Source of the DNA: a virus
Direction: 5' to 3' (one strand)
IMG/VR virus record: IMGVR_UViG_3300032180_000012
Coordinates: 1 to 47,284 of that record
DNA: 47,284 nucleotides
The first letter of the stretch is position 1; each line of letters opens with the position of its first letter. This document shows, one piece after another, positions 1-47,284 of the stretch. The notes under the pieces are model-generated. The model had not been told where the DNA came from, made no database searches, and saw only the letters and a program-made list of their open reading frames with translations. A program made the translations under genes and the position numbers.

Positions 1-2
1 CG

Positions 3-911
3 GCCCAGGCGGCGGCCAACGCCCTGCTGCAATTCATCGATTCGCTGCGGCAGAACACGGCGATCTCGCCGCTGACGCCGGCCGAGCGAGCAACCGCAGC
101 AGCCGGCGCTTGGCAGGCTGCCCTGGCTGCGGCGCAACAGAACCCCACCGACTCGACGGCGATCCAGAACGTGCAGACGGCGGCCACGGCCTACCTGACG
201 GCGCTGCGCGCCGAGTGGGGGAGCAGCGGCCCGTACACGGAGATCTTCAACCAGATCCTGGCAGCGCTGACGGCCCTGAATGCCCAGGGAACACTCGCCA
301 CCGGTAGCGCTCCGCAACCGATCTTCGGGGCGCCCGGTTCGATCGCCTACGGCCCGAACGGCCAGATGATCGTGCTGCCGCCCGGCACGCCGCTCGCGGC
401 TGGGTGGAGTTTCACGCCACCAGGTGCGGGGGGTGCTACTGCACCAGGTCCGGGGACTGGTCCACCCATGCCGCCGGCAGGACCTGCCGCCTTCGGCACC
501 GCTGCGGGCCTCGGCGGCAGCAGTGCGTCGCCGATGTTTGTAGCGGTCACGAACTGGACTGCGCTCGGTGGTCCGACGACGGTGAGTTCGATGGCGACTC
601 CTGCGGACAGGAGGAGTGCAGTCCACGGCGCTGACACTTCAGTCACCGCATCACCTTGGGGCGTCGTACCGCCGCTTGTGCCGCCGATCGTCATGCCGGT
701 GCGGCTGGTGCCCCCGCCGACTCAGGGTGACCAGTTGACGGCGGATGGGCGGGCGGTCGTAGCCGAACTCGCCGCCTTCCGAGATCAGCAGCGTGCCGAG
801 GCGACGCTTCTCGCAGGGCGCGTCGCTGCGGTTGAGCAGCGGCAGGCCGAGCTGACTCGCGCCATGGCGGTTGTCGGTAGCGTCCAGCGCTCCGGGAGAG
901 TCGCTGCATGA
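3..911 (+). CDS. Tail tape-measure protein, C-terminal part (5' end outside window)
   Basis: The reading frame is open from the first bases, so the gene begins upstream; about 302 residues are visible. The start of the visible part carries ISPLTPAER followed about 60 residues later by SSGPYTEIF, an order I know from C-termini of siphophage tape-measure proteins, which set tail length and line the tail tube. A Gly/Pro/Ala-rich stretch (about 390-530) and a terminal helical segment rich in Q, E and R follow. The stop overlaps the next start (ATGA at 908-911), so the two are probably translationally coupled. Family assignment rests on motif memory, not on a search. Confidence 0.7.
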   Translation, partial: AQAAANALLQFIDSLRQNTAISPLTPAERATAAAGAWQAALAAAQQNPTDSTAIQNVQTAATAYLTALRAEWGSSGPYTEIFNQILAALTALNAQGTLATGSAPQPIFGAPGSIAYGPNGQMIVLPPGTPLAAGWSFTPPGAGGATAPGPGTGPPMPPAGPAAFGTAAGLGGSSASPMFVAVTNWTALGGPTTVSSMATPADRRSAVHGADTSVTASPWGVVPPLVPPIVMPVRLVPPPTQGDQLTADGRAVVAELAAFRDQQRAEATLLAGRVAAVEQRQAELTRAMAVVGSVQRSGRVAA

Positions 912-3900
912 CGGCCAACTACTCGGCGCTGCTGGCCGACCCACTGGCGACGAAGGCGTGGCTCTGCACGCTATGGCCGTACGACCCGTCGCATGTCGGC
1001 CCATCGCTTGTCGGGGACGGCGTAGCGGGCTACGGCGCGGCGACGGTCGCGGCGCCGGCCGGATCGATGTCCTGGGGCTGCTGGGTCAAGCCGCAGCGCT
1101 CAGCGACCGTTGCGAAGTACATCTGCGGCTTCGGTGGCCAAGGAGCCGCCGCAGGCCAGCGCTTCTTGCGACTCAACTCCAGCGGCACCAACCTCATCGA
1201 GGCGGTCGTTTCCAATGACGCCGGGACGCAGTTCCTGGCGACCTACGCTGGCGGCATCGTCTCGGCGGCCGCCGGAGCCTGGACCTTCGCCTTTGCCGTC
1301 TTAGACCTCGGCAACACGCCGGCATCGCTCGCGCTCTACACCCTAACCATGGCGCCCCCAATCGAGCGGATGTCGGGGTACCTCGCCGTACAGCGCAAGA
1401 CGGTTCCGGTCACCGGGACGTTCAACTCGCCGGGTAATGCGTGCAGCGTGCTGCGCGACCCAGTTGGTGCTAACCAGTACCTTGACGGCGAGGTGTCGGA
1501 CTTCCAGGTCTGGTCGGTCGCCAAGGCGCTCTCCAGAGACGGCGGCGTCGCGGTCTCATCGCTACAGCCATGGCGGTGGGCGCACGGCATCCCGGCAATC
1601 AAATCCGGCTGGGCCGCTGCTGCGGGAGCGGACACTGCCGGGCTCGCAGAGTACTGGGAACTTGACGACGGTGCACCGGCAACGACAGCAGCGAGTTCGC
1701 CAGTCATCGGTGGCGCGGCGCTCACGCTCACTGGGGTCGCCTGGAACCCCTACGGCGCGGACTGGTCGGCGATCCTGCCGTACTACTCGAGCACGCACGG
1801 CTTCAACTCGCAGCCCAGTGACAACCCGCCGAACATGGAGTACGCGGCGCGGATCACGGCGCCGCCGATGGTCAAGCGCAGCATGTATTCCGGCAACAAC
1901 ATCGGTGGCTACTCGACGCCGGATCTCGGGCAACTTGAATTCGGGAACGGTGATGCCGGCTTGGACGTGATGCGGCCGTTGGCGTTCGACGCTCGCCGAG
2001 CGCTGTTGCAGTTAGGCGGCACGCTCGGCAAAGGGACCGTCCTTGCGCTCTCGGACTACGGGACGGTCCTAGACGGCGTCGGCGCCGGTGACATCCTGTG
2101 CGACCCGCAGTTGGCGACACTCCACCTGCGGTCCAAGGACTTCACCTTCGCGAAACCGATCCAGAACTTCCCGGCGAACACCTACAGCCCGCCGTGCGTC
2201 GAGGTGGAGGTCGTCGGTGACCGAATCGTCTTCCCGACGTTTCCGGCACAGACTGGGAGCCTGACTGTCGAGGGCTGGTTCTACGTCGTCGACCTCGTGA
2301 CCGGGCAGGACCTGGTTCACATGAACGACGGCACGCATGGGTTCGCCGTCAACATCAACGTAGGTGGTAACGGCACAGTGCGCTTCGCGACGAGCGACGT
2401 GTCGAACGGTGCACTGGTGACCGCCGCCAACACCGTCGTCCTTGGCTGGAACCACATCGAGTGCGTTTACGACCACGGAGCGCAGACGAAGACGATCTCC
2501 GTCAACGCCGTGCCAGTGGCGACGGTCGGGTCCTTGACGGGCGCGCTGGTCGCGCCATCCGTAGCGCTCGGAGCGCTCGCGACTGCCGCTGGCGCGAGCG
2601 GCTGCTTGGTCGGCACGAGGATGTCCTCGCTGCGCATCTGGTCAGTCGCGCGCACCCAGGCGCAGATCCAGGACACGATGCGGAAGCGGCTCGCCGGCAA
2701 CGAGACCGGCCTCCTCGGCTCCTGGGGCTGCCGCGAGGGGCAACTCGCCTACGTCTACGACGCTACCGCCAACGGTTACACCGGCATCCTCTTCGGCCAG
2801 ACAGGCTGGGATGTGGCGGACTGGGCGGACCCCAACATCGCCGGCGCCGCCCTCCCGCTCTGCTACGGCGAGGTCGCCGAGGCGCCGGCGCTCCTGGTCG
2901 ACCCGGCGAGCCTCATCTACCAGGTGCACGATGGCAGCGTCCAACTGATCAAGGGCGTCGCCGACAAGGGCGCCTGGCTCAGGCCGCCGTTCTCCTACAC
3001 CGGGACTGATGTGTCGTTCGATGGACCGAGCGGGAAGATCACGGCCGCCGGCGCCGACTTCTCGGTCTTCGCGCCCGGCATCGTCGGCGCGCTCTCTTCC
3101 GCGGCGCCTCCCGTCATCCCGGGCGCCTCGACGCCGAACATGACGATCACCATCTCCGGCTCCTCAGCCGGCGGCAACAACGCCACCTTCCAGGTGCTCT
3201 CTGTCACCCAGGACATCCACGGCACCTCGACCGTCATCACTGTCAGCGGCCCGCTCACGACCTCGGCGGCCGGCCCCTCGGTGACGATCGTCACTGCCGC
3301 CGGGACCGCGCAGTGGACCGCCGACGCGGCGCGCGGGTACTTCACGCTGCTGCAAAACCCCGCAGGCACGATCAGCGCCTGGGTGCGCGGCGACAACGGG
3401 GGCCCAGCAGGCTACGTCAAGACCGCTGGCCAGGTCATCCGGCGCATCGTCGTCCGTCACGGGCTCCTACTTGACCCGGCAGACCTCGACACCGCGGCCT
3501 TCACCGCCATGGACGCCGCCAATGGCGCGACGGTCGGCATCGCGGTCCAGGACACGGCGAGCTCGACGCCAGACCCCTTCACCGGTTCACTGCTCGGTGC
3601 CGGCCGGGTGCTGAAGGACGTCTGCGACGAGGTCGCCAACTCAGCCGGTGCGCTCTACGGTTTCGAGCGGATCGGCAACCTCTTCCAGGTCGCGCAGTTT
3701 GTCGGTGTCCCGCCCGGGGCTGCGGCAGTGACACTCGACTACACCTCGATCGAGACGAAGCCACAGTGGACGACCGAGCTGCAGAACCTCCCGATCTACC
3801 GGGTGGCGGTCGGCTACGCGCAGAACTACAACTACAACAACAGTTCGGCGAACAACCTCTCTGGCGTCGCGCTGTCGAACCCGGCGCGCCTCGCGTTCTG

Positions 3901-4243
3901 CCTGCGCCAGTACCGCTACGCCCTCGCTCAGGACGCCCAGGTACTGACGACCTACAGCCAGGCACGGACCCTGATCGTCCTCGCGAACTACACCTTCTAC
4001 GCGGACGCCCTCGCCGAGGCCGAGCGCCTGCTCGCACTCCTCAAGGTGCGGAGTGACCTCTACAAGATCGGCGGCCACACGCTGCCCTACGCGGTGGACG
4101 TCAACCAGAAGGCGGCGGTCAGCTATAGCCTGCCGGGTGGCGCTGGACCGCGCCTCGGGACGCCGCGTAACTTTGTCATCCTGTCCTTCGACGAGCAGCA
4201 GCAGTTGGGCTCCGTCGGCCTGGGCATCTGGGGGCAGGGCTGA
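908..4243 (+). CDS. Tail tip or fibre protein with two LamG-like domains
   Basis: 1111 residues. Two concanavalin/LamG-like modules are visible: residues about 45-205 (begins SWGCWVKP, ends EVSDFQVWSVAKAL) and about 445-605 (TVEGWFYVVD to SLRIWSVARTQAQI, then the usual GLLGSWGCREG tail). The C-terminal 250 residues (from GRVLKDVCDEVANSAGALYG) resemble a tail-hub type fold with no LamG signature. LamG modules in tail proteins usually bind cell-surface glycans, so a receptor-binding or baseplate role is inferred. It sits directly after the tape-measure gene, the normal place for tail-tip proteins, and shares a TGATG junction with the next gene. Confidence 0.72.
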   Translation: MTANYSALLADPLATKAWLCTLWPYDPSHVGPSLVGDGVAGYGAATVAAPAGSMSWGCWVKPQRSATVAKYICGFGGQGAAAGQRFLRLNSSGTNLIEAVVSNDAGTQFLATYAGGIVSAAAGAWTFAFAVLDLGNTPASLALYTLTMAPPIERMSGYLAVQRKTVPVTGTFNSPGNACSVLRDPVGANQYLDGEVSDFQVWSVAKALSRDGGVAVSSLQPWRWAHGIPAIKSGWAAAAGADTAGLAEYWELDDGAPATTAASSPVIGGAALTLTGVAWNPYGADWSAILPYYSSTHGFNSQPSDNPPNMEYAARITAPPMVKRSMYSGNNIGGYSTPDLGQLEFGNGDAGLDVMRPLAFDARRALLQLGGTLGKGTVLALSDYGTVLDGVGAGDILCDPQLATLHLRSKDFTFAKPIQNFPANTYSPPCVEVEVVGDRIVFPTFPAQTGSLTVEGWFYVVDLVTGQDLVHMNDGTHGFAVNINVGGNGTVRFATSDVSNGALVTAANTVVLGWNHIECVYDHGAQTKTISVNAVPVATVGSLTGALVAPSVALGALATAAGASGCLVGTRMSSLRIWSVARTQAQIQDTMRKRLAGNETGLLGSWGCREGQLAYVYDATANGYTGILFGQTGWDVADWADPNIAGAALPLCYGEVAEAPALLVDPASLIYQVHDGSVQLIKGVADKGAWLRPPFSYTGTDVSFDGPSGKITAAGADFSVFAPGIVGALSSAAPPVIPGASTPNMTITISGSSAGGNNATFQVLSVTQDIHGTSTVITVSGPLTTSAAGPSVTIVTAAGTAQWTADAARGYFTLLQNPAGTISAWVRGDNGGPAGYVKTAGQVIRRIVVRHGLLLDPADLDTAAFTAMDAANGATVGIAVQDTASSTPDPFTGSLLGAGRVLKDVCDEVANSAGALYGFERIGNLFQVAQFVGVPPGAAAVTLDYTSIETKPQWTTELQNLPIYRVAVGYAQNYNYNNSSANNLSGVALSNPARLAFCLRQYRYALAQDAQVLTTYSQARTLIVLANYTFYADALAEAERLLALLKVRSDLYKIGGHTLPYAVDVNQKAAVSYSLPGGAGPRLGTPRNFVILSFDEQQQLGSVGLGIWGQG

Positions 4244-5607
4244 TGGCCTCGATGCTCTTCACGCTCCCGAACGCGGCGGACCTGGGGACGCTCACGGCCG
4301 GGAGCACGGCTGCGGGCTCGAACGTCACGAACCTACAGAGCCCGGAGATCACGAGCGTCTGGCGATCGGCACCTGACGTACTGCCTGGGAGCGGCCAGAC
4401 GCTGGCGGCAGGAGGCGGCGCCGGCCCGCTCGTCTACCCGGCCTCGCGGTGGTTGCAGTACAAGCCGGCGGCGGCGCTCTCCTACGACCACGCGATCGCT
4501 GTCGCCGCGCTCATCAACGATTCAGCGCGCCCGTACGCCGGCTCTGGCGTAACGCGGAAGTGGCGAGCGCGGATCTACGCCAGCGCCGGGAACCAGTTGA
4601 GTGGCATCGTGCGACCGGCTCCGAGTGGACCGACGCTTACCAACCTGACCGGCGCCACGTCACCAGGCGGCGTCTGGCAGCCGGCGACCTCCTGGCTGAC
4701 GGCGACATCGCCGACGGCGAACACGGTCGCCGTCATGTCGTTCTCTTCGGCAGCAACCGACGGGGGCGCTCTGCCGCTCAAGGCCGGCGCCGGGTTGCAG
4801 ACGTTCTCGATCCTCTGCCGCCGGAGCGGTTCCGGCGGCACCAACCCGACGCTCTCAATCGACCTCTACGAGTCCGGGCTGTTGGTGGCGAACCTCGCGT
4901 CCGGGATCGCCCTCGTCGGCACGACGCCGGTCGTCGTCAGCGTCCAGTGGAACGCGTCGCTCCTTGCCTCGTTGAGCAGCACGACGGCCGGGCTCAGGGT
5001 CACCGGGACGGCGGGCAGTTCGCAGACCGTGGAGTTCGCGGCCTTCGAGTGGCTGGCCGAGCACAACGGCTACCTCTACGACTCCGGTGACCAGGCCGTC
5101 TCCTACCCGGTGACCGTCGCGCAGCAGGCGGCCAGGGTATTCAACCTCCCGGTCGCGCTCCCGACGCCGATTCCCTCGGGTTCGCCCTACGTGCTCGTCG
5201 ACCAGATGTCCACCGCCGACGCCTACGCGCAGCAGGGGCGGATGGTCGTCGCCAACGCCATCCAGCCGTTCGTCAACATGGACTACAATTGGGGGATCTC
5301 CTGGGCCGACATGTCGCCGGTCAGCGAGACGCCGGGAGGACAGGAGTGGTTCGAGGTGCGGCCGAAGCGGCGGATCGGCGAGTTGGTCTGCAACGCGCTC
5401 AGGACAGCCGAGGCGTGGGACCAGATCTTCTCGCAGCTCCAGGGGAGTGTCGGGATCAGCGGCAACTTCCTCTGGATGCCGGACCCGGCGACGCCGAGCG
5501 AGTTCTACAACAACGTGATCTGGGGGCGCTTCGACGGGCTGTCGCCAGTCAAGAACCCGCGGTTCGCTCGCTACAGCCAGAGCTACAAGATCAAGGAGGT
5601 CCTGTGA
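4243..5607 (+). CDS. Minor tail protein
   Basis: 454 residues, starting one base before the end of the previous stop (TGATG at 4241-4245). The N-terminus reads SMLFTLPNAADLGTLTAGS, then NLQSPEITSVWRSAP, the kind of opening seen in phage tail proteins downstream of the tape measure. No catalytic motif is seen; the sequence is rich in S, T, A and G and looks beta-rich and structural. Its place (tape measure, LamG tail protein, this gene, then lysis-type genes) supports a distal tail or adhesin role. Function is inferred from position. Confidence 0.65.
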   Translation: MASMLFTLPNAADLGTLTAGSTAAGSNVTNLQSPEITSVWRSAPDVLPGSGQTLAAGGGAGPLVYPASRWLQYKPAAALSYDHAIAVAALINDSARPYAGSGVTRKWRARIYASAGNQLSGIVRPAPSGPTLTNLTGATSPGGVWQPATSWLTATSPTANTVAVMSFSSAATDGGALPLKAGAGLQTFSILCRRSGSGGTNPTLSIDLYESGLLVANLASGIALVGTTPVVVSVQWNASLLASLSSTTAGLRVTGTAGSSQTVEFAAFEWLAEHNGYLYDSGDQAVSYPVTVAQQAARVFNLPVALPTPIPSGSPYVLVDQMSTADAYAQQGRMVVANAIQPFVNMDYNWGISWADMSPVSETPGGQEWFEVRPKRRIGELVCNALRTAEAWDQIFSQLQGSVGISGNFLWMPDPATPSEFYNNVIWGRFDGLSPVKNPRFARYSQSYKIKEVL

Positions 5608-5786
5608 CCGAGACGGGTGATCTGGACGCCAGGCTGCCGAGCGCCGGAGCGCACTGCACTCCGCCAGCCGCGATCAGCTCCCGAGACGCCCTGGACCACG
5701 GGCGCACCCAAGATCGTGGCGCCACGGGGCGCTGGCGAGGTCGTTGCGGTCGGGGCCAGTCCGCCAGCCAGGGGGGCGCGTGGTAA
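5604..5786 (+). CDS. Small protein of unknown function (GTG start)
   Basis: About 60 codons. The start is chosen because GTG at 5604 overlaps the previous stop (GTGA) and follows a strong ribosome-binding site, AAGGAGG, four bases upstream. Third-position GC is high in this frame. The product is charged and Arg/Gly-rich with no motif I know. A second frame from GTG 5617 is open too and gives a plausible peptide, so the frame choice is not certain. Confidence 0.4.
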   Translation: MTETGDLDARLPSAGAHCTPPAAISSRDALDHGRTQDRGATGRWRGRCGRGQSASQGGAW

Positions 5787-6226
5787 CCAATGCCCTGGAC
5801 GCGACACGCCCGCTCACGCCGCCTCGCCGGTCCTGGCGCTCAAGGATTCGCTTAGTGGCGGAGCGGCTGATGAACGTGACCGAGCGCCGTCCGATGGCTT
5901 TCTCTACGCTGGTCGCACTCGGCGCCCTGACGCTCGCTTTCTTGACGACTACTGGGGGCTTGATCGCGAGCTACGGGGCGTGGTCACGCAGTGAGGGAGA
6001 GCGGGCCGCCTTCGAGCGTCTGACCACGCAGCAGGTGACTGGACTGCAAGCGGCGAAAGAGGCGGCCATCGTCAAATTGGCCCTCCTCGAGCAGGCCAAG
6101 GGGACGCAGGATCACCAGACAGACGCACTGCTCAACAAAGTTGACGAGTACCGCGCTTACGTTCAGGCGCTCACCATCCGGATGGCGCAGGCTGGCGTGC
6201 GCGAAATCCCGCCACCGCCGAAGTGA
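5780..6226 (+). CDS. Small single-pass membrane protein with coiled-coil tail
   Basis: About 148 residues from GTG 5780, which overlaps the preceding stop; an ATG at 5870 is an alternative start. One hydrophobic helix (FSTLVALGALTLAFL and following residues) is followed by a polar helical region rich in A, E, K and Q and a short Pro-rich end. The shape (one membrane anchor, then a periplasmic or cytoplasmic coiled coil) is seen in holin-accessory or inner spanin proteins, and the gene lies between tail and lysis genes. That role is a guess from shape and place. Confidence 0.55.
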   Translation: MVTNALDATRPLTPPRRSWRSRIRLVAERLMNVTERRPMAFSTLVALGALTLAFLTTTGGLIASYGAWSRSEGERAAFERLTTQQVTGLQAAKEAAIVKLALLEQAKGTQDHQTDALLNKVDEYRAYVQALTIRMAQAGVREIPPPPK

Positions 6227-6237
6227 GGAGGATCACG

Positions 6238-6480
6238 ATGCCAGGTCCAGACTGCAACGCTGCCTGTATCAAGGCCATACTGGACGCCATGCGCGCCGCG
6301 CAGCACTCGGCCGCGCGGTTGTCCGACGTGGCGCACATCACCCTTACCGACCCGGAGCGACTCGCGCGACTGACGCCGGCGATGGTGGACCAGGTCGCTG
6401 ACGCGGCGCGGGACTTCGGGAGGGCGACGGCGAGCCTGTGCGGCGAGCTCGGCTTCCCTGCGGCCGAAGCTGGCCGCTGA
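6238..6480 (+). CDS. Small alpha-helical protein, unknown function
   Basis: 80 residues. Start chosen at ATG 6238, preceded by AGGAGG six bases upstream; a GTG at 6223 is in frame but has no such site. The sequence is Ala-rich, with two Cys near the N-terminus (DCNAAC) and predicted helices. No family recognised. It sits between two small membrane-protein genes and is probably cotranscribed with them. Confidence 0.55.
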   Translation: MPGPDCNAACIKAILDAMRAAQHSAARLSDVAHITLTDPERLARLTPAMVDQVADAARDFGRATASLCGELGFPAAEAGR

Positions 6481-6488
6481 CCCCGGCC

Positions 6489-6896
6489 ATGAACAGCTGG
6501 GTTTCGCCGCAGATCCTCCTGTGGTTCGCCGGTTCGCTGCTGGCCGGCGGCCTAGCCTGGGGCGATCTCCGGGCCAGGGTCAAGAACCAGGCCGAGCGCC
6601 ACAGTGCGGAACGGACGGAGCTGCGCAACGATCAGCAGAAGCTGAAGGTCGAGTTGGCTGAGCGATACGAGCGGGAGCGCAGCGAGATACTGAAGCAAAT
6701 TGACGACCTGAGGACTGATCTTGACCTGATACGCACCCGCAACGGCAGCCCGCGGGTGATGGCGGAAATCGCAGCGCTGGAAAAGAGGGCCGATGACGCA
6801 GATGTCAGGGCTCTTAAGTGGATACCGGTGATAACGGCACTCGAAGCCCGCTACGAGGTGTTGACGCGGCAGCCGCAACCGAAGGCCTCGCGCTGA
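6489..6896 (+). CDS. Membrane-anchored coiled-coil protein
   Basis: 135 residues from ATG 6489. A single N-terminal membrane segment (ILLWFAGSLLAGGLAW) is followed by a long charged helix (about residues 30-95) with heptad-like E/R/L spacing, then a short Pro-rich end. This is the layout of inner spanins and other phage envelope proteins, but no partner outer spanin is proven. It is the last gene before a 611-base gap. Confidence 0.55.
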   Translation: MNSWVSPQILLWFAGSLLAGGLAWGDLRARVKNQAERHSAERTELRNDQQKLKVELAERYERERSEILKQIDDLRTDLDLIRTRNGSPRVMAEIAALEKRADDADVRALKWIPVITALEARYEVLTRQPQPKASR

Positions 6897-7208
6897 AGAG
6901 GAGAGGTCTCGGATCCAGCTGACAGCGAGGGGAGTGGGCGGGCCAGGGCGCGGCTGAGGAACCAGCGGCGCCCGTGGTTGGGAGGGTGCGGGGAGAGAAG
7001 GGATGGCGGGAGGGGCGCAGGCCGTTCGCGTCGGCCGGCGCCCCGGAAGGTTGGCAGGGGACAGATGGAGGGCGTTTCTCAGGTGGGAGATGAGATGGGC
7101 GGGTGGCGTGGTGCGCGCCTCGGGGAAGGGTGGTCGAAGCTCTCGGTACGACGATTGCCGCCGATGATACACGAGTTCGGCATCCCGGCCTCGTGCTAGA
7201 CTCCTCGA

Positions 7209-7484
7209 TGCGGGGTCCAGCGTGACTGCGGGCCACGGTAGCGGGTATTGGGAGGCGCAGGAGGGTAGGCTCCGGAGTTGCGCCGCTTGCACCATGAACC
7301 GGGAAGGGGTAACCAGGCCCGGCGTGCCCAGGAGAGGCTGGCTACGGTCAACGAAGCAACCGGGGTAAGTGAGCCAGTGCGCGGGAGGCCAGAACGCAGG
7401 GGCAAGCCTCCGGCCCCGCCGTAGAGTCGAGTCTGCCGTTTCACCTCCCCGGGGCCTGTCCTGCACGGCACGCCCCGGGCTTTT
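7209..7484 (+). ncRNA. Structured RNA candidate ending at an intrinsic terminator
   Basis: The gap 6897-7507 has no credible gene on either strand. From about 7197 it looks like an RNA unit. An extended -10 (TGC then TAGACT, 7194-7202) could start it. Helices that can form include GGCGCA 7254-7259 with TGCGCC 7279-7284, CCGGG with CCCGG around 7299-7323, and GGAGGC with GCCTCC near 7385-7416, and it ends at the terminator 7448-7484. The first part of the gap (6897-7190) is purine-rich with nothing I can name. It may be a small RNA or a leader of the secreted-protein gene at 7508. Confidence 0.35.
7448..7484 (+). terminator. Intrinsic terminator
   Basis: An exact 8-bp stem CCCGGGGC (7448-7455) with GCCCCGGG (7472-7479), a 16-nt loop, then CTTTTC. 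It stands 24 bases before the start of the gene at 7508, so it ends upstream transcription or acts as an attenuator for that gene. Confidence 0.7.
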
Positions 7485-7507
7485 CATGAGACGACAAAGG
7501 AGCCCCG

Positions 7508-7879
7508 ATGCGCACGAGCCGATTCGCCGTTGCCCTCCTCCTCGCCGTTCCCCTTCTCGCCGCGAGACCCACCGAGGCACAGTACGCCAACAGCTTCGAC
7601 GTGACCGGGAAGGTGACGGTCGCCCACCAGGATCGCTACGCTCCCTTCAGCACCTACCTGGCGATGGATACGGTCATCCCAGGCGAGGACCCCGCGGTAC
7701 AGGAGGTCACCTTTGAGTGCACGCCAGCGCTGTCGGCGGGCTGCCTTGCGGCTCCGGCCGGGAGCTGCGTCCATGTCAGCGGCTATGTCCGGCCGATCGC
7801 CGATCCGGTAACCGGTGTCGGGCGGAATCCCCTGGTCATCACCTCCGGCTACTACCTGCCGCCGGGCTCCTGCTATTGA
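7508..7879 (+). CDS. Secreted small protein, OB-fold-like
   Basis: 123 residues with a textbook signal peptide: MRTSRF, a hydrophobic core of L, A and V, then AARPTEAQ as the likely cleavage region. The mature part is beta-rich (FDVTGKVTVA, VHVSGYVRPI, NPLVITSGYYLP), recalling small secreted OB-fold proteins, and has four Cys that could form disulfides. RBS AAGGAG lies before ATG 7508. Its stop overlaps the -35 box of the promoter for the tRNA-like RNA. Function unknown; it may be a moron gene unrelated to virion assembly. Confidence 0.6.
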   Translation: MRTSRFAVALLLAVPLLAARPTEAQYANSFDVTGKVTVAHQDRYAPFSTYLAMDTVIPGEDPAVQEVTFECTPALSAGCLAAPAGSCVHVSGYVRPIADPVTGVGRNPLVITSGYYLPPGSCY

Positions 7880-7904
7880 CGGACGACGATGATCGTGCGA
7901 TGAT
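7876..7904 (+). promoter_or_regulatory. Promoter-like repeat before the tRNA-like RNA
   Basis: TTGACG (7876-7881), 17-base spacer ending in TGC, then GATGAT (7899-7904): an extended -10 type promoter with a predicted start near 7911. The 18-mer CGATGATCGTGCGATGAT (7887-7904) recurs with one change at 9964-9981 with the same -35 spacing. Each copy holds CGATGAT twice at an 11-bp period, so it could also be a regulator site. Confidence 0.5.
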
Positions 7905-7910
7905 CGAGTT

Positions 7911-8085
7911 CGTTGGGAAGCTCTTTGAACACGGAGTGAGTAGCTCAGCTGGTAGAGCAACGGTGGCTTCGGCCGTCTCGCTTGGGCAACCTCACGACCG
8001 GCAACGGTCCGGCGTCTGAGCGTTACCTCTCGTAACCGTGGGTCGCGCGTTCGAGTCGCGCCTCGCTCCCTCGAAGATCAAGTTC
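7911..8085 (+). ncRNA. tRNA-like RNA, candidate Y RNA (YrlA-like) for the adjacent Rsr
   Basis: A tRNA core is plain: acceptor-like helix 7933-7940 with 8062-8069 (8 bp, one G-U); D arm GCTC-AGCTGGTA-GAGC (7943-7958) with loop GG; T arm GCGCG-TTCGAGT-CGCGC (8045-8061). Between the D and T arms lie 86 nt instead of about 23, folding into a UUCG hairpin (7962-7977), a 9-bp helix 7979-7987/8014-8022 around GACCG-GCAA-CGGTC (7996-8009), and hairpin 8022-8036. No U33 or anticodon loop is found and no CCA end is coded. Outside the acceptor helix, TCTTTGA (7922-7928) pairs with TCGAAGA (8071-8077) across an asymmetric internal loop, as in Ro-binding Y stems. Bacterial YrlA RNAs mimic tRNA and are encoded beside rsr; rsr starts 205 bases downstream here. 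Confidence 0.68.
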
Positions 8086-8178
8086 TGGATGGTCCGGAAT
8101 CGGCAGGTTACCACTCACAATGGCGATCCCTGTCGGTGAATGCACGACCGTCTGGAAACTCTCTCGATAGTTGATCTT
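8074..8178 (+). other. Second foldable RNA segment in the rsr leader
   Basis: AAGATCAA (8074-8081) pairs exactly with TTGATCTT (8171-8178). Inside, CGGCAGG (8101-8107) pairs with CCTGTCG (8129-8135). The outer stem uses the same bases as the 3' strand of the Y-like terminal stem, so the two folds exclude each other. It may be a 5' leader structure of rsr mRNA, a processing signal, or a second small RNA. Bases 8179-8289 add only a short GC hairpin and the rsr RBS. Confidence 0.3.
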
Positions 8179-8289
8179 AGGAGTGGTCCGGAGCTTGCGG
8201 GTTATCTTGGGTAGACCCCGCTTGCAAACAGCACGACCGCTCTTGAGGTTGCCTGAGCGCCACCACGACCTTGAAGGAGGTCCGATCCG

Positions 8290-15349: not shown

Positions 15350-16476
15350 GCCGCGAGTCGCGCTATGCCAGGGAGGACCGCCTGCTGGAGCAAGCCAGGG
15401 ACTACCTGGCGTGCTCGGTCTGCGGCGCGGCCCCTGGGCGTCCGTGTCGCTCGACTGGTTATGGGCCGACAGTCACCGGGGTCATTCGCGCGTTGCATTC
15501 GGGTCGCCTCCGCGACCCTGGTCTGGGTAATAATAGACTTGACTCACCCGCGCTAGCGGGCTATGCTTCCGCCCCATTGGCGGACTCGCCGAGCAATCTG
15601 TGCGAGGATTTGCTAAACAGCGGCTCCTCCCGCGCTGCACTCCTGCCCCCGTGGGTTCGGCAGCCGTACAGGCTCTGGAGCCTGCTGGACATGCTTGAAG
15701 CATACGCCTTCAAGTTCGCGAACGTCTGCGTCACCCTGGAGTCCATGAAGGCGCCGGGGGCTCTAAGTCCCGCCAGCGTGAAGCCAGAGGTCTTCCTCCC
15801 GGCTATCGGCCGGCTCCTTAAACAGATGGAGCTTGACGAATTGGTCGAACACATCGACGTGCTGCGGATGTCGCGAACCCTCCGAAGGTTGGTGAAGCGC
15901 CTAATGGAAAACCTGCGGGGGCGGCCCCAGGTTACCGAGGCAAAGCTGGTCGCAATAATAGGCGAAGTCGAGGAAGCGATATTGGGCGAGCTTGAGGGGG
16001 CGCTGTTTTTCGCCGTGCCGCCCAGTTCGGAAGAGTTGTACGACCAACAAGAGTTATTTGGACCGGAGGTTAACGCAAACTTCGGCCGCTCTTCCTTCCA
16101 CATTAAAGAAGCCGGCAACTGTTTGGCGTTCGCACGGTGGACAGCCGCCATCTATCACCTCATGTGCATCCTGGAGGCGGGACTTGACAGCATGGCGGAT
16201 GCCCTAAACCTGCCAGCTTCTCAGAAGAATTGGCAAAATGTCCTTGACCACATTAAGAATGCCATTGCAGCGCTAGGGCCAGCCAGCGGGCCAACGTGGA
16301 AAGAGGATCAGGCGTTCTTCTCTACCGCAGCGCTAGAGTTTCGCCTCTTCAAGCCATGGCGGAATGATGTAGCACACGGCAGGGCAAAGGCGACCGAGGA
16401 GGAAGCAAAGAAGATCCTAACTCACGTGAGGTCCTTCATGATTCACCTTTCCTCAAGGCTTAAAGAGCGGCCATGA
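15346..16476 (+). CDS. HEPN-type protein fused in frame to a broken zinc-finger gene
   Basis: The frame opens with GTG 15346 (GTGA overlap). Residues 1-60 look like a phage zinc-finger protein (ACSVCGAAPGRPC ... LHSGRL). From about 15530 the base composition falls and a sigma70-like promoter appears (15539-15567), so the remainder is probably a separate gene reading from a later start (TTG 15613 or ATG 15690). That part, about 260-290 residues, ends with PWRNDVAHG, an R-x4-H HEPN motif, in a helical context seen in a common family of uncharacterised HEPN-like proteins. HEPN proteins are often RNases of toxin or abortive-infection systems; activity is not shown here. Confidence 0.6.
   Translation: MSRESRYAREDRLLEQARDYLACSVCGAAPGRPCRSTGYGPTVTGVIRALHSGRLRDPGLGNNRLDSPALAGYASAPLADSPSNLCEDLLNSGSSRAALLPPWVRQPYRLWSLLDMLEAYAFKFANVCVTLESMKAPGALSPASVKPEVFLPAIGRLLKQMELDELVEHIDVLRMSRTLRRLVKRLMENLRGRPQVTEAKLVAIIGEVEEAILGELEGALFFAVPPSSEELYDQQELFGPEVNANFGRSSFHIKEAGNCLAFARWTAAIYHLMCILEAGLDSMADALNLPASQKNWQNVLDHIKNAIAALGPASGPTWKEDQAFFSTAALEFRLFKPWRNDVAHGRAKATEEEAKKILTHVRSFMIHLSSRLKERP
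15539..15567 (+). promoter_or_regulatory. Sigma70-like promoter for the HEPN gene
   Basis: TTGACT (15539-15544), 17-base spacer, TATGCT (15562-15567). The spacer contains CCCGC-GCTA-GCGGG, an inverted repeat suited to a repressor. It lies inside the open frame of the zinc-finger remnant, which argues that the downstream part is an inserted gene with its own expression. Confidence 0.55.
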
Positions 16477-16513
16477 GGAGAACGGCCCCGGGCCTTCGGT
16501 TCGGCGATTGTGC

Positions 16514-16537
16514 GGTGCCGCTCAGGGAAGCGGCGCC
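16514..16537. terminator. Strong hairpin between convergent genes
   Basis: GGTGCCGCT (16514-16522) pairs over all nine bases (one G-T) with AGCGGCGCC (16529-16537) around a 6-nt loop. It separates the HEPN gene (+) from the SymE-like gene (-), where a bidirectional terminator is expected. There is no U-tract on either side, so termination efficiency is uncertain. Confidence 0.45.
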
Positions 16538-16625
16538 CGTATTCCCGCCGCGAGCGTCCGTGCTTTCATGCGCAGACTCGCTAGCCGCCCATAACGAAGG
16601 CGATTGTGCCTCTGCACTAGACGCT

Positions 16626-16856
16626 CTAGCCGTCCACTATCTCCCCGCCGCAGGCGTGGCAGGGCAGCGGCTTGGGCCGAGCCTCGACGGTCACTACCAG
16701 ACGGTTCAACTCGACGGTCACCGCGAGCAGACAGCCGGGAGCGAAGCCAGCCCGCGCCAGCCACTCCCCCGACATGCGGATGTCGGGCACGGGGTTGCTG
16801 CCGTCGCGGCGACGATTCAGGACAGTAAGCCAGCGCACCTTCGCCTCGGGAGCCAT
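16626..16856 (-). CDS. SymE-like / SpoVT-AbrB-fold small protein
   Basis: 76 residues, ATG 16856 preceded by AGGAGG. The core DIRMSGEWLARAGFAPG followed by LLAVTVELNRLVVTVE matches the SymE toxin family pattern (strand, SG-W-L-aGF-pG turn, two strands). It ends with CHACGG, a possible half zinc site not usual for SymE. SymE proteins derive from an AbrB-like fold and are linked to RNA cleavage or nucleoid binding in type I toxin-antitoxin loci; no antisense RNA was identified here. Part of the minus-strand cargo behind the IS1595-type transposase. Confidence 0.6.
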   Translation of the reverse strand: MAPEAKVRWLTVLNRRRDGSNPVPDIRMSGEWLARAGFAPGCLLAVTVELNRLVVTVEARPKPLPCHACGGEIVDG

Positions 16857-17036
16857 GAGAGCACACCTCCTCCTCTTTCTGTCCGTGGTCCTCAACCTCG
16901 CGGCAGCCGGCCCCGGGTACGGCGCGCCTGCCGGCCGTCGCGATTCTTCCCTGTCGTTGTTTCCTGCCTTTGTGCGCTTCTGCGGTTCGCCGCCTCCTCT
17001 CCGGGTTTCGCCGCATCGAGTGCCACCGACCGAGTG

Positions 17037-17891
17037 TCAGCGGCCCTCGAAGCGGCGCCGTCTCTTCTGTCTCTCGCGAAAGTCCCGCACCAGGTCATGC
17101 GCGGTGACGCGGGACGCCTGTTCCAAGGCTTCGATCTTGGGGCTGGCGATGTAGGTTCTCTCGTCTTTCGCAGCGAACGTTGGAGACTCAATGATAGAAC
17201 CAGCGAGGAGCAGCACCTTGGCGAATACCTCAACAGTGACAACGTCATCGCTAGGATTCTCGACTTTCATGGGGGCTATTCCACCAGTTTTCCCAACGAC
17301 TGGCTGATAGTCGGCTATCTCGGTGGCACGTACCACGACACGATGCTGCAACCGAAAGCTCTTGTCAGCGATGGCGAGACTCTGCTCCAGAACTCTCCGG
17401 CTTGCTTCCGCTTGTTGGCGCCCTTCTTCAACAGCCTGAGCCGCCACGTCAGCCTGTTTGGTGGCGCTTGCGGATTGCTTTCTTGCCTCGGCGACAGCGT
17501 TTCCAGCGAGCCTGTTTTGCTGTCGCAATGCGCGACCGCTTTCTGTCGCCCATTCGCTGGTCGCTTTGGCTACTTTCTCGCTAGCCTCCGCGACTTTCAA
17601 TGCGGCATCGGCAACCTTGTTAGACGATGCGTTGCTGGAGCGCATCTCGCGCCACATGAGGCCAGACAACACCGTGTAGGCGATGAGCGATGCGAGCGTG
17701 AGAAGTTCGATGATGAAGATACTTCGCTCAAATCGAGTCCATCGCGGCTTACCAGGACGGTCGCTTTTGGCCTCCTCCTGCTGTGCTGCGGCACCGCTTT
17801 TCGCGGGCTGTTCATTTTGAACATCGCTCGCGGCCGGCAACTCTTGATTGCCGGATGGCTCTACCTCCTCGCGGCCGTCATTGTCGGCCAT
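17037..17891 (-). CDS. Membrane-anchored coiled-coil protein, IS passenger
   Basis: 284 residues, ATG 17891, overlapping the small ORF upstream by 14 bases. An acidic N-terminus (about 55 residues), one membrane helix (SIFIIELLTLASLIAY...), then a long coiled coil (about 90-170) rich in A, E, K and Q, and a C-terminal beta domain (VVVRATEIADYQPVVG...). Single-TM plus coiled-coil proteins of this kind are seen as cargo of mobile elements, with no known function. Codon use is less GC-biased than the phage genes, suggesting recent arrival. Confidence 0.6.
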   Translation of the reverse strand: MADNDGREEVEPSGNQELPAASDVQNEQPAKSGAAAQQEEAKSDRPGKPRWTRFERSIFIIELLTLASLIAYTVLSGLMWREMRSSNASSNKVADAALKVAEASEKVAKATSEWATESGRALRQQNRLAGNAVAEARKQSASATKQADVAAQAVEEGRQQAEASRRVLEQSLAIADKSFRLQHRVVVRATEIADYQPVVGKTGGIAPMKVENPSDDVVTVEVFAKVLLLAGSIIESPTFAAKDERTYIASPKIEALEQASRVTAHDLVRDFRERQKRRRRFEGR

Positions 17892-18057
17892 GTCGCCCTG
17901 AGCCTCTTGTTTTCCGGTCGCTTGTCGCCGTGGGTTTCACGGCAAGCAGTGCCTTCATCGCCGTCTCAAAGTCAAGCGGATGCAGACTCACAGGGCCGGC
18001 TCTTTTCTTCCTCTTGCGAGGAGCGGCCGGCGGTTTCTTGGCACCGGAGCCTGTCAC
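17878..18057 (-). CDS. Small conserved ORF downstream of the IS1595-type transposase
   Basis: 59 residues. GTG 18057 overlaps the transposase stop (GTGA). Basic N-terminal half (AKKPPAAPRKRKKR) followed by VSLHPLDFETAMKALLAVKP, a motif that in my memory recurs in small accessory ORFs next to ISXO2-like transposases. Stop lies inside the start of the next gene. Function unknown; it may regulate or assist transposition. Confidence 0.6.
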   Translation of the reverse strand: MTGSGAKKPPAAPRKRKKRAGPVSLHPLDFETAMKALLAVKPTATSDRKTRGSGRHGRQ

Positions 18058-18947
18058 GATCCCGCCACGACGGCCGAGAACATGTCGGGGTTCTCGCGGT
18101 TGTTGTGCCGGAAGGAGAACTCATTGAGGTAGAGCGGCAGGTACTGCTTCGACACGTGGTGGAAGCTACCGAAGATCCCGCGCTTGATGAGCGACCAGAA
18201 GCTGTCGATGTTCGCGGTATGGATCTCGCCTCGGACGTACTCGCCGGCCGAGTGATCTACCGTCCCGTGCGGGCGCTTCGAGCCGATACGGCGGTATCCC
18301 TTGTGTTCGTCGGTCGCGACCATGGAGACGCGATCCGCGACCGTCGAGTCCACGAACCCGTCCAGGGTCTTCGCGTCGGTCGCCTCGATCACCTGGCAGA
18401 CCACGTTCCCCTTTCGCGCGATGGCGCCGACCACGCTCACCTTGCCGACCGCACCGCGCCCGCCCTGGCCGCGCTTCATCCCGCCGCCGACTCCGCCGCC
18501 GTGCCGGTTCTTGGCCTTGCCGCCGACGTAGGTTTCGTCCACCTCGACGACGCCAGTCAGCTTCTGGAACGTCTCGTCCTTCATCGCGGCGCGGATGCGG
18601 TGGCACATGTACCAGGCGGTGCGATACTGTCCCATGCCGATGTGCCGCTGGATCTGCAAGGCGCTCGTTCCCTTCTTGGCCTGGCACATGAGGAGGATCA
18701 CCTGGAACCACTCGCGGAGCGGGTACTTGGTGTTCTCGAAGATGGTCCCGGTCAGCGGCGAGAAGCGATACCCGTTCGGCGCGCACTTCTTGCACTGCCA
18801 CTTGAAGGGTTTGGACTTCAAGGCGTAGACGTGGTCATTACCGCACCGGGGGCAGTAGACGCCATCGGGCCAACGCATCGCGACCAGGTAGGTGAGGCAG
18901 TCTTCCTGCGTCTGGAACCGGGCCGAGAGCTGTCTCAAGGTCATCAT
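18054..18947 (-). CDS. IS1595-family (ISXO2-like) transposase
   Basis: 297 residues, full length for the family. N-terminal zinc ribbon: CPRCG near residue 34 and CKKC near 52. The RNase H-like catalytic core has VEVDETYVGGK (first Asp), MVATDEHKGY (second Asp) and the closing block IDSFWSLIKRG ... GSFHHVSKQYLPLYLNEFSFRHN. Catalyses cut-and-paste or replicative transposition. The predicted promoter puts the transcript start at the ATG, so the mRNA may be leaderless. It heads a minus-strand set of passenger genes inserted against the direction of the phage lysis operon. Inverted repeats were not securely found. Confidence 0.9.
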   Translation of the reverse strand: MMTLRQLSARFQTQEDCLTYLVAMRWPDGVYCPRCGNDHVYALKSKPFKWQCKKCAPNGYRFSPLTGTIFENTKYPLREWFQVILLMCQAKKGTSALQIQRHIGMGQYRTAWYMCHRIRAAMKDETFQKLTGVVEVDETYVGGKAKNRHGGGVGGGMKRGQGGRGAVGKVSVVGAIARKGNVVCQVIEATDAKTLDGFVDSTVADRVSMVATDEHKGYRRIGSKRPHGTVDHSAGEYVRGEIHTANIDSFWSLIKRGIFGSFHHVSKQYLPLYLNEFSFRHNNRENPDMFSAVVAGS

Positions 18948-18953
18948 GGGATC

Positions 18954-18982
18954 AGCGTACTCCCTTTCCCGGCCGGTGTCAA
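18954..18982 (-). promoter_or_regulatory. Promoter of the transposase, overlapping a palindrome
   Basis: On the minus strand: TTGACA (18982-18977), 17 bases, TACGCT (18959-18954). The -35 box lies inside the palindrome GTGTC-N6-GACAC at 18976-18991, so a protein binding that site would block transcription. Predicted start falls at about 18947, the first base of the ATG. Confidence 0.55.
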
Positions 18983-19058
18983 GTGGGACACTAACAGGCT
19001 GAGAGGTGCTAGGCTATGCTCCTCTAGGCTTGCCCAGGGCCGGTGTCAACAGAGACAC
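18971..19058. repeat. Two copies of GTGTC-N6-GACAC
   Basis: Copies at 18976-18991 and 19043-19058, each preceded by GGCCG or GGGCC; the 16-mers match except in the N6 core. Each copy holds TTGACA on the minus strand. They may be transposase or repressor binding sites near the right end of the inserted element. Confidence 0.55.
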
Positions 19059-19072
19059 AATCGCCCTACGTT

Positions 19073-19208
19073 TGCTGGGTGCGCTGAGGCCACGCCGTCT
19101 GCTCCTGCGTCTCGGGCGCCGCTCACCAAGCACGAGGTGGGCTTCTACTCACTCGGCTTCGAGGACGCCAAGCGGGCCGTGCTCGCGGCGCTGGGAGCCG
19201 AACCGTGA
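19073..19208 (+). pseudogene. Probable 3' remnant of the gene split by the insertion
   Basis: The last frame before 19205 ends KHEVGFYSLGFEDAKRAVLAALGAEP in two halves I read as a natural small-protein C-terminus (segment EVGFYSLGFEDAKRAVLAAL). Its TGA overlaps GTG 19205 exactly as the other genes of the operon overlap. It has no own start, so it is best read as the lost tail of the zinc-finger gene beginning at 15346. Frame is not preserved across the insertion. Confidence 0.4.
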
Positions 19209-19507
19209 GCCGCCTGGTGATCGCCGTTGTGCTGCTGGCTGCCGCGGCGGCGGGTTGCGGCCTCAACGAGGTGTTCCTCGGTGGCCAGCGTTCCTTCCGC
19301 ACCGCGACGCCGACGAGCGGGCACGTCTCGCGCCTTTTGCCTGACTGCCATCTTGAGGTGGAGACGAGCGGAGGCCGGCGCTTTACCCAGGGCGTCTCGC
19401 GTGCGCAGTGGTCGGCGGCGTGGGTCGGCGAGGCCGTGCTCGTCGAGCGGGCGCACTGGTGGTCCCCTCTACGTATCACCGAGTTCGACTACGACCAATG
19501 GCACTGA
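19205..19507 (+). CDS. Small lipoprotein
   Basis: 100 residues, GTG 19205 (GTGA overlap). N-terminal signal SRLVIAVVLLAAAAAGC has a clear lipobox ending at Cys18, so it should be lipid-anchored. The mature part is beta-rich with conserved-looking Trp (AQWSAAWVGEAVLV). Small lipoproteins near phage lysis genes can be outer spanins, but length and content do not prove that. Overlaps the next gene by 10 bases. Confidence 0.6.
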   Translation: MSRLVIAVVLLAAAAAGCGLNEVFLGGQRSFRTATPTSGHVSRLLPDCHLEVETSGGRRFTQGVSRAQWSAAWVGEAVLVERAHWWSPLRITEFDYDQWH

Positions 19508-19968
19508 CCCTCAGCGTGATACGGCGCACGATCCGGATCAAGGGCGAGCTGCGAGGCCCGGATGGGCGTGCTCTTGTCGGTCCTGACGGCCGCGGTATCG
19601 TCGGTGACGATGGGCGCGCCTTGAAGAACTGGCGGGGCGAGCCGATCACGCGGCTGACGGTCCTGCTCCTGTGCGCCCTGCTCGCCTCTGGCTGCTACTG
19701 CGTCGGCAGGAACCTACACCACTGGCCGTGGTGCTGGCACGGGTCTGGCGCGCGCGGCTGCCACAGCTTCTACTGCTGGAACGAGGTGAAGGTGGTCAGC
19801 GCCGACCTCGCCGGCTGCACCGTGACGGTACGGCGCGTCGCGAGAGACCAGGCGTTCTCGACGAGCTGCGCGATCGCCGCCAAGGCGCTGCGGGACGGCA
19901 AAGCCTACATCCGCGAGGAATCCGGCCAGATCACCGCCGCTGGCATGGAGCCGGTGGGCGGCTGGTAG
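19498..19968 (+). CDS. Cys-rich membrane or lipoprotein with repeat N-terminus
   Basis: 156 residues from ATG 19498. The first 40 residues hold two GPDGR units (GPDGRALVGPDGRGIVGDDGR). A lipoprotein-type signal, LTVLLLCALLASGC, lies about 55-70 residues in; TTG 19621 would make it N-terminal (start KNWRGEPITRL). So either one protein with an internal anchor or an embedded lipoprotein gene. The mature part has six more Cys (CYCVGRNLHHWPWCWHGSG region), suggesting disulfides. Confidence 0.5.
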   Translation: MALTLSVIRRTIRIKGELRGPDGRALVGPDGRGIVGDDGRALKNWRGEPITRLTVLLLCALLASGCYCVGRNLHHWPWCWHGSGARGCHSFYCWNEVKVVSADLAGCTVTVRRVARDQAFSTSCAIAAKALRDGKAYIREESGQITAAGMEPVGGW

Positions 19969-19987
19969 GCGAAAGGAGAGCGGTCCG

Positions 19988-20326
19988 ATGTGCCCACAGA
20001 TGAACTTCGGCAATCTCGGTGCGACGCACGACAGCGGCACTTCTACCTCAGCGGATGGTCACAGAGGGCGCTTTGGCGGGGCGAGCCGATCTGACCGCGG
20101 ACGCGGTTCCGACACCGTGCGCGCTGGCGACTGCGTGCGCGCAGGCGACCGCCTGGTCGAGGGTGCGGCCGACATCGTAGTCACCCATCCGGACGGCTGC
20201 GCAGAGGCGGACGGCATGGTGACGTTCCGCCAGGCGGCAGATGTCCCCGGGGTCACGGTCAGCCACGCGAACAAGGGGCAGGCGCCCCGATCAACCTTCA
20301 ACGGCATGCGTCGGGGAAGGCCCTAG
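19988..20326 (+). CDS. Hypothetical polar protein
   Basis: 112 residues, ATG 19988 with AAGGAG ten bases upstream. The sequence is hydrophilic, with Gly/Arg/Ser/Asp-rich first half and a beta-like end (ADIVVTHPDG, ADVPGVTVSH). No family recognised. Coding status rests on the RBS, on direction and on spacing to neighbours. Confidence 0.4.
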   Translation: MCPQMNFGNLGATHDSGTSTSADGHRGRFGGASRSDRGRGSDTVRAGDCVRAGDRLVEGAADIVVTHPDGCAEADGMVTFRQAADVPGVTVSHANKGQAPRSTFNGMRRGRP

Positions 20327-20355
20327 TCACGCAGCAACAACTGAGAGGGAACGAG

Positions 20356-21303
20356 ATGGCAAACCAGATCGACACGACGCTAGACCCGCACGGCGCCGTC
20401 GCCCGCATCATCGCCGCAGTGCAGGCCGCTGGCGACTCCGCGACCCTCGCCACGGCGATCGTCGCCTCCGGCATCACCGATACGGCGATCTATGACGCCA
20501 AGGACCAGGAGGTCAAGGGTACGTTTCATCCCGAGGTCGCGCTGCCCGTGATCGACCCGGGGTCAAGTCAGGAGGCGCTCAAGGACTTCGATGGAGTCGC
20601 CGACCAGCGCTACGGGTTCCCGCCAGGAACGTACGCCGGTCACTACGGGCTCGAGGAATTGGAGAACGAGGTCTGGCCAGACCCGGTGCTCCTCGGCTTC
20701 CCCGCTGGCTACAGCTACGACTGGCGAGACCGCTCTGACGGCCGGCTCTGCGTCGGCTTCGCCGAGGCGGTCATGGCCAAGGTCGGGAGACTCCCGGTCA
20801 ACGGCGAGCGCATCACGGCGGCCGAGCGGGCGCAGCTCGCCGCCGCTGGCAATGTTGCCGCTGATGCCGCCGGCGCCGCGCACCAGGCCGAGCTCTACGC
20901 TTGGGACTTGGCGCACCCGTCGCAGGCGCCGCAGTCTGAGCGCGGCAAGGCCGAGGCGGCAGCGCGCTCAGCGGTGGTCCTGAAGCTCCTCGGCGGCCGG
21001 TTCGAGGTCACCATCCCGCATTGGGAGGAGCCCGCCGGGCGCTCCGGCAGGAAGGGCGTCGGTCAAGCGGTCCCGATGCTCCCTGGCCTCGGGTGGTTCT
21101 GGTTCTTCGCGCCGGACCTCCCAGAGGTGTTTGTGACCGTCATGGATCAGGGCGCCGCTGGCCACAGCGTCAAGGTCAACGCGAGCACGGACACGGGGTT
21201 CACGGTGGTCGTCAAGGACACCGTTTCCGGAAAGTCCTGGCAGCACATCAACCCGGCCGGGAACCTCATGGGCGTGATCGCCTGGTTGGCGTTCCCAGCG
21301 TAG
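20356..21303 (+). CDS. Putative phage structural or secreted protein
   Basis: 315 residues, ATG 20356. The N-terminal third is Ala/Asp-rich and helical, the middle has GHYGLEELENEVWPDPVLLG and SYDWRDRSDGRLC, and the last 60 residues are beta-rich (VFVTVMDQGAAGHSVKVNAS), like C-terminal domains of tail appendage proteins. No signal peptide. Function not identified; the late-gene position suggests a virion or host-interaction role. Confidence 0.5.
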   Translation: MANQIDTTLDPHGAVARIIAAVQAAGDSATLATAIVASGITDTAIYDAKDQEVKGTFHPEVALPVIDPGSSQEALKDFDGVADQRYGFPPGTYAGHYGLEELENEVWPDPVLLGFPAGYSYDWRDRSDGRLCVGFAEAVMAKVGRLPVNGERITAAERAQLAAAGNVAADAAGAAHQAELYAWDLAHPSQAPQSERGKAEAAARSAVVLKLLGGRFEVTIPHWEEPAGRSGRKGVGQAVPMLPGLGWFWFFAPDLPEVFVTVMDQGAAGHSVKVNASTDTGFTVVVKDTVSGKSWQHINPAGNLMGVIAWLAFPA

Positions 21304-21446
21304 CACCCAGGCCCCGAACGTCCTGAAAGGGGGACAGGACTTGCGACTAGAATTTTAGCTGCCACTTCACTGTCTCACAAATTACTTCCACGGCCACCTT
21401 GCTTCCCACAGGGGCAGCGTCTCAAACGCGGCCCGGGGAGGTCGCC

Positions 21447-21545
21447 GTGGAGATCCTTACGGTGGCAAGCGTGGTCCTCTCGGCGGTAGGCGTCGGGCTC
21501 GGCCTGGCGAGCTTCATCCTGGCCTATGGCCGGCGGCGCAAGTGA
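21447..21545 (+). CDS. 32-residue membrane peptide
   Basis: GTG 21447 preceded by GGGGAGG five bases upstream. One hydrophobic helix (SVVLSAVGVGLGLASFILAY) and a basic GRRRK end: a single-pass micro-protein. The 140 bases before it are AT-richer than average and may hold its promoter, but no clean hexamer pair is visible. Confidence 0.5.
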   Translation: MEILTVASVVLSAVGVGLGLASFILAYGRRRK

Positions 21546-21566
21546 GAGCGCGGGTATGCTCAGGCC

Positions 21567-21788
21567 ATGCGAGAGCACGACCCCAACTTCCGGCCGGCGG
21601 CCCTGCCAGGCGCCGGCTGGCGCCTCATTGCCGGAGGCCACGAGCCGCAGCCAGGGGAACGCTACGAGGTCGCCGTAGCGGTCGGCCTGGAAGGCGTACA
21701 GGTCTTCCGGGACCGCTGCGTCGGCCCGCACCGCTTCGAGCGGATCGACTACATGGCGGTCGTCGCCTTCCGCGAGCTGCCGCGGTAG
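21567..21788 (+). CDS. Small protein, unknown function
   Basis: 73 residues, ATG 21567. Beta-rich (GWRLIAGGHEPQPGERYEVAVAVGL; read as two short strands and a turn), no Cys, no membrane segment. Follows the micro-membrane gene by 21 bases. The RBS is weak. Converges with the minus-strand gene that ends at 21873. Confidence 0.45.
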   Translation: MREHDPNFRPAALPGAGWRLIAGGHEPQPGERYEVAVAVGLEGVQVFRDRCVGPHRFERIDYMAVVAFRELPR

Positions 21789-21872
21789 GGGCAGCCAAGA
21801 GGCGGGGGCTCAGCGGTGAGCGGCTGGCTCGCGGTGTGGGACCGGCGGCGGCGTGCCTGTCAGCCCGCAGCT

Positions 21873-22109
21873 CTACGGATGCCGAGGGGGCGCGGCTGGC
21901 GTTGGTGCTGGTGCAGCTTGTGGAGTCGCAGGCACAGGTGCAGACGGTTGCGGCGAGACCGCCGCAGGCGCTGGCGTGCTGTGAACGGCTGGTGGTGCTG
22001 GTGGTGGTGCGGATGCACTCGGATGTGGGATCAAGCCTACAAGCCACGCGGCAGCGAAGGCAAAGGCGAGGCCAAGGATCGTCGTCAGTGTCCAGGCGGC
22101 TCCTTTCAA
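21873..22109 (-). CDS. 3' part of a frameshifted membrane protein gene
   Basis: From TTG 22109 the frame gives a membrane helix (TLTTILGLAFAFAAAWLVGL) and a 45-residue Pro/Ala-rich tail. The same frame is open further upstream without any start codon and reads GLKDEAEERKAGQDKLTRTL just before the helix, a typical coiled-coil stalk. It is therefore probably the C-terminal part of the gene starting at 22405, in a -1 frame relative to it. As a free-standing gene it would have no RBS. Confidence 0.45.
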   Translation of the reverse strand: MKGAAWTLTTILGLAFAFAAAWLVGLIPHPSASAPPPAPPAVHSTPAPAAVSPQPSAPVPATPQAAPAPTPAAPPRHP

Positions 22110-22126
22110 CCACGCCAGCGTGCGTG

Positions 22127-22405
22127 TCAGCTTGTCCTGCCCGGCCTTCCGCTCTTCCGCCTCATCCTTAAGCCCATCTGAGAGTGCTCCAATTTGAGAT
22201 CGGCGGCGACGGCGCGCAGCTCGGTGTGGGTGACAGGCTCCTCGTCGTCCTCCTCGCGGTCGGCAAACACAGCCAGGTCGTAGAGCACCTGGCCCAGGCG
22301 GCGCACGGCTTCCCGGTCCGGGGGATCGAAGAGTTGCAGGGTGGTTTCCCGGAACGAATCGGACTCGTTCCAGGGCGGCGCGGTAGACTGCCCGGAGCCT
22401 TGCAT
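22127..22405 (-). CDS. 5' part of a frameshifted membrane protein gene
   Basis: ATG 22405 has GAGGAGA nine bases upstream. It begins MQGSGQSTAPPWNESDSFRE, then a helical acidic region (REAVRRLGQVLYDLAVFADR) and TELRAVAADLKLEHS; after that the frame turns basic and unlike the neighbours. Joining to the -1 frame near 22185-22195 would give one protein of about 175 residues: soluble helices, coiled coil, membrane helix, Pro-rich tail. No classical slippery heptamer is present, so mutation or a sequence error is more likely than programmed shifting. Confidence 0.5.
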   Translation of the reverse strand: MQGSGQSTAPPWNESDSFRETTLQLFDPPDREAVRRLGQVLYDLAVFADREEDDEEPVTHTELRAVAADLKLEHSQMGLRMRRKSGRPGRTS

Positions 22406-22544
22406 AGGGTTGTCTCCTCTGCTCGGTTAGGTCCCGGTGTCGGGTGCACTCCCTTCGCCGGGGCCGCTGATTTACCGGTAGTCTACGGCATCATGGCGCC
22501 ACGATGCAAGATGGTCACGTGCATTGTTCTATGCTCATTGCACT

Positions 22545-22730
22545 ATGGCGCCACGGCGCAAGGATGAAGACGACCGCATCGCAGGGATCACCGGCACCGG
22601 GACGCGGAAGTGCGCCTGGTTCCATGAGGACGAAGCCGAGGCGCTACGGCTGCGGGCCTTCAAGGAGCGCAGGTCGGAGGCGGCGCTGATCCGGGAAGCG
22701 GTGCGGCGGTTTCTCGGGATCGAGGACTAG
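22545..22730 (+). CDS. Ribbon-helix-helix (CopG-like) regulator
   Basis: 61 residues from ATG 22545. A strand (TRKCAWFHEDE) is followed by EAEALRLRAFKERRSEAALIREAVRRFLG in short order, the beta-alpha-alpha pattern of CopG/Arc DNA-binding proteins that bind as dimers. An inverted repeat GTGCA-N15-TGCAC (22519-22543) ends two bases before the start and may be its own operator. The first 21 bases of the gene are nearly duplicated 52 bases upstream. Divergent from the gene starting at 22405. Confidence 0.65.
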   Translation: MAPRRKDEDDRIAGITGTGTRKCAWFHEDEAEALRLRAFKERRSEAALIREAVRRFLGIED

Positions 22731-22747
22731 CTCAGCTCACGCGGGGC

Positions 22748-22776
22748 TTGCAAGCCTGTTCGTGTACGCATACAAT
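22748..22776 (+). promoter_or_regulatory. Sigma70-like promoter TTGCAA-17-TACAAT
   Basis: TTGCAA (22748-22753), 17 bases, TACAAT (22771-22776). Predicted start near 22783, inside an 18-bp palindrome, so it is probably repressed by a dimeric protein. No convincing gene follows on this strand within 450 bases; a transcript would run antisense to the tRNA. Confidence 0.5.
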
Positions 22777-22777
22777 G

Positions 22778-22795
22778 CAAACGGGTACCCGTTTG
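22778..22795. promoter_or_regulatory. 18-bp perfect palindrome, operator candidate
   Basis: CAAACGGGTACCCGTTTG, exact on both strands with no loop, one base after the -10 box of the promoter at 22748. A symmetric site without loop favours protein binding over an RNA hairpin. The nearby ribbon-helix-helix proteins are possible binders. Confidence 0.6.
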
Positions 22796-22835
22796 GCAGC
22801 CCTTTGGTTGCCTACAGTTACCCAGCTTCAAACGA

Positions 22836-22908
22836 TGCGCCCGGCTGGAGTCGAACCAGCGACCGTGACCCTACGAAGGACCCGCTCTATCCACTGAGCT
22901 ACGGGCGC
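22836..22908 (-). tRNA. tRNA-Arg-like gene, anticodon arm irregular
   Basis: 73 nt on the minus strand. Acceptor GCGCCCG/CGGGCGC with discriminator A, D arm GCTC-AGTGGATA-GAGC, and T arm GCTGG-TTCGACT-CCAGC are all perfect. The body (acceptor and A20 D loop) is that of tRNA-Arg. The anticodon region CCTTCGTAGGG suits anticodon TCG by homology, but strict numbering gives CGT with two stem mismatches; GGTCC/GGGTC pairs with wobbles only if the loop has 6 nt. It may be decaying or unusual. CCA is not encoded. Confidence 0.75.
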
Positions 22909-22923
22909 ATGTACCGCTTCAAG

Positions 22924-22954
22924 CCGCTGGATGGTCTAGACCACCGTCCAGCGG
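22924..22954. repeat. Long imperfect inverted repeat next to the tRNA
   Basis: CCGCTGGA (22924-22931) and TCCAGCGG (22947-22954) enclose TGGTCTAGACCA, itself a 12-bp perfect palindrome, plus CCG. On the plus strand a C/T-rich stretch follows, so it could end rightward transcription; on the minus strand it stands just upstream of the tRNA. Bases 22955-23248 hold only short weak frames (a 50-codon plus frame from 23084) that I do not call. Confidence 0.5.
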
Positions 22955-23248
22955 CACCTTACCCCCTTCTTCTTACATTTGGGGTCATTCCCCTGGGGCA
23001 CCCCCGCCGCTATTCTCGGTCCAGTCTCCGGCGACAGCTGCTCGACTGGTCTCGTGTCGGCCTTAGGCTTCCGATTCATCACGATGGCGATCCGGAGGAG
23101 GCCGCCGCCGTGCTTGCCGTGTCCCGAGAAGGCTGAGCGCTTCGGGCGCGTTTTCGAGCTGCGGGAGGTGTTCACGGCCCTACTCCACGCCGGGCTTGCC
23201 TCGTCCCGGCACGGCGCTCCGGTAACTCGCGGGTAGCAAGGTACTTGC

Positions 23249-23668
23249 TCACCGCGCCCCTCCCGCCGCCGCAGCACCCACGCCTCCCAGCACCTCATCC
23301 GCGAGGTCCAGCGCCGCCCCACGCAGGAGCTGGGTCAGCGGGGCGCCAGCACACGCCCTACGTAGCCTCTCCCCGAGCTCAGGCGCCATCTTGAGGCCGA
23401 TCGCCACCTTGGGCATGCCTTCGCCCAGGACTTCGGCCAATCGTGGCGCCCTGCCGCCCTCCGCGCGGTCCAGGCTACGTTCCAGGGCCATGCGTAGGAA
23501 GGCGCTCCGGGTCATCGTGGTGCCCTTGGCGTCGGCGATCTGCGCCCGGGCAGCGTCGATCCGCGCGACGACCTCCCGCTCGAGCTGCAACTGCGTGCGC
23601 GGCGAGCGGCCGCCGGCTGCGCTCATCGACTTTCGGCCGGCGCCAGGCCGGGCTCCTCCTCGTGGCAT
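23249..23668 (-). CDS. DNA-binding protein with two ribbon-helix-helix-like units
   Basis: 139 residues, ATG 23668 with AGGAGG upstream. After a basic MPRGGARPGAGRK start common in phage DNA-binding proteins, two similar units follow: TQLQLEREVVARIDAARAQ ... RSAFLRMALERSL and KVAIGLKMAPELGERLRRAC ... LTQLLRGAALDLADE, each reading as strand, helix, helix. Likely a repressor or partition-type protein. Last gene of the leftward operon, 340 bases from the palindrome and promoter at 22748-22795. Confidence 0.6.
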   Translation of the reverse strand: MPRGGARPGAGRKSMSAAGGRSPRTQLQLEREVVARIDAARAQIADAKGTTMTRSAFLRMALERSLDRAEGGRAPRLAEVLGEGMPKVAIGLKMAPELGERLRRACAGAPLTQLLRGAALDLADEVLGGVGAAAAGGAR

Positions 23669-23683
23669 GGTCTGGCCACCTCC

Positions 23684-23872
23684 TCATCGTGAGTCGTTGA
23701 CCTGCGCGTAATCAATGGCCGCCTGCGCGCAGGCGAGGTGGCAGAACCGCAGGTGGCCATGCACCTCGACGACAGCCGCAATGTAGCCGCCACCGATTGC
23801 GGCTTGTAGTTGGCGTGAGCAGTGCCAGCATGCTCGGCGCGATACGATCTGCCGCGGGCCCTTCCATGTCAT
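23684..23872 (-). CDS. Small zinc-binding protein
   Basis: 62 residues, ATG 23872, AGGAGG ten bases upstream and ATGA overlap with the gene before. Motif ACWHCSRQL then RFCHLAC gives a CxxC ... CHxxC zinc site. Probably a small treble-clef or HNH-derived fold. No partner or substrate is visible. Confidence 0.55.
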   Translation of the reverse strand: MTWKGPRQIVSRRACWHCSRQLQAAIGGGYIAAVVEVHGHLRFCHLACAQAAIDYAQVNDSR

Positions 23873-24096
23873 CGATTCTTGCCTCCTCCCGCGCACCCGG
23901 TCAGGGGGCGCTCATCGCGGATCTGCTCACGCGCCTCGTTGGGGTTTGCGTAGCGCTCAAGCCTGCGCAGGCGTTCTTCCCACCAGCGGCTCTCTCTTTC
24001 GGAACCCGGCAGAACATAGAAGAGCGGATACGGGCAATCGATCCCGTGCAGATAGCCGGCGAAAGCGCCACACATGCAAATCTGGGGTTCCGGCAT
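23869..24096 (-). CDS. Small protein, unknown function
   Basis: 75 residues, ATG 24096 with AGAGGAG upstream. Cys-rich start (PEPQICMCGAFAG), aromatic middle (DCPYPLFYVLPG) and charged helical end (WWEERLRRLERYAN). Stop overlaps the next start. The 155 bases between this gene and the HNH gene (24097-24251) hold no gene I can support. Confidence 0.5.
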   Translation of the reverse strand: MPEPQICMCGAFAGYLHGIDCPYPLFYVLPGSERESRWWEERLRRLERYANPNEAREQIRDERPLTGCAGGGKNR

Positions 24097-24251
24097 CGCT
24101 TCTCCTCTCGTCGAATCTGTCGAAGGCGATCAGGCCGTGGACGCCTTCCTTGGCCTTGCGGCCGGTTGACTGCTCGCCCAGGGCTGCCGGCCTCGCGGGA
24201 GCGGGCAACTAGGGTCAGCGGTCAAGATTCCCCATTGCTCGGTTTCGTCCT

Positions 24252-24770
24252 CTATCCTGCAGGCAACCATCCCCACGCCTTCCCGCTCGCGATGGCGTTG
24301 ATCGACTGGTGCGACACTCCGAACTGCCGGCCGATCTTGCGCCGCGTGAGGCCGACGGCCAGCAGTTCGCGGATCGCAGCTACGTCGCCCTCGTTGAGCT
24401 TGCCGTGCTGACTCAACCGCCCGCGAATGGTGGGGCGACAAGATGTCCCGTGCCGCATGCTATCAGCCCTGTTCTCGAGGCGCGTCCCGTAGCAGAGGTT
24501 CCCAAGGTAGTTGTTGCCGGGGTCACCGTCGAGGTGGCGAGTCTCCATGCCGGCGGGAAGCGGCCCGACGAAGGCCAGCAGCACGAGCAGGTGGACCTTC
24601 CAGCGATTGCCGCGACCGAGTTGTAGGTCGAGATGCCCGTCCGAGCGCCTGTTCTGGCGCAACGGCCGGCCGGAGAGCCCGAGCACGACACCCCAGCTGC
24701 TCACCGAATAGCCGGAGTGACCTGGGATCGACCGCCATTCCTCAGGCGACCTCGCTCTGCGTTCTTGCAT
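24252..24770 (-). CDS. NUMOD4-HNH homing-type endonuclease with HTH
   Basis: 172 residues, ATG 24770, RBS GGAGGAG. Domain order: NUMOD4-like start (EEWRSIPGHSGYSVSSWG), HNH core (VHLLVLLAFVGPLP ... TRHLDGDPGNNYLGNLCYGT, with the His-Leu-Asp and the two Asn typical of HNH_3), then a C-terminal helix-turn-helix (LTRRKIGRQFGVSHQSINAI). Such phage enzymes nick or cut DNA at specific sites and often act as homing endonucleases. Free-standing in the operon, not within an intron or intein that I can see. Confidence 0.85.
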   Translation of the reverse strand: MQERRARSPEEWRSIPGHSGYSVSSWGVVLGLSGRPLRQNRRSDGHLDLQLGRGNRWKVHLLVLLAFVGPLPAGMETRHLDGDPGNNYLGNLCYGTRLENRADSMRHGTSCRPTIRGRLSQHGKLNEGDVAAIRELLAVGLTRRKIGRQFGVSHQSINAIASGKAWGWLPAG

Positions 24771-24800
24771 TGCTCAACTCCTCCTCCGGCGGTTCCGGCA

Positions 24801-24998
24801 TTATGCGTACCTCCCGCTGCGGAGCGAGGCGAGGACGCGCGTCTTGACCTGCGAGTGCCTGCCGATCGCGTCCCATGCCAACCGCTGGCGGAGGTCAAAC
24901 TGGCGGTAGGTGAGGGTGCCGTCTTGGAAGGCGGCGACGTTCTGGCGGATCTTGCCGAGTTGGCGACCGGCGAGCAGTGCGGCCCGCGCGGCGGTCAT
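24801..24998 (-). CDS. Small helical protein, unknown function
   Basis: 65 residues, ATG 24998, GGAG six bases upstream and ATGA overlap with the previous gene. Basic and helical (LGKIRQNVAAFQDGTLTYRQ; LRQRLAWDAIGRH). No motif recognised. The coupling and RBS support coding. Confidence 0.5.
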   Translation of the reverse strand: MTAARAALLAGRQLGKIRQNVAAFQDGTLTYRQFDLRQRLAWDAIGRHSQVKTRVLASLRSGRYA

Positions 24999-25354
24999 GG
25001 CCGCCTCCCGCTTGGCGCCAGCAGTCTCCCGGCTCCAAGCCGCTTCAGTTCCGCCGCATCGGCCTCCGATGGCAGAAGGTCCCAGTCGCCGACGCGGTGC
25101 CGTTCGAGCATCTCTTGTGGCGCGACGGCCGGCGGACAGAACGGCCGGGATCTCGGCAGCCTAGTCGCCGCACGCAGCGCCTCAGCGCTCCGGGCGCAGA
25201 CATCGGCCGCAGCGTCGGCGCCGTTCACCCGGAAGATCCAGGCGGCATGGACCAGCAAGCGTGCCGCCTCGGCGGGGCAGGAGGTAGCGTACTCGGCCGC
25301 CAGGTTGGCGACTCGGCGGCCAAGGGAAAGGCGATCGACCAGGGCGGCGCTCAT
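24995..25354 (-). CDS. Helical protein, unknown function
   Basis: 119 residues, ATG 25354 overlapping the previous stop. First 70 residues are Ala-rich helices (RVANLAAEYATSCPAEAARL), then a Pro-rich link and a charged end. No membrane segment. Third gene from the promoter at 25775-25802. Confidence 0.5.
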   Translation of the reverse strand: MSAALVDRLSLGRRVANLAAEYATSCPAEAARLLVHAAWIFRVNGADAAADVCARSAEALRAATRLPRSRPFCPPAVAPQEMLERHRVGDWDLLPSEADAAELKRLGAGRLLAPSGRRP

Positions 25355-25719
25355 GAGGCCGCCTTGCGGGCGAACGGGATCTCACCGCGTTCCTTGCGCT
25401 CCTGAGCCAGCCGCTTGCCGACTCTGGTGCGCACCTTCTTGGCCAGCTGATCCCGCTGTCTGGCGATCAGGGCCGTAACCTTGGGAGGCAGCACGATGCG
25501 CTGGCTGCCGCTGCGGCTGACGATCTCGACGAAGCAGGTGTCGCCCTCCTCCGTCTGCCGGTAGGTCGCGACGATGTAGGTGGTGCTGTTGCCGAGGACC
25601 GGCTGCACAACCCGCAAAGTGCTCGCCTTGGTGGCCGCCACATCGGGGAGGCCATGCAAGGCGCCAAGCTGGCGGTCGTACTCATCCGGCATCTCGGGGC
25701 TGGGGCCTTCGTTGCTCAT
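25351..25719 (-). CDS. Conserved phage protein, unknown function
   Basis: 122 residues. ATG 25719 is chosen because GAGGAG lies six bases upstream; upstream in-frame codons fall on the -10 box of the promoter at 25775 and cannot be translated from it. Beta-rich middle (STTYIVATYRQTEEGDTCFV; GSQRIVLPPKVTALIARQ) and a basic C-terminus (KKVRTRVGKRLAQERKERGE). I recall similar short proteins in many phages, without function. Confidence 0.6.
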   Translation of the reverse strand: MSNEGPSPEMPDEYDRQLGALHGLPDVAATKASTLRVVQPVLGNSTTYIVATYRQTEEGDTCFVEIVSRSGSQRIVLPPKVTALIARQRDQLAKKVRTRVGKRLAQERKERGEIPFARKAAS

Positions 25720-25774
25720 AGCGTTCTCCTCTTCGGTCGTGGCGCCTGCCGGCGCCTGTTCTTCCACGGCCACC

Positions 25775-25802
25775 ATTATACACCCTTTCAAACAGGAGTC
25801 AA
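25775..25802 (-). promoter_or_regulatory. Strong sigma70-like promoter TTGACT-16-TATAAT
   Basis: On the minus strand: TTGACT (25802-25797), 16 bases, TATAAT (25780-25775). It stands between the gene ending at 25833 and the gene starting at 25719, and drives the leftward set 25719 to 23249. Confidence 0.7.
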
Positions 25803-25832
25803 CAACTCAATCAAAGTGGCCGAGCCGTCCCT

Positions 25833-26012
25833 TCACGGTATCTGGCGCCTTCCGAGCCCCACGCGGTCGCGGGTGCTCTGCCGCAGTCGCCGGCCGCCCC
25901 ACAAGCGCAGAGGCACCAGAAAGATGCAGGTGGTCCAGACGCGTTCTGGGCGCCGATACCGGGCGCCGGTCAGTGGGTCGCGGTTGCAGGTGCGGTTGCG
26001 GAGCCCGTTCAC
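25833..26012 (-). CDS. Small basic protein
   Basis: 59 residues, GTG 26012 overlapping the previous stop, with GGAGG five bases upstream. Arg-rich, with one short hydrophobic run (WTTCIFLVPLRLWGG). No motif recognised. Last gene before the internal promoter. Confidence 0.45.
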   Translation of the reverse strand: MNGLRNRTCNRDPLTGARYRRPERVWTTCIFLVPLRLWGGRRLRQSTRDRVGLGRRQIP

Positions 26013-26389
26013 CGCTTCCTCCCGCCATGACGCCGCTGGTGCGTGTACCCGCGCTTGCCGCCCCGGAGGCGCCTCTTGGCCCCTTCCTCGCGTCTCTGGG
26101 TCGGCGCGCGCCATTCCGGCGGCAGACAGGACACGACGCGCCTGGCCTCGGGATCGTAGACGATGCGCACATCGTTGCCCTTGATCGCGACTGAGTAGAT
26201 GTGGCGTTCGCGACGAGCGCGGTGCCCGTCGCCGGCCTCCCTGGCCTCCTGGACGCCGACGCGCCGAGCCGCGCCAGACTGCACCTCGCGCTCGATCCAC
26301 AGAAGCTCGTTCAGGCCGACCTCAAGCCCGAAGCGTTCCAGGAACCGAGCCGCAGCGTGCCGGCGGCCTGGGTCCATGCACTCAGTCAT
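26009..26389 (-). CDS. Phage protein, unknown function
   Basis: 126 residues, ATG 26389 with GAGAGGAG upstream (ATGA overlap). N-terminal helix (ARFLERFGLEVGLNELLWIE), then a beta segment HIYSVAIKGNDVRIVYDPEA that resembles small nuclease-like or host-inhibitor folds without clear catalytic residues, and an Arg/Lys-rich C-terminus. Follows the cytosine methyltransferase and a 55-residue protein. Confidence 0.5.
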   Translation of the reverse strand: MTECMDPGRRHAAARFLERFGLEVGLNELLWIEREVQSGAARRVGVQEAREAGDGHRARRERHIYSVAIKGNDVRIVYDPEARRVVSCLPPEWRAPTQRREEGAKRRLRGGKRGYTHQRRHGGRKR

Positions 26390-26553
26390 TGGCGCTCCTC
26401 TCCCTCCTTCGTGGGCTTGATGCCGAGGCCCCATGTGGCGGTCTGTCGGCGGATGGCAGCCTCCTCCCGCGCGATCTCGGCCTGGCGCTCCTCTTGGTCG
26501 AGGGGGAGGAAGCGCTGCGGCTTGCGGCGGCGCGGCGTGCGCTCAGGGGGCAC
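26386..26553 (-). CDS. Small charged protein
   Basis: 55 residues. GTG 26553 lies inside the end of the methyltransferase gene, nine bases after GAGGAG; the stop overlaps ATG 26389. Begins VPPERTPRRRKPQRFLPL and continues as a charged helix (EERQAEIAREEAAIRRQ). Function unknown. Confidence 0.45.
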   Translation of the reverse strand: MPPERTPRRRKPQRFLPLDQEERQAEIAREEAAIRRQTATWGLGIKPTKEGEERQ

Positions 26554-28735
26554 TGAGCAGCACTCCTCTAGCGAACGGCTGCACCCATACCGGCGTCGAG
26601 CCGAGCGCCCACGTCTCGCCAGCTCGCGACAGCAGGATGGCGATGCCGGCGGCCCTGAGAGTTTCACTCATTGCCGGCGGTGGGATCGCGTTGCCGACGA
26701 CCTCGGAGACGCCGCTGACAGTCATGCCCTTGACGGCTGCGGTGAACTCTTCGATCGACTCAGGATCGACCAGCCCTTGCAAGGCAGCCCGCTCAAGCAC
26801 CGACATGGGCCGGTGCCAGGTTCCGTCCAGCGCCTGGATGGTCCAGACGCCGCGGTCGTCGAGCGTGGGGAGCACCAGCTCCGGCAGTTCGGTCGGCGAC
26901 CGCGGATCGGCCACTGCAGCCGCTCCACTTCCCGGCCGGTCCGATCCGGTAACCGTGCGCCCAGGTTCGTCCCAGGAAGCGACACGCATCTTGCTCGTCG
27001 ACGCGCCGGCATGCCAGTCAAGCCGCGGGTCCTGGACGGCGATACCGCCGCTGCATGGGCTCTGGCCGGCCGTGACCGCGACCGATGGCGATCGCCAAGC
27101 GATGAGGCGATAGACGTTGTTGTGCCGGATCCCCTCCAGCCGCGGATCGGCCACGACGCCGGCGCCACTCCCCGGCGTGCGGCTTCCGGTCACCGTCCCC
27201 GCGGGCCGGTCCCAGGGCATCACGCGATGGACGTTGCCGTGGGTGCCTTCACCGAAGCCGGTGCGCGGGTCTGCCACCGACCAGCGGCCGTTGTCGTGCT
27301 GCGCGGCCGCGGTGACCGCGCCGGCCGTCTCCTCCCATCCGAGCACGCCGTAGTGGCCGGCTCGCTCGAAGTCGCCACCCTTCTCGGGACAGCCTGGGTG
27401 GCGCGGATCGGCGATCGCGTGCCGGCCGCCGGTCGGGGAGCCTTCCGCTGTCACCGTGTCGGCGTGCGCGTTCCAGCCGGCGACCCCGAGCATGCCCTTG
27501 TAGAGCGGGTGCGGGCAGCGCGGATCGGCCACCGAGATGGGTCCCTGCCCGGGCGAGCTCTGGCCGGTGACTGTCCCGGCCGGCCGGTCCCACTTCTGGA
27601 CGCCGAGCTGCTGGTAGGAGCCGGTGTAGGGTGCCCGCGGGTCGGCCACGGCATGCGCTCCCGACGTCGGGCCGCCGTTTGTGGTCACCGCGGCGCCGTG
27701 CTCCTCCCAGGATCTGATGCCGAGGGCGCCATGGTTCCAGTCGTCGCCCACTCGCGGGTCCGCGACGGCATGGGCGCCGTTCGTCGTTCCGCCGCGGCCG
27801 GTAATCGTCGACGCTGGGCCGTCCCACTCGTTGACGCCGAGGACGCCCGGGTGCCAGTAGGTGCCCGGCTCGAGCCGGTAGTCCCGCAGTACTCCGTCTT
27901 CCACCACCAGTTTGTTCAGGTCCCGCCAATCGCCGCCGGCCGGGATGAGCGCCAGTCGCACCCACGTGCGCCACTCCAACCGCGGCAGCCGGTGCAGGAA
28001 CCCGCCGGCGGGATGTCCTGGCAAGGGCAGCGGCCCCAGCACCTCGCCCACGGCACGCAGCGGGCGTTTTGGCGGCTCGAAGATGCAGACCGGCACCTTC
28101 TCCCGGTGACGTGCCACCAGGTGCAGGCGCTTGCGGGACTGCGCCAGGTTCCCGATCTCCCCGAGATCCGGGATGGTGTAGGTGACCACGTAGCCGGCTG
28201 CTTCGAGCATGCCGACGATGGCGCCGAGGAGCGCCGCGCCGCGACTCACTAGGCGCGGGACGTTCTCGAGGAGCCAAAAGCTTGGTGGATCATCGGCCCA
28301 TGCCTCGATCGCCAGGCCGATGCCGCGGAGGGCGAGAGCGTTCAGCGCTTGATACTTCGGTGACCGTGACCGCTCCTCGGTGACTAATCCTGACCAACCC
28401 TTGCACGGCGGGCTCGACACAATGATGTCGGGGGTCTCGCCGCCGGAGGAACGCTGCAGGTCTTCCGCCGTCGCCTCGCGCCAGTCCGTCGGCGGTGGAT
28501 GACCGTGGAAGGCGACGTACTGCTCGCGAGAGAACAGGTCGACGCATGTCCCCTCAACGCCGACGTAGCGGTTGAAGGCCCGCACAACCTCTGGCACTAC
28601 ATCGATGCCGCCGACGCAACGGAACCGTGCGCGCAGTTCCTGGCCGCCAGCCGTCGCTTGGACCTCGACATGCTCGCCGCCCTTCGCGGCGCCACCGAGA
28701 CCGTGGAAGAGGTGATAATGCGTCAGTTCCTGCAT
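26543..28735 (-). CDS. DNA cytosine-5 methyltransferase with eight-repeat target region
   Basis: 730 residues, ATG 28735 with GGAGGG upstream. Motifs in C5 order: motif I-like HGLGG near 11, PC of SPPCKGWSG (Cys111 is the nucleophile), ENVP at 157-160, AQSRKR (motif VIII), then, after a long insert, SVLERAALQGL (motif IX) and EVVGNAIPPPAMSE (motif X). It should transfer methyl from SAM to C5 of cytosine. Between VIII and IX, residues about 290-610 are eight units of 36-46 residues, each ending in V(A/Q)DPR or IADPR. The unit looks like copies of the segment before motif IX. Probable role: protection from host restriction. Confidence 0.88.
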   Translation of the reverse strand: MQELTHYHLFHGLGGAAKGGEHVEVQATAGGQELRARFRCVGGIDVVPEVVRAFNRYVGVEGTCVDLFSREQYVAFHGHPPPTDWREATAEDLQRSSGGETPDIIVSSPPCKGWSGLVTEERSRSPKYQALNALALRGIGLAIEAWADDPPSFWLLENVPRLVSRGAALLGAIVGMLEAAGYVVTYTIPDLGEIGNLAQSRKRLHLVARHREKVPVCIFEPPKRPLRAVGEVLGPLPLPGHPAGGFLHRLPRLEWRTWVRLALIPAGGDWRDLNKLVVEDGVLRDYRLEPGTYWHPGVLGVNEWDGPASTITGRGGTTNGAHAVADPRVGDDWNHGALGIRSWEEHGAAVTTNGGPTSGAHAVADPRAPYTGSYQQLGVQKWDRPAGTVTGQSSPGQGPISVADPRCPHPLYKGMLGVAGWNAHADTVTAEGSPTGGRHAIADPRHPGCPEKGGDFERAGHYGVLGWEETAGAVTAAAQHDNGRWSVADPRTGFGEGTHGNVHRVMPWDRPAGTVTGSRTPGSGAGVVADPRLEGIRHNNVYRLIAWRSPSVAVTAGQSPCSGGIAVQDPRLDWHAGASTSKMRVASWDEPGRTVTGSDRPGSGAAAVADPRSPTELPELVLPTLDDRGVWTIQALDGTWHRPMSVLERAALQGLVDPESIEEFTAAVKGMTVSGVSEVVGNAIPPPAMSETLRAAGIAILLSRAGETWALGSTPVWVQPFARGVLLSAP

Positions 28736-28768
28736 CGATGACCCTCCTTTCGAGAATGCTCAGCCTGG

Positions 28769-29122
28769 TCATCTCGCTTTCCTATCGGGTTCTGCGTCCT
28801 CCGGCTCACCCAGCGCCCGCTCGATCGAGCCGCGAAGCTCGCCGGCCCGCAACATGAGCTTCTTCACCGGCTTGCCGATAGCCCAGGCGTGGTCCAGCTG
28901 CCGCAGGTAGTCGGACAAGAGCTCGAGCAGCGGGCGCACATCGCCGATCGGGACCGGCGGCCGCACCGGCTTTGCGCGCGGCGGGGCCGGCATCGGCTTC
29001 AGCGCTGGCGGCATTGCGCCCTCGGGAGTCGGGGGACGGATGAGCTTGCCTTGGCGCCGCAGCAGTTCAGGCGCCTCGCGGATCAGATCCTCGAACGCAG
29101 CTTCGATCCCTGCGTCGGTCAT
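28769..29122 (-). CDS. Small Pro-rich helical protein
   Basis: 117 residues, ATG 29122 with GGAGGGGG upstream and ATGA overlap with the ATPase stop. Two helical ends (AAFEDLIREAPELLRRQ; LLELLSDYLRQLDHAWAI) are joined by a Pro-rich linker. It may be an adaptor for the preceding HerA-like ATPase or the following methyltransferase; only the coupling suggests this. Confidence 0.5.
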   Translation of the reverse strand: MTDAGIEAAFEDLIREAPELLRRQGKLIRPPTPEGAMPPALKPMPAPPRAKPVRPPVPIGDVRPLLELLSDYLRQLDHAWAIGKPVKKLMLRAGELRGSIERALGEPEDAEPDRKAR

Positions 29123-30906
29123 GAGGTCGCCCCCTCCTCCGGGCTGACATCCCGCTCTTCGCGCGTGCATCCAAAGAGTTCCTCGCTCGCCCGCAACTCG
29201 CCTCGGCCGCCGGTGACCAACTCGAGGGTACGCAGCCGCGATAGGTAGGTTGAGAACGTACCACCATCGCTTGAGATCTGCGCCCGCTCGCCCACCTCGG
29301 TACTGGAAAGCCCGGCGGGATAGATCGCGGCGAGCACGCGGAGAATCCGCGCAGCACCGCTTTGTCCCAACTGTGCGAGCCAGTAATCGAGAAGTGCATG
29401 GCCGCTCGGCAGCGGCTCGAAGGCGCCTAAGGCTTCGCGGCCGGCGTCGGTGATAAAACGGCGGTCCCCCTGGTCATTGATCCAGCCCTGCGTGCGAGCC
29501 CGCGACAGGTAGGTCGAGAAGGTGCCACTCTTGCTCGAGATGCCGGCGCGCACGCCTATCTGCCGGTTCGTCAAGCCTTGGCGCTGCGCGAGCGCGATCA
29601 GGATGCGGCGCAGACCGCTTTTGCCGATGCTACCGGCGCCGTCGCCTGCTGCCTGCCGCGTCGTTGCGGTGCGAACGGGTGGTGCCTGCCGCGCTCGGGC
29701 GGCGCGGGCCGGCGATGGCGCCGCGCTGAGTCGGCGCGCGGCTTCGATGCTGGCGATGGCCCGATCGAGAGTCCCGAGGATCTCGCCGGCGCGCCTGTCG
29801 GCTAACTCGGCGGCTGCGCGGAGGTCGGCGGCCGTCTGGCGCAGGTCCGCCGTAGCGTCCGCGTGGAGAACCTGGACCTCGACGACGCGGGGAGGGACTG
29901 CCGCTGCTGGCGTCGCGGTCCTCTGCTCCGCCGCCTTCACCGCCAGTTCGAGGTCAGCGATACGCCGGCGGAGCTCTTTAGGGTCCTCGGCCTTCGCGCG
30001 TTCCACGGTCGCCTTGATCTCGGCGCCGAGCTTGTTGAGGTCGATCGCGGCCCGCTCCTTCGGTTGCAGGACCGCCTTGTTCGGTAGCGGCGTCGAGGAG
30101 CTGTCGAACGTTTCACGCCGCCGGATGGAGACGCGCTGCAGGACGCCCATCCAGGCCGGCGACCAGAACCAAGCGTCACCGATCGGCAGAGTCGGCAGGC
30201 TGTCGATCACGCGCTTGGCTTCGGCCGGCTCGGAATGAACATCCACCCATGTGCCGATGGCCCCAATGTCGAGCGGGTGAACCATCTTCAGGACAAAGAG
30301 CGATTCGCACTGCGTCAGGACCGACTTGTGGAGAACCGCCGGTCGCTGCGAAATGAGCGTGCAGCCGATACCGCGCTTGCGACCGCGCCGGACCAGGTCC
30401 TCCATGGCGCCCAGGAGCGGCGCTTCGCTGCCGCGCTTACCGCCGCCGCGCCTTTCTTGCGGAGCGAACGCATCGGCCTCGTCAACGAAGAGATGCACCG
30501 GCTCTCGGTTGAGCCGGTAGAGCGTCTCGCAGAACGCGGTGGCGAAACGTACGGCCTCGGCCTTACGGAAGATCGACAGGTCGATGACGGCCGGGAACCG
30601 ATGGGCGACCAGGGCGCCGGCGATCACCTCGCCGGCGGACTCCTCGAGCTTGACATCGGCATGCTCTCCGCCGAAGACGACGACCGGGAAGCCGACGCTC
30701 TTGCCGTCCGCCGATGACCGCAGGCCGTACCAGCCGCCGGTCGGGTCTAAAACCACGATCTGCTGCCGGGCCTTAAGCATCTCCTCAGCCATGACAGAGG
30801 CGAGGTAGGACTTGCCGGAGCCGCGCTTGGCGAGAACGGCGAAGGTCTGGACGACCGCCTCGATCGGCAGCACCAGGTCCGGCGCCATGTGGAGCTTCGC
30901 GGTCAT
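29119..30906 (-). CDS. HerA/VirB4-like ATPase with coiled coil and two winged helices
   Basis: 595 residues, ATG 30906, AGGAGG upstream. N-terminal DUF87/HerA-type ATPase: Walker A AKRGSGKSYLAS near residues 26-37, Walker B VHLFVDEADAF near 141-151, and an arginine-rich RRGRKRGIG then TLISQRP (sensor-like) after it. A coiled coil (about 285-400) follows, then two copies of a winged-helix unit, both with SGTFSTYLSR or GGTFSTYLSR (about 440-500 and 525-580). It likely pumps or remodels DNA as a hexamer, with the C-terminal repeats binding DNA. HerA usually works with NurA; no NurA is seen nearby. Confidence 0.82.
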   Translation of the reverse strand: MTAKLHMAPDLVLPIEAVVQTFAVLAKRGSGKSYLASVMAEEMLKARQQIVVLDPTGGWYGLRSSADGKSVGFPVVVFGGEHADVKLEESAGEVIAGALVAHRFPAVIDLSIFRKAEAVRFATAFCETLYRLNREPVHLFVDEADAFAPQERRGGGKRGSEAPLLGAMEDLVRRGRKRGIGCTLISQRPAVLHKSVLTQCESLFVLKMVHPLDIGAIGTWVDVHSEPAEAKRVIDSLPTLPIGDAWFWSPAWMGVLQRVSIRRRETFDSSSTPLPNKAVLQPKERAAIDLNKLGAEIKATVERAKAEDPKELRRRIADLELAVKAAEQRTATPAAAVPPRVVEVQVLHADATADLRQTAADLRAAAELADRRAGEILGTLDRAIASIEAARRLSAAPSPARAARARQAPPVRTATTRQAAGDGAGSIGKSGLRRILIALAQRQGLTNRQIGVRAGISSKSGTFSTYLSRARTQGWINDQGDRRFITDAGREALGAFEPLPSGHALLDYWLAQLGQSGAARILRVLAAIYPAGLSSTEVGERAQISSDGGTFSTYLSRLRTLELVTGGRGELRASEELFGCTREERDVSPEEGATS

Positions 30907-30955
30907 AGGGTAAAGTTCCTCCTTTGCCCCTTTTCGAGGCGATCAATGGGCGCCC

Positions 30956-31204
30956 TCACCATTCGGCGACTGTCGGCGTCGTCCAGCGGGTCGTCTCTCG
31001 GCGGCCGATCAGCAGCTCCGGCGGAGCGTCGCAGGCCAAGTCGGCGCCGTGGTATTCCATCGCCGCCGCGACGCTGCGGCGGTCACTGTCCTCAAGGAAG
31101 TGCGGTGCCCAATCCAGATTGAGCCGGCGCTCCATCTCGAGATGTGGCGAGAGCGCGGCCCTGGCGAGCGTTGGGGTCAGAATCGTGCGGCTTTTCTTGA
31201 ACAT
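30956..31204 (-). CDS. Small protein, unknown function
   Basis: 82 residues. ATG 31204 (five bases after GGAG) is preferred to ATG 31207. Begins MFKKSRTILTPTLARAAL, with a middle helix and a Trp-containing acidic part. No known motif. It lies between the ATPase gene and the first pentanucleotide array, and its RBS sits at the edge of that array. Confidence 0.5.
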   Translation of the reverse strand: MFKKSRTILTPTLARAALSPHLEMERRLNLDWAPHFLEDSDRRSVAAAMEYHGADLACDAPPELLIGRRETTRWTTPTVAEW

Positions 31205-31224
31205 CATTGCTCCTTTCATGCGCC

Positions 31225-31640
31225 CCGCGAGAGGCGCTAACGTGCCTGGCAGCCTCGCGCCGCCACGCCATGCCGTTGCTGCCACGCCGTACCGCGCCTC
31301 GCCATGCCTCGCCTAGCCTGGCCATTCGGTGCCAAGCCGCTCCTGCCAAGCAAATCCTTGCCTTCCCCTGCCCTGCCAAGCAATGCCCGGCCGGATCGAG
31401 CCTCGCCATGCCGAGTCTGCCAAGCCAATCCGTGCCCCACCAGGACTTGCCTCGCCCGGCCAATCCCATCCACGCCGAGACTGCCGAACCCTGCCCGACC
31501 ATGCCCGACCATGACCTGCGCCGCTGAACCCAGGCGAGATGAGCCCTGCCATGGCTGCCATGCCCCTCGCCGCCACGCCTCGCAGTGCCACTACCCGACA
31601 AGCCGCGCCCAGGCCCGGACCGCGCCAATGGCCGCCCAGC
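31225..31640. repeat. Degenerate pentanucleotide array 1 (NNGCC)
   Basis: About 415 bases in which GCC recurs at 5-base steps: TCGCC ATGCC TCGCC TAGCC and so on, with gaps mostly of 10 or 15 bases and rare 9-base slips. All six frames are open here because the unit cannot make most stops, so frames in it are not genes. No single gene product is supported. Array 2 (32165-32535) has the same unit and period on the other side of the gene at 31642. Confidence 0.7.
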
Positions 31641-31641
31641 C

Positions 31642-32139
31642 CTAGACGTGCGCTTCCTGTGGGTGTGCCTCCTCCTCCGACTCCTCGATTGCCTGCATGA
31701 CCGGGCCGAAGAGATGGCGGTACTCAGAATAGCGAGCTTTCCACGAGGCCAACTCCGCTCGCGCTCGCTTCAGGATCTGCGCCTGGAGTTCCGCGGAATC
31801 CATGACCTCGCTGAGCGGCGAGTAGCGGCGCTCGTCGCCGACCTCGATCAAGTGAAATGCCTGCGTCTCGCGCTCTTCGCCGTCGTCCACGAAGATCACG
31901 TTGACGGAGCGGATCAGGTGCCGCGCCTGCTCCTCGCGGTAAAGCTCCGCCGCCCGCACGTCGTCCCACTCGAAGAACGGATGCAGGCGCGCCTCCTCGG
32001 GCCGCGCCGCCTCCACCACGCTTTGAGCCGTGATCGCCGGCAGCGTTTCCAACTCCTCGCCTACGACCTGCGCCTGCTCAGCCGAGAGGCGCGCACCTTC
32101 CCGCGGCCGATACTCCTTGACCTGCCTTCTTCTCGTCAT
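31642..32139 (-). CDS. Conserved-looking phage protein between two arrays
   Basis: 165 residues. ATG 32139 has AAAGGAG upstream; in-frame codons further up lie in the repeat array and are not used. Acidic and helical; includes FHLIEVGDERRYSPLSE and a long C-terminal helix (ELQAQILKRARAELASWKAR). No enzyme motif. Unusual in being flanked on both sides by 400-base pentanucleotide arrays. Confidence 0.6.
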   Translation of the reverse strand: MTRRRQVKEYRPREGARLSAEQAQVVGEELETLPAITAQSVVEAARPEEARLHPFFEWDDVRAAELYREEQARHLIRSVNVIFVDDGEERETQAFHLIEVGDERRYSPLSEVMDSAELQAQILKRARAELASWKARYSEYRHLFGPVMQAIEESEEEAHPQEAHV

Positions 32140-32164
32140 TCTGACAGCTCCTTTCGGTTGAACG

Positions 32165-32535
32165 ATTGAACCACGCCTGCCTCGCCAAGCCATCGGGTGC
32201 CCTGCCGCGACTAGCCCAGCACTGCCGGTCCCGGACCGGCCACGCCCATGACCACGCCGCGTCTGCCACGCCATCGCCGTGCCGCTTCGAGACCAAGCCA
32301 CGCCTCCGCGAAGCCACTCCCCGCACGGACAGGCCACGCCCTTGCTGCCCGGCCCCGCCTAGCCATGCCGCGCCCGGACCCGCCATGCTGCGCCAGTCCG
32401 CAACGCGCCTCGCCATTCCTGCCGCGACCCGCCCAACCGGTCACTGCCCTGCGCAGCCGCGCTCAGCCCTGCCTTGCCGCGACTGCCGCGCCGCGCCACG
32501 CCTCGCCAACCCGTGCCCCGCCTAGCCGATCCCCG
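32165..32535. repeat. Degenerate pentanucleotide array 2 (NNGCC)
   Basis: About 370 bases with the same 5-bp step as array 1 (ACGCC, TCGCC, AAGCC, CTGCC, TAGCC units). It fills the whole space between the gene at 32139 and the one ending at 32538. As in array 1, all frames are open by composition and are not called as genes. Confidence 0.7.
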
Positions 32536-32537
32536 CC

Positions 32538-33167
32538 TCACCCGGCCTGGACGCTAAACCTGCCGTAACTGCCGTCCCTCTGCGGCCTCCATTCGCCGAC
32601 GCCGATGCTGAACCCGGCGACATTGTAAAGGTTAATGATTTGCTCTGGCGAAATGACGGCGGCATTGTACTGAACCCTCAGCGTCGCCTTCCAGCCGGAG
32701 AACTCGGCTCTGTAGCGCAGGTCGCGGGTCCCCATCGCGATGGTCACCGTGTCGCAGCGCTGCGCGAGCCTCTTGTATTCGAGCTGCACGAGACCGCCGG
32801 TCTCCTCTTGAATGTGGAAGGCGCCGCGGGCGAGAACCTTGGTCAGGCCGCTGATGAAGGAACACGCGTCAACCGCCGAGTTCTTGAAGGCACTCGCCGG
32901 GAAACCGTAGATGGCTCCCTCCGCGCCGGCCTCATGGCCTGGCATAGGATACAGCGACGCCAGAAAGTCGGCCTCCGGGTCGCGGGGCGCCTTGGCGGTC
33001 TTGGCCTTCTTCTGCTGCTTGTCCTCGATCTGGCGGCGAGCCTTGTCGCCGAACCGATGGACGATCAGCGGCGAGGTGCCCACCAACGGCACCAGCATCG
33101 TGCGAACATCGATCGCGAGGAGCGCGACTGGCTGCGGTGCTGCCGGTGCTGCGTTTGCTCTTGCCAT
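32538..33167 (-). CDS. Conserved phage protein of unknown function
   Basis: 209 residues, ATG 33167 with AGGAG upstream. Contains TSPLIVHRFGDKARRQIEDK, then YGFPASAFKNSAVDACSFI, and a closing block YNVAGFSIGVGEWRPQRDGS. I recall this arrangement from many phages, usually next to helicase or recombination genes, with no assigned function. A second good RBS (AGGAGGG) precedes ATG 33246 in another frame, which would give only a short basic leader (begins MANPKTSRKHMAAGQSW); I do not call that gene. Confidence 0.65.
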   Translation of the reverse strand: MARANAAPAAPQPVALLAIDVRTMLVPLVGTSPLIVHRFGDKARRQIEDKQQKKAKTAKAPRDPEADFLASLYPMPGHEAGAEGAIYGFPASAFKNSAVDACSFISGLTKVLARGAFHIQEETGGLVQLEYKRLAQRCDTVTIAMGTRDLRYRAEFSGWKATLRVQYNAAVISPEQIINLYNVAGFSIGVGEWRPQRDGSYGRFSVQAG

Positions 33168-33322
33168 GGCTCTGCTCTCCTGCGGCGCGGCGCACCCAGG
33201 ACTGTCCTGCCGCCATGTGTTTTCTGCTAGTCTTCGGATTAGCCATCGCACCCTCCTGGGGGTTCGCTGGTCAGGGCGCCTCGTGGGGTCTCAGCCCTCG
33301 GGGCGCTTCGTCCTTCTCGGAC

Positions 33323-33349
33323 ACTATAGTAGAAATCGGCGAAGGTCAA
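33323..33349 (-). promoter_or_regulatory. Promoter-like TTGACC-15-TATAGT
   Basis: Minus strand: TTGACC (33349-33344), 15 bases, TATAGT (33328-33323). The spacer is short, so strength is doubtful, but it stands in the only sizeable gap (33168-33359) before the conserved phage protein. Confidence 0.4.
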
Positions 33350-33359
33350 GCACCCCCTT

Positions 33360-36300
33360 CTAGACACTCCGTGAGAGGCGTCGGTAGATCGCTTCACCGA
33401 GCTGCAAGGCCATTTCGATGGCGGCGCGTTCGCTACCCTCGCTGCCGAATGACTCAAGCGCCCCCTGGACGCTGAGCCCGTCGACCTGAAGGCTGCTGGT
33501 CACCTTTCGCGAGATCAGCCTCAGTGCGATCTCTTGCGCCGTGCCGCTGAAGAACGCGAAATCGATATCAATGTCGCGCACCGTTCCGATTCTGTGAAGT
33601 CGGCCGTTCGCTTGACGGTAAGTTCGCGCGTCGTAATCGGTGTCGTACCATATCCCAGCGCTGAATGACACAAGGTTGTTGAGCCCGGTGCTGATCGCCT
33701 TCGGATTCACGATCATCACCTCAATGCCCTTGGCGAGAATGTGGTCGTTGATCCACTGCTCCCGTTTCCGCGCCAGGACCCGATCCGCAGCCAGGAACGC
33801 CGCCCGCGGCGTGACCTCGGCCTTGATGAGCCGCAGCAGCCGGAGCGGCAGCGCAGACTGCGTGTGCCGCAGGAACACGAGCACCTTTCGGCCCTCCGTC
33901 AAGCGCTCCCGTAGTCGATCTAGCAGCCATCGCTCCTTCGGCGTCCGCCAGCTCGCCGGGAAGGCCATGCCCTCGGCCACGATCATGCCGCCGACATCCT
34001 CGGGGTACTTGAGGACGAAGCGCTCCTGGTCGTCGGTGCAGCGGTCAAGGTAGGAGGGCAGCTCGCCCATCGCTCCCCAGAGCTTGCCGGCTAGCTTGGT
34101 GAACATGTCGCCGCGGACGCGCTCGAGCATCTTCTCCTCAAGGCGACGGTACTCGGCGAGCAGAGCAGCATCGTTACCGCCTTCCTCGCACGGCACCGCG
34201 ATCGACCGCTCGTGCATGGGCGGGATCTCGCTCTCGAGGTCGGACTGGTGCATGACGATGCCGGCCGGCAGGAGGTGACGCAGCAGAAACAGCGGCAGGA
34301 TGCCAGGAACCTCGCCGAGAGGCTTGAGTCCGTTCGTCTCTCGATCACTCTGCGAGCCGTAGGACCGACCGTTGTTGGACTTCTTCTCGTCGTAGCTCTC
34401 GAAGAACTTGAGGAAGCCGTAGCGGCGGACGAAGGCAGCGCGGTCGCTGCGGTCGTAGCTCTCACGGAAGGCGCGATCGAGTGACCACCAGTTGGCGAAG
34501 AGGCTGGACGCGTAGCCGCCCATGATCGAACCGGAGAGCATCAGCGTCGGAAGGCCGAGCTCGACCAGGCGGTGTGCGGCCTTCTCCTGGGCCGTCCCCT
34601 GATTCCCTGCCTCGTGAGCTTCATCAAGCACTAATAGATCAAACATCCGCGGCAGCCGCCGGCAGATGTAGGTGGCGAGCGGGAAGCGCCGCGGCTCCGG
34701 GACCGCCTGCCAGAGCGGCTCGTTGCAGGCGCCGGTCTTGAGATCGGTGCGGCGAGCGCGGCTGAATCGGTAACTGACCTCGCCATCGCGCCAGGCGGCG
34801 AGTTCGTGGAGGAGCGAGAGCGCATTGACCAGGTTCAAGGTGCGATCCGGGTAGTCATCGCCTCGCGTCAGGTCCATGGCTAGCGATCGCCTTGCCTGAA
34901 GGAGATGCGCCCACCCGTATTCCGAGCGCTGCTTGCCCGGCGACACGGTGGCGAGCATCTCGTCGATCAAGGCGATGAAAGCACTCTCCATGGCGAGGCC
35001 GCGGCCGAGTTCAACGAAGGCGCCGATGGGCTTGCTGTACTGCTGCCAGTCCGCCATCGTGCACTGGTGCGGCAGGAGCGCACCGAGACGCAGCGCGATG
35101 GCCAGGAAGCCCTCGCCGTTGATCCCGGCGGCCGGCGGTCGTTCCGCTCGTTCATGGAGGATGCGATGCCTGCGGCTCAGGGCGCCGGCCAGTTCCTCGT
35201 TGGGGCGCACGGCGAGGACATGTGCGGCCAGGTCCTCCGCCATCTCGGCCCAGACGTTCGCCGGCAGGCGCGGGACCGCCTGGCAGCGGAGGCGCCTGCT
35301 GACGCATTCCTCGGCCGACTCCTCGAAGGGGGCACCGCAACGCGGACAGTGACCGCCAGCGACGCCGCGGTAGCCATGGCCGAGCTTCGCCGTCTCCCGG
35401 CTCAGCAGGTAGATCTGCGCGTCCATGCAACGGAGATCCGCGATGTCCGTCACCACCTTGACCCAGGCCGAGGGCCAGACCGCGCGGGCCTCAGTCTCCC
35501 AGGTCATCAGGAGGTGCGGCGGGCAGATGACGAGGGTGCGGCGGACCTTCGGTGGCCGGCGAGTGAAGCCGACGCGCCGCAGTTCCCGGCAGGTGTCTTC
35601 GTGGTGACGCGGATTGAGGGCCGCTGCGATGTAGAGCGCAACGCCAGTCTTGCCGGTACCGACTTGCGATACCATTTTCGGATTGCGATCGCTGGCCAGC
35701 AGCTTGAGCGACGCCTGGACCGCGTGGTGCTGGCAAGTGAACAGCGGCCGGCCGAGGTCGGGCAGCCGGATCTGCTGCTCCCGGTCAGGGGGATCATGGA
35801 GCGAGGGGAACTGCTTTGCCATCAGTTCTGCCAGCGAGCCGCTGTAGCGAATGAGCAGGTCGGCGACATTGCACTGCTCCACGTCCTCCGAGCCGGTGGG
35901 CTCGGCGCCGGTAGGCGGCCGGAAGAACTCGTAGGTGTCCAGCCGCAGCGCACACATCTCAAGCCGCGGCTGCTGCACCAGAATGCGGCCAGTCACCTCG
36001 CCGTCCTTGTTGACCTTCTCTTCGACCTCGATCAGCTCGCGAGTGAACATGCCCTTGAGCAGGATAGGCGGAAAGCCGTCGTCGTCCGGCCACAGCTCGT
36101 GGCCGTTGAAGTGGCCGGCGGCAAGGGCTAGGGCGAGGTGCGCCGGCTTCGGCGGCAGGGCCGTCGGAAAGGACCGCCCGATCAGGTCCTGGACCTCAAG
36201 ATCCGTACCGAGCGCGGGGACGCCGGCCCACGGCTTGAACTCAGCCCGAGCGCCCTGGTAGTCGAAGGCGGCGACACGGGGCGAGAAGCCGTAGTCGCGC

Positions 36301-36986
36301 TGCTCGACCAGGAGCGGCTCCTCGCAGACCGGCGGCAGCGGCGGGAGCGCTGCGGAGTCGCGCCCCCAATCCCGGATGCGCTCCGCGGTGCGGCTCCCCG
36401 GGAGCGGCATCGCGGCGCGCCGCGCGAGGAGCACGCACTGCCGGTAGGCATCGAAGTGCTCGCCTGGGAAGCGCCACGCCCGGTGATTGGTGAAGAGGCG
36501 CCCCAGGGTCTGCGCACTGGCGACCAAGCCAGCGCCAGGGACGATGTAGATCAGCACGCCACCCGGCGCCAGCGTCGGCCCGAACCGCGCCAGGAACCGC
36601 TCCTCAAGGCGGCCGTGGCGGCGATCGCTGTCGTAGGGCGGATTGAGGAAGAGGAGTGAGCAGCCTTCCTCGCCCTTCGGCCAGGTCAACGAGAAGGCAT
36701 CGGCGTGGACCGTCCAGTCAGTACGCGTGGCGCTCTTTGAGAGGAGCGCCGCCCTCTCCTCCTCCATCTCTGTCGCCAGGATGTGTGCTGCCTTCGCGCC
36801 GGCTTCTGGCCACCAGAGCTTGCGGAGCGCCAGGATCGCTTCCCCCTCGCCAGCGCAGGGATCGAACAGGAGGAAGCGCTGCGACTTCCCCTTCGGTGGC
36901 GGGAAGGATACTGCGGAGGCGATCGTCGGCAGGAGCACCGTCGGCGTCGGATAATAGCCGGCGATCGCGCGCGCACCGGGTCTCAT
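33360..36986 (-). CDS. Adenine-type methyltransferase fused to SNF2-like helicase
   Basis: 1208 residues. N-terminal SAM-dependent methyltransferase (about 1-220) of DUF6094 type: GYYPTPTVLLP, FDPCAGEGEA (SAM loop, 41-50), FLNPPYDS (NPPY, 115-118). A superfamily 2 helicase follows: Walker A QVGTGKTGVAL near 437-447, Cys4-like HCPRCGAPF near 547, DEAH box VLDEAHEAGNQGT near 785-797, and motif VI QANGRLHRIGT near 1122-1132. It should methylate adenine and translocate on DNA. Such fusions recall phage DarB and type ISP enzymes, here without a nuclease domain, so antirestriction or self-protection is likely. Start overlaps the previous stop (ATGA). Confidence 0.85.
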   Translation of the reverse strand: MRPGARAIAGYYPTPTVLLPTIASAVSFPPPKGKSQRFLLFDPCAGEGEAILALRKLWWPEAGAKAAHILATEMEEERAALLSKSATRTDWTVHADAFSLTWPKGEEGCSLLFLNPPYDSDRRHGRLEERFLARFGPTLAPGGVLIYIVPGAGLVASAQTLGRLFTNHRAWRFPGEHFDAYRQCVLLARRAAMPLPGSRTAERIRDWGRDSAALPPLPPVCEEPLLVEQRDYGFSPRVAAFDYQGARAEFKPWAGVPALGTDLEVQDLIGRSFPTALPPKPAHLALALAAGHFNGHELWPDDDGFPPILLKGMFTRELIEVEEKVNKDGEVTGRILVQQPRLEMCALRLDTYEFFRPPTGAEPTGSEDVEQCNVADLLIRYSGSLAELMAKQFPSLHDPPDREQQIRLPDLGRPLFTCQHHAVQASLKLLASDRNPKMVSQVGTGKTGVALYIAAALNPRHHEDTCRELRRVGFTRRPPKVRRTLVICPPHLLMTWETEARAVWPSAWVKVVTDIADLRCMDAQIYLLSRETAKLGHGYRGVAGGHCPRCGAPFEESAEECVSRRLRCQAVPRLPANVWAEMAEDLAAHVLAVRPNEELAGALSRRHRILHERAERPPAAGINGEGFLAIALRLGALLPHQCTMADWQQYSKPIGAFVELGRGLAMESAFIALIDEMLATVSPGKQRSEYGWAHLLQARRSLAMDLTRGDDYPDRTLNLVNALSLLHELAAWRDGEVSYRFSRARRTDLKTGACNEPLWQAVPEPRRFPLATYICRRLPRMFDLLVLDEAHEAGNQGTAQEKAAHRLVELGLPTLMLSGSIMGGYASSLFANWWSLDRAFRESYDRSDRAAFVRRYGFLKFFESYDEKKSNNGRSYGSQSDRETNGLKPLGEVPGILPLFLLRHLLPAGIVMHQSDLESEIPPMHERSIAVPCEEGGNDAALLAEYRRLEEKMLERVRGDMFTKLAGKLWGAMGELPSYLDRCTDDQERFVLKYPEDVGGMIVAEGMAFPASWRTPKERWLLDRLRERLTEGRKVLVFLRHTQSALPLRLLRLIKAEVTPRAAFLAADRVLARKREQWINDHILAKGIEVMIVNPKAISTGLNNLVSFSAGIWYDTDYDARTYRQANGRLHRIGTVRDIDIDFAFFSGTAQEIALRLISRKVTSSLQVDGLSVQGALESFGSEGSERAAIEMALQLGEAIYRRLSRSV

Positions 36987-37807
36987 GGCTTCTCGGGTTC
37001 CAGGAGGTCCGCACTTTGCTCATGGACGGAGAGCGTCGGCTTTCTGGTGGCCTCATCCCAGTCGCGCTCGAAGGTGGTGGCTTCGGGAATGGCGAGCGGG
37101 AGATTGGCCTGTTCCCCCTCAGCGATCAGTCGTTGGCGCACACCGTGGACGAAGTCGGGATCTCGATCGAAGCCAACGAAGCGCCGGCCGTTGCGAATGG
37201 CAGCGATCGCGGTCGAACCGCCGCCCATGAAGGGGTCGAGCACGAGCCCTCCGCGCGGCGATACGAGCAGCACGGCGCGCTCCATCAAAGCGACCGGCTT
37301 CTCGGCAGGATGGTCTGTAAGCGTCGACGCTTTCCCTCCGCCCCAGGCGCAACGCCAGAGATCCGGTTCGGAGGCGCTTGCCGCCTCGAAGTCATTGAGT
37401 TGGAGTACCGCAAAAGTCTCGTAGCTCCGCCGTAGCACGCCGCCGAGCCCCATCCTGCACTTGTCCCACACTCCAATCGCGGGCGCGCGCCGGATGCCGA
37501 GCTTCGCTGAGGCGTGATCTAACTCAAGGCAATCGCGCCAGTCGAGCGTCATCCAAACGGCGCCATCTGGCCGCAAAACGCGCAGCCATTCCCGTAGATG
37601 CTCCCGCAGCCACGCGGCAAAGAACTGCGTCTCCTTCACCGTCCTTACCGTGCGCGAGTTGGCAATCAGCGATTCCCCGGCGATCGCGTAGGGGGGATCA
37701 GTGACGACTGCGTCGACGGAGCCGGGGGCCAGTTGAGAGACAAGCTCGAGCGCCTCACCCACATAGAGCTGGACGCCTACCTGTTCGTGATAGGGCGCGG
37801 CTTTCAT
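36983..37807 (-). CDS. Beta-class DNA methyltransferase (N4-cytosine or N6-adenine)
   Basis: 274 residues, ATG 37807 with GGAGG upstream. DPPY at 37-40 (catalytic) precedes HPAEKPVALMERAV and DPFMGGGST at 191-199 (SAM loop): this IV-then-I order is the beta class. Between them lies a small target region. DPPY occurs in both N6A and N4C enzymes, so the base is unresolved. Overlaps the methyltransferase-helicase start by four bases, so the two may act together. Confidence 0.85.
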   Translation of the reverse strand: MKAAPYHEQVGVQLYVGEALELVSQLAPGSVDAVVTDPPYAIAGESLIANSRTVRTVKETQFFAAWLREHLREWLRVLRPDGAVWMTLDWRDCLELDHASAKLGIRRAPAIGVWDKCRMGLGGVLRRSYETFAVLQLNDFEAASASEPDLWRCAWGGGKASTLTDHPAEKPVALMERAVLLVSPRGGLVLDPFMGGGSTAIAAIRNGRRFVGFDRDPDFVHGVRQRLIAEGEQANLPLAIPEATTFERDWDEATRKPTLSVHEQSADLLEPEKP

Positions 37808-37835
37808 CGCCGCATCGCCTCCGCGAGCGAATGCG

Positions 37836-38705
37836 TCACCCGCATGCCGCCACCTCCGCCATCTCCGAGTCGAACAAGCCAAGCTGAAAGGCTCGATTCG
37901 CGGCGTGCAGCTTCTTGACCGCTGGTACCGTAGCCACAGGTCGCTCCTTGCGGTAGAGCTCGACCTGCCGACCGAGGAACGCCGCGAAAGCCGAGTGCTC
38001 GACATGGACCAAGCGCACCAGCTCAAGCCCGGCAAGCTGCGTCCGCTCCTTGTTCACCCGGTCGGGATAGACGTAGAGCTTACCGCGGTTGCCTTGGTAG
38101 CCGTGGGGCTCGATCAGCCAGTCCTCCTCGCGGGCCGCACGCCAGAGCCGCTGGTGAAACGCGGTCTCGTTGATGATGGGCAAGGGTGACCGCCGGTCCA
38201 GGAAGGCGGCGAAATAGCTGGCGATCGCCGCCTGCCGCTGCGCGTTGGGACCGCTTCCGTGCTCAAGCTTCAGCCGCGGCGCCTGCAGGTCGAGCCACCA
38301 GCATGGCGGCGCGAACAGGAAGCTGATCTTGTCGGGCAGCACCTCCGGCTCGATCCGCCACAGCTCGGGCAAATAGACGGTCATCGCCAGCGCGCCATCC
38401 GAAAGCTGCTGGCGGACGAACTTGAAGCCGGCGGACCTCGGGACCTCAAGCGAGTACATGGTGCAGTGATCGTACTCGCTATAGACCATCGCCTTGCGGC
38501 CGGAGCGCAAGTTCGCGGTGAACGCAGTCACCTCCTGGTCGGTACCGGCATAGCTGAGATAGACCGGCCGGTGGACTTCGCGGTCTGGACTGCTTGCGCC
38601 GAGCGGCCAGAGGCAGTCGGCAGTTATGTAGTTGAGCAAGGCGACCGAGAAGGTGCGGCCTCGGCGACCGGAGGTGGGCTCGATCTTGAGCCGCTGGAAG
38701 TTCAC
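37836..38705 (-). CDS. Unknown protein in the methyltransferase operon
   Basis: 289 residues, ATG 38705 overlapping the previous stop. No known catalytic motif; mixed alpha/beta, with aromatic patches (LFAPPCWWLDLQAPRLKLEH; HGYQGNRGKLYVYPDR). Its place directly before the beta-class methyltransferase suggests a specificity or modification partner, but nothing in the sequence shows it. Confidence 0.5.
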   Translation of the reverse strand: MNFQRLKIEPTSGRRGRTFSVALLNYITADCLWPLGASSPDREVHRPVYLSYAGTDQEVTAFTANLRSGRKAMVYSEYDHCTMYSLEVPRSAGFKFVRQQLSDGALAMTVYLPELWRIEPEVLPDKISFLFAPPCWWLDLQAPRLKLEHGSGPNAQRQAAIASYFAAFLDRRSPLPIINETAFHQRLWRAAREEDWLIEPHGYQGNRGKLYVYPDRVNKERTQLAGLELVRLVHVEHSAFAAFLGRQVELYRKERPVATVPAVKKLHAANRAFQLGLFDSEMAEVAACG

Positions 38706-39388
38706 GGGAAGAGCACCCCGTTATGCATAACCCTCCTGAAGGAAACGACCCAAGTGAACGGATTTGACCTCCAAGGCGCGCGCTTGCCGTTGATGCGGTC
38801 CCAGGCGCCAGCGAACACCTGCGCAGCTGAGGCTTGGCCACCGGCAGCGATGCTGTCGATCTCGCGACAGCCCTCCGCCCTCGCGTCCTCCTCGCTGATG
38901 TCCTGCAACCGCTCGACGCGGATGCCGGTCACTTCCAGCGTGAGGCGGGAGGCCCAACGTGGCATGAAGATCGGGGAGCGCCAGCGACCGCCGGCCGGCT
39001 CGCGCATGTCAAGCGGGTCTGCGGCGCTATGGCAGGCCCTGTAGGTGACGGCGCGCTGATCCTGCTGGTACAGGTATTCATCGCCGCCGAAGTGGCCCCA
39101 AGTCTCGCGGACCCACAGCCGCCCTCCGCAGAGCTTGAAGTCCGGCGCGTAGGGGCACATCTCGGCGAGGTCAGCTCGCATCTCGGTGTCAAGGTCCCAG
39201 CAGTGCTCCTTCCACCACCAGAGACGGTGCTCGGCGTCGTAGAGCACCTTGCCCTTCCACTCGTAGCGCTGAAGGTGATCGGGCTGTGGGCGGATGATGC
39301 GGCGGCCCTGACTCTTCTCGCCCGCCAATATCGCCCGCACCGAATCGCCTGAGAAAATGATCGGGCGCTCGCGCACCTTGCCGCTCAT
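38702..39388 (-). CDS. ASCH/PUA-like domain phage protein
   Basis: 228 residues, ATG 39388 with GGGGAGGG upstream. N-terminus ERPIIFSGDSVRAILAGEKS and RRIIRPQP, then GGRLWVRETWG, SPIFMPRWASRL and AWDRINGKRAPW: a block order I know from phage ASCH-type proteins. ASCH folds bind RNA or modified nucleotides. In this phage a link to modified bases is possible given three methyltransferases in the window, but this is inferred. Confidence 0.75.
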   Translation of the reverse strand: MSGKVRERPIIFSGDSVRAILAGEKSQGRRIIRPQPDHLQRYEWKGKVLYDAEHRLWWWKEHCWDLDTEMRADLAEMCPYAPDFKLCGGRLWVRETWGHFGGDEYLYQQDQRAVTYRACHSAADPLDMREPAGGRWRSPIFMPRWASRLTLEVTGIRVERLQDISEEDARAEGCREIDSIAAGGQASAAQVFAGAWDRINGKRAPWRSNPFTWVVSFRRVMHNGVLFP

Positions 39389-39583
39389 CTAATCCCTCCC
39401 CTTGACGGTGGGCTCAAGCGCGAGGACGATGCGCCATGCCCAGTGGTGCGGCGCGGTATCGTCACGCTCAACGGTCCACGATGCGACGTGCGCCGAGCCC
39501 TGGCCAGGAAGCCGCGCACGCCATGCTCGGCCATCGCCATCAGCAGCAGCGCCGAACCGTGGATACAGCCGATGTGAGGTCAT
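39389..39583 (-). CDS. Small protein, unknown function
   Basis: 64 residues, ATG 39583 (ATGA overlap), ending directly before the next start. Begins TSHRLYPRFGAAADGDGRAW and ends in a beta-like VASWTVERDDTAPHHWAWRI stretch. Probably a compact beta protein. No family recognised. Confidence 0.5.
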   Translation of the reverse strand: MTSHRLYPRFGAAADGDGRAWRARLPGQGSAHVASWTVERDDTAPHHWAWRIVLALEPTVKGRD

Positions 39584-39882
39584 CCGCCAGCCCCAGTGGT
39601 CGCAGATGGGCCGCGGTCTGGATACTGTTCGTTGTACCCGTGATCGACGACGCCCTTCGCTGACCACAGCGCGTCAATGCGCAGCAGTTCGGCCTCGTCG
39701 CCTCGGTGGCACGGGACGTGGAGATAGGCGCGCTGCTCAGGGTGGCTCTCGCCCTGGCCATCGGGCCGCGCCAGGTCGAGGCGGCCGTGATGCCAGAACT
39801 CTTCCTGCGTACTGCCGAAGACAGCGTTCGCTGGGAGGACCGGTAGGAGGAGGACGGCGCTCGTGGCGCGTGGAGGCGTCAA
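39580..39882 (-). CDS. Small protein with TTG start
   Basis: 100 residues. TTG 39882 overlaps the previous stop (TTGA) and has GGAGG seven bases upstream; GTG 39927 is an alternative. Starts TPPRATSAVLLLPVLPANAV, perhaps a weak signal, then a His-rich middle (EEFWHHGRLDLARPDGQGES; RAYLHVPCHRGDE). Function unknown. Confidence 0.5.
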   Translation of the reverse strand: MTPPRATSAVLLLPVLPANAVFGSTQEEFWHHGRLDLARPDGQGESHPEQRAYLHVPCHRGDEAELLRIDALWSAKGVVDHGYNEQYPDRGPSATTGAGG

Positions 39883-41033
39883 CGCGGTGCCTCCGGAAAC
39901 TCGCGCACCCTCAAATATTCTGGCCACTCTGACATGTCGCCGCCCTTGCGGTCCTTCAGCGCGAGCCGCCGAGGGAAGCCGCCAGCGGGAATGTCCACAA
40001 GATGATGATCACGGAGGATGGCGGCGGCGACTTCTTCGGTGAGCGGCTGATCCGTCGGCCGCTGGATGCCGCGCTCGCCCTCGACGACCTCGCAGGCGGT
40101 CAAGTAGCCATCGATCGGCTGCGCGCCGAGTTGCTTGATAAAACACGCCACTTTTGCAGCCTTACACTGTCCGATAACGCTGCGTGGCCAAGCCAGATCG
40201 AACGGCCTGGCGTGCGGTCCAGATTCGCCGCCAACTATGACCTGGTCGAGATGTGGCGCCAAATTTTCCCCGAGTGAATCATTGAGACGGTCTACTGGCC
40301 TATTTCGCCTCCCGAGGTAGGCAGTGAAGTCTACATGAGCCAGCATTGGTTCGCAAGACACAAACCTGATTGCCGCTGGCGTCCGCAGCAGCTCCGGGAT
40401 GCGCCTATCGGCGGTCTCCTGGTTCTCGCAAGAGGTACCTAGCCAGACATTGGGGAGCGGCCAGGCGTCCTTCGCGTTCGACCAAGCGCGCGTCCAGAGC
40501 TTGTCAGACAGATCATCGGGAAGAAATTCATCCGCACGGCCGAGTATCACGGTGACCTCGCGCCCGTTCGACATTGGCGCTCTCGCCACCCTTGAAACCG
40601 ACTCGATGAACTCACGCGCCCTCTCCGGTCTCTTGGTGAGCACCTGGAAGATGTGCTGCGGGCACGTCGCCATCACCCCAAAGACAGCCGCAATCTGCTC
40701 GAAGGGCAGTGCCTCGTGGAAGAGATCGGACATTGAGTTCACAAAGATCCGTCGCGGTCTCTTCCACTGCAAGGGTAGGGCAAGCATGTGGGGGATCAAC
40801 TCAACGCGGCCAGTCCAGCGCGGGCCAGCCGCCGTCATCTTGGCGAAACCGGCGAAAGGGCCGTGACCGCCACGATTGATCTCGCTATTGGCCTCGATCT
40901 CGATCAGGTCATGACCGGCGAAGCGCGCCGCTTGACGCTCTGCGTAACAGAAGCGGCACCCCTCGCTCACCCTGGTACAGCCGCGCACGCAATTCCATGT
41001 CATGTCTGTCCACTCGATGCTGGTCTTACCCAC
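39879..41033 (-). CDS. Phage Gp37/Gp68-type (DUF5131) iron-sulfur protein
   Basis: 384 residues. N-terminus KTSIEWTDMTWNCVRGCTRV then SEGCRFCYAER: Cys15, Cys19, Cys26 and Cys29, the DUF5131 cluster motif, radical-SAM-like. Further family blocks: RRIFVNSMSDLFHEALP, FQVLTKRPERA, NVWLGTSCENQ, VIVGGESGPHARP. The family is widespread in phages and likely binds an Fe-S cluster and SAM, possibly for base or protein modification; the reaction is not established. Overlaps the gene before by eight bases and the next by TTGA. Confidence 0.9.
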   Translation of the reverse strand: MGKTSIEWTDMTWNCVRGCTRVSEGCRFCYAERQAARFAGHDLIEIEANSEINRGGHGPFAGFAKMTAAGPRWTGRVELIPHMLALPLQWKRPRRIFVNSMSDLFHEALPFEQIAAVFGVMATCPQHIFQVLTKRPERAREFIESVSRVARAPMSNGREVTVILGRADEFLPDDLSDKLWTRAWSNAKDAWPLPNVWLGTSCENQETADRRIPELLRTPAAIRFVSCEPMLAHVDFTAYLGRRNRPVDRLNDSLGENLAPHLDQVIVGGESGPHARPFDLAWPRSVIGQCKAAKVACFIKQLGAQPIDGYLTACEVVEGERGIQRPTDQPLTEEVAAAILRDHHLVDIPAGGFPRRLALKDRKGGDMSEWPEYLRVREFPEAPR

Positions 41034-41514
41034 GCGCCACCTCCAACCAAAGTCTCACCCGCCAGCCGGTGGCCTTCGCCGGCAGCAGCTCCGGCACGAT
41101 CGTCCGGTCCCATTCATTGCCCGAGATCCAGCCGCCGGCGTCGCCAACGTTGACATCGTAGAAGGCGATGTTACCGAGATCCTCGGCGTCGCCCATCATC
41201 CGGTAGGCGATCCAATGAGTGTGCCGGTAGGCGGCTCTGGTGAACTTTTCCCAAGGGCCGCACCACTGCACGAACGCTAGGCCACGCCGATGTGGCGTGT
41301 TCACTGCGACGGCGTGCCAGCCTAAGCTGCGCAGCACGAACTGGACTTCGGTGGGCGACATGTGACCACTGAAGGGTTCAAGGAATCTCCTGATCCGATC
41401 GATGAGCGTCGCCGTAACGGCGGCGATTGCGCATGGGCCGCAGTTCGCGCCCCATCGCGCTGCGGCGTCTTCAACATCGGGTGGCACATAGAGACCGGCT
41501 AGGGACTCGCTCAT
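41026..41514 (-). CDS. Papain-like phage protein
   Basis: 162 residues, ATG 41514. WGANCGPCAIAAVT places Cys25 at the start of a helix, then YRHTHWIAY (His98 or His100) and FYDVNVGDAGGW (Asp120 or Asn122): the Cys-His-Asp/Asn order of papain-like folds. I recall this family in many phage genomes without a known substrate. It could be a peptidase or amidase acting on host or phage proteins. Confidence 0.65.
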   Translation of the reverse strand: MSESLAGLYVPPDVEDAAARWGANCGPCAIAAVTATLIDRIRRFLEPFSGHMSPTEVQFVLRSLGWHAVAVNTPHRRGLAFVQWCGPWEKFTRAAYRHTHWIAYRMMGDAEDLGNIAFYDVNVGDAGGWISGNEWDRTIVPELLPAKATGWRVRLWLEVARG

Positions 41515-41702
41515 GGTGTCGTCTCCGGGCGCACATGCAGCGTCCCGCGCCGGTGCGCAAGTAGCATGGAGCCATTGCCGCGATGCTCAGCGCCGACCAG
41601 GTAGGCCGCTGCCGGTTGCCGCGACTCACGTAGGTGGCGGAGATCGACGACGGGGACGCCGGCGAGGTGGCCTGGGATGGAGAGGCGCGCCACGACCATC
41701 AT
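41511..41702 (-). CDS. Small protein, unknown function
   Basis: 63 residues; ATG 41702 or 41699, both overlapping the previous stop. Begins MMVVARLSIPGHLAGVPVVD and ends HRRGTLHVRPETTP. Its stop overlaps ATG 41514. Beta-rich, with no motif. Confidence 0.5.
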   Translation of the reverse strand: MMVVARLSIPGHLAGVPVVDLRHLRESRQPAAAYLVGAEHRGNGSMLLAHRRGTLHVRPETTP

Positions 41703-41977
41703 CCCTGGACCAGCTCGGGTCCGGTCAGGTTCTGCTGAAGCAGCCGGTCGAAGACGCGCTTCGCCATCGCCGGATCCATCTTCTGCAACCATTCCGCGAC
41801 GGCGGTGTTGGCATCCTCGCGCTCGACGGTCGAGATCCAGTCGGCGCGACCGCCTTCGGTCTCGGTGAAGACGAGCATCACGAACTGGACGGGCTTGCCG
41901 TAAATCCTCGGTAGCACCTCTCGGCGGAGCAGTTCGGCGAGGTCGTTGATCGGTGTGCGGCTGGTCGGTGGTCTCAT
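41699..41977 (-). CDS. Small phage protein, unknown function
   Basis: 92 residues, ATG 41977 with GGAGG upstream (ATGA overlap). Starts MRPPTSRTPINDLAELLRRE; includes VQFVMLVFTETEGGRADWIS and a helical end. Alpha/beta; no catalytic motif recognised. Confidence 0.55.
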   Translation of the reverse strand: MRPPTSRTPINDLAELLRREVLPRIYGKPVQFVMLVFTETEGGRADWISTVEREDANTAVAEWLQKMDPAMAKRVFDRLLQQNLTGPELVQG

Positions 41978-42189
41978 TCGGGCTCCTCCCACCGCAGCAC
42001 GGCCAAGCCGGTGCGGAAGCCGAACACCGTGACCGCGTAGGCGCGCACCCGCCGCCGGCCACCGTGGTTGCCGAGCGGCATCAGAACGACACGCCAGAGG
42101 ACGCGAAATGGCCAGAGGTTGAGCGCGATGCCACCGGCTGGATGGGCCGCTGGCCGCATCGTGCTCGCGAGAGCTACTCCCTGCCTCAT
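41974..42189 (-). CDS. Small basic protein
   Basis: 71 residues, ATG 42189 with GGAGGT upstream. One moderately hydrophobic run (GIALNLWPFRVLWRVVLMPL) followed by GNHGGRRRVRAYAV. It could be peripheral to the membrane or a small beta protein. Function unknown. Confidence 0.5.
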   Translation of the reverse strand: MRQGVALASTMRPAAHPAGGIALNLWPFRVLWRVVLMPLGNHGGRRRVRAYAVTVFGFRTGLAVLRWEEPE

Positions 42190-42254
42190 GAGGCTACCTC
42201 CTGTCAGACAGCGCGCCGGCGCCCCGCCAGGGGCCGACCGTAGCGCTGCTGCTT

Positions 42255-42959
42255 CTACAGCCTGGCCACTGCCGGCTCGCGCGCGGCTTGGTGCGGACGC
42301 GTTGGCGGCAAGTCCGCCCCGAAGTGGCGCAGCAGCTCGCCGGCCTTCCAGAAGCGATGCACTCGGCCGCGGTCGAGATCCGGCTCGATCAGGATGCCGT
42401 GCTCATGCGCCGCCGCCAGGGGGAAGCTGGCGCGCTCCGCGCCGGCTCGGTAGGACGCGAACAACTGCACCGGAACGAAATAGAGTTCGCCGTGCGGTCC
42501 GACCTCGGGGAACTCGATCAGTAGCCCGGCGACGATGCCCCGTGACGCGGCTTCGAGCAGACCGTCCAGCTGGTGCGGCTTCACCCGATCGAAGGGCAGG
42601 TTCCTAGCATCGCCGCAGCTCTTCAGCTCGAAGGCGAAGACAACTGATGGGCGGACGATCAGCTCGAAGTCGCCGCCACTGGGGGCGTTAAAGACCTCGG
42701 CATGGTACTCCTCGCCATCCCTGGCGTGCGGCTGCTTGGCAGGCGCGGTCACCAGCAAGTCGAACGGCTGCGTGGGAGTAAAGGTCGAATGCAGCACTCC
42801 GAGGAGGCGGTCCGGCACGCGCCCCTGATTCACGCTCTTTATGTACGCGATCAGCGGCCCGGTCGCAGGCGGCGTGTGGAGCTTGCGTACCCAGACTCGG
42901 CCCGCAGGCAGGGAGGCGATGAACTGCCGTTCGAGGAGGCTGCCGCGATTGAGGGTCAT
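42255..42959 (-). CDS. recU: RecU-like Holliday junction resolvase
   Basis: 234 residues, ATG 42959 (TGATG junction). RGSLLERQFIASLPAG at the start, then VVFAFELKSCGDARNLPFDR, where E-L-K is the PD-(D/E)XK catalytic pair, and VKPHQLDGLLEAASRGIVAG, a block typical of RecU. RecU resolves Holliday junctions during recombination and fits with the SMC/RecN-like ATPase and helicases of this region. The N-terminal acidic residues of the active site were not pinned down. Confidence 0.7.
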   Translation of the reverse strand: MTLNRGSLLERQFIASLPAGRVWVRKLHTPPATGPLIAYIKSVNQGRVPDRLLGVLHSTFTPTQPFDLLVTAPAKQPHARDGEEYHAEVFNAPSGGDFELIVRPSVVFAFELKSCGDARNLPFDRVKPHQLDGLLEAASRGIVAGLLIEFPEVGPHGELYFVPVQLFASYRAGAERASFPLAAAHEHGILIEPDLDRGRVHRFWKAGELLRHFGADLPPTRPHQAAREPAVARL

Positions 42960-43096
42960 CAATCGCCCGCTCCGCCGCCGAGCCTCAGATGAATGATGTA
43001 CTCCCGCGTGAGCCACCGGTCCGCGTGAACCTTCCAGTAACCCCCTTGCCAGAAGGCAACAACAATCCAGCGCTCGAACAGGCGCGGCTCGGTCAT
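42959..43096 (-). CDS. 45-residue protein
   Basis: ATG 43096 with GAGGAG upstream and ATGA overlap. Begins MTEPRLFERWIVVAFWQGGY; aromatic and basic. Ends one base into the RecU-like start. No motif recognised. Confidence 0.5.
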   Translation of the reverse strand: MTEPRLFERWIVVAFWQGGYWKVHADRWLTREYIIHLRLGGGAGD

Positions 43097-43272
43097 CGGC
43101 GCTCCTCTCCTGCCGACCGCTGCGGTGGCATCGCTCCCATGAGGCTCCATGCGTAGCCGTCCCTGAAGGCTACCTTGCCGCCGAGCGCCACCCAGGTATT
43201 GCGCTCCTCGTCGAACATCATCGCCTGCGGACACAGGGGCCGCATTCCTGTGGCGATGCTGTATCGCTGCAT
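43093..43272 (-). CDS. 59-residue protein
   Basis: ATG 43272 after GAGGAG. Begins MQRYSIATGMRPLCPQAMMF and continues DEERNTWVALGGKVAFRDGY, a short beta-hairpin-like protein. Both RBS and four-base overlap with the next gene support coding. Function unknown. Confidence 0.5.
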   Translation of the reverse strand: MQRYSIATGMRPLCPQAMMFDEERNTWVALGGKVAFRDGYAWSLMGAMPPQRSAGEERR

Positions 43273-43685
43273 CTTCTCCTCCTAGCCTCGAGGCCTCCCG
43301 GCACCTGTAGGGGACGGGGCTGTCCCTCGGCGATTCTCAGCTCGCCAGCGCGAACCAGTCGCCGCCGCGCTTCGTCTCCGGCCCAAGAGTGGTGACCGCC
43401 TTGACGTACTCGCCAGCCCGTCGCTTCTGGTAGTCGATGGCGTGGATGGTCAGGCCGTATTTGCGCTCCAGGAAGTGGATGTAGGAGCGGAGATCGGTCT
43501 CGACGCTTGCGCGCGCCGGGATCAGCGGCGACGGCGAAGCGCAGGCCACCCTCGTCGCTCGGACTGAGCTTGCCCTCCGGGTAGTCGCCGGTGGCGCCGA
43601 GACCTAGAGATTTCGCCTCCCGCTCTCGGCCGCGGATCAACTCCGCCAGGTATTCGTCGGGCGGTTCGCCAGAGTGGTGCGGCAT
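43218..43685 (-). CDS. 5' part of the same gene (frame degenerates after about 50 codons)
   Basis: ATG 43685 overlaps the previous stop (TGATG). The first 50 residues (PPDEYLAELIRGREREAKSL; EGKLSPSDEGGLRFAVA) look like a real phage protein; after that this frame is Arg/Pro-rich and mirrors the gene in the other frame down to 43218. A frameshift, real or a sequence error, is the simplest reading. Confidence 0.4.
   Translation of the reverse strand: MPHHSGEPPDEYLAELIRGREREAKSLGLGATGDYPEGKLSPSDEGGLRFAVAADPGARKRRDRSPLLHPLPGAQIRPDHPRHRLPEATGWRVRQGGHHSWAGDEARRRLVRAGELRIAEGQPRPLQVPGGLEARRRRCSDTASPQECGPCVRRR
43337..43549 (-). CDS. Possible 3' part of a frameshifted gene
   Basis: From GTG 43549 the frame reads RASVETDLRSYIHFLERKYG and AIDYQKRRAGEYVKAVTTLG, clearly protein-like with high third-position GC. 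It has no proper RBS (GAGG touches the start). It fits as the continuation of the gene from 43685 after a shift near 43540, giving one protein of about 115 residues; otherwise it is a 70-residue overlapping gene. Confidence 0.45.
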   Translation of the reverse strand: MACASPSPLIPARASVETDLRSYIHFLERKYGLTIHAIDYQKRRAGEYVKAVTTLGPETKRGGDWFALAS

Positions 43686-44758
43686 CAGTGCACCCCCCCC
43701 GCCGCCGATTCCGCGCCCCGCTTCTTGCCCCGACCGCGCGTCGGAACAGTCACGACCGCCTCGCCTTCCTCCTCGCCATCGCCATCGCCATCGCCTTCCC
43801 CGCCCTCCTCGGCCTGCGCCTGGATCTCTGGCTCCGCACCGTTCCCACCCTCCGCACCTCCCTGGCCCGTCGGCTCCTCTTCGAGCCCGCGCGGCGCTGC
43901 TGCCACCTTCTCGGCCTGCGCCTCTTCCAGGTACTCGCGATAGGCGTCCAGGACCTCCTTCTCCTCGTTGAAGGGGAGCTTCGCGGCGTTGAGGACGGAG
44001 CCCTCCATGGCCACGGCGCGGTTCTCCTCGGTCAGCGGGCAGACGCCATCCAACTGCTCCGGCGCGTTCTCTGGACCGGTGAAGCGGAACTGCATCTCGA
44101 CGCCGTCGACCACGACGGCCGCCGGGTAATAGTGGATGACCGGCGGCTCGGCGGCCTCCGGTGCTCCGGGCCGTTCGCCCGGCGTCGGTTCCTCCAGGGG
44201 CAACTCCTCCTGGTGGCCGCGGCGGGCCTCGGCGAGAAACGTCTTGATCTGCTTGATCTGCGGGCCGTGGCGGCGGATGGGGCCGGCGAAGCCGGTGAAC
44301 TGTGGTTTGAGGGTGCGCCAGAGCGCCCGGCCGTTCTCGTCCACGGCCTGCTCGCCTTCCTTGTCGAGCCGCGGAGCGCCATAGCTCAGCAGCTCGTCGA
44401 GGATGTAGAGTTTTTGTTTGTCGAGCAGCACCTTCCACAGCTTGGGGTTGAGGAGGAGAACGAAGTCCGGTGCGGATGGATCACCGGAAGGGGCAGCGAC
44501 CGGATAGTCGTCGCCGGACGTTGCGTTAAGTAGCCGCCAGAACAGCTCCGGCACTAGCTTGAGTGCGCCCAGCGGCGTATTGCCCTGGCGGTCCTCGGAC
44601 CAGTTCAACTTCCACGCCAAGGCGAAGACCGCGCCCTCAAGCCGGGTGTGCCATTTGTGGATCTGCTCCTCGACTTGAGCGATTATCCAGATGCTCTGCT
44701 CTTCCTTGCCGTCCAGCAGTTCGACGGTGGGTGCTACGGGTTTCGCCTCCTCAGCCAT
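43685..44758 (-). CDS. Metallopeptidase-family protein lacking zinc ligands, acidic tail
   Basis: 357 residues, ATG 44758. The first 190 residues follow a putative phage metallopeptidase family I know: DFVLLLNPKLWKVLLDKQKL, then a site normally LLDHELCH, then DENGRALWRTLKPQFTGFAG and IRRHGPQIKQIKTFL. Here the site reads YILDELLSYG: the His of HExxH is missing and the second is Tyr, so it should not bind zinc. The last 100 residues are acidic and disordered (EEGGEGDGDGDGEEEGEA), ending in a basic GRGKKRG. It may be a binding or DNA-mimic protein. Confidence 0.6.
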   Translation of the reverse strand: MAEEAKPVAPTVELLDGKEEQSIWIIAQVEEQIHKWHTRLEGAVFALAWKLNWSEDRQGNTPLGALKLVPELFWRLLNATSGDDYPVAAPSGDPSAPDFVLLLNPKLWKVLLDKQKLYILDELLSYGAPRLDKEGEQAVDENGRALWRTLKPQFTGFAGPIRRHGPQIKQIKTFLAEARRGHQEELPLEEPTPGERPGAPEAAEPPVIHYYPAAVVVDGVEMQFRFTGPENAPEQLDGVCPLTEENRAVAMEGSVLNAAKLPFNEEKEVLDAYREYLEEAQAEKVAAAPRGLEEEPTGQGGAEGGNGAEPEIQAQAEEGGEGDGDGDGEEEGEAVVTVPTRGRGKKRGAESAAGGVH

Positions 44759-44822
44759 AGTCCTCTCCTTCTCAATCCACCTACGGGTTGTGTGCTATGC
44801 TCGACCCCGCCACGCTTCTCCT

Positions 44823-45080
44823 CTAGCCTTGCGGCCGGCCCTCTGCCGGAGGCTGGCCGCCCCCTATACCCAACGGCGAAACCTCGCCCTTCCGCGCCGC
44901 CAATCGCGCCTGCGCTGCGAGCCTTCGCGCGCACTGGCCGCAGCGCGGACAACCAGGCCAGGGAGAGGTGCGCGGTTGCCCGTAACCGCGGCCGCAGATG
45001 GATGATGGGTCGGCCGCCACAAAGAAATGCGCCGTGTTAGCGCCAATCCAGGTAAACCAGCCCTCCGGGGCCGTTTTCAT
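44823..45080 (-). CDS. Small Cys-containing protein
   Basis: 85 residues, ATG 45080 with GGGGAGG upstream (ATGA overlap). TAPEGWFTWIGANTAHFFVA, then SSICGRGYG and CPRCGQC, a possible zinc site, and a Gly/Arg-rich C-terminus. Function unknown. Confidence 0.5.
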   Translation of the reverse strand: MKTAPEGWFTWIGANTAHFFVAADPSSICGRGYGQPRTSPWPGCPRCGQCARRLAAQARLAARKGEVSPLGIGGGQPPAEGRPQG

Positions 45081-45316
45081 GAGATCCTCCCCTCCCTTGC
45101 GGCTGCATGCCCTCCTTGCGCAACGCTACGCTGAGCGTACTGTTGAAACAGGCGCTCCTTCTTCCGGCTCATGCGCTGCCAATGGAGCACGGCCGAGAGC
45201 AGCCCACGCGGCAACTCGCGTCCGCGCTTGTGGATCGCGATCGTTTTCTGCGCGATGGCATAGACCGCCCGAATCTCCTCCTCGTGCGCCTCGTTGTAGG
45301 TGTTCGGCCAACTCAT
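45077..45316 (-). CDS. Small helical protein, unknown function
   Basis: 79 residues, ATG 45316. Starts MSWPNTYNEAHEEEIRAVYA and is basic and helical (LLSAVLHWQRMSRKKERLFQ). ATGA overlaps on both sides. No motif recognised. Confidence 0.55.
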   Translation of the reverse strand: MSWPNTYNEAHEEEIRAVYAIAQKTIAIHKRGRELPRGLLSAVLHWQRMSRKKERLFQQYAQRSVAQGGHAAAREGRIS

Positions 45317-45510
45317 GGCGTCCACCCCGGGATCGGTTCGATGTAGTCGCCCGTCGCCGTGTAGATGCGACGGAAACCGGGCGGCACGATGGCGCGGCGC
45401 AGGGCAGCCTGCAGGCTGGCGCCGTAGGCTTGCACGACAGGCGGCGCGGCGGCGACCGTACTCCTGGATCGAGCGCCGCGTTGTAGAGTTCCCGGCAGTG
45501 CTCCATCCAA
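45313..45510 (-). CDS. Small protein overlapping the TnpB remnant
   Basis: Up to 65 residues from ATG 45510; GTG 45435 gives 40. The C-terminal part (VQAYGASLQAALRRAIVPPG; FRRIYTATGDYIEPIPGW) looks genuine, while the first 20 residues are the shadow of the TnpB-like frame. The stop overlaps ATG 45316. Function unknown. Confidence 0.4.
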   Translation of the reverse strand: MDGALPGTLQRGARSRSTVAAAPPVVQAYGASLQAALRRAIVPPGFRRIYTATGDYIEPIPGWTP

Positions 45511-45572
45511 GAGGCAGGGACGACCTCCTGCGCCTTTGTGGGCTCGAGCGGATAGCGGAAGGAGCGCAGCAT
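45437..45572 (-). pseudogene. N-terminal fragment of a TnpB/OrfB-type protein
   Basis: ATG 45572 opens RSFRYPLEPTKAQEVVPASW and MEHCRELYNAALD, matching the N-terminal HTH_OrfB_IS605 pattern (rRyrLyPtkeQ ... CRelYNaaL) of IS200/IS605 TnpB proteins, the RNA-guided nucleases ancestral to Cas12. The frame loses similarity after about 36 residues; the rest of the gene is absent. It is a remnant of an insertion or a domesticated DNA-binding piece. Confidence 0.55.
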
Positions 45573-45581
45573 CTTGGAAGT

Positions 45582-45836
45582 CTACGCCGAACCAATCGGC
45601 GGCACGGATACAGGCGTCATTACAGCGCCGCCATCGGCGAGCGCGGCCACATCGTACTCAATTCCGCCAGCCTCCGGTGGCCGGCAGGGGCGTGCCTCTC
45701 CGAGGACGCCCCCGACCCCGGGTGGGACCTTCAGGGCGCGCCGGCAATCGATGACTTGGCGCGCGGTGAGCTTCCCGCTCGCTGGGACGTTGAGGGTGGA
45801 TTTCGTTCCGAGCGGGCTCTGGATCGTGATCCTCAT
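45582..45836 (-). CDS. Small beta-rich protein, first gene of the leftward operon
   Basis: 84 residues, ATG 45836 with GGAGGT upstream. Begins MRITIQSPLGTKSTLNVPAS; beta-rich, Pro/Gly-rich end. It follows the leftward promoter by 25 bases, so it is the first product of the long minus-strand operon; early phage products in this position often act on the host. No motif recognised. Confidence 0.55.
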   Translation of the reverse strand: MRITIQSPLGTKSTLNVPASGKLTARQVIDCRRALKVPPGVGGVLGEARPCRPPEAGGIEYDVAALADGGAVMTPVSVPPIGSA

Positions 45837-45860
45837 GCCGTCGTCACCTCCAAGGACGGC

Positions 45861-47284: not shown

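Follow-up and report, generated by a model that had tools for sequence, protein, structure and literature searches.

The closest described systems are those named VIPR (Viral Interference Programmable Repeat), which the main text of a 2026 preprint presents as phage Vipr proteins of the RAMP type together with guide RNAs of alternating GGY and NN, read with a skip of one nucleotide, and a vap gene (PMC13142463). Vipr of phage SUSP1 is the founder and belongs to type II; the vrRNAs are given as 9–16 repeats each, those of the SUSP1 type carrying an invariable structured 3' tail (PMC13142463). In the same text, guide function was shown by experiment in Vipr homologues, a SUSP1 array whose NN positions were changed silences a new DNA target that matches them, and VIPR is proposed to be ancestral to the CRISPR RAMP effectors (PMC13142463). 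The initial annotation of the DNA studied here knew of no such element in phages, a statement overtaken by the publication of VIPR systems with GGY/NN arrays in April 2026 (PMC13142463).

The window, by which we mean the whole stretch of viral DNA that was analysed (47,284 nucleotides, IMG/VR record IMGVR_UViG_3300032180_000012), contains a minus-strand operon with vipr, a gene in the vap position and two guide arrays, and we put the probability that it is a VIPR locus at roughly 0.94. This reading rests on the array and its orientation rule, the fold and homology of the protein, their strict linkage, modules of guide length, and a natural target that one related array matches almost perfectly. 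The features of the locus are as follows.

31225–31640, minus strand: array 1, a putative vrRNA array, (GGYNN)n in transcript sense (lag-5 and GCC-pair statistics, repeat HMM)
31642–32139, minus strand: accessory gene in the vap position, 165 aa, phrog_15946, between the arrays, with the motif LHxxFEWDDxxAAxxYRxxQARxLIRSV
32165–32552, minus strand: array 2, a putative vrRNA array, (GGYNN)n in transcript sense (lag-5 and GCC-pair statistics, repeat HMM)
32538–33167, minus strand: vipr, 209 aa, Cas7/Csm3-like RAMP protein, phrog_4652 (AlphaFold, fold searches, profile match to SUSP1 Vipr)

No family in Pfam, in NCBIfam at threshold or in PADLOC covers the window Vipr. Its AlphaFold model (pLDDT 95.2) was searched against the PDB with Foldseek, and all 50 matches listed were RAMP-type subunits of type III or type VII complexes or Cas7-11, the best being of the Csm3 fold (E 3.9e-7). 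VIA-align of the model gave a Z of 11.6 and an rmsd of 3.5 over 156 residues, with the RAMP fold spanning residues 19–209, and the protein has a C-terminal glycine-rich loop, GVGEWRPQRDGSYGRFSV. Moreover, hhalign of the window family profile against SUSP1 Vipr returned a probability of 99.8 and an E-value of 1.8e-30 over 179 columns. By the predicted structure and the profile match, the product is taken to be a single-domain Cas7/Csm3-like RAMP protein homologous to SUSP1 Vipr; the fold searches and hhalign thus find here the small single-RRM RAMP homologue with a glycine-rich loop that is a feature of VIPR.

The arrays had been annotated as a degenerate 5-bp repeat, NNGCC, that is intergenic, out of codon phase and neither a CRISPR nor a simple tandem repeat, and we agree on each point. 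At lag 5, both arrays reach an identity of 0.48, while lags other than multiples of 5 give about 0.2–0.35. Array 1 contains 21 GCC pairs spaced exactly 5 bases apart (1000 shuffles: mean 1.1, maximum 6) and array 2 contains 22 (mean 1.5, maximum 7); the 5-bp period that autocorrelation was to check is therefore present, with GCC pairs far above the shuffles. A repeat HMM placed the arrays at 31251–31612 and 32171–32552, near the 31225–31640 and 32165–32535 first assigned, and found no other array in the window. Both are long and continuous, with about 75–80 repeats each; array 2 starts within the final codons of vipr (32538–33167), continues directly past its stop codon, and nearly reaches the ribosome-binding site of the following gene. 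Repeat searches at the locus returned only the 5-bp unit, and a CRISPR array was rejected in the absence of repeat-spacer structure. A coding repeat was also rejected, since NN = TA gives TAG stops and phase slips disrupt every frame. Elsewhere in the window, at 11301–11388, a weaker and short period-5/10 signal (GCCAATCCAG x3.4) lies inside a plus-strand gene and is probably a coding repeat.

Because the genes to either side are read from the minus strand, the unit in the transcript is GGYNN (GGCNN or GGTNN) rather than NNGCC, and intergenic GGY/NN arrays would thus flank vipr in the sense direction, as in VIPR. Related arrays were gathered by a pattern scan of viral contigs followed by the repeat HMM, and counts refer to the matches listed. 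The search for NNGCC arrays in other phages that the initial annotation had proposed shows that degenerate arrays are widespread in viral contigs. Among the matches listed, the pooled units (NNGCC sense) hold G at 87%, C at 93% and C at 94%, while NN is nearly free. The arrays beside a vipr family gene in a Felix O1-like phage with a GC content of 39% consist mostly of GGTNN, which makes the third position a pyrimidine and not strictly C. That the arrays are decayed ordinary pentanucleotide microsatellites might be considered, since GC-rich bacterial genomes often contain exact GCCNN microsatellites. However, the bacterial ones are low in entropy and nearly unoriented (19 versus 12 for exact pentamers), whereas the viral arrays combine conserved GGY with high NN diversity, take the GGTNN form in the 39% GC phage, and have NN positions without a shared ancestral unit; we regard this origin as extremely improbable.

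Orientation points the same arrays to transcription. Of the 121 degenerate viral arrays listed that have a called gene on each flank, 88 are antisense to both genes in the NNGCC sense and 6 are sense to both. Of 50 whole virus records, 49 have every array match on a single strand; in the remaining one (G041), arrays switch strand together with the local genes. As orientation follows the genes and flips in this genome, the array is read as RNA, or is at least tied to transcription. This bears on a DNA-level element with 5-bp phasing (packaging, recombination boundary, curvature or a nucleoid-protein site), for which the long low-complexity intergenic tracts and a period close to half a helical turn, the argument first made, could speak. 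The hint of helical phasing or curvature finds no support, because the arrays follow the direction of transcription and flip with the transcription unit, not with the genome; in addition, the association with a RAMP-fold gene is strict, and the arrays tolerate phase slips of 1 base, which recur at regular spacing. Such an element therefore has next to no probability in our estimate.

The linkage to vipr is seen from both directions. Among the matches listed, at least 82 of 120 array loci hold a vipr-family protein, many of the remainder being cut contigs, and in 164 of 167 array-vipr pairs the NNGCC unit is on the strand opposite the gene. When loci were chosen by the protein alone, 75 of 80 had an array on the expected strand; counted by array, 86 lay on that strand and 2 on the opposite one. 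The closest array downstream of vipr often begins 0–13 nt past its stop codon, or past a second gene of about 150 codons. The arrays had initially been tied to the gene at 31642; this 165-aa gene does lie between them and the link to an adjacent gene stands, but the key partner is the gene at 32538–33167, upstream of array 2.

In about 30 loci a gene of the phrog_15946 type follows next downstream of vipr, on the same strand every time, and the family of 31642–32139 accompanies 27 of the 32 members of the window's Vipr clade; an adjacent, same-strand gene in the vap position is accordingly present in the window. The model of its product (pLDDT 92) gave no confident match in the fold search, the resemblance to winged-helix proteins being weak (Z 5.4 or less), and the protein is dissimilar to SUSP1 vap and belongs to a different family.

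Roughly 200 related loci were collected, and together with the window locus they suggest that VIPR is a common phage system, found also in mycobacteriophages and Gordonia phages in which the genes are annotated as hypothetical. The system is present in the Cheoctovirus mycobacteriophages Saal (gp51) and Brocalys (gp45) and in the Gordonia phages ODay (gp19) and UmaThurman (gp39) (L003, L004, L265 and L266), all with such annotations. Pseudomonas phage LESphi2 (P. aeruginosa LES prophage 2; L267, 5591–5890) carries the Vipr family gene P21_9 and three short arrays with a hairpin-like tail after each. Some arrays in L008, L025 and L110 adjoin sequence resembling the 3' half of a tRNA (GGTTCGANTCC...), possibly relevant to RNA processing. 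An alphaproteobacterial MAG contig (L219) has two different vipr genes (892–1626 and 3762–4355), with an array adjoining one of them.

The phase slips in the window arrays are non-random. Of their 12 four-base units, 10 are TGCC, that is GGCA in the transcript, and four-base units in arrays are likewise mostly GGCA. The marks that bound the clean window modules are 12 or 14 pentamers apart, within the 9–16 repeats published per vrRNA, and in the protein-picked loci 82% of GGCA-to-GGCA intervals measure 8–15 repeats against a geometric expectation of 25%. The putative guide modules, all on the minus strand, are listed below.

32488–32552, minus strand: guide module 0, 13 repeats; 1-nt-skip decode [HQ]R[DE]GSYGT[FL][DE]VAA, the Vipr C-terminal motif
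32424–32483, minus strand: guide module 1, 12 repeats, flanking GGCA marks 32484–32487 and 32420–32423
32350–32419, minus strand: guide module 2, 14 repeats, flanking GGCA marks 32420–32423 and 32346–32349
31486–31555, minus strand: guide module 6, 14 repeats, flanking GGCA marks 31556–31559 and 31482–31485
31422–31481, minus strand: guide module 7, 12 repeats, flanking GGCA marks 31482–31485 and 31418–31421
31348–31417, minus strand: guide module 8, 14 repeats; reverse-strand decode resembling the S24/CI-LexA motif KIRGDSM(E)
31284–31343, minus strand: guide module 9, 12 repeats, flanking GGCA marks 31344–31347 and 31280–31283

We infer that GGCA marks delimit individual guides of about 12–14 repeats each. 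The best evidence that the mark bounds a guide comes from a related locus (L303), in which a 12-repeat module between two GGCA marks matches the vipr gene of another phage (L270) at 23 of 24 NN bases, with a 1-nt skip, in codon frame and over the whole module, while the units outside the marks show no match by eye. A base-counting estimate (615 modules, 2.05 Mb, both strands) expects about 0.0007 chance hits of this kind. The vipr gene of L303 itself agrees with the same module at 17 of 24 by hand count.

A similar case may exist in the window. With a skip of 1, module 0 matches DNA best at the 3' ends of other vipr genes, at 21 of 26, which 0 of 500 shuffles reach; other skips give at most 18 against the vipr set, and the window's own vipr gene, whose 3' end is overlapped by the first three repeats, gives 18 of 26 by hand count. 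In a search of 811,000 protein residues, the decode of module 0 matched the Vipr C-terminus best, and the module is thus a candidate guide that may be aimed at the vipr gene of a related phage. The reverse-strand decode of module 8 recalls the KIRGDSM(E) motif found in S24 (CI/LexA) repressors, which would make a plausible target at the lysogeny switch, although this is suggestive only, as some hits were picked by the same pattern. Exact-target scans of IMG/VR with modules 0, 2, 7, 8 and 9 gave no match extending over the module. In a small sample of 2.0–2.5 Mb of DNA, exact matches were not in excess at a skip of 1, and near matches showed a slight excess of good ones at the 1-nt skip over other skips.

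Taken to the clade of the window, we lean slightly towards guides carried in continuous GGCA-punctuated arrays, with GGCA as a processing or phasing boundary signal, rather than in separate tailed vrRNAs, some of the guides being aimed at the vipr of rival phages and mismatched enough to spare their own. Such punctuation is absent from the main text of the VIPR preprint, whose "staggered arrays with overlapping vrRNAs" may be the same thing (PMC13142463). As for a separate structured 3' tail, Rfam had no match in 30900–33300 and none was recognised by eye, and tails may differ between types; over 16 related loci Rfam returned nothing at the gathering threshold, hence no hammerhead.

Targets of TRAP are laid out as (G/U)AG-NN repeats of period 5. 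The GGYNN array could likewise be an autoregulatory RNA site bound by Vipr or the vap protein, having no guide function, and both this triplet-plus-two-spacer layout and the position of the arrays, flanking vipr and directly upstream of ribosome-binding sites, would fit. One array would then suffice, yet many phages hold several; NN is hypervariable and the modules are of guide-like length, the L303 guide matches the vipr of another phage, and the array-linked protein has a Cas7-like fold. With the experiments on homologues in the preprint (PMC13142463) also in favour of guides, we consider autoregulation alone very improbable, and the VIPR reading is preferred.

By analogy with the published systems, transcription of the minus-strand operon would give RNAs in which conserved GGY triplets alternate with variable NN. 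Vipr would be expected to oligomerise on this guide RNA, gripping each GGY and exposing each NN, and the NN pairs would jointly read double-stranded DNA with one base skipped between dinucleotides, usually the codon wobble position, by which genes of rival phages or prophages would be silenced. RNP formation, DNA binding and repression at the window locus are thus predicted from what the main text of the preprint reports (PMC13142463). Oriented GGYNN arrays provide a simple search handle for such systems, and GGCA offers a means of dividing long arrays into guides. Moreover, the natural match between one VIPR guide and the vipr of another phage makes inter-phage warfare by the code directly testable.

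Directly upstream of vipr, 33360–36986 (minus strand) encodes a 1208-aa protein that joins a DUF6094-type methyltransferase to a superfamily-2 helicase, and two further DNA methyltransferases are encoded at 26543–28735 and 36983–37807. The gene at 39879–41033 (minus strand) matched the PADLOC candidate defence families PDC-M41B (E 4.8e-64) and PDC-M30B, while 29119–30906 (minus strand), adjoining array 1, matches a terminase large-subunit PHROG as well as HerA/DUF87 ATPase models.

Compared with known systems, the window shares with TRAP RNA targets a triplet plus a 2-nt spacer, but its triplet is GGY instead of (G/U)AG, its arrays are far longer with guide-like modules, and the linked protein is of the Cas7 type. 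With the Cas7/Csm3 backbone subunits of class 1 CRISPR (types III and VII, Cas7-11), the window Vipr shares the RAMP fold and the glycine-rich loop, whereas the 5-nt unit with two read positions differs from the contiguous spacers of CRISPR; there is no CRISPR array, PADLOC found no cas genes among eight window proteins, and repeat searches at the locus gave no identical repeats with unique spacers. The closest likeness is to VIPR of SUSP1. The window arrays are continuous and cut by GGCA, with no tail sequence recognised like that between SUSP1 vrRNAs, and the accessory protein is of another family than SUSP1 vap; both systems, however, are phage-borne and have homologous Vipr proteins, sense-strand GGY/NN arrays flanking vipr (the SUSP1 intergenic regions beside vipr hold GGYNN tracts like those of the window), an accessory gene directly downstream, and guides of 9–16 repeats.
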